33,924 nt of DNA, taken from a virus. The notes beneath the pieces were generated by a model that ran no database searches, was not told the origin of the DNA, and saw nothing but the letters and a program-made list of their open reading frames with translations. The stretch is taken from IMG/VR virus record IMGVR_UViG_3300023174_000416, positions 1 through 33,924 of that record. One strand, written 5' to 3'. Numbering within the stretch: position 1 is the stretch's first letter; every line of letters begins with the position of its first letter. Of the stretch, positions 1-33,924 are shown piece by piece. The translations under genes and the position numbers were made by a program.

Positions 1-78
1 ATTACCACCTGTGGCGATCTGTAGCTTGTCAGTGTAAACTGTTGTGTTTGATAATGATGTGTATACGTTTGCGGCCAT
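1..78 (-). CDS. Partial CDS, N-terminus of an unidentified protein
   Basis: An ATG at 78 on the minus strand opens a frame that runs off the left edge of the window (first residues MAANVYTSLSNTTVYTDKLQ). It starts 15 nt after the stop codon of the 213-aa gene upstream. A purine-rich AGAGAGAA lies about 10 nt before the ATG and can serve as ribosome binding site, so it is probably the next gene of the same operon. The visible Thr/Ser/Asn-rich start resembles small beta-rich virion proteins of aquatic phages, such as the 104-aa protein at 29315-29629, but 26 residues are too few to assign a function. Confidence 0.55.
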   Translation of the reverse strand, partial: MAANVYTSLSNTTVYTDKLQIATGGN

Positions 79-93
79 TTTGTTGTTCTCTCT

Positions 94-735
94 TTACCAC
101 GCACGGCACGACCAATAACGTGCCTTTGTTCTTGGTCCTGGATTCTCGCAGTGATGACGTGCTCTAAAACTTCTACGGCGAGCAGGATTTGATTTTTTGA
201 TCTTCATCGTCTTTTGGCCAGCACGTTTGGCCGATGTGCCACCGTGTCCAAAGTTTACTTTTTTGATATTGCCTGTGCTTGGGTCACGCACATACACTTT
301 GAACTTCTTGACATCGCCACGCATGGGCTTACCCAATGGCACGTTGCGTCCCTGATATTCAGCTTCGTCTACTCCTATAGGATCATCTTCTGCTGTGCCA
401 TCGGCAGCACCAGGTTGAGCATCTGATGCCGGTTCTTCTTCTGTGGGATCTTCACTGACCAGTGTGTCGTCCACACTCATCATTTCATCAAGGTCTTCAC
501 AAGTGCAAGCTTCGTGCCCACAAACAGAACACTTGTCTTCTAGTTGATATCCATAGCTTTCTAGTATGGCAATGAGTTTGCTATCAGCTTCAATACACAA
601 TCTATCTTCTTCAACAGCAATGATATGACTTTCAATCAAACAATCTTCTTTGATGTTGATTGCAAAGTCATCACCCACTGCTGGATTTTCCATCCATTGT
701 TGAGATTCTGCAAGATATTCTTTAAACGATTTCAT
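94..735 (-). CDS. Putative internal capsid protein with T4-like capsid-targeting N-terminus and basic C-terminal domain
   Basis: 213 aa, no enzyme motif. The N-terminus MKSFKEYLAES resembles the capsid-targeting sequence of T4 internal proteins (MKTYQEFIAEA), including an L-x-E site at residues 8-10 where a T4-type prohead protease (gp21 cuts after L/I-x-E) could cut. Residues 69-80 form a C-x2-C-G-x3-C-x-C-E knuckle (Cys69, 72, 77, 79) that could bind metal. Residues 81-125 are acidic and low in complexity. The last ~70 residues are strongly basic and end with an R/H/C/W-rich segment (FRARHH...YWSCRAW) that I recognise as recurring in aquatic phage proteins and that looks suited to nucleic acid binding. 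The start overlaps the upstream stop by 4 nt (ATGA), so translation is probably coupled. Capsid entry and DNA binding are inferences; the similarity to the T4 leader is visible. Confidence 0.6.
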   Translation of the reverse strand: MKSFKEYLAESQQWMENPAVGDDFAINIKEDCLIESHIIAVEEDRLCIEADSKLIAILESYGYQLEDKCSVCGHEACTCEDLDEMMSVDDTLVSEDPTEEEPASDAQPGAADGTAEDDPIGVDEAEYQGRNVPLGKPMRGDVKKFKVYVRDPSTGNIKKVNFGHGGTSAKRAGQKTMKIKKSNPARRRSFRARHHCENPGPRTKARYWSCRAW

Positions 736-2384
736 TTTGCTTTGAACTGTTTGTAAAGATTGGTCAAATGTGACTCAATGTCTGCTTCTTCTTGTACACG
801 AACAGCTGACACAGGTACAGTGGTCTGTCCGTTGCCTGCAACATCACGCTTGGGCTTGTTTAACCCACCAGCAATGGTTTTGGTCATGTAGTCTGTGGTT
901 TGTGTTTCTTCGTCTGGCTCATTGGCATATTCTTCAGACATTTGCTCGCAACCGCAATCTGCAGATCCGCATGCTGGGCATACTTCTTTGTGTCCTGCAC
1001 TGGAACCCAGGCCTGCCATCTTGAGTAACATGGCCAACTGTTCAGCATCTTCATTGGTGGCATTGACTGAAAGACTCTTTGTACCGTCTTCGCCCACTGA
1101 CATATTGATGCTCATGCCTTCGGCAATCATGCTGAGTTTACGTTCAAAACTTTCAGCGATCTGACTTTCGTAGACACCTTTGCCAAACATCATACCCTTG
1201 GCTGCTTTGCCGCTGGTAGGTGCTGTTGCCACTGAACCGGCCACTGTGGTTTCTTCTACTTCTTCTTCCTTCTTTTTCTTTTCAGGAAGACCTTTGTGTT
1301 TGGTCTTGGCAAAATCTTCTACGTCGCCCTTCTTCATGGTCTTGGCCACTTTTTTCAACTCAGGGCTGGCGCCTTTGATCTTCTCACCTTTTTGCATAGC
1401 ATGTGCCATGCCCATAAACTTTTGTTGCTGACGGCTCACAGCTTTCTCTGACACAGGCATTTCTTCGCCATCTTCGGCGTCTGACGCTTTCATATAGTCA
1501 CGTGCTGTGTCCAAGTAATCCAAAGCCTTGGTAATTTTTGATTGTACCCACTCTGGCAAATTCTCATCTGCATCAAGTATGTCGTGCAATTCTTTTGCGG
1601 CTTCGGCAGCAGTGTGTAACTGTTCACGTGCCATGTCGCCTTCGCGGTCGTATTCGCCTTTGTCCACCAACGAAATCATTTCGTCTTCTTTCATGCGGAG
1701 CAGTTTGCTCTTGCCTGAGGGACCTTTGGCACCAAGTTTACGACCTGTGCCTGCTGGGCGACCTTTTTTCTTAGGACCGTCATCTTTGCTTTTGGCTTTT
1801 TTCTTGTCTTTGAGATTGCCATGCTCATCATAGTCATCATCATTGCCAGTGTCATCACGGTCTGAACGATAGCCATACTTCTTGTGTATGTTGCGATCGC
1901 TTTCAGAATCTTTTTGACTCTTGCTCATAGCACCTTGCAGTCCTTTGAGTAACTTCATGTCAAGTTCGTCAAGATTTTCTTCACGTACTGTTTCCATGTC
2001 GCCGTCACCATCTAAATCAGCTTTCTTCAAACCTGCGGCACGAGCTTTTGCAAGATTGCCTGTGAATCGGTTGCCTTCTTGTGCAACATCTTCTTTGGCA
2101 CGTAATTTCTTTAACACAGCGCCAGCGACTCTCTCGCCACTCTCTTTGCTTCCATAGGCCTTGCCGGCCTTGGCAGCGATCTGTGCAAATGCTTTGCCTG
2201 GCTTGCCAATGTCTTTACCTGCAGAGGCTTTTTTGGCTGAGTAGTCGCCTTCGTCTACAGCTTTGGCAGCAGACTTCATTGGTTCTTTGCGATTGCCGTC
2301 TTTGTCCAGATCAAGGAAATCAGGTTTGCTACCTTTGCCTTCCAGCAAATTCATTCTATCAAGTATTTCATACATGTTCTTCAT
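732..2384 (-). CDS. Composite Lys/Glu-rich phage protein (DUF3008-like segment, zinc knuckle); possible scaffold or internal head protein
   Basis: 550 aa. The start is taken at ATG 2384 because AAGGAAAA lies just upstream; a longer frame to 2444 would overlap the preceding gene. Parts in order: MKNMYEIL...LLEG with an L-x-E site (13-15); a DLDKDGNRKE calcium-loop-like motif (~25-34); a second acidic DLDGDGD (~123-129); a charged KKK/DDD linker (165-230); a helical segment ending in LPEWVQSKIT (~239-300), common in aquatic phages; a DUF3008-like segment with QQQKFMGMAHAMQKGE and FAKTKHKGLPEK (~318-370); a C-x2-C-G-x3-C-x-C-E knuckle at 469-480 matching the one in the downstream 213-aa protein; and an acidic tail. 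The charge and modularity fit a head scaffold or internal protein, but no T4 scaffold (gp22) signature is evident. Function unproven. Confidence 0.6.
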   Translation of the reverse strand: MKNMYEILDRMNLLEGKGSKPDFLDLDKDGNRKEPMKSAAKAVDEGDYSAKKASAGKDIGKPGKAFAQIAAKAGKAYGSKESGERVAGAVLKKLRAKEDVAQEGNRFTGNLAKARAAGLKKADLDGDGDMETVREENLDELDMKLLKGLQGAMSKSQKDSESDRNIHKKYGYRSDRDDTGNDDDYDEHGNLKDKKKAKSKDDGPKKKGRPAGTGRKLGAKGPSGKSKLLRMKEDEMISLVDKGEYDREGDMAREQLHTAAEAAKELHDILDADENLPEWVQSKITKALDYLDTARDYMKASDAEDGEEMPVSEKAVSRQQQKFMGMAHAMQKGEKIKGASPELKKVAKTMKKGDVEDFAKTKHKGLPEKKKKEEEVEETTVAGSVATAPTSGKAAKGMMFGKGVYESQIAESFERKLSMIAEGMSINMSVGEDGTKSLSVNATNEDAEQLAMLLKMAGLGSSAGHKEVCPACGSADCGCEQMSEEYANEPDEETQTTDYMTKTIAGGLNKPKRDVAGNGQTTVPVSAVRVQEEADIESHLTNLYKQFKAK

Positions 2385-2394
2385 TTTGTTTTCC

Positions 2395-2997
2395 TTATCT
2401 GGCGTTGCTGTGTACAGCTGGCAATCTATTTTTTGTAGTTCCAACAGGGCTCTTGTCGCCCATTGGAAATTCGTTTGATGTCACTGCTGGAGGAGTTTTG
2501 CCACCAGCCACTGTGAAGTCGCTCTTGTAAGCATTTTTAACTACTGCATGATCATAGGGGCCAGTTGCGTAGTCTTTGCTTAGAGCTTTCTGCTCTTTGT
2601 TGGGAGCAGGATAATCAGTGTCTGTCAACAGATTCTTGTTTTCTGCATCTTGTGTGTCGCGCTCTTCATCGATGCTGTCGGCATACTTGGTATCTTGCAT
2701 GATCACACGGTTTGGGTCCATGCCCAATAACTGAACAATCTGTGTGATCTGTGGTGGTGTTGCTGGATAGTTAAACACCACATCCATGAATGTCATGCTT
2801 TCATTGTTGTATTGTGGAAAGTCTTTTAGTTCTTTCTGCACTGGTGTTTTCTTGGGTGCTGTCATTGACACCACGTCAAATTGTTTGAGTTTTTCTTTAA
2901 ACTCACTCATAAATCCACTGTCAACGTCGCCTGCTATCTTGATGCGATAGTTGTATGTGTGTTTGGATTCTGTTAAGTATTCTGCAAAAGTTTTCAT
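2395..2997 (-). CDS. Conserved phage protein with capsid-targeting-like N-terminus
   Basis: 200 aa. The start at 2997 is supported by AGGGG about 7 nt upstream and a late-promoter box beyond it. The N-terminus MKTFAEYLTES is close to the T4 capsid-targeting leader MKTYQEFIAEA and to the leader of the 213-aa gene, with a possible gp21-type L-x-E site at residues 8-10. Residues ~14-105 look like a compact alpha/beta domain (YNYRIKIAGDV..., VVFNYPATPPQITQIVQLLGM, then a nucleotide-free loop RVIMQDTKYADS); the last ~95 residues are polar and probably disordered. It begins the transcription unit that includes the 550- and 213-aa genes. I do not recognise an enzyme; an internal or head-associated role is inferred from the leader and the neighbours. 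Confidence 0.6.
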   Translation of the reverse strand: MKTFAEYLTESKHTYNYRIKIAGDVDSGFMSEFKEKLKQFDVVSMTAPKKTPVQKELKDFPQYNNESMTFMDVVFNYPATPPQITQIVQLLGMDPNRVIMQDTKYADSIDEERDTQDAENKNLLTDTDYPAPNKEQKALSKDYATGPYDHAVVKNAYKSDFTVAGGKTPPAVTSNEFPMGDKSPVGTTKNRLPAVHSNAR

Positions 2998-3013
2998 ATC
3001 AATCCCCTATATC

Positions 3014-3021
3014 ATATTTAG
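3014..3021 (-). promoter_or_regulatory. Late-promoter box CTAAATAT
   Basis: Matches the T4 late promoter core (TATAAATA) at 7 of 8 positions and lies 17 nt before the ATG at 2997, leaving room for the AGGGG ribosome binding site. It sits 3' of the gp16 stop region. Confidence 0.6.
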
Positions 3022-3025
3022 CCTG

Positions 3026-3517
3026 TTAGGGCTTCTTTGGTTGTTCGCGCTTGACCAGCTTTTCCAACAGCTCGTTACGGTCAAGTATGTGTCCTGTTCC
3101 TGTACTCATAGCAGGATCATTGTTGTCTGCGCCATCACGATCAAACTTGGCTTTTTTAAGCTGTAAATCGATCATCTTTAGTTTCTTGTTGAGCTTGGCT
3201 GTTTTGGCTGTGATAGCATGCCCTAACAATGTACTGGCCACTGAAAAAATCTCGCTGGCATATCTACTGTCTACATTCATGCCCAGATCCATGAGATCAT
3301 TAAAGCTCTCTGTGGCTTTGGCTGCCAAATCATCCATTTCTGCATCGCTGGCTTCCAATCCACGCACAGCCGGCAATGCGGCTTCAATTTTGTCGAGTTT
3401 TTCTAATGCATCTGGAAGAACGGGCAAATTGGTTTCAATGTCATTGCCCGGCAGGGCATCATCGGCGGAATCCTCCCGGAGCGGAAGATCGAAGAGTTCT
3501 TCTAATTTCTTAGTCAT
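3026..3517 (-). CDS. 16: Terminase small subunit, gp16-like
   Basis: 163 aa, close to T4 gp16 (164 aa). gp16 oligomers recognise phage DNA and regulate the large terminase (gp17) during packaging at the portal. The sequence has an acidic N-terminal arm, two helices, and the central helix pattern YASEIFSVASTLLGHAITAK followed by KLNKKLKMIDLQLKKAK; this corresponds to the oligomerising coiled-coil core of gp16 in T4-like phages. The C-terminal tail is polar (MSTGTGHILDRNELL), as in relatives. It follows gp4 after 16 nt. No Shine-Dalgarno precedes the ATG; instead a TAAATA box ends 5 nt before it, so this gene may be read from a leaderless late transcript or by coupling with gp4. gp17 is not in the window. 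Confidence 0.75.
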   Translation of the reverse strand: MTKKLEELFDLPLREDSADDALPGNDIETNLPVLPDALEKLDKIEAALPAVRGLEASDAEMDDLAAKATESFNDLMDLGMNVDSRYASEIFSVASTLLGHAITAKTAKLNKKLKMIDLQLKKAKFDRDGADNNDPAMSTGTGHILDRNELLEKLVKREQPKKP

Positions 3518-3522
3518 GCGGG

Positions 3523-3528
3523 TATTTA
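3523..3528 (-). promoter_or_regulatory. TAAATA box immediately before gp16 start
   Basis: GTAAATAC lies between the gp4 stop and the gp16 ATG, 5 nt from the ATG. If it works as a late promoter, transcription would begin about at the start codon (leaderless). The match could also be chance in a short AT-rich gap. Confidence 0.35.
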
Positions 3529-3533
3529 CCGCA

Positions 3534-3968
3534 TTATTTCTTGCCGTTACGGAAGATATCGTCTTCTGTGATCACCCGAAACTGCAAGCCCTGGCGTCGA
3601 CACCATTTGGTTGCGGCGTCCCATTTGGCGTAATTTACTGCAACAATGGCACGATCTCTAACCGATGCTTTGCTTTCCAGTATGCTTTGTTTTTTGGGTT
3701 TGATTTCAATCAGTTCTGTGATTACAGTGTTATTTCTAGTACGGTACTGTATCAAGAAGTCTGGAATATAGTTGGTCATCTTTCCTGTGAGTGGATGACG
3801 ATAGGGTATAGAGATTGACTCGCTGGCCCACTGAACTATGTTGTCGTTGTTGTCACAGAAACGCATAAAGGCCTGCTCCCAACCTGAACGGTACTTGGGT
3901 TTGCCTTTGCCTACGTATTTTTGTGGGTTTCGTACTTCAAAGAAACCCTGTGCATAGTTTCTGCTCAT
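3534..3968 (-). CDS. 4: Head completion protein gp4 (gp50/gp65)
   Basis: 144 aa, about the size of T4 gp4 (150 aa). The family pattern is clear: N-terminal FEVRNPQKYVGKGKPKYRSGWE, then RFCDNNDNIVQWASESISIPY, then a PDFLIQY...LIEIKPKK core. This last segment is the D...E-x-K catalytic layout of a restriction-endonuclease/TnsA-like fold: Asp in PDF, then ELIEIKPK with Glu and Lys. In T4, gp4 acts at the end of DNA packaging so that tails can attach to filled heads. The start overlaps the stop of the upstream 119-aa gene by 4 nt, so the two are probably translated together. Family assignment is from the visible motifs; nuclease activity is an inference. Confidence 0.85.
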   Translation of the reverse strand: MSRNYAQGFFEVRNPQKYVGKGKPKYRSGWEQAFMRFCDNNDNIVQWASESISIPYRHPLTGKMTNYIPDFLIQYRTRNNTVITELIEIKPKKQSILESKASVRDRAIVAVNYAKWDAATKWCRRQGLQFRVITEDDIFRNGKK

Positions 3969-4324
3969 GGTAATACATTGCGAGCCGCATAGTAGTTGGG
4001 AGTCAGCAAGGCATTCACTCCCAACAAGGTAGTATTACTGCGTTGATTGTTGAGATAGTAGCACAGTGTTGAAGTCAATTCCAATTGACTTTGACCTTCA
4101 ATCTCTGCCAGGATCTCTAGCACTGGTCGTTTTTGATATTCAGCCACTTGGAACAAAGTTACAGTAAAGTTTTGAGCCGCAAGTTTGTCCTTGAAGACCT
4201 TGGCAAAATAGCTGTAAACAACATCATACTGATCCACAGGTACGTCTGTGGCAAAGTTGTAGAAGTTGTCAAATACCTTTACTGTGAGATCAACTTTGGG
4301 ATCTGCATAATTTATTGTACTCAT
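3965..4324 (-). CDS. Conserved T4-like virion-module protein of unknown function
   Basis: 119 aa, predicted mostly helical. It has a patterned C-terminus (TSTLCYYLNNQRSNTTLLGVNALLTPNYYAARNVLP) of a type I recognise from T4-like aquatic phages at the same place next to tail genes, though I cannot name it. It sits between the tube-fold protein and gp4, overlapping both by 4 nt (ATGA type), which indicates tight translational coupling and a structural or assembly role. There is no signal peptide, membrane segment or catalytic motif. It could be a minor head-tail or baseplate protein. Confidence 0.65.
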   Translation of the reverse strand: MSTINYADPKVDLTVKVFDNFYNFATDVPVDQYDVVYSYFAKVFKDKLAAQNFTVTLFQVAEYQKRPVLEILAEIEGQSQLELTSTLCYYLNNQRSNTTLLGVNALLTPNYYAARNVLP

Positions 4325-5523
4325 CTTGGAACATCCTGTGTGGCTGGTCCAGTCAATGTTGGGGTGGCTGACCTAGGAGTGGCTGGATTGGTTGTGGTTG
4401 AATTATTTTGTATTGGAACTTTGGGGAAGAAGAATCCATCGGCTGTATTGGCCACTTGTCTCACAGCACCCGGCAACTGTCCACGTATGACATCTTTGAC
4501 CACTGCATTGGCTTCATTGCGAACAATGCTCTGTATATTTTTACCTTTGAACGTTTGATACACTGATCCAGCTTTTTGTACAGCACCAATGATGCCCAAC
4601 ACCGATCCACTTTGTAAATCGTTTACAATGCCTCCAATGGTGTCTATTGCGCCACCTTGGCCAAGTATGCTTGCAGTGCTTGGACGACTCAGCGGACTGC
4701 GAACAGTATCGTAGTGTGCAGGATCAGCAAAGCCTTTGGCATTGGCTGTGGGTCTGGCTGTGTCAAGACGGCCTTGATAGTATTTCACTGTTTCATATCT
4801 CACGCTCATTTGGTGTTCCATTAACCCGCCACCTTGGCTGTAGTCATATGTATCATGACGCCACTCAGTGATCATGGGATTTATCAATACATAGGCACAG
4901 AATTTGTGCTGATCAAAACCATATATGGTGATGTCTTTGAAGAAAGGTGGCTTACCTGTGACTCCGGCTGCTCCGTCACTGTAGCTTTCACCAATGAATC
5001 CCCAGTCGTTGACTGTGCGTTGGTCTGCATAAATGTCACGGCCGTTGTAGCTGAGTTTGGGATCTCCGCCATTGCCGCTTTGTCCTAGGCTGCCTTGTGT
5101 GACTGGAGTACCCCAGTATTGCTGGGTGGGATCTTTGTAGTAGTAGGCAAAATAGTTGTACCACATATTACGAACAAGATCGCTGCCGTCATCATGAAAT
5201 GCCAGTTGGCATGGATTGTACTCAATTTTTTTCTGTATCAATCGTTTACGATTGTACTGATTCATTGTGTCTACTTCAATTTGATAATTGGGAAGTTGCA
5301 CAGTCTTGACCAAAAGACTGAGATTCTGTTGATCTGTTTTGTTAAAAACTTCTTTTAGTTTTGGTATCTCAGTTGTGTTGAGATTGAAATAAACGTGAAA
5401 TAGAAATTTATAACGAGGCGCCAGCTCATAACCGTTGGCACGGAAAGTCTTGCTGGCGTGTGTGTAGTCCTTTAGATAGTCACTTCCAAAGAACCCCTTG
5501 AGGAAGTCCTGTCCAAAGGCCAT
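4321..5523 (-). CDS. Baseplate tail-tube initiator/cap protein (gp54 or gp48 type)
   Basis: 400 aa (T4 gp54 is 320, gp48 364). These proteins carry the gp19-like tube fold and start the tail tube on the baseplate hub. Visible signs: N-terminal AFGQDFLKGFFGSDYLKDYTHA, then LAPRYKFLFHVYFNLN, then LVKTVQLPNYQIEVDTMNQYNRKR, which parallels the beta-strand and hairpin seen in gp19 (LTKQVIDFTRPSVSFEEMQV). Further on, YGFDQHKFCAYVLINPMITEWRHDTYDYS precedes the strand HQMSVRYETVKYY. The last ~150 residues are low-complexity Gly/Ala/Gln/Thr, as in linkers to other baseplate parts. It lies 5 nt downstream of gp19. I cannot separate gp54 from gp48 by eye, so no symbol is given. Confidence 0.75.
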   Translation of the reverse strand: MAFGQDFLKGFFGSDYLKDYTHASKTFRANGYELAPRYKFLFHVYFNLNTTEIPKLKEVFNKTDQQNLSLLVKTVQLPNYQIEVDTMNQYNRKRLIQKKIEYNPCQLAFHDDGSDLVRNMWYNYFAYYYKDPTQQYWGTPVTQGSLGQSGNGGDPKLSYNGRDIYADQRTVNDWGFIGESYSDGAAGVTGKPPFFKDITIYGFDQHKFCAYVLINPMITEWRHDTYDYSQGGGLMEHQMSVRYETVKYYQGRLDTARPTANAKGFADPAHYDTVRSPLSRPSTASILGQGGAIDTIGGIVNDLQSGSVLGIIGAVQKAGSVYQTFKGKNIQSIVRNEANAVVKDVIRGQLPGAVRQVANTADGFFFPKVPIQNNSTTTNPATPRSATPTLTGPATQDVPR

Positions 5524-5528
5524 GACTA

Positions 5529-6146
5529 TTATCCTGTTACTACGTCGCCGAGTGTTCTTCCAACAGTTGCACCAACACCAGAACCAATAGGAGTTTGGAT
5601 AGCGTTGTCAAAGCGGATGTTCATGGTGATAGTAACAGCGGCGCTCTCTGCATAGTTGAGGTCGTTGTAGTTGACGTTCTGCAAGTAGCAACCATACAGT
5701 TCCCAAGTTTCAAGCACTGTGGGCTGTGCGGCTCCGTTGCCACCGTCAAGGATTTCGCAACGTGTTGTAAACTTGTAATCGATACCAGAACTAGCAGAAG
5801 CTTGTTCCATGAAGTCTAACTGTTTCTGTAACTGCTCGCCTACCAGCTTGGCCACGTTGCCGCCTGCATCATCGCGTAGGTTAACAGAAATCGCTTCCCA
5901 ACTATACTTGCCGGCCAAATAAATGGTGGAGTTATAAATTGGAACTTGCATTTCTTCAAAACTCACCGAAGGACGTGTGAAGTCAATGACCTGTTTGGTC
6001 AATTCTGTACGTGGTGTGCTTACACCAAAGTTCTCAAATACCGCACGGAAGCGATACTTTAATTTTGGCATCAACAAGCCTTGCGTTGGACTAGATTGGT
6101 CACTGGCCAAAGGCACTGTCATTTTTGTTAGCGATGCGATAGACAT
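5529..6146 (-). CDS. 19: Tail tube protein gp19
   Basis: 205 aa versus 163 for T4 gp19. It polymerises in hexameric rings to form the inner tube through which DNA leaves the head. The tube-fold signature is clear: MPKLKYRFRAVFENFG, LTKQVIDFTRPSVSFEEMQVPIYNSTIYLAGKYSWEAISVNLRDD, CEILDGGNG, and the strand AESAAVTITMNIRFDNA. The start is set at ATG 6146 (MSIASLTKMTV) because AGGAGAG is at the right distance; a longer frame to 6191 would run into the terminator hairpin. It has its own late-promoter box at 6170-6177 and lies immediately downstream of the sheath terminator. This gives the tube gene independent, high-level late transcription. Confidence 0.92.
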   Translation of the reverse strand: MSIASLTKMTVPLASDQSSPTQGLLMPKLKYRFRAVFENFGVSTPRTELTKQVIDFTRPSVSFEEMQVPIYNSTIYLAGKYSWEAISVNLRDDAGGNVAKLVGEQLQKQLDFMEQASASSGIDYKFTTRCEILDGGNGAAQPTVLETWELYGCYLQNVNYNDLNYAESAAVTITMNIRFDNAIQTPIGSGVGATVGRTLGDVVTG

Positions 6147-6169
6147 ATTACTCTCTCCTAATATGTAAT

Positions 6170-6177
6170 TATTTATG
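6170..6177 (-). promoter_or_regulatory. Late-promoter box CATAAATA upstream of gp19
   Basis: Seven of eight positions match T4 late consensus TATAAATA. It is 23 nt before the gp19 ATG and 16 nt after the sheath terminator stem, forming a terminator-promoter pair. Confidence 0.65.
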
Positions 6178-6192
6178 GCAGATGAGATCAAA

Positions 6193-6218
6193 AAAAATGG
6201 GGCTTAGGCCCCATTTTT
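6193..6218 (-). terminator. Rho-independent terminator after gp18
   Basis: An 11-bp stem (6193-6203 with 6208-6218, core ATGGGGC/GCCCCAT) with a 4-nt loop is followed on the minus strand by a run of 8 U. It lies 18 nt after the sheath stop codon. The A/T arms also give a short U-run on the plus strand, but no plus-strand gene ends here. Confidence 0.85.
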
Positions 6219-6235
6219 CTGCATTGCTGATACCG

Positions 6236-9200
6236 TTAGACGGTACTTGCTGTTGCAACTTGACCAGATGCAATCTCACCTGTGTTCTTGATTCGAACTG
6301 GAATGTAGATGAATTCAACTGCTTTGACTGGCTCAATAGCAATTTCAACCCACAGTTCGTTTCTATCGATACGAGCTGGTGTATTGTTGCTTTCGTCACA
6401 GACAACCAAGTAGTCATAGACACCACGTTTTGCAACCAAGTCATTGAGTAAGTTTTCACATGCGTTTGAAATCTCATCACGTGTGATTTGATCATTGGGT
6501 TCAAACACAAATGTCTTACCAATTGATTCAAGTCTAGCACGGAGGAATGCAACCAAACGTGCCACGTTGATACGATCCAATGCGCTAGGTGTACCTGCTT
6601 CAGTCTTGTTACCATAGTTGGTAATACCTGTGCCTGGTATGAATGTGATTGGGTTAATCTTGTTTTCATACAACACATCACGTATGCTCTGACGGATAGC
6701 AGTAGAAACAAACTGTCCGGTCTGTGCATCAACATAACCCAAGGCAAACGCATTGTCTACCACACCACGGCGTGTACCAGCTGGTGCCAACCATGGAAAG
6801 CTCACTTCGTCACTGCGTAAAATTGTACGTAGCATCATGTGGCTTGGAGGTTGAACCACGACTGATCCACCAAGATCTGTAGTTTGGCAGCTTGGATAGA
6901 ATGTACCCAAGTAAGCATCTGCTGTTACCAATCCGTCTTCACTGTCTTGACCAACACCAAAGGCATTGGTAGCCCATGCTGTGATAGCATCAGCATTGTC
7001 TGGCATACGCATTGGTGTGTCGCCAATGACAAATGCTGTTTGACTGCGCTCGTTGTTGAGTGCCACCATGTTAGGAATCAACTCAGGATAGTTAGGTGTA
7101 GCGATCAAGTTGAACTGACGCTGTTCTTCACGCAAATCCTGATTTCCATCAATGGATGCCTTCATTGCGGCAACGACCATTTGACGAACTGCTCGACGTC
7201 CCATGTAAGGAGCACCGTTGTCTTGTAGACCACTGGCAGTTACCCAGGCATTTTTCACTGTTGGCAGTGACTCGTCTGGAAAGCTGGTAGAGTTAAAATA
7301 ATCAACCTGGAAGCTCTTGACATTGAAGCCTGAACGGCGTAGATTGAAACCTAGCATGCCGTCTGGATATAGAGTAGGCGTAGGAGCATCCAAATCAAGG
7401 TAGTTAGAAGTCAACAAGCTCTTGATTGTTGGAATTGGATCTGTGATTGGATCTGTGTCTCCGTTAGTTGCCCAACGGAAATCAGCAAACAACACACCGT
7501 TTTCTGTGGTTTGATCTGTGTTGTCAACCAGCACCCATTGCTCTTGTGCATCCACTGTTTGCCAACGCTTGATAACAGGATATACTTCAAGGTCGCTGAC
7601 ATCAATCCATAGATCACCTTCAACTAAATTTGTACCATCACTTTGTAATGTTGGTGCTGTGGTTGAAATGATAGGACCATTTGGATCTGTCAGTGTCAAA
7701 TCATACCCTCTAGCATCGCTAGATACTGTTTTATAACCAGCCCAGGCACCATTGTTGTTGATCATGATGTCAACTTGATCTGTGGCACTGTAATACCATA
7801 AACGACCATCAGCTGGATTTTGGTCTGGAGCATCACTGCTTGCAGTATAAGTCAGCGGGGTCCAGTTGCTGAGTTCAAATATTCCAGTAGCTTCGGGCTC
7901 AGGTGGACGAACGCCAAGGATGGTATCGTTGATACCGGCAGATTCTACAGGATCACCTGTGATATCCTGTAAAATAATCACGCCACCTTGTGTGTGTTGA
8001 ACTTGAATGCTACCATCGCTGTTGACGGCAGCAGTGATAGGAGCCCCACTGGGCACTGCCGCTAAAAATGCTGTTACCCAATCTGCGGCAGTGGTTCCAT
8101 TTATTGTAGCAGTAACCGGTGCGCCAGTTGATGTAGTAGTTTTTGTACTCCACTTAATACTAAATTGATCGCCATTGACTAGAACAGGGTCGGTGATCGT
8201 TCCATTGATAATGGTAGGACCAGTGGCAAAACGTTCAAAGATCTTTAAAGTAAATGTGTCATTACCATAAGTGTCATATTGAGCATAGGTACTACCTACG
8301 GTAATATTGCGTCCGCCACCCGATGGATCCAAGGCTTTGTTGGCAGCGGCATCATATTGATACACTGGACAATTTTGTTGAACAAAAAGTGCTAACGCTG
8401 AATTAAATTTCTTAACCACAAGATTAGTACCTTGGTTAACATTGTTGATCTTGTTCCAGACTGATCCACTTGGATGTGGCTCAGCACTGGTTGATCTCCA
8501 CTGTGGTACTGTGTAGCTTGGTGATGCTTGCAGGGCAGGAGCATAGTATTCGCCCACAGTGATACCAAGAGCTGTTAACACTGGTCCTGTGCCGGCTGAC
8601 ACAGAAATAATTCCGCCGCCTCCGGTTGAACCATCATTGGTAGCGTTGGAATCAGCATAAATTTCAAGTTTGCCGCTGTTGTTAACAGCACTTACTCCTG
8701 AAACAGCTCCGTTGATTTCAGACACCAATCCATCAACGTCATTGTTGGGCGAGACCGGAACTTGTATTTGGACATCATTCAAGAAGAATGTATTGCCAGC
8801 TGTCAATGATGGATTGGTGTTAGTGGCTATTATAGTTGGCCATGAATTTTTCCAATCATCGCTGCCAACCCAAACCCAAGTATTGGCATCTACAGCAGGA
8901 TCGCTATTAGGATTGCCTGGTGTTTTGAAATACACAGGATTGTTTGAATTAGTAGCCACTACACAGTAGTCACCAATGTTGCCAATGGAGTCCAAAGGAA
9001 CTCCGTTGATATCAGTGTCAGCATCAGCAGTAATCACTATTGGAGTTTTTAGTACAAATGTGCTGGTTGTGTAACTCCACTCAAAAATACCCCAAGCAGT
9101 TTCTGCGGTATCTAACCAGTAGGTACCGTTGTCTGGATCGCCTGTTGGACGATTCAATGTAGCTACCAATTCTGACAAGTCAATGTCTGCACGTTGGATA

Positions 9201-9523
9201 TAAGCACGATTGCTGATATTCAACACTGACCACGAAGCCAGTAGTCCGTACTCGTTGAGTTCGTAACCGTTGATCGGTGTACCTGCAGAAGTCTTGTAGA
9301 AGAATGGGTTACCAAATGTGTTAACTAAATCTCGCTGTGAGGAGATTAAATAAACTTTGTTTGCGTTGGCCGCTGTAGTGCCGGCTGCTACGCCTACACC
9401 GCTACCGCTGATCTTGTTCTGCGCTGTTGCGATCAAGATAAACGGTACTGAATTAGTTGGGGCTGGTAAGTAGTTACTTTCGTCAATGATTGTAACTTCT
9501 ACGCCTGGGGAAACTAGTGCCAT
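6236..9523 (-). CDS. 18: Contractile tail sheath protein gp18, expanded
   Basis: 1095 aa against 659 in T4. The N-terminal ~130 residues (ALVSPGVEVTIIDESNY, QRDLVNTFGNPFF, YELNEYGLLASWSVLNISNRAYIQRAD) and the last ~370 residues (VRQMVVAAMKA, RQFNLIATPNYPELIPNM, MMLRTILRSDE, GVVDNAFALGYVD, INPITFIPGTGITNYGNKT) are typical sheath domains; the C-terminal part polymerises and stores contraction energy. Between them (~130-720) lie tandem Trp/Tyr-rich beta modules: TYWLDTAETAWGIFEW, TWVWVGSDDWKNSWP, GRLWYYSATDQVDIMINNNGAW and GDLWIDVSDLEVYP. These are surface-exposed additions. The start is at ATG 9523 with AAAGGAA upstream and a late-promoter box 34 nt away. A strong terminator follows. Confidence 0.93.
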   Translation of the reverse strand: MALVSPGVEVTIIDESNYLPAPTNSVPFILIATAQNKISGSGVGVAAGTTAANANKVYLISSQRDLVNTFGNPFFYKTSAGTPINGYELNEYGLLASWSVLNISNRAYIQRADIDLSELVATLNRPTGDPDNGTYWLDTAETAWGIFEWSYTTSTFVLKTPIVITADADTDINGVPLDSIGNIGDYCVVATNSNNPVYFKTPGNPNSDPAVDANTWVWVGSDDWKNSWPTIIATNTNPSLTAGNTFFLNDVQIQVPVSPNNDVDGLVSEINGAVSGVSAVNNSGKLEIYADSNATNDGSTGGGGIISVSAGTGPVLTALGITVGEYYAPALQASPSYTVPQWRSTSAEPHPSGSVWNKINNVNQGTNLVVKKFNSALALFVQQNCPVYQYDAAANKALDPSGGGRNITVGSTYAQYDTYGNDTFTLKIFERFATGPTIINGTITDPVLVNGDQFSIKWSTKTTTSTGAPVTATINGTTAADWVTAFLAAVPSGAPITAAVNSDGSIQVQHTQGGVIILQDITGDPVESAGINDTILGVRPPEPEATGIFELSNWTPLTYTASSDAPDQNPADGRLWYYSATDQVDIMINNNGAWAGYKTVSSDARGYDLTLTDPNGPIISTTAPTLQSDGTNLVEGDLWIDVSDLEVYPVIKRWQTVDAQEQWVLVDNTDQTTENGVLFADFRWATNGDTDPITDPIPTIKSLLTSNYLDLDAPTPTLYPDGMLGFNLRRSGFNVKSFQVDYFNSTSFPDESLPTVKNAWVTASGLQDNGAPYMGRRAVRQMVVAAMKASIDGNQDLREEQRQFNLIATPNYPELIPNMVALNNERSQTAFVIGDTPMRMPDNADAITAWATNAFGVGQDSEDGLVTADAYLGTFYPSCQTTDLGGSVVVQPPSHMMLRTILRSDEVSFPWLAPAGTRRGVVDNAFALGYVDAQTGQFVSTAIRQSIRDVLYENKINPITFIPGTGITNYGNKTEAGTPSALDRINVARLVAFLRARLESIGKTFVFEPNDQITRDEISNACENLLNDLVAKRGVYDYLVVCDESNNTPARIDRNELWVEIAIEPVKAVEFIYIPVRIKNTGEIASGQVATASTV

Positions 9524-9556
9524 GTGTCTGTTCCTTTAATATAAAAAGTGCTATTC

Positions 9557-9564
9557 ATATTTAG
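9557..9564 (-). promoter_or_regulatory. Late-promoter box CTAAATAT upstream of gp18
   Basis: Seven-of-eight match to the T4 late core, 34 nt before the sheath ATG. It is divergent from a TAAATA box on the plus strand at 9616-9621. Confidence 0.6.
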
Positions 9565-9596
9565 CGGCAGGCACTAAAACCACCGTCTATACTTGC

Positions 9597-9608
9597 CCTT
9601 ACGTAAGG
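9597..9608. promoter_or_regulatory. Perfect 12-bp palindrome CCTTACGTAAGG
   Basis: Lies midway in the 103-bp divergent gap between the sheath gene and the plus-strand zinc-finger gene, between two opposed TAAATA boxes. It could be an operator-like site or just a short hairpin; function unknown. Confidence 0.3.
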
Positions 9609-9615
9609 TTTTGAG

Positions 9616-9621
9616 TAAATA
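9616..9621 (+). promoter_or_regulatory. TAAATA box directly before the HNH-like gene
   Basis: GTAAATATC lies 5 nt before the ATG at 9627 with no Shine-Dalgarno in between, so a transcript from here would start about at the start codon. Confidence 0.4.
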
Positions 9622-9626
9622 TCTGC

Positions 9627-9974
9627 ATGTCTAGACCCATTTGTAAAGCCTGCGCCAAGAGACCGGCCGCTGTAAACTGTTATAAGAACGAACGAGTTTA
9701 CTATCGCAGTCGTTGTGATACTTGTATTCGCAAAGGTCGCAAACAAAAACCAGCTGTGCCTAGATGGCAATCAACTGGTTATAAGAAAAAGATGGTCTGT
9801 GACCGTTGTGGGTTTAGAGCCAAAAGCGCCGCACAAATTTTGGTGTATCACATGGATGGCAACCTCAACAACTCTGAACTACGCAATCTCAAGAGTGTTT
9901 GTTTAAATTGCACAGTTGAGATCACTCGAGCGGATTTGCCCTGGCGCCGTGGAGATCTTGAAGAAGATCGTTGA
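9627..9974 (+). CDS. Small zinc-ribbon / degenerate HNH-like protein
   Basis: 115 aa, very basic. Four C-x2-C pairs are present (Cys6/9, 30/33, 58/61, 92/95), enough for two structural zinc sites. The second half follows the HNH endonuclease layout: YHMDGNLNNSELRNLKSVCLNC (His75, Asp77, Asn79, Asn87, Cys92-x2-Cys95). This resembles H-x-D-G-N...N-L...C-x2-C of HNH proteins, but the final catalytic His after the last CxxC is replaced (C-T-V-E), so activity is doubtful. Small proteins like this occur in T4-like aquatic phages. It is the only plus-strand gene between gp13 and gp18 and overlaps the 3' end of the dNMP kinase gene by 53 bp in convergent orientation. No Shine-Dalgarno is seen. It may bind DNA or RNA, or be a homing-endonuclease relic. 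Confidence 0.7.
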   Translation: MSRPICKACAKRPAAVNCYKNERVYYRSRCDTCIRKGRKQKPAVPRWQSTGYKKKMVCDRCGFRAKSAAQILVYHMDGNLNNSELRNLKSVCLNCTVEITRADLPWRRGDLEEDR

Positions 9975-10581
9975 CCTGTTTATAAAGTTGGTCTAGAGTT
10001 CCATTGTTGTCTAGAACTACATCAAAGTCTGTGCCAACCCAAGCAGTTTCACTGGCATGCACATTGAATTTTTCCAGCCGATCTTTGCTCAAGGACCACC
10101 CAATATGCGTTGGTCCTGCATTTACAGCCACAGCATCGTCATACCATTCAGGTTCAGGGCCACGCACTACTCGCAACACAATCCCACCCTGATTTCTTAT
10201 GGCTTTGATTTCGTTGGGAAATCTACAGTCTGAAATCACCACACTATCACTGCTGTTGCGCAGTTTGTTTTCTAAGCTGGCAATCCAGATATCATCGTGA
10301 AATCCACGACGGCAAACTTCTGTGCCCCAGTATTGTAGTATCCAGCGTGGTGTAATTGCACGATCCAAGCGTTTGCTCCACCACGGATCTACTTGTTCAC
10401 GCCATTCACGGGCTTGTTTTGTGCGTCCTTCTAGCATGGTTCTGTCCCAACCAAACACTGCACTCACAGCATCTTTCAGTGTGTTGGCAAAACTTTCTCG
10501 ACGATATTCATGTATGTTAACAAGATAGTCAGCAATGGTATCTTTGCCGCTGCCAATAAATCCGCATACTCCAATGATCAT
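9922..10581 (-). CDS. 1: Deoxynucleoside monophosphate kinase, T4 gp1-like
   Basis: 219 aa (T4 gp1: 241). It phosphorylates dNMPs, in T4 including the modified hydroxymethyl-dCMP, to dNDPs for phage DNA synthesis in the cytoplasm. The Walker A loop G7-F-I-G-S-G-K-D-T is at the N-terminus. Further family signs are the ESFANTLKDAVSAVFGWDR segment (substrate lid/region after the first strand), WILQYWGTEVCRRGFHDDIW, and VVISDCRFPNEIKAIRNQGGIVLRV (central strand with the D-x-R-F-P-N-E signature). The start overlaps the exonuclease stop by 4 nt (ATGA), so the two nucleotide-metabolism genes form a coupled pair inside the virion gene region. The 3' end overlaps the convergent zinc-finger gene. Confidence 0.9.
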   Translation of the reverse strand: MIIGVCGFIGSGKDTIADYLVNIHEYRRESFANTLKDAVSAVFGWDRTMLEGRTKQAREWREQVDPWWSKRLDRAITPRWILQYWGTEVCRRGFHDDIWIASLENKLRNSSDSVVISDCRFPNEIKAIRNQGGIVLRVVRGPEPEWYDDAVAVNAGPTHIGWSLSKDRLEKFNVHASETAWVGTDFDVVLDNNGTLDQLYKQVNDLLQDLHGARANPLE

Positions 10582-11099
10582 CTCAGTTCCTTTATGTTTA
10601 AATGTCGTAGTGTGTCTTGTAACATGTCAATTTGTCGCTTGCAATCTTCCAAGGCATGATGGCTGGTGGGTGGTTTGGGTAATTCAGGCCACAGTCCGTA
10701 CACTGTTCTAGCATCGCGCACATTGTAAAATTGCCATGGTATAGGCTTGCCATAGCTTTTGTAGGCATGCTCAAGTATGTTCATGTCATAGGTAGGACCG
10801 TTGGCCCAGATTCGTTTGGCGTGCCAGGCCATTTTTCCCAGCTCTTCAAGGGCTTGATCCAGTGGTACACGATTGTCTTCGCCAAAGGCTTCGTCACGTG
10901 CGGCTGCAGGTTGCGTGGCCCACCAGTCAATGGTACTTTGTTGTATGCTACGATTTTCTTGACTTTCCAGTTCTATTCGAGCATAGAAATATTGCTCATG
11001 ATAACCGTAGCCCAAGGGATCAAACCCCTGTGCGGCTATTGTTAAAATAGTAGTGTCTGGGCCTGTGCCCAATCCTTCAATGTCTATCATGAGATCCAT
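10578..11099 (-). CDS. DnaQ-fold 3'-5' exonuclease/exoribonuclease (Rv2179c-like)
   Basis: 173 aa, a small stand-alone DEDD exonuclease. Visible catalytic residues are Asp6 and Glu8 (MIDIEGLG, Exo I), Asp105 in WANGPTYDMNIL (Exo II), and His147 with Asp152 in SHHALEDCKRQI (Exo III, H-x4-D, DEDDh type). The size and TFGYGYHEQYFYARIE-like middle region match the phage/mycobacterial Rv2179c-like 3'-5' exoribonuclease family rather than the longer T4 DexA. It would trim 3' ends of RNA or DNA. It may start at ATG 11099 or at the internal ATG three codons later. The upstream gap has TGCTATACT (extended -10 type) 6 nt from the ATG and no Shine-Dalgarno. It is coupled to dNMP kinase. Confidence 0.85.
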   Translation of the reverse strand: MDLMIDIEGLGTGPDTTILTIAAQGFDPLGYGYHEQYFYARIELESQENRSIQQSTIDWWATQPAAARDEAFGEDNRVPLDQALEELGKMAWHAKRIWANGPTYDMNILEHAYKSYGKPIPWQFYNVRDARTVYGLWPELPKPPTSHHALEDCKRQIDMLQDTLRHLNIKELR

Positions 11100-11105
11100 G
11101 CTGAT

Positions 11106-11114
11106 AGTATAGCA
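11106..11114 (-). promoter_or_regulatory. Possible host-type extended -10 promoter (TGCTATACT)
   Basis: TG-N-TATACT sits 6 nt before the exonuclease ATG. A -35-like TTAATT is about 16 nt further upstream but matches poorly. It suggests early or middle expression of the exonuclease-kinase pair by host sigma factor, distinct from the TAAATA late boxes of the neighbours. Confidence 0.35.
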
Positions 11115-11142
11115 CAGATTTTGATTTAATTAAAGAGGAGAT

Positions 11143-11913
11143 TTAACCTATAACAAAGGTCAGTGGCTCTGAGCCATCTACGTAGAGTTTGAGCTCTTCG
11201 ATTTTGAGATCCATTTGAGTCTGTGCTTCAGCTTTGAGAGCGGCACCGTTTAAGCTGGTGCCACCTTGTGGGCCGGCAATTTGAGCAAACTTTTCACGTG
11301 CTTCGCCAATGATCATTTTGCATGCGGCCACAAAGTAATCACGTATCCATTGCTGTATTTGCCAGTCGCTCAATAGAGATATTTCTGGTTTGAGTTGATA
11401 CACCCAAAGCAAAACAGTTTCGCCTGTGCCTTTGGGATCACGTATGAATTGCAGTTGCTTGGTCACAGGGTTCCAAGTGTAGTTCATGAATCCACCAAAC
11501 ATACGAGCGGCCAATTCTACATACTGTGTGTAAAAATCGTAAGTGGCCAAGCCGCCGGCACTGCTGTAATTTAACAAATAAGTGTTGAGAGTGGCTGAAC
11601 TAAATGGATCAAAGCTGGACGAATATGGACCTTGACTGTTGCCAATGGTGCGCCGGAATACTTGCCGAACACTCTGTACTTCCTGTGGCAAAGTATAGAT
11701 ATTGAGATCTTCTATCAGTGTTAAAAATATGTAGCATTCTTCATAGGCATTTTGTGCCCGTTGCCGATAGGTGCCAATGGTGCGCTGATATGCCGCTTGA
11801 TAATGCAGTGGGTCTAGTTCAAGATCCACTATCTGGTCGCCCAGAGTTAGGCGTGCATACTCTATGAGATTTTGTTTGAGTGTTTCTAGCGTTGCTTCGT
11901 TTTGATCTACCAT
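11143..11913 (-). CDS. 13: Neck protein, gp13-like
   Basis: 256 aa (T4 gp13: 309). gp13 and gp14 form the neck that closes the filled head and joins it to the tail. The pattern fits cyanophage-type gp13: TLETLKQNLIEYARLTLGDQIVDLELDP (N-terminal helices followed by a short strand), Y.QRTIGTYRQRAQNAYEECYIFLTL, then LNIYTLPQEVQSVRQVFRR, ATYDFYTQYVELAARMFGG, WNPVTKQLQF, VYQLKPE, and the C-terminal AGPQGGTSLNGAALKAEA...L with terminal FVIG. It has a late-promoter box 19 nt upstream and an AAGGAG in a hairpin loop. It could instead be a paralogous neck/connector protein, since sequence identity to T4 gp13 is low. Confidence 0.65.
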   Translation of the reverse strand: MVDQNEATLETLKQNLIEYARLTLGDQIVDLELDPLHYQAAYQRTIGTYRQRAQNAYEECYIFLTLIEDLNIYTLPQEVQSVRQVFRRTIGNSQGPYSSSFDPFSSATLNTYLLNYSSAGGLATYDFYTQYVELAARMFGGFMNYTWNPVTKQLQFIRDPKGTGETVLLWVYQLKPEISLLSDWQIQQWIRDYFVAACKMIIGEAREKFAQIAGPQGGTSLNGAALKAEAQTQMDLKIEELKLYVDGSEPLTFVIG

Positions 11914-11915
11914 CA

Positions 11916-11930
11916 GGGGCTCCTTGCCCC
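11916..11930 (-). promoter_or_regulatory. Hairpin presenting the gp13 ribosome binding site in its loop
   Basis: On the minus strand GGGGC-AAGGA-GCCCC forms a 5-bp GC stem whose loop is the Shine-Dalgarno core; AAGGAG is 6 nt before the ATG at 11913. It lies between the late-promoter box and the gene. Confidence 0.55.
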
Positions 11931-11931
11931 A

Positions 11932-11939
11932 GTATTTAG
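11932..11939 (-). promoter_or_regulatory. Late-promoter box CTAAATAC upstream of gp13-like gene
   Basis: TAAATA occupies 11933-11938, 19 nt before the ATG at 11913, and overlaps the stop codon of the upstream 391-aa gene. Confidence 0.55.
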
Positions 11940-13111
11940 TAGGCTTTGAGTATGATCAAGTTCTCATTGCCACGCCCGTTGTACTTGGTTTCTGTGGCTT
12001 TGATGTCTTTGAAATACTTGCGTGACGCTGGTTTGCCCCCGGCTAACAAGGCCTTGAGCTGTTCTGCAGGCTTGCGCAGGGTTTTTTGTTGGCTTTGTAC
12101 TGTATCCATGCCCACAATGCTGGAACTTTTAACACTGACTGTTCCAGCATGGGTATCTGCTACAACGTGAATGAGCTTGCGTTTTTTGGTGTCATACAAC
12201 CATGCTTCGCTGGCACCAACCAACTTGGCTGGCGCTTCAGACTTGAGTTTGAGTTCAGCAAACTCTTTCAAGAATTTGAATTTAGAAGCCAATTTTTCTG
12301 GGCTTACTGCTTTTTTAGCTCTGGGTTTGCGTTCTACTTTCTTGATCTGCACATAGTTGCCACAGTCAGCAATAACTTGTTCGGCAAATTTCACAAAGTT
12401 CTTGATTTGTATTTTTGTCCAAGGACTGTATCCTTCAACCAATTGTGCATCTTTACCTTCCAGCACTTCTTCAAACTCTGCCACACGCTTTTTCCAATCG
12501 TCGGCAATGGTGTTCACCATTTGTGGTGCAATGTTCATGCCGCGAATCAAAGTAATAGGCTTGTAGTCTGCTGACATCTTGGCACCGGCAGTGACAAAGT
12601 CATCAAACATGCCGTCAATTTCACCTGCACATTCTGAAACTTTTTCTCGTAACCGATCTTGAATAGTGATGCGAACAGTTTCTGCCTGCTGTTCAGCTTT
12701 AGCATCTGCTGATGCTTGTGCCTGTGCTGAAAGTTTTTTAGCGGGCTTGTTTTTGCTCAACAACTCAGATACGTGATTCTCAATGTATAGCAGTTCATGT
12801 TCTGTGAGATCTAAGCCCATAGTATTCATACGGCACAGCCAACCCATGGTACTGGGTATACTTTGCTCAGGAATACTTCGAAAGGCTTTGGCATTTTTGT
12901 CCTCGTGCCGATCTAGCCAATCTGCCACAAACTCTTTGACTTCTTTTTTGCCAAGATAATAATTGTACCAATTGAACGCATTGGCCAATCGACTCACACG
13001 TCGTTCAGCTTCTGGCTGAAATTTCCAGGTGGGTTCTTCGCCCAGGTATTTGGTATCTGCAGATCGAATATGCAAGGGTTTGGCAGGTTTGAGTGCTTGA
13101 GCTGTTTTCAT
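11936..13111 (-). CDS. Conserved phage protein of unknown function (391 aa)
   Basis: No named domain recognised. N-terminal ~110 residues are compact with RVSRLANAFNWYNYYLGKKEVKEF followed by MGWLCRMNTMG; I recall similar AF.WYNY..GKKE proteins in T4-like aquatic phages. A helical Lys/Ala/Gln-rich stretch follows (~118-170). The central region has DDFVTAGAKM and WKKRVAEFEEVLEGKDAQLVEGYSPWTKIQIKNF. The C-terminal ~100 residues (SEAWLYDTKKRKLIHVVADTHAGTVSVKSSSIVGMD) look like a small beta domain, ending in a basic tail. There is a good AAAGGA 8 nt before the ATG. It sits with the 88-aa gene directly upstream of gp13. It may be a DNA-binding or regulatory protein; I see no catalytic motif. Confidence 0.65.
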   Translation of the reverse strand: MKTAQALKPAKPLHIRSADTKYLGEEPTWKFQPEAERRVSRLANAFNWYNYYLGKKEVKEFVADWLDRHEDKNAKAFRSIPEQSIPSTMGWLCRMNTMGLDLTEHELLYIENHVSELLSKNKPAKKLSAQAQASADAKAEQQAETVRITIQDRLREKVSECAGEIDGMFDDFVTAGAKMSADYKPITLIRGMNIAPQMVNTIADDWKKRVAEFEEVLEGKDAQLVEGYSPWTKIQIKNFVKFAEQVIADCGNYVQIKKVERKPRAKKAVSPEKLASKFKFLKEFAELKLKSEAPAKLVGASEAWLYDTKKRKLIHVVADTHAGTVSVKSSSIVGMDTVQSQQKTLRKPAEQLKALLAGGKPASRKYFKDIKATETKYNGRGNENLIILKAY

Positions 13112-13113
13112 AG

Positions 13114-13380
13114 TCAGTCCTTTTTCATCAATGTTGCAAGTATAACATGGTTTTCAAAATTTTTCAAGGCTTCTTCTGCCTGTTGCATGATTTCCACATA
13201 CTTGCCTGTGGCTTTTTTACGACGGCGGCATTCGACCATTTCAATGTTGGCTAGACGCAACAGAGTCTGGACACTGCGATACATAGTCCAAAGCTCTTTT
13301 ACCCCAAACTTTAGTTTTAATGCTTGAGAGTGCGCTTGATCTAGCCGATCTGAAAATTCTTGCCAATTTTCCAGGTTCAT
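13114..13380 (-). CDS. Small conserved helical phage protein (88 aa)
   Basis: 88 aa, nearly all helix, with the pattern ELWTMYRSVQTLLRLANIEMVECRRRKKATGKYVEIMQQAEEAL, which suggests a coiled coil or a two-helix hairpin with a basic patch (CRRRKK). A similar protein (..SKEMVECRR..) occurs in T4-like cyanophages beside neck genes. It is followed 2 nt later by the 391-aa gene, so the two form an operon. The upstream gap to the divergent gp14 contains TGCTAAAAT, an extended -10-like sequence, only 5 nt before the ATG, and no Shine-Dalgarno. Function unknown. Confidence 0.65.
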   Translation of the reverse strand: MNLENWQEFSDRLDQAHSQALKLKFGVKELWTMYRSVQTLLRLANIEMVECRRRKKATGKYVEIMQQAEEALKNFENHVILATLMKKD

Positions 13381-13385
13381 ATAGT

Positions 13386-13394
13386 ATTTTAGCA
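13386..13394 (-). promoter_or_regulatory. Possible extended -10 promoter (TGCTAAAAT)
   Basis: TG-N-TAAAAT ends 5 nt before the ATG of the 88-aa gene, the same arrangement as before the exonuclease gene. No convincing -35 is seen. Confidence 0.3.
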
Positions 13395-13421
13395 GTTTTG
13401 GATTTTCTGGTCAACCTACCC

Positions 13422-13429
13422 ATAAATAC
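13422..13429 (+). promoter_or_regulatory. Late-promoter box ATAAATAC before gp14
   Basis: CATAAATAC with TAAATA at 13423-13428 lies 7 nt before the gp14 ATG at 13436 and there is no Shine-Dalgarno, so the mRNA may be leaderless. It drives the only multi-gene plus-strand unit in the window. Confidence 0.5.
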
Positions 13430-13435
13430 TAGACT

Positions 13436-14809
13436 ATGCCTAGATTAAGTCTTTATCGCCCAAATCGTCAAAATGACTACAAATTCTTAGATCGCACCAT
13501 TGCTGAAATGTACACTGTGGGCGGTTTGGATATTTACGTCCACAAGTATTTAGGCCCGCAAGCCACACCTGATGTGCCCAGCCAGGATGCTACCCAGCCA
13601 TCCTACGGCTACGAAAATCCGCTGTTCGTTGAAGACTTGCTGTTGATAGAAAACCGAGATCGTGTGTACAGCCCCAACGTGTATGTCATGCGTGGTGTAT
13701 ACAATCAACAAGACATAGATTTTGATTTGACACAATTTGGATTGTTTTTAAACAACGACACACTGTTTATTACCTTCCACTACAACGACATGATCAATAG
13801 CATAGGTCGCAAACTCATGTCTGGAGACGTGCTAGAGTTTCCAAACTTGCGAGATTACAATCCATTAAACACAGACCTGCCCAAAGCCCTGCCACGATAC
13901 TACGTGATACAAGACGCGGCATTTGCCAGCGAGGGTTTCAGTCAAACTTGGTTACCGCACTTATGGCGTGTAAAAGCCACTCCTTTGGTTGGTGCTCAAG
14001 AATACAATGATATTCTCAACAAACCATTTGCCGAAGAAAACATTTGGGATCCAGGCAACTACTACCCATCAGGATCCAAAGTCCTGGATGGTGACACTTA
14101 CTATCGTGCCAAGACCAATGTTCCTGTGGGAACACCCATAACTGACACCAACTATTGGGAAACATATACACCGGCCAGCATACAAGAAAGCATTGGAACA
14201 CGAGTCAAGGACTACGAACTCAACGATGCCATACTCACGCAGGCTGAATTTGAAGTTCCACTCAGCGGCTACGATACTGTTAGATTTTACATTGTTCCTA
14301 CAAATCCTGATGGAACACCTGGTGATCCATATGGTACCACCGTCGACAACACATACATTGACGTTGACAGTACCAACATCAATGTTGATGGCGAAACACA
14401 GACTCCTCGTAGCAATGGATATACCATGGGCTATCTCACAGGAGATGGAATCGCACCCAATGGATTGCCAGTTACTCCAGGCATCAGCTTTCCGCCAAAC
14501 CCCAACGATGGCGATTATGCACTGAGATTGGATTATTTCCCAAATCGACTTTTCCGATACAATGGTCGTAGTTGGCTCAAGATTGAGGACAATGTTCGTA
14601 CCAATCTCACTCCAGGAACCAGCAACAATACCTTGCGTAGTAGCTTTGTTAACAATACATACACTACTCCCACTGCGGATCAAGGCAACATACCTAGTCG
14701 TCAAGGACTCAGCGAGATCCTCAAACCCTTGGCCGACAATGGCAATGATGGTGGCGACAAACCGGCCCATCCTTATCCGCCTACACAACCTGGACAACCA
14801 TCGAGCTAA
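13436..14809 (+). CDS. 14: Neck protein gp14-like with extra surface modules
   Basis: 457 aa against 256 in T4. gp14 binds gp13 and completes the neck. Family signs: DRTIAEMYTVGGLDIYVHKYLGP, FVEDLLLIENRDRVY, FDLTQFGLFLNNDTLFITFHYNDMI, GDVLEFPNLRDYNPLN, RYYVIQDAAFASEGFSQTWLPHLWRVK. The C-terminal DGDYALRLDYFPNRLFRYNGRSWLKIEDNVRTNLTPG is typical of gp14 in aquatic T4-like phages. Residues ~203-242 (IWDPGNYYPSGSKVLDGDTYYRAK...TNYWE) look like an inserted CBM5/12-type carbohydrate-binding module, with W, Y and WE spaced as in that family. The start is the only ATG near the frame start; no Shine-Dalgarno, but a late box is 7 nt upstream. Next is gp15, 3 nt after the stop. Confidence 0.85.
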   Translation: MPRLSLYRPNRQNDYKFLDRTIAEMYTVGGLDIYVHKYLGPQATPDVPSQDATQPSYGYENPLFVEDLLLIENRDRVYSPNVYVMRGVYNQQDIDFDLTQFGLFLNNDTLFITFHYNDMINSIGRKLMSGDVLEFPNLRDYNPLNTDLPKALPRYYVIQDAAFASEGFSQTWLPHLWRVKATPLVGAQEYNDILNKPFAEENIWDPGNYYPSGSKVLDGDTYYRAKTNVPVGTPITDTNYWETYTPASIQESIGTRVKDYELNDAILTQAEFEVPLSGYDTVRFYIVPTNPDGTPGDPYGTTVDNTYIDVDSTNINVDGETQTPRSNGYTMGYLTGDGIAPNGLPVTPGISFPPNPNDGDYALRLDYFPNRLFRYNGRSWLKIEDNVRTNLTPGTSNNTLRSSFVNNTYTTPTADQGNIPSRQGLSEILKPLADNGNDGGDKPAHPYPPTQPGQPSS

Positions 14810-14812
14810 ACT

Positions 14813-16201
14813 ATGCAACAATTTTTTTATGATGAACAAATACGTAGATTCTTGTTGCAATTCACAAGGATTTTTTCAAACTTTCAAGTAGAGTACAGCA
14901 AGGATGCTAACGGTGTAGCGGCGTTGCTACGTGTGCCTGTGCGCCACGGTGATGCCAGTAGACAAGCGCAGACTGTACTACAGAACAATTCAGCCAGCGC
15001 ATTACCGTCAACTCCGCTAATGACTTTTTACATCACTGAGCTTGAGTATGCAAGAGATCGAGTACAGGAACCTTATTTTGTTGAAAAGACTAGTGTGAGG
15101 CAACGGTACTATGATCAAGAGACAGAAACCTACGAAACTACACAAGGCAATGCGTTCACTGTAGAACGATTGATGCCTGTGCCGTTTAACTTGTCTATAC
15201 GATTGGATATTTGGACGTCTAACACCAATCAGAAACTACAGATATTGGAGCAAATATTAACACTGTTTAATCCAGCCTTGGAAATACAAAGCACAGACAA
15301 TTACTTAGATTGGACCAGTTTGAGCGTATGCGAATTAGAATCTGTAACTTGGACTTCAAGAAGCATTCCAATGGGCACCGAAGACCCTATAGACATTGCT
15401 TCCTTGTCTTTTACTTTGCCAATTTGGATATCGCCTCCTGCTAAAGTCAAGAAGTTGGGCGTGGTTCAAAAAATCATTGCTTCTATGTACGATGCTCAAG
15501 GCGATCTGCGCGAAGCTATAACCAACAACGATCTCTTGTTGGGCACTAGACAAAAATTCACACCTTACAATTATCAAGTGTTGCTGATTGGCAACCAGCT
15601 ACAGGTTCTACAGCCCAGTGCTGTGGTTCCTGGCGAAGGCACTATCAATCCTGACACTTCTCCGCCCAGCAATGTGATGTGGCATGCTGTGGTCAACATG
15701 TTTGGTGATTTACAAAACGGTATCAGCCAAGTAAGACTTGACAATCCGTTTGATGACACTATAATAGTAGGTACAGTGGCTTATCATCCCACAGACGATA
15801 GATTCTTATTGTTTACTGTGGATGAAGACACTTTACCACAGAACACATTACCGCCCGTGAATGCCATAGTAGACCCTCAACGCAACGGTCCTGGAGAAGG
15901 ACTACCGGCAGCTGCCGCTGGCCAGCGTTACTTACTGGTAGGGGATACTGGAGCTCCAGACTACAACAGTGGTGCCGCTGCCTGGACCGGAGTCAATGGA
16001 GAGATATTGTATGCCACAGCCAATGACATCATTGAGTATGATGGCGAGAAATGGAACATTGCTTTCTTACATACCAATGTTAGCAATGTGCAATATGTAA
16101 CCAATCTCACAACCAGCATTCAGTATCGTTGGGCAGACGCACAATGGTTAAAGAGCTATCAAGGACTTTATCCTGAAGGATCGTGGAGTTTGGTACTTTG
16201 A
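14813..16201 (+). CDS. 15: Tail completion / sheath stabiliser protein gp15-like, C-terminally extended
   Basis: 462 aa versus 272 in T4. gp15 forms the hexamer that caps the tail and contacts the neck. The first ~230 residues match: FFYDEQIRRFLLQFTRIFSNFQVEYS, VPVRHGDASRQ, LPLMTFYITELEYARDRVQEPYF-type strands, NAFTVERLMPVPFNLSIRLDIWTSNTNQKLQILEQILTLFNP, and SLSFTLPIWISPPAKVKKLGVVQKI. The remaining ~230 residues are an extension ending in a DUF2793-like module (GQRYLLVGDTG...AAAWTGVNGEILYATANDIIEYDGEKWNIAF) and a W-rich tail. Such small beta modules recur on phage virions and may bind surfaces. It directly follows gp14, so neck and tail cap are made together. Confidence 0.85.
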   Translation: MQQFFYDEQIRRFLLQFTRIFSNFQVEYSKDANGVAALLRVPVRHGDASRQAQTVLQNNSASALPSTPLMTFYITELEYARDRVQEPYFVEKTSVRQRYYDQETETYETTQGNAFTVERLMPVPFNLSIRLDIWTSNTNQKLQILEQILTLFNPALEIQSTDNYLDWTSLSVCELESVTWTSRSIPMGTEDPIDIASLSFTLPIWISPPAKVKKLGVVQKIIASMYDAQGDLREAITNNDLLLGTRQKFTPYNYQVLLIGNQLQVLQPSAVVPGEGTINPDTSPPSNVMWHAVVNMFGDLQNGISQVRLDNPFDDTIIVGTVAYHPTDDRFLLFTVDEDTLPQNTLPPVNAIVDPQRNGPGEGLPAAAAGQRYLLVGDTGAPDYNSGAAAWTGVNGEILYATANDIIEYDGEKWNIAFLHTNVSNVQYVTNLTTSIQYRWADAQWLKSYQGLYPEGSWSLVL

Positions 16202-16623
16202 ACGCAGTTGGTGTTTGGTTCTATTCAGTTACCACCAATCGGTATCTCTATCTGTTAAGAAACGATGATCGGCATCCCGGAACTTGGGGACTGCCAGGAG
16301 GCAAATGTCATCGTGATGAAACGCTGATGGAAACTATCCGTAGAGAGTGCATTGAAGAACTGGGATTTTGGCCTGAAGAAATAAAGCTGGTACCCATAGA
16401 AAAATTTACCAGCACAGACGGAAATTTTTCTTATCACACATTTTTTTGCAGTGTAGCCACGGAGTTTACACCCATACTTAATGATGAGCATCACGGTTGG
16501 GCCTGGATTGATTCAACCACATGGCCCAAACCATTGCATCCAGGACTGTGGTCAACTGTGAATTTTGAAGAAGTAAAACAAAAAATGATTACTGTACAAC
16601 AACAGTATCAAACATCACAGTGA
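16183..16623 (+). CDS. Nudix hydrolase
   Basis: 146 aa at most. Nudix enzymes cleave nucleoside diphosphates linked to another group, with Mg2+. The full Nudix box is present: G40-x5-E46-x7-R54-E55-x2-E58-E59-x-G61-F62. Ahead of it are RYLYLLRNDDRHPGTWGLPGG (substrate strand), as in MutT-like proteins. The start is uncertain: GTG at 16183 overlaps the gp15 end by 19 nt and has GAAGGA only 2 nt away, whereas TTG at 16198 (MNAVGVWFYS) has GGAG at 16185-16188 9 nt upstream and seems better. Substrate cannot be told; in phages related enzymes act on oxidised nucleotides, ADP-ribose, (p)ppGpp or RNA caps. It is in the gp14-gp15 operon and its end overlaps the convergent 224-aa gene by 16 bp. Confidence 0.88.
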   Translation: MEFGTLNAVGVWFYSVTTNRYLYLLRNDDRHPGTWGLPGGKCHRDETLMETIRRECIEELGFWPEEIKLVPIEKFTSTDGNFSYHTFFCSVATEFTPILNDEHHGWAWIDSTTWPKPLHPGLWSTVNFEEVKQKMITVQQQYQTSQ

Positions 16624-17282
16624 AGAACAAACTGTTGGTAAGTTAAAACTTCCGCATTTCTAAATGCACGCCACTCGTCATGTGGTGCGGCATGGTCAGT
16701 AACAAAATAAAACTTGGTATTGGGATAAGCTTCAAGTACCTGTTTAATATCAATTATATGTTTGTGATCAATGTGATGTTCGCTGGTTGTACCATCTACA
16801 CCTAACAAGAAAACTTCGTTGTGCCCATCAAACGCGGCAAGATACGCGGCAGCGGCTGGTGGCGCTAGTCTAAGACAATAAGGAATAAGATAAAACTCTC
16901 CTGGCATTTTCAAACAGTTAGTAGTCAAAGTATACACCACTGACTTTTCACTATAATTGGATGCAATAATTTCATTGAGAGTTGGAATATCATATTCAAC
17001 GCAAAAATCTAAATGCATTTTTTTCCAGGTGCCTTCACAGCCATAGGTCTGTAATTTTTTCTGTCCTAACAACCCGCCACCGTGATTGGCCACAGCGGTT
17101 ACCACATCTTCTCTTAGGCTATGCCCAGCACCGATCACAACTGCACGTCCAGAAATGTGTTGGTTGGCTATGGGGTTTTCAATGTATTCTTTTTCTGTGA
17201 TCTTTTGACCATCTCTGTAGATAATCTTCGTGATGACAAATTCGCCAGCGTAGTCTGCTCTATATCGTTCTTTGTTGATCAT
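16608..17282 (-). CDS. Putative sugar/nucleotide-type enzyme of the phage 'VxGxGxSxR' family (DUF115-like?)
   Basis: 224 aa. After ~40 N-terminal residues comes a Rossmann-like strand-loop, SGRAVVIGAGHSLREDVV, then a YGCEGTWKKMHLDFCVEYDIP segment giving a 'known or expected position' strand, then PPAAAAYLAAFDGHNEVFLLGVDGT, then a final YPNTKFYFVTDHAAPHDEWRAF and NAEVLTYQQF. The same order (VLGNGRSR, ...GLACLDGYTRIYLLGFDLGT, YPTRQFIRVQGPESAP, KFMEISEF) is seen in the 196-aa protein at 30263-30853, so they are paralogues. The layout recalls DUF115/MAF_flag10-type and glycosyltransferase-like enzymes, but I cannot prove the class. It overlaps the 414-aa fibre gene by 4 nt, suggesting joint translation and a role in fibre modification. 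Confidence 0.55.
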   Translation of the reverse strand: MINKERYRADYAGEFVITKIIYRDGQKITEKEYIENPIANQHISGRAVVIGAGHSLREDVVTAVANHGGGLLGQKKLQTYGCEGTWKKMHLDFCVEYDIPTLNEIIASNYSEKSVVYTLTTNCLKMPGEFYLIPYCLRLAPPAAAAYLAAFDGHNEVFLLGVDGTTSEHHIDHKHIIDIKQVLEAYPNTKFYFVTDHAAPHDEWRAFRNAEVLTYQQFVLHCDV

Positions 17283-18523
17283 AATCTTCCTACCATGATT
17301 TCAATAGTTCCTTCTTTGTCGTCTGAGTGGTTTTCCAAGGCTTTGCCTATCACGCATCCTGGAGCATAGTTTTCCATCTTGCAGGCTACTCCTGGAACGT
17401 CACTGCTTGCCAATAAGTCACCTTTACTAATTTTACCAATCACTCGGCAAGGAACTCGTCCTAGCAACGCTACATTGACTGCATTTTCAACTTCCAGCCC
17501 ACGATTCATTAACACACCCGGATTTTCAGATACAGTACCAGCAATAGATGTCTGGCATGCGTCAGTACTTTGAGTGACTTCTTTGACTCCACCGATGACC
17601 AATACTGTGCCCACTGGATATTCAGCATCTGCTTCGTAACGTTCTGCAACGTCAGCATATTGTGCCGAAGTGGCTTTGGCAAACACAGTGTTAAAGTATG
17701 TTGATGATGTTCCAATATTGCCAACTCCGTTGGCTTGACCGTTTCGTATATCAGCGCCTATTACTAAGTTTCCACCAAACCAACTGTTTCCGCCGTTGAC
17801 AAACAGTGCATAAGAGTTAGTAATGGTCATATTGGTGCCAGCAACAGGAGCACCTGCCACATACAGTGTGCCTGCATTGGTTGTAGTTACCGATCCATTG
17901 GTGGCAGCCAATGTTGGCTGTGCTATGGCATTGATATGATTGGTTGCGGCTGTGCCAGCTGCCGGAGTGCCTGAATCTGTATATGTTGCCGCATTGATTC
18001 GTAGACCAATACCATTGGTAGTCCAGCTTGAAGCTGTTTCGTTACCTCCTATGGTCACAGCGGCTGTGGTGGGTGCTGTACCAAGTCCAACTTGGCCAGT
18101 AACTGCTAGATTAGCGGATACATTGGCCTCAGTGGCTGTAAATGTTGTATTGGTAACACCACCTACGTTGGCGCGAATGTTGCCACCTGAGGCAATCACA
18201 GTCATTGATGATGTGCCATTGGCTATGCTAGTGGCATCAACTGTGGCCCAGGCTACACCTGAACCTGTACTCTGTAAAAACTGTCCAGTGGAGCCTGTGC
18301 CACCATTGGCGGTCAATGTACCTGTAAGCACAGCACTGCTTAATGTTTTATTTGTCAGTGTCTGAGTAGCAGTGGTTCCAACTCCGCTGAATCCGCCTAG
18401 TGTGGCTCCATCGTGGACAACTACCACCTTGTTAGTGGTATCAACTGTGATTTCACCCAACGCACCTGCAAAGCTGGCTGTTTGTGAGCTGGATCCTCGA
18501 CGGTATTGTATCTGGGTTGACAT
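17279..18523 (-). CDS. Tail fibre protein with shared C-terminal domain (fibre A, 414 aa)
   Basis: 414 aa, Ala/Gly/Thr/Asn-rich and beta-structured. N-terminus TQIQYRRGSSSQTASFAGALGEITVDTTNKVVVVHDGAT is the usual baseplate-attachment-type start of phage fibres. Central region has TSIANGTSSMTVIASGGNIRANVGG repeats. Residues 261-414 form the C-terminal domain shared with the 1203- and 1418-aa fibres: NGQANGVGNIG..YFNTVFAKATSAQYADVAE...GTVLVIGG..EVT...AGTVSENPGVLMN...VALLGRVPCRV...KGDLLASS...GCVIGKALE...IEIMVG. This domain resembles in layout the intramolecular chaperone/cleavage (peptidase G2-like) ends of fibres, but I cannot confirm it. Start ATG 18523 has AGGA 7 nt upstream and a late box. 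Confidence 0.8.
   Translation of the reverse strand: MSTQIQYRRGSSSQTASFAGALGEITVDTTNKVVVVHDGATLGGFSGVGTTATQTLTNKTLSSAVLTGTLTANGGTGSTGQFLQSTGSGVAWATVDATSIANGTSSMTVIASGGNIRANVGGVTNTTFTATEANVSANLAVTGQVGLGTAPTTAAVTIGGNETASSWTTNGIGLRINAATYTDSGTPAAGTAATNHINAIAQPTLAATNGSVTTTNAGTLYVAGAPVAGTNMTITNSYALFVNGGNSWFGGNLVIGADIRNGQANGVGNIGTSSTYFNTVFAKATSAQYADVAERYEADAEYPVGTVLVIGGVKEVTQSTDACQTSIAGTVSENPGVLMNRGLEVENAVNVALLGRVPCRVIGKISKGDLLASSDVPGVACKMENYAPGCVIGKALENHSDDKEGTIEIMVGRL
17282..17743 (-). repeat. Shared fibre C-terminal domain, copy in fibre A
   Basis: Codons 261-414 of the 414-aa fibre. Paralogous to 20931-21386 and 24612-25070; the three differ in the variable middle but keep AKATSAQYADLAE, GRVP and KGDLL. 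Confidence 0.85.
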
Positions 18524-18539
18524 GTATTATTCCTGTATC

Positions 18540-18547
18540 ATATTTAG
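18540..18547 (-). promoter_or_regulatory. Late-promoter box CTAAATAT upstream of fibre A
   Basis: Seven-of-eight late-core match; TAAATA is 17 nt before the ATG at 18523. It lies right at the 3' end of the 766-aa fibre gene upstream. Confidence 0.6.
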
Positions 18548-20848
18548 TTAGTTTATAACCGATCTATCGCTGGTGCGGCGCCAGTTAGTGCCATCACTAA
18601 ATGCTGTTATAGCACCACCAGTGGCGTTGCTAACATAGATAAATTGGGCTGGTATTGTTGCGCTGGGCAATGTTGACACTGTAAAGCTCGGTAGCACCAG
18701 CTGAGTCGGGTAAAAAACACCTGAAGTTACAATCTCTCCGAGATCTGATTGGCTAGTTACTGCTTCTGTGACCAATCCAAGATCGTCTGAAAGTGTAACT
18801 ACTTCTGTCACTGTACCAAAATCAGCACCATCAACAAAAATTTCGCTGCCTGCACCAGAAGTTGCTATGGTTAATGTATCTGTTGTTGGGTCAGCAACTA
18901 TAGTGATACCAGAACCAGCATTAAACGTAAATGTATCATTGATTGAATCTGCAACAATGGTGTTACCGCTGGCCACAGCAAATGATCTAAACGTTTCAAT
19001 TCCTGATAAATTACGTCCATTGCCTAGAATGTTACCACCAAACACATTGCCTGTGGCATACAAATTTCCGGTAACATTACCACCAGCAGTTGAGAACACT
19101 GCTATATTGGGTGTGCCGCCAATGGTGATTGCTAAGTTACCGCCAGAAGTACCAATATTGGCCTCACTGGTTCCATTGAAGACTTTGGTTGTGTTATATC
19201 CACTGGCAAATGTGATGTTAGCCAGTAGGTAGTTACCTGTGATATTGCCAGCAGTAGTTAGGTTGCCGCCTGTGACATTGCCTGTGGCCGTGACTTGTCC
19301 AGCAGTGCCCAAATTACCTACATTGGCGTTGCCGGTAGCAGAAATTGTGTTTGCTTCAAGACCACCAACTATGAGATTACCATAACTGTTTACAGTGACT
19401 ACCTCTCCTGAAACACTGACATTGGTTGCGGCAATGAGTTTGCCAGCTGAGTTGTCGTAGCCAATAAAGGCCGACTGTTCTGATGTGGTGTAGTACCAAA
19501 GTTGTTCACCGCGATCTTTGCCGTCATTGGTTGTGAGTGGAGTGTTGTTTGGTCCGCGACCTAGTCCAATGATTGGGTCAACAACGTTCAAATCTGTGAC
19601 GTTGACCGAAATAACATTGCCACTTACAGTAAGATTGCCTGCTATAGTAGCATTACCACTGGTAGTCAATGTACCAGTGGATACTGTACCTGTTGTAATT
19701 AAGTTACCACCTGTGACGTTACCTGTCACTCCCAGTGTGCCTGTGATGTTAGCCCCTGCTGTGCTGAATACGGCTACGTTGGAAACTCCACCAATGGTGA
19801 TGTTGGCGTTGCCCCCAGAAGTACCAATATTGGCTTCACTGGTGCCGTTGAAGAGTCGGGTGGTATTATACCCACTGGCAAATGTAATGTTGGCCAGCAA
19901 ATAATTACCTGTTATGTTACCAGATGCTGTTACCTGGCCACCTGTGACCAGGTTGCCACCTGTGACGTTGCCTGTGGCAACTATCAGTCCTGCTGTACCA
20001 AGATTACCCACATTGGCATTACCAGTCACACTTAATGTAGTTCCAATAGAACCAAGTCCTGCTGTGATTAAATTTCCACCAGTAATGTTGCCTGTGGCTG
20101 TGATTGTGGATGCACTAATATCCGGAGTTGTACCTGACAGTACAGTCTGCGCACCTTGTGGGTTAGTAAGAATTAGCGATGTAGCATTGGCTGAGATTTG
20201 AGCATTGCCAAGATATATTGTGGAGTTTGATAGCCAAATATCTCGCCAACGATTGGTAGTGTTGCCCAGATCATAAGTGACGTTGGCGCCAGGATTAACG
20301 TTCCCCCAAAAAGTTGGATTATCTCTAACAGCAAATGTTATAGTGTCTGTGGCAGCATTGCCTGTTATAATAATATTGTTGCCAGTGGAAAAAGTAACTG
20401 TGCCTGTGGCAGAATTGGCAACTACAGAAGTACCGTTGGCTGAAATAGTTCCAAATGCATTACCTGTGTTGATTTCAAATGTAAGTGCTGTGGTACCTAT
20501 GATTATAGGGTCATTGGTTGTGAGTTTCCAACTTGTATCAGCATAGGTAGAACCTTCGGTGACCATGACAATGGTGCCCGAATCAAGCTCGCCGGTTGCA
20601 TTGGTGTCTGTGGATCTAATCCAGGTTCCGTTGCTTCCGGTGCCTAGTACACTTACTATATAGATACCGTTCTGACTGCCTGTGCTTTGCCCTGACACCA
20701 GAATGCGATCATTCAAGCTCAAGGTAACTCCGTCAACCACTGTAGGAGCACCGCCCGAAAGAGTAATATTGCTAGTGGTTATCGCCCGCACTGACTGTTT
20801 ATAGTCAATGTCGTATATCTGCGCGGCACGAGGTCTAGTTAATCCCAT
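18548..20848 (-). CDS. Tail fibre protein (fibre B, 766 aa)
   Basis: 766 aa. N-terminal module QSVRAITTSNITLSGGAPTVVDGVTLSLNDRILVSGQSTGSQNGIYIV...WIRSTDTNATGELDSGTIVMVTEG is a common start of phage fibres. Then come GN-rich repeats of the form TGNVTGGNLVTGG. At about residues 420-490 is the shared module NVTDLNVVDPIIGLGRGPNNTPLTTNDGKDRGEQLWYYTTSEQSAFIGYDNSAGKLIAATNV. The C-terminus TLPSATIPAQFIYVSNATGGAITAFSDGTNWRRTSDR is a known fibre-end motif and differs from the three other large fibres, so B lacks the ~153-aa end domain. A late-promoter box and AAGGT precede the ATG. It probably forms beta-helical trimers at the tail and may carry receptor binding. Confidence 0.8.
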   Translation of the reverse strand: MGLTRPRAAQIYDIDYKQSVRAITTSNITLSGGAPTVVDGVTLSLNDRILVSGQSTGSQNGIYIVSVLGTGSNGTWIRSTDTNATGELDSGTIVMVTEGSTYADTSWKLTTNDPIIIGTTALTFEINTGNAFGTISANGTSVVANSATGTVTFSTGNNIIITGNAATDTITFAVRDNPTFWGNVNPGANVTYDLGNTTNRWRDIWLSNSTIYLGNAQISANATSLILTNPQGAQTVLSGTTPDISASTITATGNITGGNLITAGLGSIGTTLSVTGNANVGNLGTAGLIVATGNVTGGNLVTGGQVTASGNITGNYLLANITFASGYNTTRLFNGTSEANIGTSGGNANITIGGVSNVAVFSTAGANITGTLGVTGNVTGGNLITTGTVSTGTLTTSGNATIAGNLTVSGNVISVNVTDLNVVDPIIGLGRGPNNTPLTTNDGKDRGEQLWYYTTSEQSAFIGYDNSAGKLIAATNVSVSGEVVTVNSYGNLIVGGLEANTISATGNANVGNLGTAGQVTATGNVTGGNLTTAGNITGNYLLANITFASGYNTTKVFNGTSEANIGTSGGNLAITIGGTPNIAVFSTAGGNVTGNLYATGNVFGGNILGNGRNLSGIETFRSFAVASGNTIVADSINDTFTFNAGSGITIVADPTTDTLTIATSGAGSEIFVDGADFGTVTEVVTLSDDLGLVTEAVTSQSDLGEIVTSGVFYPTQLVLPSFTVSTLPSATIPAQFIYVSNATGGAITAFSDGTNWRRTSDRSVIN

Positions 20849-20869
20849 TTTTTACCTTAATCTACTGAA

Positions 20870-20877
20870 TATTTATG
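20870..20877 (-). promoter_or_regulatory. Late-promoter box CATAAATA upstream of fibre B
   Basis: TAAATA is 21 nt before the ATG at 20848 and directly follows the fibre C terminator. Confidence 0.65.
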
Positions 20878-20882
20878 GAAAA

Positions 20883-20908
20883 AAATAGGGCCACCGAGAG
20901 CCCTATTT
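20883..20908 (-). terminator. Rho-independent terminator after fibre C
   Basis: A 9-bp stem (20883-20891 with 20900-20908, core ATAGGGC/GCCCTAT), 8-nt loop and a run of U on the minus strand lie 20 nt after the fibre C stop. It is immediately followed by the promoter of fibre B. Confidence 0.8.
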
Positions 20909-20927
20909 CTTGATGCAGACGCACCGA

Positions 20928-23900
20928 TTAAACTCGTCCTACAACGACCTCAATCACTCCGTCTTGACCGTCAAAGTCTGCTAGAGCTTTACCAATTATG
21001 GTACCTGCACGAGCTTCGTTGTTGGCGCGACCTCGACCGTCACCAGCGGAAACAATTAAATCACCCTTGCGTATTTGTCCTGTAACTTTGGTAGGAACAC
21101 GACCTTGTAGTGCCACGGCAGCCACGTGTGATCCAGTTTGTCCCGAGTTCATCAAATAACTAGGGTTAGTAGAAACTACGCCAGCTACACGAGTACAGTC
21201 TTCAATGTCGCATACTGTGACTTCTTTGGCTCCACCAAAACACAGCACTGTACCTGGTTCATATGTGGCATCTGCTTCGTAGTTTTCTGCCAAGTCAGCG
21301 TATTGTGCTGATGTGGCTTTGGCAAATACAGTATTAAAATATCCTGTGGCACTACCAATGTTACCCACCCCGTTGGCTTGACCGTTGAGCAGGTCTTTGT
21401 CAGCAATGATCACTCCAGTACCATTGGGACTCAGTTTGATGTTGCCATTACTACTGGTTTGGATGTGTAGTGCGCCCGTGTCAATGATGTTGCCACTAAG
21501 TGTCACATCTCCTGTGATCACTGTACCAGTTGTGGTAAACACAGCTATGTTGCTGACACCGCCCACTGTGATATTGGCGTTGCCGTTTTGTGTTTGAATG
21601 TCTAATGATGTAGTGCCGTTTTGGACTCTGTCACCCAGGATGTTACCACTGAGACTGGCGTTGCCTGTAACAGTAAGGTTACCCGTGATAGTTACTCCTG
21701 AGCTAATAACATCTACCACATTGGCTGTGCCACCTGCACTGATTGTTACATTAGAATTGTTGAATGTACGCACATTGGCTGTGCCATTGGCAATACTTGT
21801 AGTATCAACGTTGTTGGAACTCAATGTACCTGGAGTGGTACCATCTGGTCCAAAGAAACTCAATGTGTTGCCTGAAGTATTCTTGAGAACAATGTTACCC
21901 AGTGTAATTGAGTTACCAGTAACAAATAAGTCTTTCCAACGTGCTGTTGAGCTACCTAAATTATAAAGGCCGTTTGCTGTGGGCAATACGTTACCAGTTA
22001 TAGCAACGTAAGTGGTTGAATCTGAAACTTCAATTACTGCTGATCCATTGGCGTTGGTAATACCTTTAACGGATGTAGTTGTAACAATTTCACGAACTTC
22101 AATCAAGTCACCTAGAGCAGGTGCTTCAGTAAATGTCAGTGTTGTACCTGCCACAGCATAAGCTGTCACTGGAACCTGTAAAATACCGTTGATAGAAACT
22201 ATACAGCTGGCTGTGGTATAACCAGAGTTGATTGTAAACGCTACTGTTGTACCGTCACCGTTGAATGTTTGACTTTGTACCACTGTAAATGTAGTACCAG
22301 TTGACTGCCACTGTGTGCCATCATAGAATTCCAAACTGGATGTGGTGCTGTTGTAGCGTACCATACCTGCAACACCCACTGATGGACGTTGTGCTGAGTT
22401 ACCCACAGGAGCAAGGATAGAATTTGTAAAGTTAAATGCTACGCCAGCATTCACTGTTTGTGTTGAGCTACCAAAACTGGCAGTGTGTGTACCTGCATCA
22501 ACATAGAACACGTTGGGTGTAACATCGCCATCTACTGCAAAGTCAACGTCAGCATCGCTGGCATTCACTGTGATTCTACCACTGCGACTGTCAATGTTGG
22601 TTACATACAAGCTACCGTTGACAATGTCAAAACCTTGTGTGCTGGCCACAGTGCGCACATTGGCTGAACCAGTGTTACCTACCCAAGTCAATACGTTGCC
22701 GTTGGTTGAACCCAGCAACAAATTACCAATGCCAGAACTGCCTGGTCCTGCTTCGTCGCTGGCCACTACATAGACATAACCAGTGTTGTTGGTGGCATGT
22801 TCTGTGAAGAACTGATCATGGATACCAGTGTGAGTGTTGCTGGTGATACCCATGTTGATAAAGTATGTGCTATCGTCGCCGTTGTTGGCTGTGGCCACAT
22901 AGTCTGTGGATGCCGCATTGCCACCATTGATGTTTTCAAAGTTGACTTGACTGTATGAGTTGGCATTACCTGCAAACTGGATGACAACGTTGGATCCCAG
23001 TGTGGTAAATCCAGGTACACCACCAAATATTGCGGCGTTACCTGTCACAGCATTACCGTAGAATATACCAGATGTATTGGCAATAACGTTGGATGTTGCT
23101 GTGAGCGTGCCAAGTATGTCCACGTTGCCTGTGAAGTAACCTGTGGTGGCAGCTAGTCTATTGGTAACATTGACATTGCCTGCATTTACGTTACCAGTGG
23201 TTGTGATAATTCCGGCGCCAGCTGATAAATTACCACCTGTGATATTACCTGTGGCATTGACTGTTTGGCTAAAGACGTTGCCTGCTTGGAATGTGCCGTA
23301 CTGCAATACGTTAATAACGTTGTTGCCGCTAAAATTCACGCTGGTGGCAGCTACTAAGTTACCAGTGCTGTTGTCCCAAAATACCGAAGCATTACCTGTA
23401 CTGCCAGACTTGTAGTATTCCATGTAGATACCACGGTCCATACCATCATCTGTGGTAAGCGGAGCACCGTTGGGACCAGTACCCATGATAATCACAGGAT
23501 CTTCTACACGCAAATCATCAATGTTGATGTAAGTTAAGTTGCCTTGAACAATTAAGTTACCGCCAATCAGCGCATTGCCAGTTGTGGTCAATGTTGCTCC
23601 AGAAATTGCGGCGTTGGAAATTAAGTTACCACCAGTGATGTTACCAGTGGCATTGATTGTGGTTGCCGCTGATATTGATGCATTGGAAACCAAGTTACCA
23701 CCAGTGATATTACCAGTGGCATTGACTGTGGTGGCTGCTGATATGCTGGCATTGCTTACAAGATTACCACCTGTGATGTTACCTGTGGCATTGATTAGAC
23801 CAGCTGTACCAATGTTGCCCAAGGTAGCATTGCCTGTTACACTCAGTGTAGTTGCCGCAGAAATTGCGGCGTTGGAAATTAAGTTACCACCTGAAATGTT

Positions 23901-24539
23901 ACCTGTGGCATTGATTAGACCAGCTGTGCTGATATTGCCCAGCGTGGCGTTGCCTGTTACACTCAGTGTAGTTGCGGCGCTGATAGCCGCATTAGAAATT
24001 AAGTTACCACCCGATATGTTACCGGTAGCATTGATCTGTCCTGAGGCGGAAATATTTGCTAACGAAATATTTCCTGTGAGCGAAGTTGTGCCTGTAACTG
24101 TCAAGTTGCCTGTGACAGCGGCATTTAATGTTCTAAAGCTGGCATAGCTGGCAATAGTTACAGTGGTATTGGTTGTGGTGTCATTGGTATAAACAGTGAC
24201 GAACTCCCCTAACGATTCGTCCCAAACAAACGCAATATTTTGGCTTGTGCCACGTTCACCAATAAAACCAATGTCCAAACTTGGCGAACCTGTTTGATTG
24301 GCTGCCAAATACAGTATGGGATCTTCAATAACAACACTGACTGTGTCAATGGTTGTGGTTTGACCGTTGACTGTTAAGTTGCCCGTGACAGTAAGATCTG
24401 ATCCATAAACCAGGCTGTTGGCAATTTTGCCAGACGTAATTGAGTAGTCTTGCAGTTTTGCAGCCGCGTTAATACCTAAGTAAAGATTACCGGCTGATGA
24501 GTCAGTAACCTGGTTATTTTTAATCCGTGTAATTGGCAT
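20928..24539 (-). CDS. Large tail fibre protein with shared C-terminal domain (fibre C, 1203 aa)
   Basis: 1203 aa. N-terminus MPITRIKNNQVTDSSAGNLYLGINAAAKLQDYSITSGKIANSLVYGSDLTVTGNL and DIGFIGERGTSQNIAFVWDES (residues ~1-120) are typical of aquatic phage fibres. Next are tandem GNISGGNL repeats (~150-340), the shared DPVIIMGTGPNGAPLTTDDGMDRG module (~345-420), a module with STDYVATANNGDDSTYFINMGITSNTH (~540-690) that also occurs in fibre D, a GDGTTVAFTINSGYTT..IVSINGILQVPVTAYAVAG module (~770-860), and SFFGPDGTTPGTLSSNNVDT. The end domain (1052-1203) is shared with fibres A and D. GGAG lies 11 nt before the ATG, with a late box further up. Likely homotrimeric receptor-binding fibre. Confidence 0.8.
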   Translation of the reverse strand: MPITRIKNNQVTDSSAGNLYLGINAAAKLQDYSITSGKIANSLVYGSDLTVTGNLTVNGQTTTIDTVSVVIEDPILYLAANQTGSPSLDIGFIGERGTSQNIAFVWDESLGEFVTVYTNDTTTNTTVTIASYASFRTLNAAVTGNLTVTGTTSLTGNISLANISASGQINATGNISGGNLISNAAISAATTLSVTGNATLGNISTAGLINATGNISGGNLISNAAISAATTLSVTGNATLGNIGTAGLINATGNITGGNLVSNASISAATTVNATGNITGGNLVSNASISAATTINATGNITGGNLISNAAISGATLTTTGNALIGGNLIVQGNLTYINIDDLRVEDPVIIMGTGPNGAPLTTDDGMDRGIYMEYYKSGSTGNASVFWDNSTGNLVAATSVNFSGNNVINVLQYGTFQAGNVFSQTVNATGNITGGNLSAGAGIITTTGNVNAGNVNVTNRLAATTGYFTGNVDILGTLTATSNVIANTSGIFYGNAVTGNAAIFGGVPGFTTLGSNVVIQFAGNANSYSQVNFENINGGNAASTDYVATANNGDDSTYFINMGITSNTHTGIHDQFFTEHATNNTGYVYVVASDEAGPGSSGIGNLLLGSTNGNVLTWVGNTGSANVRTVASTQGFDIVNGSLYVTNIDSRSGRITVNASDADVDFAVDGDVTPNVFYVDAGTHTASFGSSTQTVNAGVAFNFTNSILAPVGNSAQRPSVGVAGMVRYNSTTSSLEFYDGTQWQSTGTTFTVVQSQTFNGDGTTVAFTINSGYTTASCIVSINGILQVPVTAYAVAGTTLTFTEAPALGDLIEVREIVTTTSVKGITNANGSAVIEVSDSTTYVAITGNVLPTANGLYNLGSSTARWKDLFVTGNSITLGNIVLKNTSGNTLSFFGPDGTTPGTLSSNNVDTTSIANGTANVRTFNNSNVTISAGGTANVVDVISSGVTITGNLTVTGNASLSGNILGDRVQNGTTSLDIQTQNGNANITVGGVSNIAVFTTTGTVITGDVTLSGNIIDTGALHIQTSSNGNIKLSPNGTGVIIADKDLLNGQANGVGNIGSATGYFNTVFAKATSAQYADLAENYEADATYEPGTVLCFGGAKEVTVCDIEDCTRVAGVVSTNPSYLMNSGQTGSHVAAVALQGRVPTKVTGQIRKGDLIVSAGDGRGRANNEARAGTIIGKALADFDGQDGVIEVVVGRV
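20931..21386 (-). repeat. Shared fibre C-terminal domain, copy in fibre C
   Basis: Codons 1052-1203 of fibre C: NGQANGVGNIGSATGYFNTVFAKATSAQYADLAE...VAGVVSTNPSYLMN...GRVPTKVTG..RKGDLIVS...IGKALADF. Paralogue of the ends of fibres A and D. Confidence 0.85.
23610..24040 (-). repeat. In-frame coding repeat array in fibre C (69-bp and 120-bp units)
   Basis: The TTACC of the GGN codons recurs at 23626, 23695, 23764, 23884 and 24004: two steps of 69 bp and two of 120 bp, all multiples of 3. The protein unit is ATGNITGGNLVSNASISAATT (21-23 aa), or the same plus LSVTGNATLGNISTAGL (40 aa). Confidence 0.85.
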
Positions 24540-24565
24540 AAATCATGTCGCTCCGCTTTATGATT

Positions 24566-24573
24566 ATATTTAG
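24566..24573 (-). promoter_or_regulatory. Late-promoter box CTAAATAT upstream of fibre C
   Basis: TAAATA is 27 nt before the ATG at 24539. It lies in the 69-bp gap after the fibre D stop, in which I see no convincing terminator. Confidence 0.6.
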
Positions 24574-24608
24574 CGGCAAGTTAAAAAATAGTTTCGTGTG
24601 TGGTTTTT

Positions 24609-27600
24609 TTACCAGGCACCCACTACAACCATGATTTTATGGCTGCCTGCAGGGGCCGATTCCAGTGCCTTGCCCACTATAACACCCGGTAGCCAGTCTG
24701 TGTTTTTAAGTTTTTCAGCGTGTCCTGCTGTGGAACTTGTGGTCAGCACATCACCTTTGTTCACTGGGCCCACAACCCAGCAAGGTACTCGCCCTGCCAT
24801 GGCAATGGGCACAGAATTGGCTTGCTCAGCATTCATTAGATAGGCAGGATCTGTGGATATAATACCTGCTAGGCGCTGATCTGCATATTGCGTTGATTGT
24901 GTAATTTCGTTGTCGCCAGCAAATACCATTACAGTGCCTGCGTCGTGGACTTGATCGCACTCAAACTGTTCTGCTAAGTCTGCGTACTGTGCTGATGTGG
25001 CCTTGGCAAACATAGTGTTAAAATACGTACTTGATGAGCCAATATTGCCCACTCCGTTGGCTTGACCATTGCGTAAATCAGATGTGATTACCACAACCCC
25101 TGTACCATTGGGTGCTAGGGTGATGTTTCCATTGCTGGTAGTACTGATGCCTAATTGACCGCCTGAATCAACAATGTTACCACTGAGGTTAATGTTGCCA
25201 CTGACATTGGCATTGCTACTGACGTTGATATTGCCGCCAACGTTGGCATTTGTTGATGTAACAATAAGAACATTAGCAGTTCCTCCAGCACTGATTGTTA
25301 CCGATCCAGAGCTCAGTGTCTGAACATTGGATGTTCCGTTGGATATTTGTGTGGTGTCAACGTTGTTGGAACTCAGTGTGCCTGGAGTAGTGCCATCGGG
25401 TCCAAAAAATGACAGGGTATTTCCTGAAGTATTTTTGAGTATAATATTGCCCAGCGTGATGGAGTTTCCGCTAAAGTATCCATCTTTCCAACGCAAAGTT
25501 GGACTGCCAAGATTGTAAGTAACATTGGCAGTGGGCAACAGATTGCCAGTGATGTTGACCTGGGATGCATTGGCTTGTACTCCAACGATTGAATTGCCTG
25601 TAGTATTAGTGATTTCTGTTACTGTTTGTATCTGTGTCAAGAAACGAACTTCAACAGCATCTGACACTTGCGGTGCTTCAGAAAATGTGATTACGTTACC
25701 GACAACTCCATATGATACATCTGGAATTTGGCTCACACCGTTAATGCTGACTAAAATGCCACCAGATGTGGTGTCCTCATTGAGGGTAAATGCTACTTGA
25801 GATCCATCGCCGTTGATAACCTGGCTGGTCAATATAGCTAAATCTTGTCCAACTACATCCCACTGCGTGCCGTCCCACACTTCTAACACCAGTGTGGTGC
25901 TGTTAAAACGCACAGCACCTTGATCTGGTGATGCAGGTCTTTGTGCTGTGTTGCCCACAGGCATGGTCAGTGCAGTGGTTGAACCGATCTGTGTCACTCC
26001 GGTTGGTCCCGGAGTTACTAATATGTTGCCTGATGTTGCTGTGATAGAAAGATTGGCATTGCTGGTAATGGTTGTACCATCAATGCGAATATTGTCAATG
26101 TTTGCTGAGCCTATCAGTACAAGATTGGCACCATCAAAGGTTAAATTGGCTGTGTCAACTAGATAATCATTGGCACCAACATAGACTATCCTGTTGGTAG
26201 TTAAACTCGTAACTTGAGCGTTGGCACCAGTAACCAATGCGTTGCTGACAATGTTTCCACCAGTGATGTTACCTGTTGCTGAAATTGTAGTAGCGGCACT
26301 GATTGAAGCATTGGAAACCAAGTTACCACCAGTGATGTTACCAGTGGCATTGATTGTGGTTGCCGCTGATATTGATGCATTGGATACCAAGTTACCACCT
26401 GTGACATTGCCTGTGGCTGAAATTTGTCCTGTCGTTGATATATTACCAAAACTAACATTTCCAACTATGGTGGCCGATTCGCCGTAGATATTTCCAGCTT
26501 GGAAAGTTCCAAACTGATTGATTGTGACTATTTCATTGTTTAAGGTAACATTGCTGGCAATGATCATGTTGCCAGATGAGTTATCCCATCCAACAAATGC
26601 ATTACCTTGAGCAGTGGTATAATAGGTTAATAGTGTGCCGCGATCCTTGCCATCATTGGTGATCAATGCATTGCCGTTGGCTCCGCCACCAAGTTGTATA
26701 ATAGGATCTTCAACACGTAAGTCGTCAATGTTGATGTAGGTTATGTTGCCTTGGACTGTGAGATTTCCAGCAACTAGAGCATCACCGCTTACACTCAGAG
26801 TAGTTCCTGTGATCCTTGCATTGCTTACAAGATTACCACCTGTGACATTTCCAGTGGCTGATACAGTTGTGGCCGCTGATATTGATGCATTGGAAACCAA
26901 GTTACCACCAGTGATGTTACCAGTGGCATTGACTGTGGTGGCTGCACTGATTGAGGCATTGGAAACTAAGTTACCACCGGTGACGTTACCAGTGGCTGAT
27001 ACAGTTGTGGCAGCTGATATTGACGCATTGCTTACAAGATTACCACCAGTGATGTTACCAGTGGCATTGATTGTGGTTGCCGCTGATATTGATGCATTGG
27101 AAACCAAGTTACCACCTGTGATATTTCCAGTGGCGCTGAGTTGGCCCGAAGTTGATATGTTACCAAAACTAACATTGCCAGTTATTAACGCAGACTGTGC
27201 ATAGATATTTCCAACCTGCCAGGTTCCAAACTGATTGACAGTGACTATCTCGTTGGCTATAGACACATCCACTGCGGCTATAAGATTTCCAGCTGAATTA
27301 TCGTAACCCATGAAGGCAGATTTTTCTGCACCATTGTAATACCAAAGTTGCTCACCGCGATCTTTACCATCATTGCTAACCAATGGAGTGTTGTTGGCTC
27401 CTCGGCCCATGGATATAATTGGATCTTCTACAGCCAGGGTTGTAACGTTTTCGTAAACTAAATCGCCATTGATTGTTAAGTTGCCATCGATAATAGCGTT
27501 GCCACCTGCATAGATATCTTTAGTAACATTGACATAGTTTCCGCTGACATTACCATTGGCTATGACATTGTTTCCGGTGATGTTGCCAACTGCATTGATC

Positions 27601-28865
27601 AAAGCGGCACTGTAGAGATTACCAACAAACACATCAGAGCTGACATTGGCTGTGCCTGTCAACACCAATGCAGTTCCATTAAAAGTAAGATTGTTTGTTG
27701 TAGCTACATTTTTATTGGAATCTGTATAAAGTACACGGTTAGCTGTAGTGCCGGTTATGATTAGATTACCAACCGATGTATTGCCTGTGATATTAGCAGT
27801 GGTTCCAAAGATACCAGCATTGGATATTAAATTGCCGCCTGTGATGTTGCCACCAACCGTGAGTACGTTTCCAATACTAATATTGTTGGAGGTAGTATTT
27901 CCCAACACCGTGGCATTGTTTACAGTGATATTTCCAGTGATTTGAACATTACCTATCACGGCACCACTGGATATAATGTTGCCGCCTGTGATGTTGCCTG
28001 TAACGTTTAAAACACCTGTAATATTTGATCCAGCAGTTGTAAGTTCTTGTATTACATTGGCCTGTGCAGTGTTTCCAACAAACATCTTGATACGACCATC
28101 TGTGGAACCCAGTATTAAGTTACCCGGCCCAGTGTTTCCAAGATTGTTGCCTACACCGACCACATATAGATAAGCATCATTGGCACTGGAAGTATCGCCA
28201 AAAAACTCTGGATCAACATGATTATTTCCAGCAATACCCATATTTAAAAAGTAGGTATTGTCATCTCCATTGTTGGCAGTGGCAATGTAGTCTGTGGACG
28301 AAAGATTACCTGCATTGATGTTTTGAAAATTCAATTGTGCATAGCTATTGACATTGCCAGCAAACTGCATAATCACATTAGAACCCAGTGGAGTAAATCC
28401 AGGAACACCGGCAAAAGCGGCGTTGATCCCTGTAATAGTATTGCCGTAGAATATACCCGAGTTGGCGTAAACTACACCAACGGTGGCATTTAAATTGCCC
28501 AATACATCAACGTTGCCAGTAAAGTAACCTGTAGAAGAGTAGACCCTTGATACTACATTGACATTGCCAGCATCAACGTTGCCAGACACATCAACAGTGG
28601 TTCCATCATAGGTAAATCCAGAGTTAGTGAGAGCCAGTTGACTAGCACCGGCATAAAATACACCATTGGCAGTGGCAGATGTAATACGCACATTTGAAGC
28701 GTTGGCTACACCTATGACATTGAACTCATCCTGGGGTGTGCCTGTGAGGATACCAACGCGATTGTTGGTCACGTCAAAATAGGCTAGATTACCTTGTATT
28801 GATAGATTAGCGCCACGTTGCAGGTTGTCCTGCAGTATGTTGCCAGAAACTCGTTGAATCGCCAT
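24609..28865 (-). CDS. Very large tail fibre protein with shared C-terminal domain (fibre D, 1418 aa)
   Basis: 1418 aa, the largest protein here. N-terminus MAIQRVSGNILQDNLQRGANLSIQGNLAYFDVTNNRVGI. The STDYIATANNGDDNTYFLNMGIAGNNH module is at ~150-290. Two or three copies of the DPIIxxGxGxN...NDGKDRG module follow (~485-570, ~700-790), separated by arrays of 23-aa GNITGGNLVSNASISAATT units. Then come an AQRPASPDQGAVRFNSTTLVLEVWDGTQW plus GDGSQVAFTLNEDTTSGGILVSINGVSQIPDVSYGVVG module (~1000-1100), SFFGPDGTTPGTLSSNNVDT, and the end domain (1266-1418) shared with fibres A and C. AAAGGG lies 6 nt before the ATG and a late box just upstream. Probably the long distal fibre or a second receptor-binding fibre. 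Confidence 0.8.
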   Translation of the reverse strand: MAIQRVSGNILQDNLQRGANLSIQGNLAYFDVTNNRVGILTGTPQDEFNVIGVANASNVRITSATANGVFYAGASQLALTNSGFTYDGTTVDVSGNVDAGNVNVVSRVYSSTGYFTGNVDVLGNLNATVGVVYANSGIFYGNTITGINAAFAGVPGFTPLGSNVIMQFAGNVNSYAQLNFQNINAGNLSSTDYIATANNGDDNTYFLNMGIAGNNHVDPEFFGDTSSANDAYLYVVGVGNNLGNTGPGNLILGSTDGRIKMFVGNTAQANVIQELTTAGSNITGVLNVTGNITGGNIISSGAVIGNVQITGNITVNNATVLGNTTSNNISIGNVLTVGGNITGGNLISNAGIFGTTANITGNTSVGNLIITGTTANRVLYTDSNKNVATTNNLTFNGTALVLTGTANVSSDVFVGNLYSAALINAVGNITGNNVIANGNVSGNYVNVTKDIYAGGNAIIDGNLTINGDLVYENVTTLAVEDPIISMGRGANNTPLVSNDGKDRGEQLWYYNGAEKSAFMGYDNSAGNLIAAVDVSIANEIVTVNQFGTWQVGNIYAQSALITGNVSFGNISTSGQLSATGNITGGNLVSNASISAATTINATGNITGGNLVSNASISAATTVSATGNVTGGNLVSNASISAATTVNATGNITGGNLVSNASISAATTVSATGNVTGGNLVSNARITGTTLSVSGDALVAGNLTVQGNITYINIDDLRVEDPIIQLGGGANGNALITNDGKDRGTLLTYYTTAQGNAFVGWDNSSGNMIIASNVTLNNEIVTINQFGTFQAGNIYGESATIVGNVSFGNISTTGQISATGNVTGGNLVSNASISAATTINATGNITGGNLVSNASISAATTISATGNITGGNIVSNALVTGANAQVTSLTTNRIVYVGANDYLVDTANLTFDGANLVLIGSANIDNIRIDGTTITSNANLSITATSGNILVTPGPTGVTQIGSTTALTMPVGNTAQRPASPDQGAVRFNSTTLVLEVWDGTQWDVVGQDLAILTSQVINGDGSQVAFTLNEDTTSGGILVSINGVSQIPDVSYGVVGNVITFSEAPQVSDAVEVRFLTQIQTVTEITNTTGNSIVGVQANASQVNITGNLLPTANVTYNLGSPTLRWKDGYFSGNSITLGNIILKNTSGNTLSFFGPDGTTPGTLSSNNVDTTQISNGTSNVQTLSSGSVTISAGGTANVLIVTSTNANVGGNINVSSNANVSGNINLSGNIVDSGGQLGISTTSNGNITLAPNGTGVVVITSDLRNGQANGVGNIGSSSTYFNTMFAKATSAQYADLAEQFECDQVHDAGTVMVFAGDNEITQSTQYADQRLAGIISTDPAYLMNAEQANSVPIAMAGRVPCWVVGPVNKGDVLTTSSTAGHAEKLKNTDWLPGVIVGKALESAPAGSHKIMVVVGAW
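24612..25070 (-). repeat. Shared fibre C-terminal domain, copy in fibre D
   Basis: Codons 1266-1418 of fibre D: NGQANGVGNIGSSSTYFNTMFAKATSAQYADLAE...LAGIISTDPAYLMN...GRVPCWVVG..NKGDVLTTS...VGKALE. Paralogue of the ends of fibres A and C. Confidence 0.85.
26242..26415 (-). repeat. In-frame 69-bp repeat array in fibre D (proximal to the end domain)
   Basis: Three units with anchor positions 26254, 26323 and 26392, exactly 69 bp apart; protein unit ATGNITGGNLVSNASISAATT. 26323-26384 is identical over 62 bp to 27040-27101 and to 23626-23687. Confidence 0.85.
26821..27135 (-). repeat. In-frame 69-bp repeat array in fibre D (central)
   Basis: Five units with anchors at 26833, 26902, 26971, 27040 and 27109, exactly 69 bp apart. 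Protein units alternate ATGNVTGGNL and ATGNITGGNL, each followed by VSNASISAATT or a variant of it. 27040-27116 is identical to 23626-23702 of fibre C. Confidence 0.85.
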
Positions 28866-28881
28866 TGATCGCCCTTTTTAG

Positions 28882-28889
28882 TATTTATG
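28882..28889 (-). promoter_or_regulatory. Late-promoter box CATAAATA upstream of fibre D
   Basis: TAAATA is 16 nt before the ATG at 28865, with AAAGGG between, in the 27-bp gap to the 140-aa gene. Confidence 0.6.
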
Positions 28890-28892
28890 GGC

Positions 28893-29315
28893 TTAGGGCG
28901 TGGAAGGAGCTACCAGGTTTCTTATGATGTTAATGGGTTCACCACTGGGCGGCGCAGATCCAAATGTAATGTCATAGCCTGCTCCTGTAATGGTGTAGTT
29001 TGCAGTAGGTGCTTGATAGATAGAACCCACAAATACTATAACTTGATCGTTGGCTGAAATAGCTGTGGTGTTGCCAATGGTAAAAGTAACAGTAGAGCCG
29101 TCGCCTGTGGCCGAATATACATCAACATTGAGCTCTCCGCCCAGCCCAACTTGTTTGAACACTGTGCCGTTGAAAAATTCCAATGTACCTATGTCTGTGT
29201 TGTAGCGAAAACTGCCAAAAACTGGAGCTTCAGGACGATCTGCAGAATCTCCCGACGGAACTACAATGCTAGAACTGCCACTCTGTAGCCTGCGATTTTT
29301 GACAAAGTATCCCAT
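28893..29315 (-). CDS. Small fibre-module protein (140 aa)
   Basis: 140 aa. It corresponds to one module found inside fibres C and D: SADRPEAPVFGSFRYNTDIGTLEFFNGTVFKQVG, then GDGSTVTFTIGNTTAISANDQVIVFVGSIYQAPTANYTITGAGYDITFGSAPPSGEPINIIRN. In fibre D the matching stretch is AQRPASPDQGAVRFNSTTLVLEVWDGTQW...GDGSQVAFTLNEDTTSGGILVSINGVSQIPDVSYGVVGNVITFSEAP. So this gene makes that module as a separate short protein. It overlaps the stop of the 104-aa gene by 1 nt and is followed by the fibre D gene. It may be a fibre hinge or collar, or the source or product of module exchange. Confidence 0.7.
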   Translation of the reverse strand: MGYFVKNRRLQSGSSSIVVPSGDSADRPEAPVFGSFRYNTDIGTLEFFNGTVFKQVGLGGELNVDVYSATGDGSTVTFTIGNTTAISANDQVIVFVGSIYQAPTANYTITGAGYDITFGSAPPSGEPINIIRNLVAPSTP

Positions 29316-29629
29316 TAGATTGAAGTGTAACTTGTAACTGTGGTAATAGCATTGTTGGAATTGGCGTTGATCTGAACTGAGTCACCGTTGTTTAACAACA
29401 ATTTTTCTGCGCCAGCGTATAGCTGATAGGTATCACCCACAGTGATATTGATGTTGTTGATGATTATGTTTGTATTACCGGCTGTGCCACCGTTGGGCAC
29501 CACAAACACATTGGCTGCCACGTTGCCTGCTGTGTAGTTACACAAACTTAAAAATGTAATGGCTGTATTTCCCACGCTGGTATAAACCGATGCGGCTGAT
29601 GTGGTTACGTTTCCTACTTGAATCGTCAT
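29315..29629 (-). CDS. Small beta-rich virion protein (104 aa)
   Basis: 104 aa: MTIQVGNVTTSAASVYTSVGNTAITFLSLCNYTAGNVAANVFVVPNGG, then NINITVGDTYQLYAGAEKLLLNNGDSVQINA and TVTSYTSI. This pattern (paired strands, 'TAITFLSLxNY', 'AEKLLLNNGD') is common in small virion proteins next to fibres in aquatic T4-like phages. No catalytic motif. It sits between the 208- and 140-aa fibre-type genes in one operon, with GGAAAA before its ATG. A tail or fibre connector role is inferred. Confidence 0.65.
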   Translation of the reverse strand: MTIQVGNVTTSAASVYTSVGNTAITFLSLCNYTAGNVAANVFVVPNGGTAGNTNIIINNINITVGDTYQLYAGAEKLLLNNGDSVQINANSNNAITTVTSYTSI

Positions 29630-29639
29630 TTTGTTTTCC

Positions 29640-30266
29640 TTAGAATATTATGCTAAACACGATGGCTTTTGACTTGCTGATCAACTCATCCTGATTGCTG
29701 TTGTTATTAAAATACAGACCAGTTCCACCACTGCCTGGAATGTTTGCTACCATGGTAGCAGTGTTGGCCACAGTTGCTGGAGGTATGCTTTTGTATCCCA
29801 ATGCTGTGGTCCCATTTATTGTCAAACGGCTGGTAGCATAATCAAACTTGAATGCGGCATTGGCTCCAAGTACACCACCATCGTTGTATTGTATTTCTGT
29901 GTTGGCACCTGCGGCTGTGATAGCACCCGATATTATGGGCTCCCAGGTGCCTGTGATACCCGACGATGATGTGCTGGAGCTGACTTCCCAGCTACCCGAA
30001 TTGTCATTGTATCTGATACCGGCATAATCAGAGCTGGTTTTGTGTGTGAGCAAACCAGAATTGGACTGGTAGGTTCCTGTGTTTGACGCATTGACTAGAA
30101 TAAACGGATCCGTGACATTGAGTTCTGAAACGTTGATGTAGGTCAAATTACCTTGCACTGTCAAGTTACCTGTGACTGTTGTGTCCGTGTCAATATAGAC
30201 CTTCTGCTCAGGAGGGTAAACGGTTTGTATATAAAAATCGCCGTCGATGCGTTTGTAAGTGGTCAT
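29640..30266 (-). CDS. Fibre-type virion protein with shared central module (208 aa)
   Basis: 208 aa. After an N-terminal MTTYKRIDGDFYIQTVYPPEQKVYIDTDT comes TVTGNLTVQGNLTYINVSELNVTDPFILVNASN, the start of the module that fibres B, C and D carry as GNLTVQGNLTYINIDDLRVEDPII. A GAGANTEIQYNDGGVLGANAAF-type segment follows (AAGANTEIQYNDGG), and the end GSGGTGLYFNNNSNQDELISKSKAIVFSIIF is a familiar terminal motif of short virion proteins of these phages. The ATG overlaps the stop of the 196-aa gene by 4 nt, but it also has its own late box and AAAAGG, so it can be expressed without that gene. It probably connects fibres to the baseplate. Confidence 0.7.
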   Translation of the reverse strand: MTTYKRIDGDFYIQTVYPPEQKVYIDTDTTVTGNLTVQGNLTYINVSELNVTDPFILVNASNTGTYQSNSGLLTHKTSSDYAGIRYNDNSGSWEVSSSTSSSGITGTWEPIISGAITAAGANTEIQYNDGGVLGANAAFKFDYATSRLTINGTTALGYKSIPPATVANTATMVANIPGSGGTGLYFNNNSNQDELISKSKAIVFSIIF

Positions 30267-30853
30267 AGCAAGCCTTTTGATGTATTTAGCAGGTCTTTGA
30301 ATTCACTGATTTCCATAAATTTCATATTTGGTGCTTGCTGTGCCAGATCGTAGACCGGTGCGCTCTCAGGGCCTTGAACTCTTATAAATTGTCTAGTAGG
30401 ATACTTGTTACAAATCTGCGCAATCTGACGTATCCAGTTGCCTGAAAAAGTAGGGGGTGCAGAGCTTTTTTTATAAAAATCTGTGTCAGCATAGAGATTG
30501 TTGAATTTGCCGTCGGCTGTGCCAAGGTCGAATCCCAGCAGGTAGATACGGGTGTAGCCGTCCAAACAGGCCAATCCCACTGCGTTGGGCCCTGAACTAA
30601 ACCCCATGTATTCTTTGCACAATCGATGGGCTCCAGAATTGGGCAAAGGTCTGCGGGTATAAAATTTATTTTTTTGAGCATATCCAGATTCTTGTATCAC
30701 TGTGGCTATGGGCAAGTCAGTTGCTACCAAAACATCCGGAGTAAACTCTCGATAGATGGCATTGCAGGCGTAGACAGGGCCGTGCTGTTTTAGCGCCAAG
30801 AGATCAACTGCTTGTCGGCTACGTCCGTTGCCCAATACAAATGCTGTGGTCAT
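30263..30853 (-). CDS. Putative sugar/nucleotide-type enzyme of the phage 'VLGNGRSR' family
   Basis: 196 aa. N-terminus TTAFVLGNGRSRQAVDLLALKQHGPVYACNAIYREFTPDVLVATD has a glycine loop and an A-C-N-A-I-Y/T-D pattern as in phage proteins that I recall with the same FVLGNGxSR start. Then GFSSGPNAVGLACLDGYTRIYLLGFDLGT and NLYADTDFYKK follow. It is a shorter paralogue of the 224-aa protein at 16608-17282. The class may be DUF115-like or glycosyltransferase-like; no substrate can be named. The only usable ribosome binding site (GAGGA, 6 nt before the ATG) is inside the 3' arm of the terminator of the gene upstream, so expression should be low or conditional. It overlaps the following fibre gene by 4 nt. 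Confidence 0.6.
   Translation of the reverse strand: MTTAFVLGNGRSRQAVDLLALKQHGPVYACNAIYREFTPDVLVATDLPIATVIQESGYAQKNKFYTRRPLPNSGAHRLCKEYMGFSSGPNAVGLACLDGYTRIYLLGFDLGTADGKFNNLYADTDFYKKSSAPPTFSGNWIRQIAQICNKYPTRQFIRVQGPESAPVYDLAQQAPNMKFMEISEFKDLLNTSKGLL
30283..30290 (-). promoter_or_regulatory. Late-promoter box upstream of the 208-aa fibre gene
   Basis: CTAAATAC: TAAATA is 16 nt before the ATG at 30266 and lies inside the last codons of the 196-aa gene, so fibre expression does not need read-through from that gene. Confidence 0.6.
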
Positions 30854-30855
30854 AA

Positions 30856-30888
30856 AAAATCCTCACAGTATATAGCTGTGAGGATTTT
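30856..30888 (-). terminator. Terminator hairpin containing the next gene's ribosome binding site
   Basis: A perfect 13-bp stem (30856-30868 with 30876-30888), 7-nt loop, followed on the minus strand by six U and then directly by the AUG at 30853. The 3' arm holds GAGGA (30860-30864), the Shine-Dalgarno of the 196-aa gene. It is a terminator for the 278-aa gene and, on read-through, an RBS-masking hairpin. Confidence 0.85.
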
Positions 30889-30901
30889 GGGTTGCTTAAG
30901 A

Positions 30902-31738
30902 TTAAGAAGTGTATTTCTCGACTTGAGCCAATTCAATGTCACCAGTGGTGTTAGCAAATGTTGCGGCATCAGCACCAGACTTGGTAGCTTGTGCGGCTGC
31001 ATCGTCTGTAAAGAAGTTAGCCAAGTATGTTGTCTCACCTGAGTAGTTTACTTCTCCTACGTTGTTGCCAGTGCCACCGTATGTGGTCAACGATGTTCCA
31101 GCGGCGTTGGTAAAGCCTGCCCAACCTTGCAAGAATTTGTTGGTCAACTTAGACACAGCAACTTCTGTAGAATCACCGCCTACTGCATAGCTGATGCTCA
31201 TCAAACCAGCAGTTGGAGTCAAGTCACTGGTCAATACGCAAACACCAACTTCTTGTGCTGTACCAGAAGTACCAGCGCCAGCGGCAGCGGTAGCTGTGAA
31301 GATTGTGCCAACAGCGGCTGTACCATTGAGGCCCATTGCGGTCCAGTTTGTATCACCAACTGCGGTAATACGCAGAGCAACACCTGCCACTGCGTTGGCT
31401 GGATCAATTGAAGCTGTGGTCGCTACTAGATATTTGTGGCTGCCTTTTTGGCGTAAAATAACACCAGGTGTCTGACCAGAGTAGCTGTCAGTGATGTAAA
31501 CTTCAACTTTTACAATTGGAAAAGTTGCGCTCAGCGCGGCACTTTTTGCTCCACCAACCACACCATAGAAGTTGTTGGCTGTCAATGATGAGTAGTACAC
31601 TGGATCGGTCAACTGACCAAACTGTGGATAACCTTGATCAACTGCCACGCCGGCTGCTGGAGTGTTGGCTGATGTATTGCTTGGATATGTGATACCTTGT
31701 GAGGTACCGTATTTTTGGATTTTGAGAGGACGTCCCAT
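30902..31738 (-). CDS. Conserved virion structural protein (278 aa)
   Basis: 278 aa. N-terminus MGRPLKIQKYG, then YYSSLTANNFYGVVGG, VKVEVYITDSYSGQTPGVILRQKGSHKYLVATTA, then a repeat-like ALRITAVGDTNWTAMGLNGTAAVGTIFTATAAAGAGTSGTAQ. The GxxxxxxIFTATxxxGxGTG pattern is a common small domain of phage structural proteins, and the MGRPL...RQKGSHKYLV form is frequent in aquatic T4-like phages. The last ~80 residues look helical. There is a strong AAGGAG before the ATG, a leader of about 87 nt with a late box at its start, and a strong terminator after the gene. It is therefore a single-gene, high-expression unit, probably an abundant virion surface or decoration protein. Exact role unknown. Confidence 0.7.
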   Translation of the reverse strand: MGRPLKIQKYGTSQGITYPSNTSANTPAAGVAVDQGYPQFGQLTDPVYYSSLTANNFYGVVGGAKSAALSATFPIVKVEVYITDSYSGQTPGVILRQKGSHKYLVATTASIDPANAVAGVALRITAVGDTNWTAMGLNGTAAVGTIFTATAAAGAGTSGTAQEVGVCVLTSDLTPTAGLMSISYAVGGDSTEVAVSKLTNKFLQGWAGFTNAAGTSLTTYGGTGNNVGEVNYSGETTYLANFFTDDAAAQATKSGADAATFANTTGDIELAQVEKYTS

Positions 31739-31824
31739 TTGTTTTCTCCTTAAAGAAGTCCGATGTGGGTTCTAGCCACTACGCGGTGGTATCCGCATAA
31801 AACGCATTATTACGTTGTGTATTT

Positions 31825-32886
31825 TTATTTATGGTTAAGTTGATTTACTATGGGATCAAGCAGTGTTTTCTCTACATTACCTGATCTAAACCAATGATAG
31901 TTGTGTTCAATGTGAAAGCGATTTTGTTGCCACCACTCCTGTGTGTTTTCAGCGTGTGCTGATACTTGATCTGCTACCATCTCAAATCTACTGGAAAAGT
32001 TTTGTTTGAAATCGTAGTCGTCATTGAATGTGTAGAATCCCAGTTTCTTCAACCAAGCACAGGTACCCGGAGCACCGGCCACTAAGAACAACTGTCCAGC
32101 GGCTATGGGTTTCCAAATCTTCTCACTGGTAAAACTAACCAAGGCTGATGTTTCTGTTACAATGTTACACCAAGCATCTTGATAGGCAGGATGAGAAATT
32201 GAGTGGTCATTGTCTCCCAGTGTTTCGCTATTCCAGCTGATGGGAAAGTCTTGTATGTTGGTCATGCATTGTTCAGCAAGTTCTTGACCTATCAAATTTT
32301 CCAATCCACGATACTGATATGCAGTGATCTTGTGTCCTTGGTATGGACAACGATCATAGAAACTGTAGATAAATTTGTCTAACAATCCACGCTGTTTGAT
32401 CATGGTATAAAATACCAGGCGATGAAATGTAGGATTGCGATTGAGGCAGCTGAAAGCATGAGTGCGTGGTTTTTCTGACCACTCGGGCAAGGCTTGTTTT
32501 TTAAAAACAAACAACCAACTAGGGTAGTTGATTTCTCTTAAGTGTGTGTGCTGTTGCAGATCAAATTGACTCAGGCTGAGATAACAGGGAATGCCTTTGG
32601 TTTGTGCAAAACTTTCTAGGATTGCTACTTTTGTTTTGTAATCAAAAAAAGGATCTTGTGTGCCGTCAAATATGACTTGATCAAAGCGTATCATCTTGGC
32701 TGATGCACGATCTATCACCTCTGTGGTGTACTGCTGTAGTTCTTGAGTTTTTACCAGATTGATGTCAATGACCAGAGTGGGCACGTGAACATGCTTTAAC
32801 AACGGTTCATAGTGCTGATAGGGATTGTTTTCAACAAAGTCAAATTCTGCGGTATTAAAGTTATACCGCCAGTGTAAGTCTTGCAT
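31825..32886 (-). CDS. Glycosyltransferase-like protein
   Basis: 353 aa from ATG 32886, chosen because the frame further upstream begins with TTG and runs into the preceding gene; a TAAGG is nearby but closer than usual. The C-terminal part has AYQDAWCNIVTETS...FTSEKIWKPIAAGQLFLVAGAPGTCAWLKKLGFYTFNDDYD, the '(T/S)EK-x-W/F-KPI...G..P(F/L)..G' pattern of glycosyltransferases with a GT-B-like C-terminal half (GT10/exostosin-like proteins have a similar motif). The N-terminal half has HYEPLLKHVHVPTLVIDI and HAFSCLNRNPTFHRLVFYTMI, a typical start of phage GT-like proteins. Donor and acceptor unknown; with the two 'VLGNGRSR' paralogues it may modify virion surface proteins. It overlaps no other gene with this start. 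Confidence 0.65.
   Translation of the reverse strand: MQDLHWRYNFNTAEFDFVENNPYQHYEPLLKHVHVPTLVIDINLVKTQELQQYTTEVIDRASAKMIRFDQVIFDGTQDPFFDYKTKVAILESFAQTKGIPCYLSLSQFDLQQHTHLREINYPSWLFVFKKQALPEWSEKPRTHAFSCLNRNPTFHRLVFYTMIKQRGLLDKFIYSFYDRCPYQGHKITAYQYRGLENLIGQELAEQCMTNIQDFPISWNSETLGDNDHSISHPAYQDAWCNIVTETSALVSFTSEKIWKPIAAGQLFLVAGAPGTCAWLKKLGFYTFNDDYDFKQNFSSRFEMVADQVSAHAENTQEWWQQNRFHIEHNYHWFRSGNVEKTLLDPIVNQLNHK
31826..31833 (-). promoter_or_regulatory. Late-promoter box CATAAATA upstream of the 278-aa virion gene
   Basis: TAAATA at 31826-31831 overlaps the glycosyltransferase stop codon; the leader to the ATG at 31738 is about 87 nt, the longest of all late units here. Confidence 0.6.
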
Positions 32887-32894
32887 GACCTTAC

Positions 32895-33260
32895 TTATAC
32901 TGCTTGATTGTTGTGTACGTAACTCCAGCGACTGTGTGTAGTATCCCAAAATGCCAACATACCGTTGGGATCCCCGCCCCCGGCACTGTCGCTGACACAG
33001 ATGGCTTGTCCCAGCGCACCTGCCAAATTAGCGGCTTGGGCCACTGTGTAAACAGGAAAGATTGCAGTGGCAGGAGACCAAACCTGTGTTAGATTACCAG
33101 TGGCATTGCCAATGTAAACGTTGCTGGTTGTTTGATCAACTGTGAACTCAGCAGGTCTGGCATAACCGTCGTAGTTTGCCAAGGTTTCTTGTGCGTTGTC
33201 TTTCATCACTGTGCGACTGATGCCAGTGATGTCTGCATATGGTGGAGGTGGATTAGCCAT
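32895..33260 (-). CDS. Small virion/fibre-type protein (121 aa)
   Basis: 121 aa: MANPPPPYADITGISRTVMKDNAQETLANYDGYARPAEFTVDQTTSNVYIGNATGNLTQV, then VYTVAQAANLAGALGQAICVSDSAGGGDPNGMLAFWDTTHSRWSYV. The first half is a well-known start in aquatic phage structural proteins (ARPxExxVDxxTxxVYIGNAxGxL), and the second is the 'GAIAFVSDA....P.FWDGTxW' module. It lies just downstream of gp23, before the glycosyltransferase. The ATG overlaps the stop of the small 46-codon ORF, so the two may be coupled. It could be a minor head or whisker protein. Confidence 0.65.
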   Translation of the reverse strand: MANPPPPYADITGISRTVMKDNAQETLANYDGYARPAEFTVDQTTSNVYIGNATGNLTQVWSPATAIFPVYTVAQAANLAGALGQAICVSDSAGGGDPNGMLAFWDTTHSRWSYVHNNQAV

Positions 33261-33393
33261 TTGTTTTTACTATTAAATTATGTGCCACTGGATGTGGTAG
33301 TGTCTGAGGCACAGTATGACCAATGGGATTGCCAATGGGCGCCTGTGGTCGTTGTGCTGGGACACCTAGTCCAATGTTGATACGAGAAATCAT
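33253..33393 (-). CDS. Possible small ORF (46 aa)
   Basis: ATG at 33393 gives MISRINIGLGVPAQRPQAPIGNPIGHTV...NLIVKTNG, ending with TAA that overlaps the ATG of the next gene by 8 nt. It fills most of the 199-bp gap between gp23 and the 121-aa gene. Pro/Gln-rich, no known motif. The late box is only 5 nt before the ATG and there is no Shine-Dalgarno, so it would be leaderless; alternatively the frame may be an untranslated leader. Confidence 0.4.
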   Translation of the reverse strand: MISRINIGLGVPAQRPQAPIGNPIGHTVPQTLPHPVAHNLIVKTNG

Positions 33394-33397
33394 GTCA

Positions 33398-33405
33398 ATA
33401 TTTAG
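33398..33405 (-). promoter_or_regulatory. Late-promoter box CTAAATAT after gp23
   Basis: Directly downstream of the gp23 terminator, before the 46-aa ORF and the 121-aa gene. TAAATA is at 33399-33404. Confidence 0.6.
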
Positions 33406-33414
33406 CGGCCAAAC

Positions 33415-33438
33415 AAAAAGCACCCGAAGGTGCTTTTT
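33415..33438 (-). terminator. Rho-independent terminator after gp23
   Basis: A perfect 10-bp stem AAAAAGCACC/GGTGCTTTTT closed by a loop that reads C(UUCG)G on the minus strand, a very stable tetraloop, ending in five U. It is 22 nt after the gp23 stop. The AT arms also make it usable on the plus strand. Confidence 0.85.
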
Positions 33439-33459
33439 GAACTCTGGAATCCGGTTGGA

Positions 33460-33924
33460 TTAAGAGAATGACAAGTTGGAAACAGCGATCTCACCAACAT
33501 AGTCACCGGCGTTACCGAATGAAGATGCTGTGTTTGTGAGCTCGATGTAGCCGTAACGTGTCATGAACGATACGACTGGCTCGAAGCTTGTTGGATCCAG
33601 TACAACACCGCTTGACATCAATGGGATGTATGGGCAGTAGAATGCGGCTGCATCTGTTTCGCTTGCGCCTTTGTAACCTACCAAAACAGGAGTGCTGTCG
33701 TTGGCATAGCTGTCGCAGAACACACGCATTGCACCGTTCAATGTACCAACAAACTTGGTGTTTGTAGGTGCTTCAAATGTGCCTTCTGTTGTGCGAGCAA
33801 AAGCTGAAGTTGTTGCTGACTGGAGTACAGTCAATGAAGCTGGGGATACAACTGCCCAGTTACCAGCGCCACGACGTGTACGCTGAGCGATCAAGTTAGC
33901 AACACGATTGATCAAAACTGCCAA
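33460..33924 (-). CDS. 23: Major capsid protein gp23 (C-terminal part, cut by window edge)
   Basis: The last 154 or more residues of gp23, which forms the hexamers of the head shell (T4 gp23 is 521 aa). Seen: RRGAGNWAVVSPASLTVLQSATTSAFARTTEG, NTKFVGTLNGAMRVFCDSYA, TPVLVGYKGASETDAAAFYCPYIPLMSSGVVLDPTSFEPVVSFMTRYGYIELTNTA, and the end GEIAVSNLSFS. These match the family C-terminus. The reading frame is open to the window edge at 33924, so the M there is not a true start. A strong terminator follows. Sequence just outside to the right should contain the rest. Confidence 0.93.
   Translation of the reverse strand: MAVLINRVANLIAQRTRRGAGNWAVVSPASLTVLQSATTSAFARTTEGTFEAPTNTKFVGTLNGAMRVFCDSYANDSTPVLVGYKGASETDAAAFYCPYIPLMSSGVVLDPTSFEPVVSFMTRYGYIELTNTASSFGNAGDYVGEIAVSNLSFS

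Follow-up and report, generated by a model that had tools for sequence, protein, structure and literature searches.

A capsid-targeting leader of the T4 type appears, on good sequence grounds, to occur beyond the T-even phages, on two conserved virion proteins of a jumbo phage; the third protein encoded beside them has conserved candidate protease sites. The genes lie in a 33,924-nucleotide stretch of viral DNA (here the window) and probably belong to the late virion genes clustered in a jumbo T4-like phage, encoding internal-head (prohead core) proteins that the gp21 protease would process. In T4, the leader loads internal proteins into the head. The literature covered, from which most subscription journals were absent, yielded no description of this leader outside T-even-type phages. 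If the leader acts in the same way in jumbo phages and marine T4-like phages, many of their genes of unknown function would gain testable predictions: proteins inside the head, gp21 cut points and possible injection.

The earlier note had read three consecutive genes between positions 94 and 2997, and all three open reading frames are confirmed there, consecutive on the minus strand: a 200-aa virion protein (2395..2997; MKTFAEYLTES start) with leader, predicted ferredoxin-like domain and low-confidence tail; a 550-aa multi-module protein (732..2384; defined by ORF, profile search and family alignment) with three candidate gp21 sites; and a 213-aa protein (94..735; MKSFKEYLAES start) with leader, acidic middle and very basic C-terminal domain. 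Directly upstream of the 200-aa gene lies a 163-aa gene (3026..3517, minus strand; ORF and synteny), possibly the small terminase (gp16-like) judging by position, and then a gp4-like, TnsA-like head completion nuclease (3534..3968, minus strand; phrog_218 1e-42, PF08722 1e-21); profile searches also place two tail tubes and the tail sheath upstream in the transcript. At the far end lies the C-terminal part of a gp23-like major head protein (33460..33924, minus strand; phrog_138 1.5e-42), truncated by the fragment edge. The nuclease, tail tubes, sheath and capsid end together identify the window as a T4-like phage fragment, and its largest relatives, contigs of 209–345 kb, are jumbo phages. The order sheath, tubes, gp4, small ORF and then the three genes is fixed from the clade of the window to PA5oct, Vibrio and Rak2-like phages. 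As virion genes they are conserved in synteny across jumbo phages, and an order that stays fixed as far as the Rak2-like phages speaks for structural roles and against variable cargo.

Capsid-targeting-type leaders open the 200-aa protein (MKTFAEYLTE, 2968..2997, minus strand; from 24 relatives and a strict motif scan) and the 213-aa protein (MKSFKEYLAE, 706..735, minus strand; from 15 distinct close-family leaders), each with a predicted gp21 cut between E10 and S11. Mutation mapping of the T4 leader assigns residues 4 and 7 to targeting and 8 and 10 to processing (PMC9026906), and both window leaders keep all four positions. They resemble the leader of T4 IPI–III (MKTYQEFIAE-A) in length, K2, aromatic residues at 4 and 7, I or L at 8, E10 and a small residue at 11. 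Across 24 diverse relatives of the 200-aa protein, M1, K2, F4, Y7 and E10 are invariant, L8 and S11 reach at least 90% and columns 3, 5, 6 and 9 vary, an apparent conservation that is partly biased because the search seed contained the leader part MKTFAEYL. The seeds for the 213-aa family lacked residues 1–9; here K2, Y7 and E10 are invariant among the 15 leaders, with F/L4, L/I/F8 and S/A/T11. The bodies of the two proteins are unrelated, yet they share the same leader. A strict motif built from the T4-mapped positions (M..[FYL]..[FYL][ILMVF].E[ASGNT] at the protein start) finds just IPII and IPIII in T4, our positive control, and solely the 200-aa and 213-aa orthologues among the 408 genes of a 343-kb, nearly complete relative (G001), where shuffled N-termini give an expectation of 0.05 (Poisson P ~0.001). 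Among the 26 minus-strand genes of the window that were scanned, only the 200-aa and 213-aa genes match. The relaxed N-terminal LxE motif shows no clear genome-wide enrichment apart from T4, with near-background rates, and the analysis therefore rests on the strict form. The resemblance to the T4 leader that the earlier note saw in both proteins is borne out by the strict motif and by conservation at the mapped positions.

DNA-pattern scans of viral contigs extend the leader to at least 194 ORFs no shorter than 60 aa, which fall into at least 60 clusters. Matches to the leader pattern concentrate at gene starts (98 of 104 and 201 of 219 among the matches listed), with only 1 and 4 internal. 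When E is moved by one codon, a complete scan returns 23 stretches, several still reading LxE-E, against at least 120 for the leader pattern. With codon 4 left free, F4 is absent in only 3 of 98 among the matches listed; with codons 9–11 left free, E10 is present in 71 of 90.

A search for the processing enzyme, proposed earlier as a check, finds no gp21 protease gene in the 33.9-kb fragment itself and succeeds in the relatives: gp21 (PF03420) is present in all five larger than 200 kb, as in 9 of 9 reference phages. T4 likewise pairs a gp21 gene with a leader that is portable on unrelated proteins. In G001, gp21 adjoins gp20-, gp67-, gp22- and gp23-like genes, named by position and sequence and, for gp23, also by alignment. 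The protease occurs on 17 of 28 leader-bearing contigs versus 2 of 20 random contigs of at least 52 kb (Fisher P 0.0007; the two sets are not matched in detail for length and composition). It cuts after L/I-X-E and divides core proteins into several pieces, and the capsid protein T4 gp23 is shortened by 65 residues (PMC9026906). That 65-residue loss ends at the E of FLTE-A, and comparison of capsid proteins gives YLKE-N in the kin of the window and FLVE-N in PA5oct as the candidate cut site.

The T4-like leaders claimed for all three genes hold for the 200-aa and 213-aa proteins, whereas what opens the 550-aa protein is another kind of helix, of MxNMYEIL type, followed by LLE-G. Its start is best placed at the ATG at 2384, which is preceded by AAGGA; starting at an upstream TTG would lengthen it to 570 aa. 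The N-terminal segment reads MKNMYEILDRMNLLE (2340..2384, minus strand), with a cut predicted from LxE conservation after LLE, at residue 15. This LLE-G had also been singled out before, and all 21 of the 21 family members have [LI]xE near the start, ending at residues 15–27 despite indels and a changing spacer. Two further candidate sites are internal: IAE-S (residues 409–411; 1152..1160, minus strand), found in a subset of relatives, and IAE-G (residues 420–422; 1119..1127, minus strand), which abuts the MSINMS domain and is seen in the alignment of relatives. Just before that domain, [IL]xE-[GS] with variable P2 is present in 24 of 24 distinct relatives as read from the alignment; a regex gives 21, and the remaining three have the site too, next to a residue that the regex does not allow. 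Going by the site position, the predicted second cut would free a C-terminal piece of residues 423–550 (735..1118, minus strand; pI 4.6). A comparable site and domain (the domain matched by eye) stand at the very N-terminus of 121Q gp560, CBB_213 and Vibrio 2.275.O, with MAKKINE-A, MKKQINE-A and MTKQINE-A, respectively; it looks as if the cleavage site travels with the MSINMS domain. The protein resembles T4 gp22, gp67 and gp68 in being charged, apparently of low complexity and equipped with several L/I-X-E sites, which is what processing into multiple fragments would lead one to expect, but PHROG and Pfam searches give no match between it and these core families, and in the relatives the gp22-, gp67- and gp68-like genes are separate from the 550-aa gene, beside gp21. 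A helical module at residues ~237–297 (window 1493–1676; AREQL..AAEAAKELHDIL..EWVQSKITKALDYL) is also encoded by itself, as a small protein, in many viral contigs.

Mass spectrometry places orthologues of the 200-aa protein, and positional relatives of the 550-aa protein, in virions. ESI-MS/MS notes accompany the records of PA5oct EST35_0202 (200-aa orthologue) and EST35_0203 (positional counterpart of the 550-aa gene), and the CBB virion data include the 200-aa orthologue CBB_210 (13 peptides, 60.5% coverage) and CBB_213 (5 peptides) (PMC5259590). 121Q gp557–561 are annotated as structural. The 200-aa family corresponds to phrog_14802, 'virion structural protein' (Rak2-like and Asteriusvirus structural proteins and EST35_0202), with the same gene order: 11 of 24 members match, the best at 6e-10, and the window protein, below threshold by itself, is homologous to the matching members. 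Neither these sources nor the virion lists examined for PA5oct, MIJ3, CBB, phAPEC6 and Atu_ph07 give N-termini.

Position 10 is variable among these orthologues. E10 is kept in 121Q, CBB (MNKLQKILTE-L), Vibrio 2.275.O and Atu_ph07, while PA5oct (A; MKSFRDYYDA-S), Phosso (S), RaK2 (D), XaC1 (A), Munch (S) and BF (D) retain the hydrophobic helix and have lost the cut site; the Rak2-like members of phrog_14802 differ in having an MNxLQxIL helix with residue 10 variable. With position 10 lost in several other jumbo-phage lineages, leader cleavage is therefore not universal, and in PA5oct the 200-aa protein, with alanine there, gets into virions although it lacks a normal cut site. In T4, aspartate at position 10 blocks processing and leaves targeting intact (PMC9026906). 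The 200-aa proteins without E10 are either uncut, like this T4 mutant, or their helix has a second role. RaK2, XaC1, Munch and BF (L273, L274, L275 and L276) offer a natural series of uncut-type leaders. Atu_ph07 gp113 (YP_009611778.1; L201 8001-8756) seems annotated 29 codons too short, an upstream ATG behind a good ribosome site giving MKTLQDYLTE-S.

Such losses bear on the alternative that the N-terminal helix docks structural proteins permanently, for example in the head–neck region, and is never cleaved, with LxE just part of the helix end. We consider this unlikely, although the 200-aa family adjoins gp4 and the tail genes, Rak2-like phages vary at residue 10 but keep the hydrophobic positions 4, 7 and 8, and AlphaFold2 (AF2) predicts a helix at residues 4–10 of the 200-aa protein. 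A private helix would not explain a leader common to the unrelated 213-aa protein and to at least 60 clusters; the LxE-S/A/G ending resembles the capsid-protein site, and AF2 confidence falls at residues 9–11.

Head targeting with cleavage is instead what we infer, with good support from the T4-mapped positions, the gp21 of relatives, the capsid-protein site and the orthologues in virions; that part of the earlier proposal stands, with the qualification that the leader of the third protein differs. A T4-type leader, with tyrosine at 7 and either leucine or an aromatic residue at 4, would carry the 200-aa and 213-aa proteins into the prohead, and the phage's gp21 would then remove it after LxE, freeing both from the core. 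The 550-aa protein would behave like a core protein, entering by its own N-terminal helix and being cut at LLE-G and again at IAE-G, with release of the acidic C-terminal domain. The 200-aa protein is a conserved component of the virion. Its residues ~15–102 are, with moderate confidence, ferredoxin-like; Foldseek searches with the model return weak ferredoxin-like matches (ribosomal S6, PII), and for this reason we assign no function from structure. The 213-aa protein, whose AF2 model is poor (pLDDT 54), has a middle of pI 4.05 and a C-terminal domain of pI 11.06, through which it probably binds packaged DNA. This conserved basic domain (residues 122–213; 97..372, minus strand; phrog_7595, with invariant columns) makes up the C-terminal 92 residues. 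phrog_7595 has no annotated function; elsewhere it is joined to many unrelated N-termini, one of them nucleotidyltransferase-like (L054, L040, L055, L044 and others), some without the leader, and it occurs in other phage types, including small Pelagibacter phages.

A counter-defence or takeover role, suggested for the three proteins in the earlier note, fares less well. As injected effectors they would resemble T4 IPI–III and Alt, and the 200-aa and 213-aa proteins share the leader type of the T4 internal proteins; T4 Ip1–3 all inhibit GmrSD restriction enzymes (PMC12373910), and elsewhere Acb1-like and ART proteins bear the leader as well. We judge this reading very unlikely: the T4 internal proteins are variable and accessory, unlike the carriers here, which are syntenic and conserved to PA5oct, Vibrio and Rak2-like phages, and PHROG and Pfam profile searches find no effector domain in the three proteins. 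No similarity is seen between the protein bodies here and the T4 internal proteins, and cleavage here is predicted from sequence. It is possible that these three proteins are injected into the host, though nothing points to it. A chance likeness, or codon usage that gene starts have in common, is strongly disfavoured: the motif is short and its relaxed versions run near background, but two strict matches stand against 0.05 expected per genome, family-wide conservation falls on the T4-mapped positions, matches cluster at gene starts and displacing E by one codon removes most of them.

Because the leader occurs on many unrelated phage proteins, head-carried proteins may be readable from sequence. 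Whether it is a general, portable head-packing code in T4-like and jumbo phages, borne by dozens of unrelated proteins, we regard as evenly balanced; with the same reserve, the proteins so marked would include an Acb1-type anti-CBASS enzyme, an ADP-ribosyltransferase, adenylate kinase and peptidoglycan hydrolases. Were it true, sequence would reveal which proteins uncultured phages inject, and certain phages would arrive in the cell with an anti-CBASS enzyme ready-made. Pfam assignments above cut-off on leader-bearing proteins comprise an ADP-ribosyltransferase (ART-PolyVal; L303 6037-6813, plus strand), an adenylate kinase (L344 775-1356, minus strand), a DPBB lytic transglycosylase (L357 6199-6618, plus strand), a GNAT acetyltransferase (L377 6052-6432, plus strand), a glucosaminidase (L474 6253-7065, minus strand) and an Acb1 (anti-CBASS) homologue (L314 8603-9133, plus strand; PF23474, 46.5 bits). 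The last begins MKTFKDYLIE-S, has two HxT motifs and lies directly behind gp18-gp19-gp20-gp21-gp22-gp23-like genes, sheath and portal included, which makes it a candidate head-packed anti-CBASS enzyme. Both it and the ADP-ribosyltransferase look like injected cargo.

DUF6267 proteins also carry the leader or a variant of it (Pfam; L507 6610-7785, L514 10211-11419 and L415 947-2098, all minus strand). A KxDG motif that recalls nucleotidyl ligases is present in those of L507 and L514, and similar genes in Melnitz and HTVC008M start with LxE-like leaders. A possible shorter leader type, MRAxEF[IV]TE or MRASDFITE, opens several genes of the relatives (G001 323668-324464; G003 129153-129551 and 278846-279397).

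Follow-up and report, generated by a model that had tools for sequence, protein, structure and literature searches.

A short Peptidase_G2-like domain shared by three fibres of a large phage, probably acting as an intramolecular chaperone

Why should three fibres of one phage end in the same domain, and what might that domain do for them? The question arises from a 33.9 kb viral record, analysed over its whole length (the window), which encodes tail sheath, tail tube, head closure and major head proteins. The phage is a large one of a freshwater type, and its long sheath protein has its nearest relatives in the jumbo phages Phosso and PA5oct. Four consecutive open reading frames on the minus strand encode fibres D (1418 aa; 24609..28865), C (1203 aa; 20928..24539), B (766 aa; 18548..20848) and A (414 aa; 17279..18523), the last comprising an Mtd_N-type N-terminal domain (residues 5-41; PF18454 Mtd_N, E 3.9e-13), a short body and the shared C-terminal domain. 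A sequence-only reading had proposed that A, C and D share this domain and that B lacks it, and sequence comparison bears out both points, with AlphaFold2 models and structure matches in addition for C and D. The domain begins at positions 17282, 20931 and 24612, occupying residues 261-414 of A (17282..17743), 1052-1203 of C (20931..21386) and 1266-1418 of D (24612..25070), all on the minus strand; each copy has 152-154 aa and runs up to the stop codon. It consists of a linker (NGQANGVGNIG...AKATSAQYA in A) followed by the putative chaperone core. Fibre B ends instead in FSDGTNWRRTSDRSVIN.

The three copies have whole-domain pairwise identities of ~49-58%, and their similarity is not due to chance given BLASTP E-values of 5e-49 (A-D) and 2e-45 (A-C). 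The copies are not evenly conserved: their first ~34 residues (the linker and an ADxAE motif) are nearly identical, and the remaining ~120 share ~35-48% identity. BLASTP and pairwise identity place the similarity across the whole domain; similarity confined to the linker had been named as one finding that would undo the proposal. The fibre bodies had been called unrelated, which holds for A against C and D but not for C against D: residues 705-1201 of C (20937..22427, minus strand) are homologous to residues 963-1416 of D (24618..25979, minus strand) with 49.5% identity in a 501-column BLASTP alignment, so that ~500 C-terminal residues are shared. A further block of C and D is 57% identical over 195 residues, and repetitive modules of fibre B are common to both.

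The domain proved widespread among viral contigs. Scanning IMG/VR with the C domain as query gave 321 confirmed stretches, from which 80 loci were kept; together with the window these provide 99 distinct full copies on viral contigs, and 65 sequences of the domain form the alignment used below (A1). All 99 copies lie at the C-terminus, running up to the stop codon, and all contain AD[LVIMF]AE; A30, D31, A33, E34, D39 and G45 are among the invariant positions of A1. Two apparently internal copies (loci L061 and L063) turned out on comparison to be spurious and not second domains. In related records of 343-353 kb the domain occurs 3 to 4 times per record, on open frames of 406-3166 aa, and at one locus (L003) the fibre types follow the order of the window (D, C, B, A). 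Among named phages, PA5oct gp359 (annotated as detected by ESI-MS/MS) and proteins of Sinorhizobium phage Phosso, Agrobacterium phage Atu_ph07 and Campylobacter phage CP220 have a C-terminal domain 35-44% identical to the one studied here, with ADLAE retained; the fibre bodies differ, and in nearly all of these phages a single copy was found. A scan of bacterial genomes returned only 3 loci, all in metagenome-assembled genomes and possibly phage contigs.

The sequence-only reading had compared the domain in layout with the peptidase G2-like chaperones and suggested a search with the PF11962 profile. By direct Pfam scan, the A, C and D proteins have no PF11962 match at E<=1, and the curated cut-off is not reached. 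The profile is matched by 44 of the 65 homologues (best E 7.7e-8), many of them weakly; matches inspected singly were under the 25-bit cut-off, with E-values of 3.4e-5 to 0.016, and extended over no more than about positions 33-100 of the 228 in the profile. Aligning eight classical G2 domains against A1 with hhalign gave an E-value of 3.7e-5 under default settings, and a different setting gave 3.2e-7 over 136 columns; reversed and eight column-shuffled controls gave 0.03-0.77. The printed alignment sets DFAEYFE of phi29 opposite ADLAENY of the shared domain, and a D-x-A-E junction motif is present in all eight G2 proteins used. A G2-like query served only for finding real G2 proteins, and a hand-composed bridging consensus that matched phi29 and Dpo31 was left out of the evidence. 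The window copies are accurately described as a divergent short branch that lies outside Peptidase_G2 as Pfam defines membership.

Structure prediction points in the same direction. The C and D copies were modelled with AlphaFold2 at pLDDT 88.1 (>90 for the greater part of residues 31-150) and 87.9, respectively; the two models are not fully independent, as both were built from one sequence set in different order. The best VIA matches of both are two phi29 gp12 structures, 3suc (Z 14.9 for the C model and 14.1 for the D model) and the C-terminal fragment 3gqh (Z 14.1, rmsd 2.3 A over 109 aligned residues for C; Z 14.3, rmsd 2.1 A over 107 for D). Both models place their residue 31, which is the motif Asp, on Asp692 of gp12, the position at which the released auto-chaperone starts. 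Foldseek gave its top ranks to capsid cement proteins and the phi29 head-fibre base, both of which VIA places below gp12 (Z 12.6-12.9 for the HFTV1 capsid cement protein and 9.2-9.6 for the base of head fibre gp8.5 against the two models), and a BFVD search also returned a DUF2190 protein. On these models, one fold appears to be common to fibre auto-chaperones and capsid cement proteins; since the latter have the same fold, fold alone does not prove self-cleavage. The cement or DUF2190-like proteins and gp8.5 share the predicted fold as stand-alone capsid proteins or head-fibre bases, whereas the shared domain is C-terminal on fibres of 400-1400 aa. Searching the PDB with the C sequence alone gave a match to hepatocyte growth factor (E 1.4e-5) that the profile search did not return and that is therefore regarded as due to chance.

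The phi29 auto-chaperone trimerises fibre chains and then cuts itself off. The shared domain resembles it in its C-terminal position on a trimeric tail protein, in having D-x-A-E at the junction and in superposing at 2.1-2.3 A over 107-109 residues; the mature virion form of the phi29 protein, gp12*, has been modelled to residue 691 (PMC6542822). By motif, the shared-domain Asp also corresponds to Asp664 of the marine tailspike Dpo31, in which the junction is TTYA|DYAEYFE, with Ala preceding Asp as in the shared domain. In a truncated Dpo31 construct residue 663 is the last of each chain, and Asp664 is the first residue traced in the trimer of D4 alone; Dpo31 fragments made without D4 are mostly insoluble, and the mature protein no longer contains D4 (PMC13317679). 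D4 (Cobetia phage Carin1, PDB 28nb) thus resembles the shared domain in its Ala-Asp junction and D-Y-A-E motif and comes from a marine phage, but it has a long arm, sits on a depolymerase spike and was the one match found in Carin1. The classical G2 domains differ likewise in size, with 156-177 residues after the cut against a median of 122 after the predicted cut in the shared domain. From the GVxS strand to the next G(R/Q) core strand the shared domain has about 22 residues in place of 68-79, so its core is the shorter one and an arm of ~50 residues is missing.

We therefore consider that the shared domain is probably an intramolecular chaperone of a compact, G2-like type, which would bring about trimerisation of the fibre and then be cut off just before the motif Asp. 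The computed results are its place at the C-terminus, the conserved motif, the distant homology to Peptidase_G2, the predicted fold and the register of the Asp. The suggestion of a peptidase G2-like chaperone is supported by the PF11962 matches of relatives, an hhalign score far above controls and the gp12 structural match; trimerisation, chaperone activity, cleavage and release are inferred by analogy with phi29 gp12 and Dpo31. Three fibre chains would meet through the domain, which would nucleate in-register folding of the slender upstream fibre; once the stem had formed, the chain would be cut before the invariant Asp of A-D-[L/V]-A-E, freeing a trimer of ~122-residue fragments and the mature fibre. 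The predicted cut sites and putative released chaperones, all on the minus strand, are Ala290|Asp291 in A, placed by motif and homology (Asp291-Leu414; 17282..17653), Ala1081|Asp1082 in C, where the fragment is mostly modelled at pLDDT >90 (Asp1082-Val1203; 20931..21296), and Ala1295|Asp1296 in D, placed by motif and model (Asp1296-Trp1418; 24612..24980). In PA5oct gp359 the corresponding cut is predicted to precede Asp346. Release of the domain would allow one module to work on three different fibres and to pass from phage to phage.

The cement-like fold invites another reading, in which the domain is a permanent trimerisation cap that registers three chains and stays uncut at the fibre tip. 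The matches to the HFTV1 cement protein (Z 12.6-12.9) and the gp8.5 head-fibre base (Z 9.2-9.6) accord with such a cap, as does a compact domain without the classical arm; we nevertheless think it unlikely, as no copy examined departs from the Asp and Glu of the junction motif, and the Asp falls where phi29 gp12 and Dpo31 are processed. A chaperone of the S74 type, as in K1F endosialidase and T5 pb1, would be alike in role and terminal position, and S74 has been reported in one group of jumbo phages (PMC7824862). This family had also been put forward for searching, and S74 is absent from the 20 Pfam families matched by any of the 65 members. In T5 the S74 mechanism involves a catalytic Ser with a downstream Lys (PMC4690869), whereas the junction of the copies examined is Ala-Asp-x-Ala-Glu without that pair, and an S74 chaperone seems very improbable here.

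The remaining alternative, also raised by the sequence-only reading, is that the domain forms a common receptor-binding tip on the three fibres, and this bears on how the copies have evolved. In a tree of the domain the three window copies do not group together, each falling instead with copies of other phages, which identifies A, C and D as old paralogues and rules out their recent homogenisation. Orthologues of fibre C have cores that are 85-93% identical and bodies that are lower in nearly every segment and widely variable: in L007 the core is 86% identical against 26-31% for the body, and over residues 151-1051 the body has 40-57% identity in L002 and 59-81% in L003, the N-terminus being conserved (84-88%) in some orthologues. 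A core mostly above its body is unlike a receptor tip, which these sequence comparisons disfavour. Fibre A shows a similar pattern in L001 and L002 (body 57-67%, core 79-81%) and the opposite one in L003 and L004, where residues 1-200 are 84-98% identical and the core 56-58%, and because of these opposite patterns we conclude that the fibre A domain has been exchanged as a module. A tip would likewise be expected to be swapped independently of the body, and the terminal position also accords with one. It would, however, require three divergent copies in one phage to be three variants of a single binding site, and the best structural match is a chaperone that gets removed, so that with the conservation seen in fibre C we regard a tip as quite improbable.

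To return to a chaperone removed by cleavage, the domain type is already known, and the part that seems new is its short version and re-use on several fibres: among open-licence papers we found none that describes the short form, or its recurrence on different fibres of jumbo phages. It is possible, though we put this forward tentatively, that these copies represent an arm-less, cement-like branch of G2 auto-chaperones, used in jumbo phages as a multi-copy, interchangeable cassette for fibre folding and release, and linking capsid cement proteins with tail-fibre auto-chaperones. If the cleavage model holds, fibres A, C and D would lack their last ~122 residues in the virion, and host-range work should therefore seek the true tip upstream of ADxAE. 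A domain that is common in large environmental phages and labelled "hypothetical" would also gain a function open to testing. It might then yield a folding tag that can be moved between fibre proteins, and may connect capsid cement proteins with fibre auto-chaperones in evolution. The B-type fibres of relatives carry several different end tips, and the shared domain is one of them (L061).

Comparison of the B-type fibres of the window (fibre B, 18548-20848) and of related loci from the IMG/VR scan (L001-L005, L015, L025, L026, L056, L061, L064, L078 and L079) indicates that the N-terminus, LTRPRAxQI, is of one kind throughout, while the C-termini of the relatives are several and unrelated (FSDGTNWRR..DR, DLGVLT, FGF and FGGF). 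The B-type fibre of L061 ends in the G2-like domain, the C-terminal domain shared by fibres A, C and D of the window. Because similar N-termini carry several unrelated C-termini, the B slot looks, on sequence comparison, like a tip-exchange site. Fibre A (17279-18523) shares 84-98% identity with its counterparts in L003 and L004 over residues 1-200, but only 56-58% over the C-terminal core, which resembles a module swap in these loci.

Across the three domain copies in the window, the first 34 residues (17642-17743, 21285-21386 and 24969-25070) differ in 17 of 45 four-fold-site comparisons versus 61 of 88 in the rest of the domain (Fisher p 0.0007, with compared pairs that are not independent), perhaps reflecting a recombination anchor or codon constraint. 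Fibre C (ORF 20928-24539) has a match to PF03906, the T7 tail fibre N-terminal domain, mid-fibre rather than N-terminally (residues 756-837, E 7.6e-6).

The minus-strand ORF overlapping the end of fibre A (16608-17282) returned no match in the family search. Close to the fibres, a further minus-strand ORF (30263-30853) is weakly similar to phrog_4603, a phage alpha-2,3-sialyltransferase family (E 4e-7). The tail sheath protein (6236-9523, minus strand) is uncommonly long at 1095 aa, and is nearest to those of the jumbo phages Phosso and PA5oct.

Follow-up and report, generated by a model that had tools for sequence, protein, structure and literature searches.

A 69-bp repeat unit is shared, in three nearly identical copies, by three repeat arrays in two old paralogous tail-fibre genes of an uncultured phage, and its recent copying among these arrays by homologous recombination over a short tract (gene conversion) is the best reading of the pattern, with a probability of roughly 0.82. 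The window, i.e., the whole stretch of 33,924 bases that was analysed, is a metagenomic contig (IMG/VR virus record IMGVR_UViG_3300023174_000416). The recent common descent of the shared unit is secure, and conversion rather than unequal crossover is its probable origin; the recombination enzyme, the direction in which the unit was copied and a possible influence on host range are all putative.

The phage is a member of a clade of contractile-tail jumbo phages (jumbo myoviruses). Its sheath protein matches PHROG tail-sheath families and, among isolates, comes closest to those of Sinorhizobium phage Phosso and the PA5oct-like Pseudomonas phages (~45% identity); the related IMG/VR contigs include some of 316-353 kb (among them L001, of 343 kb). 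A nucleotide search with the fibre region gave no match among isolated phages. The fibre cluster, as delimited by the ORF list, lies on the minus strand and comprises fibre gene D (24609..28865; 1418 aa, with two repeat arrays and an orthologue in L001), fibre gene C (20928..24539; 1203 aa, with an array in its N-terminal third and orthologues in L108, L109 and L111-L116), the fibre-like gene B (18548-20848) and the fibre-like gene A (17279-18523), the last with an N-terminal Mtd_N domain (PF18454, E 4e-13). C and D encode repeat-built tail-fibre rods and are old paralogues, sharing ~35% amino-acid identity over 1346 columns, and their synonymous codon identity (~0.42 outside the arrays and 0.37-0.40 in whole-length HSPs) is about the level given by codon usage alone.

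Other features of the cluster are also worth recording. A 170-nt C-terminal module occurs near the ends of A, C and D (17574-17743, 21217-21386 and 24901-25070, respectively) at 71-76% identity, overlapping matches to PHROG 22593, and an ORF adjoining the cluster (16183-16623) carries a Nudix-hydrolase-like sequence, recognised by eye (GLPGGK...RECIEELG). At the start of C, 47 bp covering the upstream region and first codons (24511-24557) are identical to L001, whereas the genes of the two phages are otherwise ~73-80% identical at the DNA level; matches of at least 85% to this stretch were seen in L001 only (three loci on one contig). Likewise, the last 14 codons of C (20928-20969; GQDGVIEVVVGRV and the stop) are identical in DNA in L001, L111 and L038/L116, phages that otherwise show ~77-82% identity, and may be a conserved DNA patch at the end of the fibre gene.

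All repeat features are on the minus strand. The array of C (23586..24032) consists of two 40-aa units (120 bp) followed by three 23-aa units (69 bp), the first array of D (D1; 26793..27137) has five 23-aa units and the second (D2; 26214..26420) has three. The preliminary description had reported an in-frame unit spacing of 69 bp (or 120 bp), together with a 77-bp identity between C (23626..23702) and D (27040..27116, in D1) and a 62-bp match of 26323-26384; direct comparison bore out each of these, the 77-bp identity letter for letter. The 62-bp match holds against both copies, and the spacing, in frame throughout, is that of the 23-aa units (69 bp) and of a 40-aa unit in C (120 bp). No exact repeat in the window is longer than the 77-bp tract, which is made up of the unit NLVSNASISAATTINATGNITGG plus 8 bp and whose two copies lie 3414 bp (1138 codons) apart. 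The D2 copy (26320..26391) carries a substitution of its own, and its match to C alone extends to 65 bp (23623-23687 = 26320-26384). In register, the central unit agrees at 69/69 positions between C and D1 and at 68/69 between D2 and each of the others; the feature is a one-unit trio in three copies and not a 77-bp tract of two genes. The surroundings have diverged, as had been claimed, since the flanking units in the same register agree at only 46/69 and 32/69 (C-D1; 46-67%), 40/69 and 36/69 (C-D2) and 55/69 and 47/69 (D1-D2). The identity thus has sharp boundaries of one unit. Further, the trio is an outlier: the next-best pair among the 105 unit pairs of the window reaches 60/69, and the best of 765 pairs between the window and its relatives reaches 59/69.

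Chance agreement was assessed by codon permutation, in which codons were swapped among units only where unit column and amino acid coincide, so that the protein, the codon bias and any codon preference tied to a column are preserved. Across 5000 permutations the longest match averaged 27 bp (99.9th percentile 50, maximum 54) and never reached 77 bp (0/5000), an earlier run of 500 attained 65 bp once, and drawing codons from gene-wide usage gave matches of 32 bp at most. The joint probability of agreement over 25 codons, given the amino acids and independent codon draws, is ~8e-13. Therefore, recent common descent of the trio unit can be regarded as secure. "Recent" is to be taken in a relative sense: with no mismatch in 77 bp, the two copies could still have diverged by up to ~4% per site after the copying event (95% Poisson bound).

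Tract identity thus stands far above both the flanks and the codon-level expectation, as would be expected of gene conversion. The earlier reading of "recent exchange or gene conversion" is accordingly well supported by the outlying trio, the diverged flanks, synonymous sites near background elsewhere and relatives whose C genes carry a D-type module. At the scale of whole arrays, the mean synonymous identity of all window units (~0.50) is barely above that between the window and L001 (0.45-0.49), so that the arrays as a whole have not been homogenised and exchange is sporadic; full concerted evolution, with units of one genome clearly more alike than orthologous ones, was not observed in this comparison. 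Repeats in related fibre genes have often been copied recently, as is shown by identical tracts of 92-188 bp (188, 123, 104, 93 and 92 bp) within single fibre genes of L116, L009, L118, L113 and L119. The longest of these (~2.7 units) stands twice in one fibre gene of L116 (L116:539 and 1871). Between genes, the next longest tracts in other contigs measure 43 and 38 bp, making the 77 bp of the window the longest seen.

As for the machinery, the window is a 34-kb fragment and enzyme content was taken from relatives: a RecA-family protein is encoded in five of five large related records, and a Rad52-type annealase was not found in five related records. In the proposed mechanism, the in-frame 69-bp units would act as a source of short homologous tracts, and homologous recombination, probably via the phage's own RecA-family recombinase, would have copied one unit among the three arrays. 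Such copying would amount to non-reciprocal short-tract conversion, leaving unit number and frame unchanged. On a longer time scale, exchange at the same array boundaries may have moved whole modules between fibre genes, yielding the C/D chimeras of relatives.

Unequal crossover or insertion, by which one array would have gained a further unit (a rise in copy number) instead of having one replaced, is a possible but unlikely course of events. Array lengths do differ among relatives (D of L001 has an extra run of four units, and C of L116 is built as 5+2+4), and long multi-unit duplicated tracts lie inside single genes of relatives. Against this, the C tandem array has three units and D1 has five in the window, L001 and L109 alike, none of the compared phages being a close pre-event strain (the searches may omit records very near the window, and close strains could exist). 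This conservation (3-3-3 and 5-5-5) fits unit replacement, i.e., conversion, better than insertion. The suggestion of the preliminary description that units can be added or lost hence holds in part: the differing arrays of L001 and L116 speak for it, while the constancy of C and D1 in three phages and the lack of any array copy-number change among L109, L110 and L112 speak against it. The latter three contigs belong to one phage and are nearly identical (99.77-99.96%), and no exchange in progress was seen in any pair of strains. Two further differences were noted among them. Compared with L109 and L112, the D orthologue of L110 lacks 83 bp (L110:9730-9814); this deletion breaks the frame, lies at no repeat, and is either a strain variant unrelated to repeats or an assembly error. 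L109 differs from L112 and L110 by a cluster of 15 mismatches (L109:3191-3356) that suggests a local recombination event, the three contigs being >99.7% identical elsewhere.

It is improbable that the unit came into these genes from outside, from the fibre of a co-infecting phage. Patchwork sharing of fibre modules among these phages would accommodate such an import, yet none of the compared relatives has a unit above the 59/69 given above, and the 26-base core pattern finds matches in a few distant contigs only. An assembly artefact, with misjoined or collapsed repeats, is very improbable: the sequence does come from a metagenomic assembly, and a related contig (3300044956_000431) ends ~540 bases before the first copy of the 188-bp repeat in its C gene, but L001, a 343-kb contig assembled independently, is collinear in gene order and in the C sequence flanking the tract on both sides, the 77-bp repeat is shorter than the usual short read, and the third copy bears its own substitution. 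Protein selection and codon bias could in principle preserve the identity of the unit with exchange unneeded, since many phages conserve the 23-aa motif and exact array matches of 24-39 bp occur even between distant contigs. This is hardly credible given that neither set of permutations (maxima of 54 and 65 bp) came up to 77 bp, and that other units of almost the same protein sequence differ at no fewer than 9 of 69 bases. Finally, a diversity-generating retroelement (DGR) or another programmed mechanism that copies sequence into the fibre is called to mind by the Mtd N-terminal domain of the neighbouring gene A, a domain that also occurs in a DGR-diversified protein, but the RVT_1 reverse transcriptase was not found in the window (a fragment) or in five large related records and the copies are identical and not adenine-mutagenised, so that such an element is exceedingly unlikely.

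Conversion between paralogous fibres finds a counterpart in natural chimeras whose type changes at the repeated motif, and L001 and L116 provide them in their C genes. Both genes have C-type N-termini, 93-98% identical to the window C over 83 residues, and carry a D-type module directly after the array. In the window, the module that follows the C array (23295..23549, minus strand; VQGNLTYINIDDLRVEDP...) is of C type. The corresponding module of L001 and L116 is 76-84% identical to D modules, whereas its identity to the C-type modules (window, L109 and L113) is 52-65%; individually, that of L001 shows 82% to both D modules and 60% to the window C, and that of L116 shows 76-84% to D and 58% to the window C. 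A module tree separates the C and D types with clade support of 100/99. Further downstream, the C gene of L001 reverts to C type (up to 33-38 of 40 residues per segment compared). Thus, the C/D chimeras for which the preliminary description had proposed to look were found in the contigs of L001 and L116, and its claim of units swapped between fibres is supported at an evolutionary scale. The chimeras are old exchanges and not strain-level ones, but their type switches at the array; the array itself is the putative crossover point.

Structural comparison was less informative. A sequence search of the PDB gave nothing usable, with two weak matches only, both outside the array. The AlphaFold model of the D arrays has a mean pLDDT of 57 (~66-77 in the array part), and the regularly spaced strands predicted for the array part are suggestive of a beta-solenoid rod. 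Foldseek with this model found no PDB match at E <=0.001 and, among viral predictions, three matches to phage proteins of unknown role. In view of the low pLDDT and this outcome, the model was not counted as evidence.

Fibre mosaicism through repeats is already known. In the passages that cite Tetart et al. 1998 (PMC6027323, PMC10408124), recombination at short conserved motifs is described as an established route to fibre mosaicism in T-even phages. The likeness to the gp37/gp38 adhesins, as portrayed there, is that short conserved repeated motifs in fibre genes act as recombination sites that move modules; the difference is that in the window the paralogous fibre genes of one genome are involved, via 69-bp rod units. 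In lytic coliphages, conserved DNA patches of 20-95 bp have been proposed to aid homologous recombination around fibre/tailspike modules (PMC10408124), but those motifs flank the receptor-binding region and were compared across phage genera, whereas the tract in the window is the repeat unit itself. Among isolates, cyanophages (Kyanoviridae; structural proteins annotated with a "YadA domain") show tblastn similarity of 30-41% identity over the array and neighbouring modules. The three cyanophage isolates that were checked have exact repeats of <=32 bp in this region, compared with 77 bp in the window; long tracts may hence be a feature of this clade and not of all such fibres, three isolates being too few for certainty. 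PA5oct-like Pseudomonas jumbo phages and Sinorhizobium phage Phosso match fibre D at ~32% identity in its C-terminal part only, with the array outside the match.

No direct precedent for gene conversion or concerted evolution of fibre genes was found in the open-access papers searched. The window is a new, cleanly resolved example of repeat-mediated fibre mosaicism in an uncultured jumbo-phage clade, the exchange being between paralogous fibres within a single genome. A bolder extension, which we consider rather unlikely, is that the 69-bp units form a standing cassette system, in which the alikeness of the DNA would be selected for ongoing, unit-precise exchange and the fibres of one phage would share a pool of rods and modules, including in-frame D-C fusions in cis. 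Fibres determine which bacteria a phage infects. The clade displays recent unit-sized exchange between two fibre genes as well as older, fixed chimeras that switch type at the edge of the array, and together these provide a concrete, testable route to fibre diversification without a programmed mutator.
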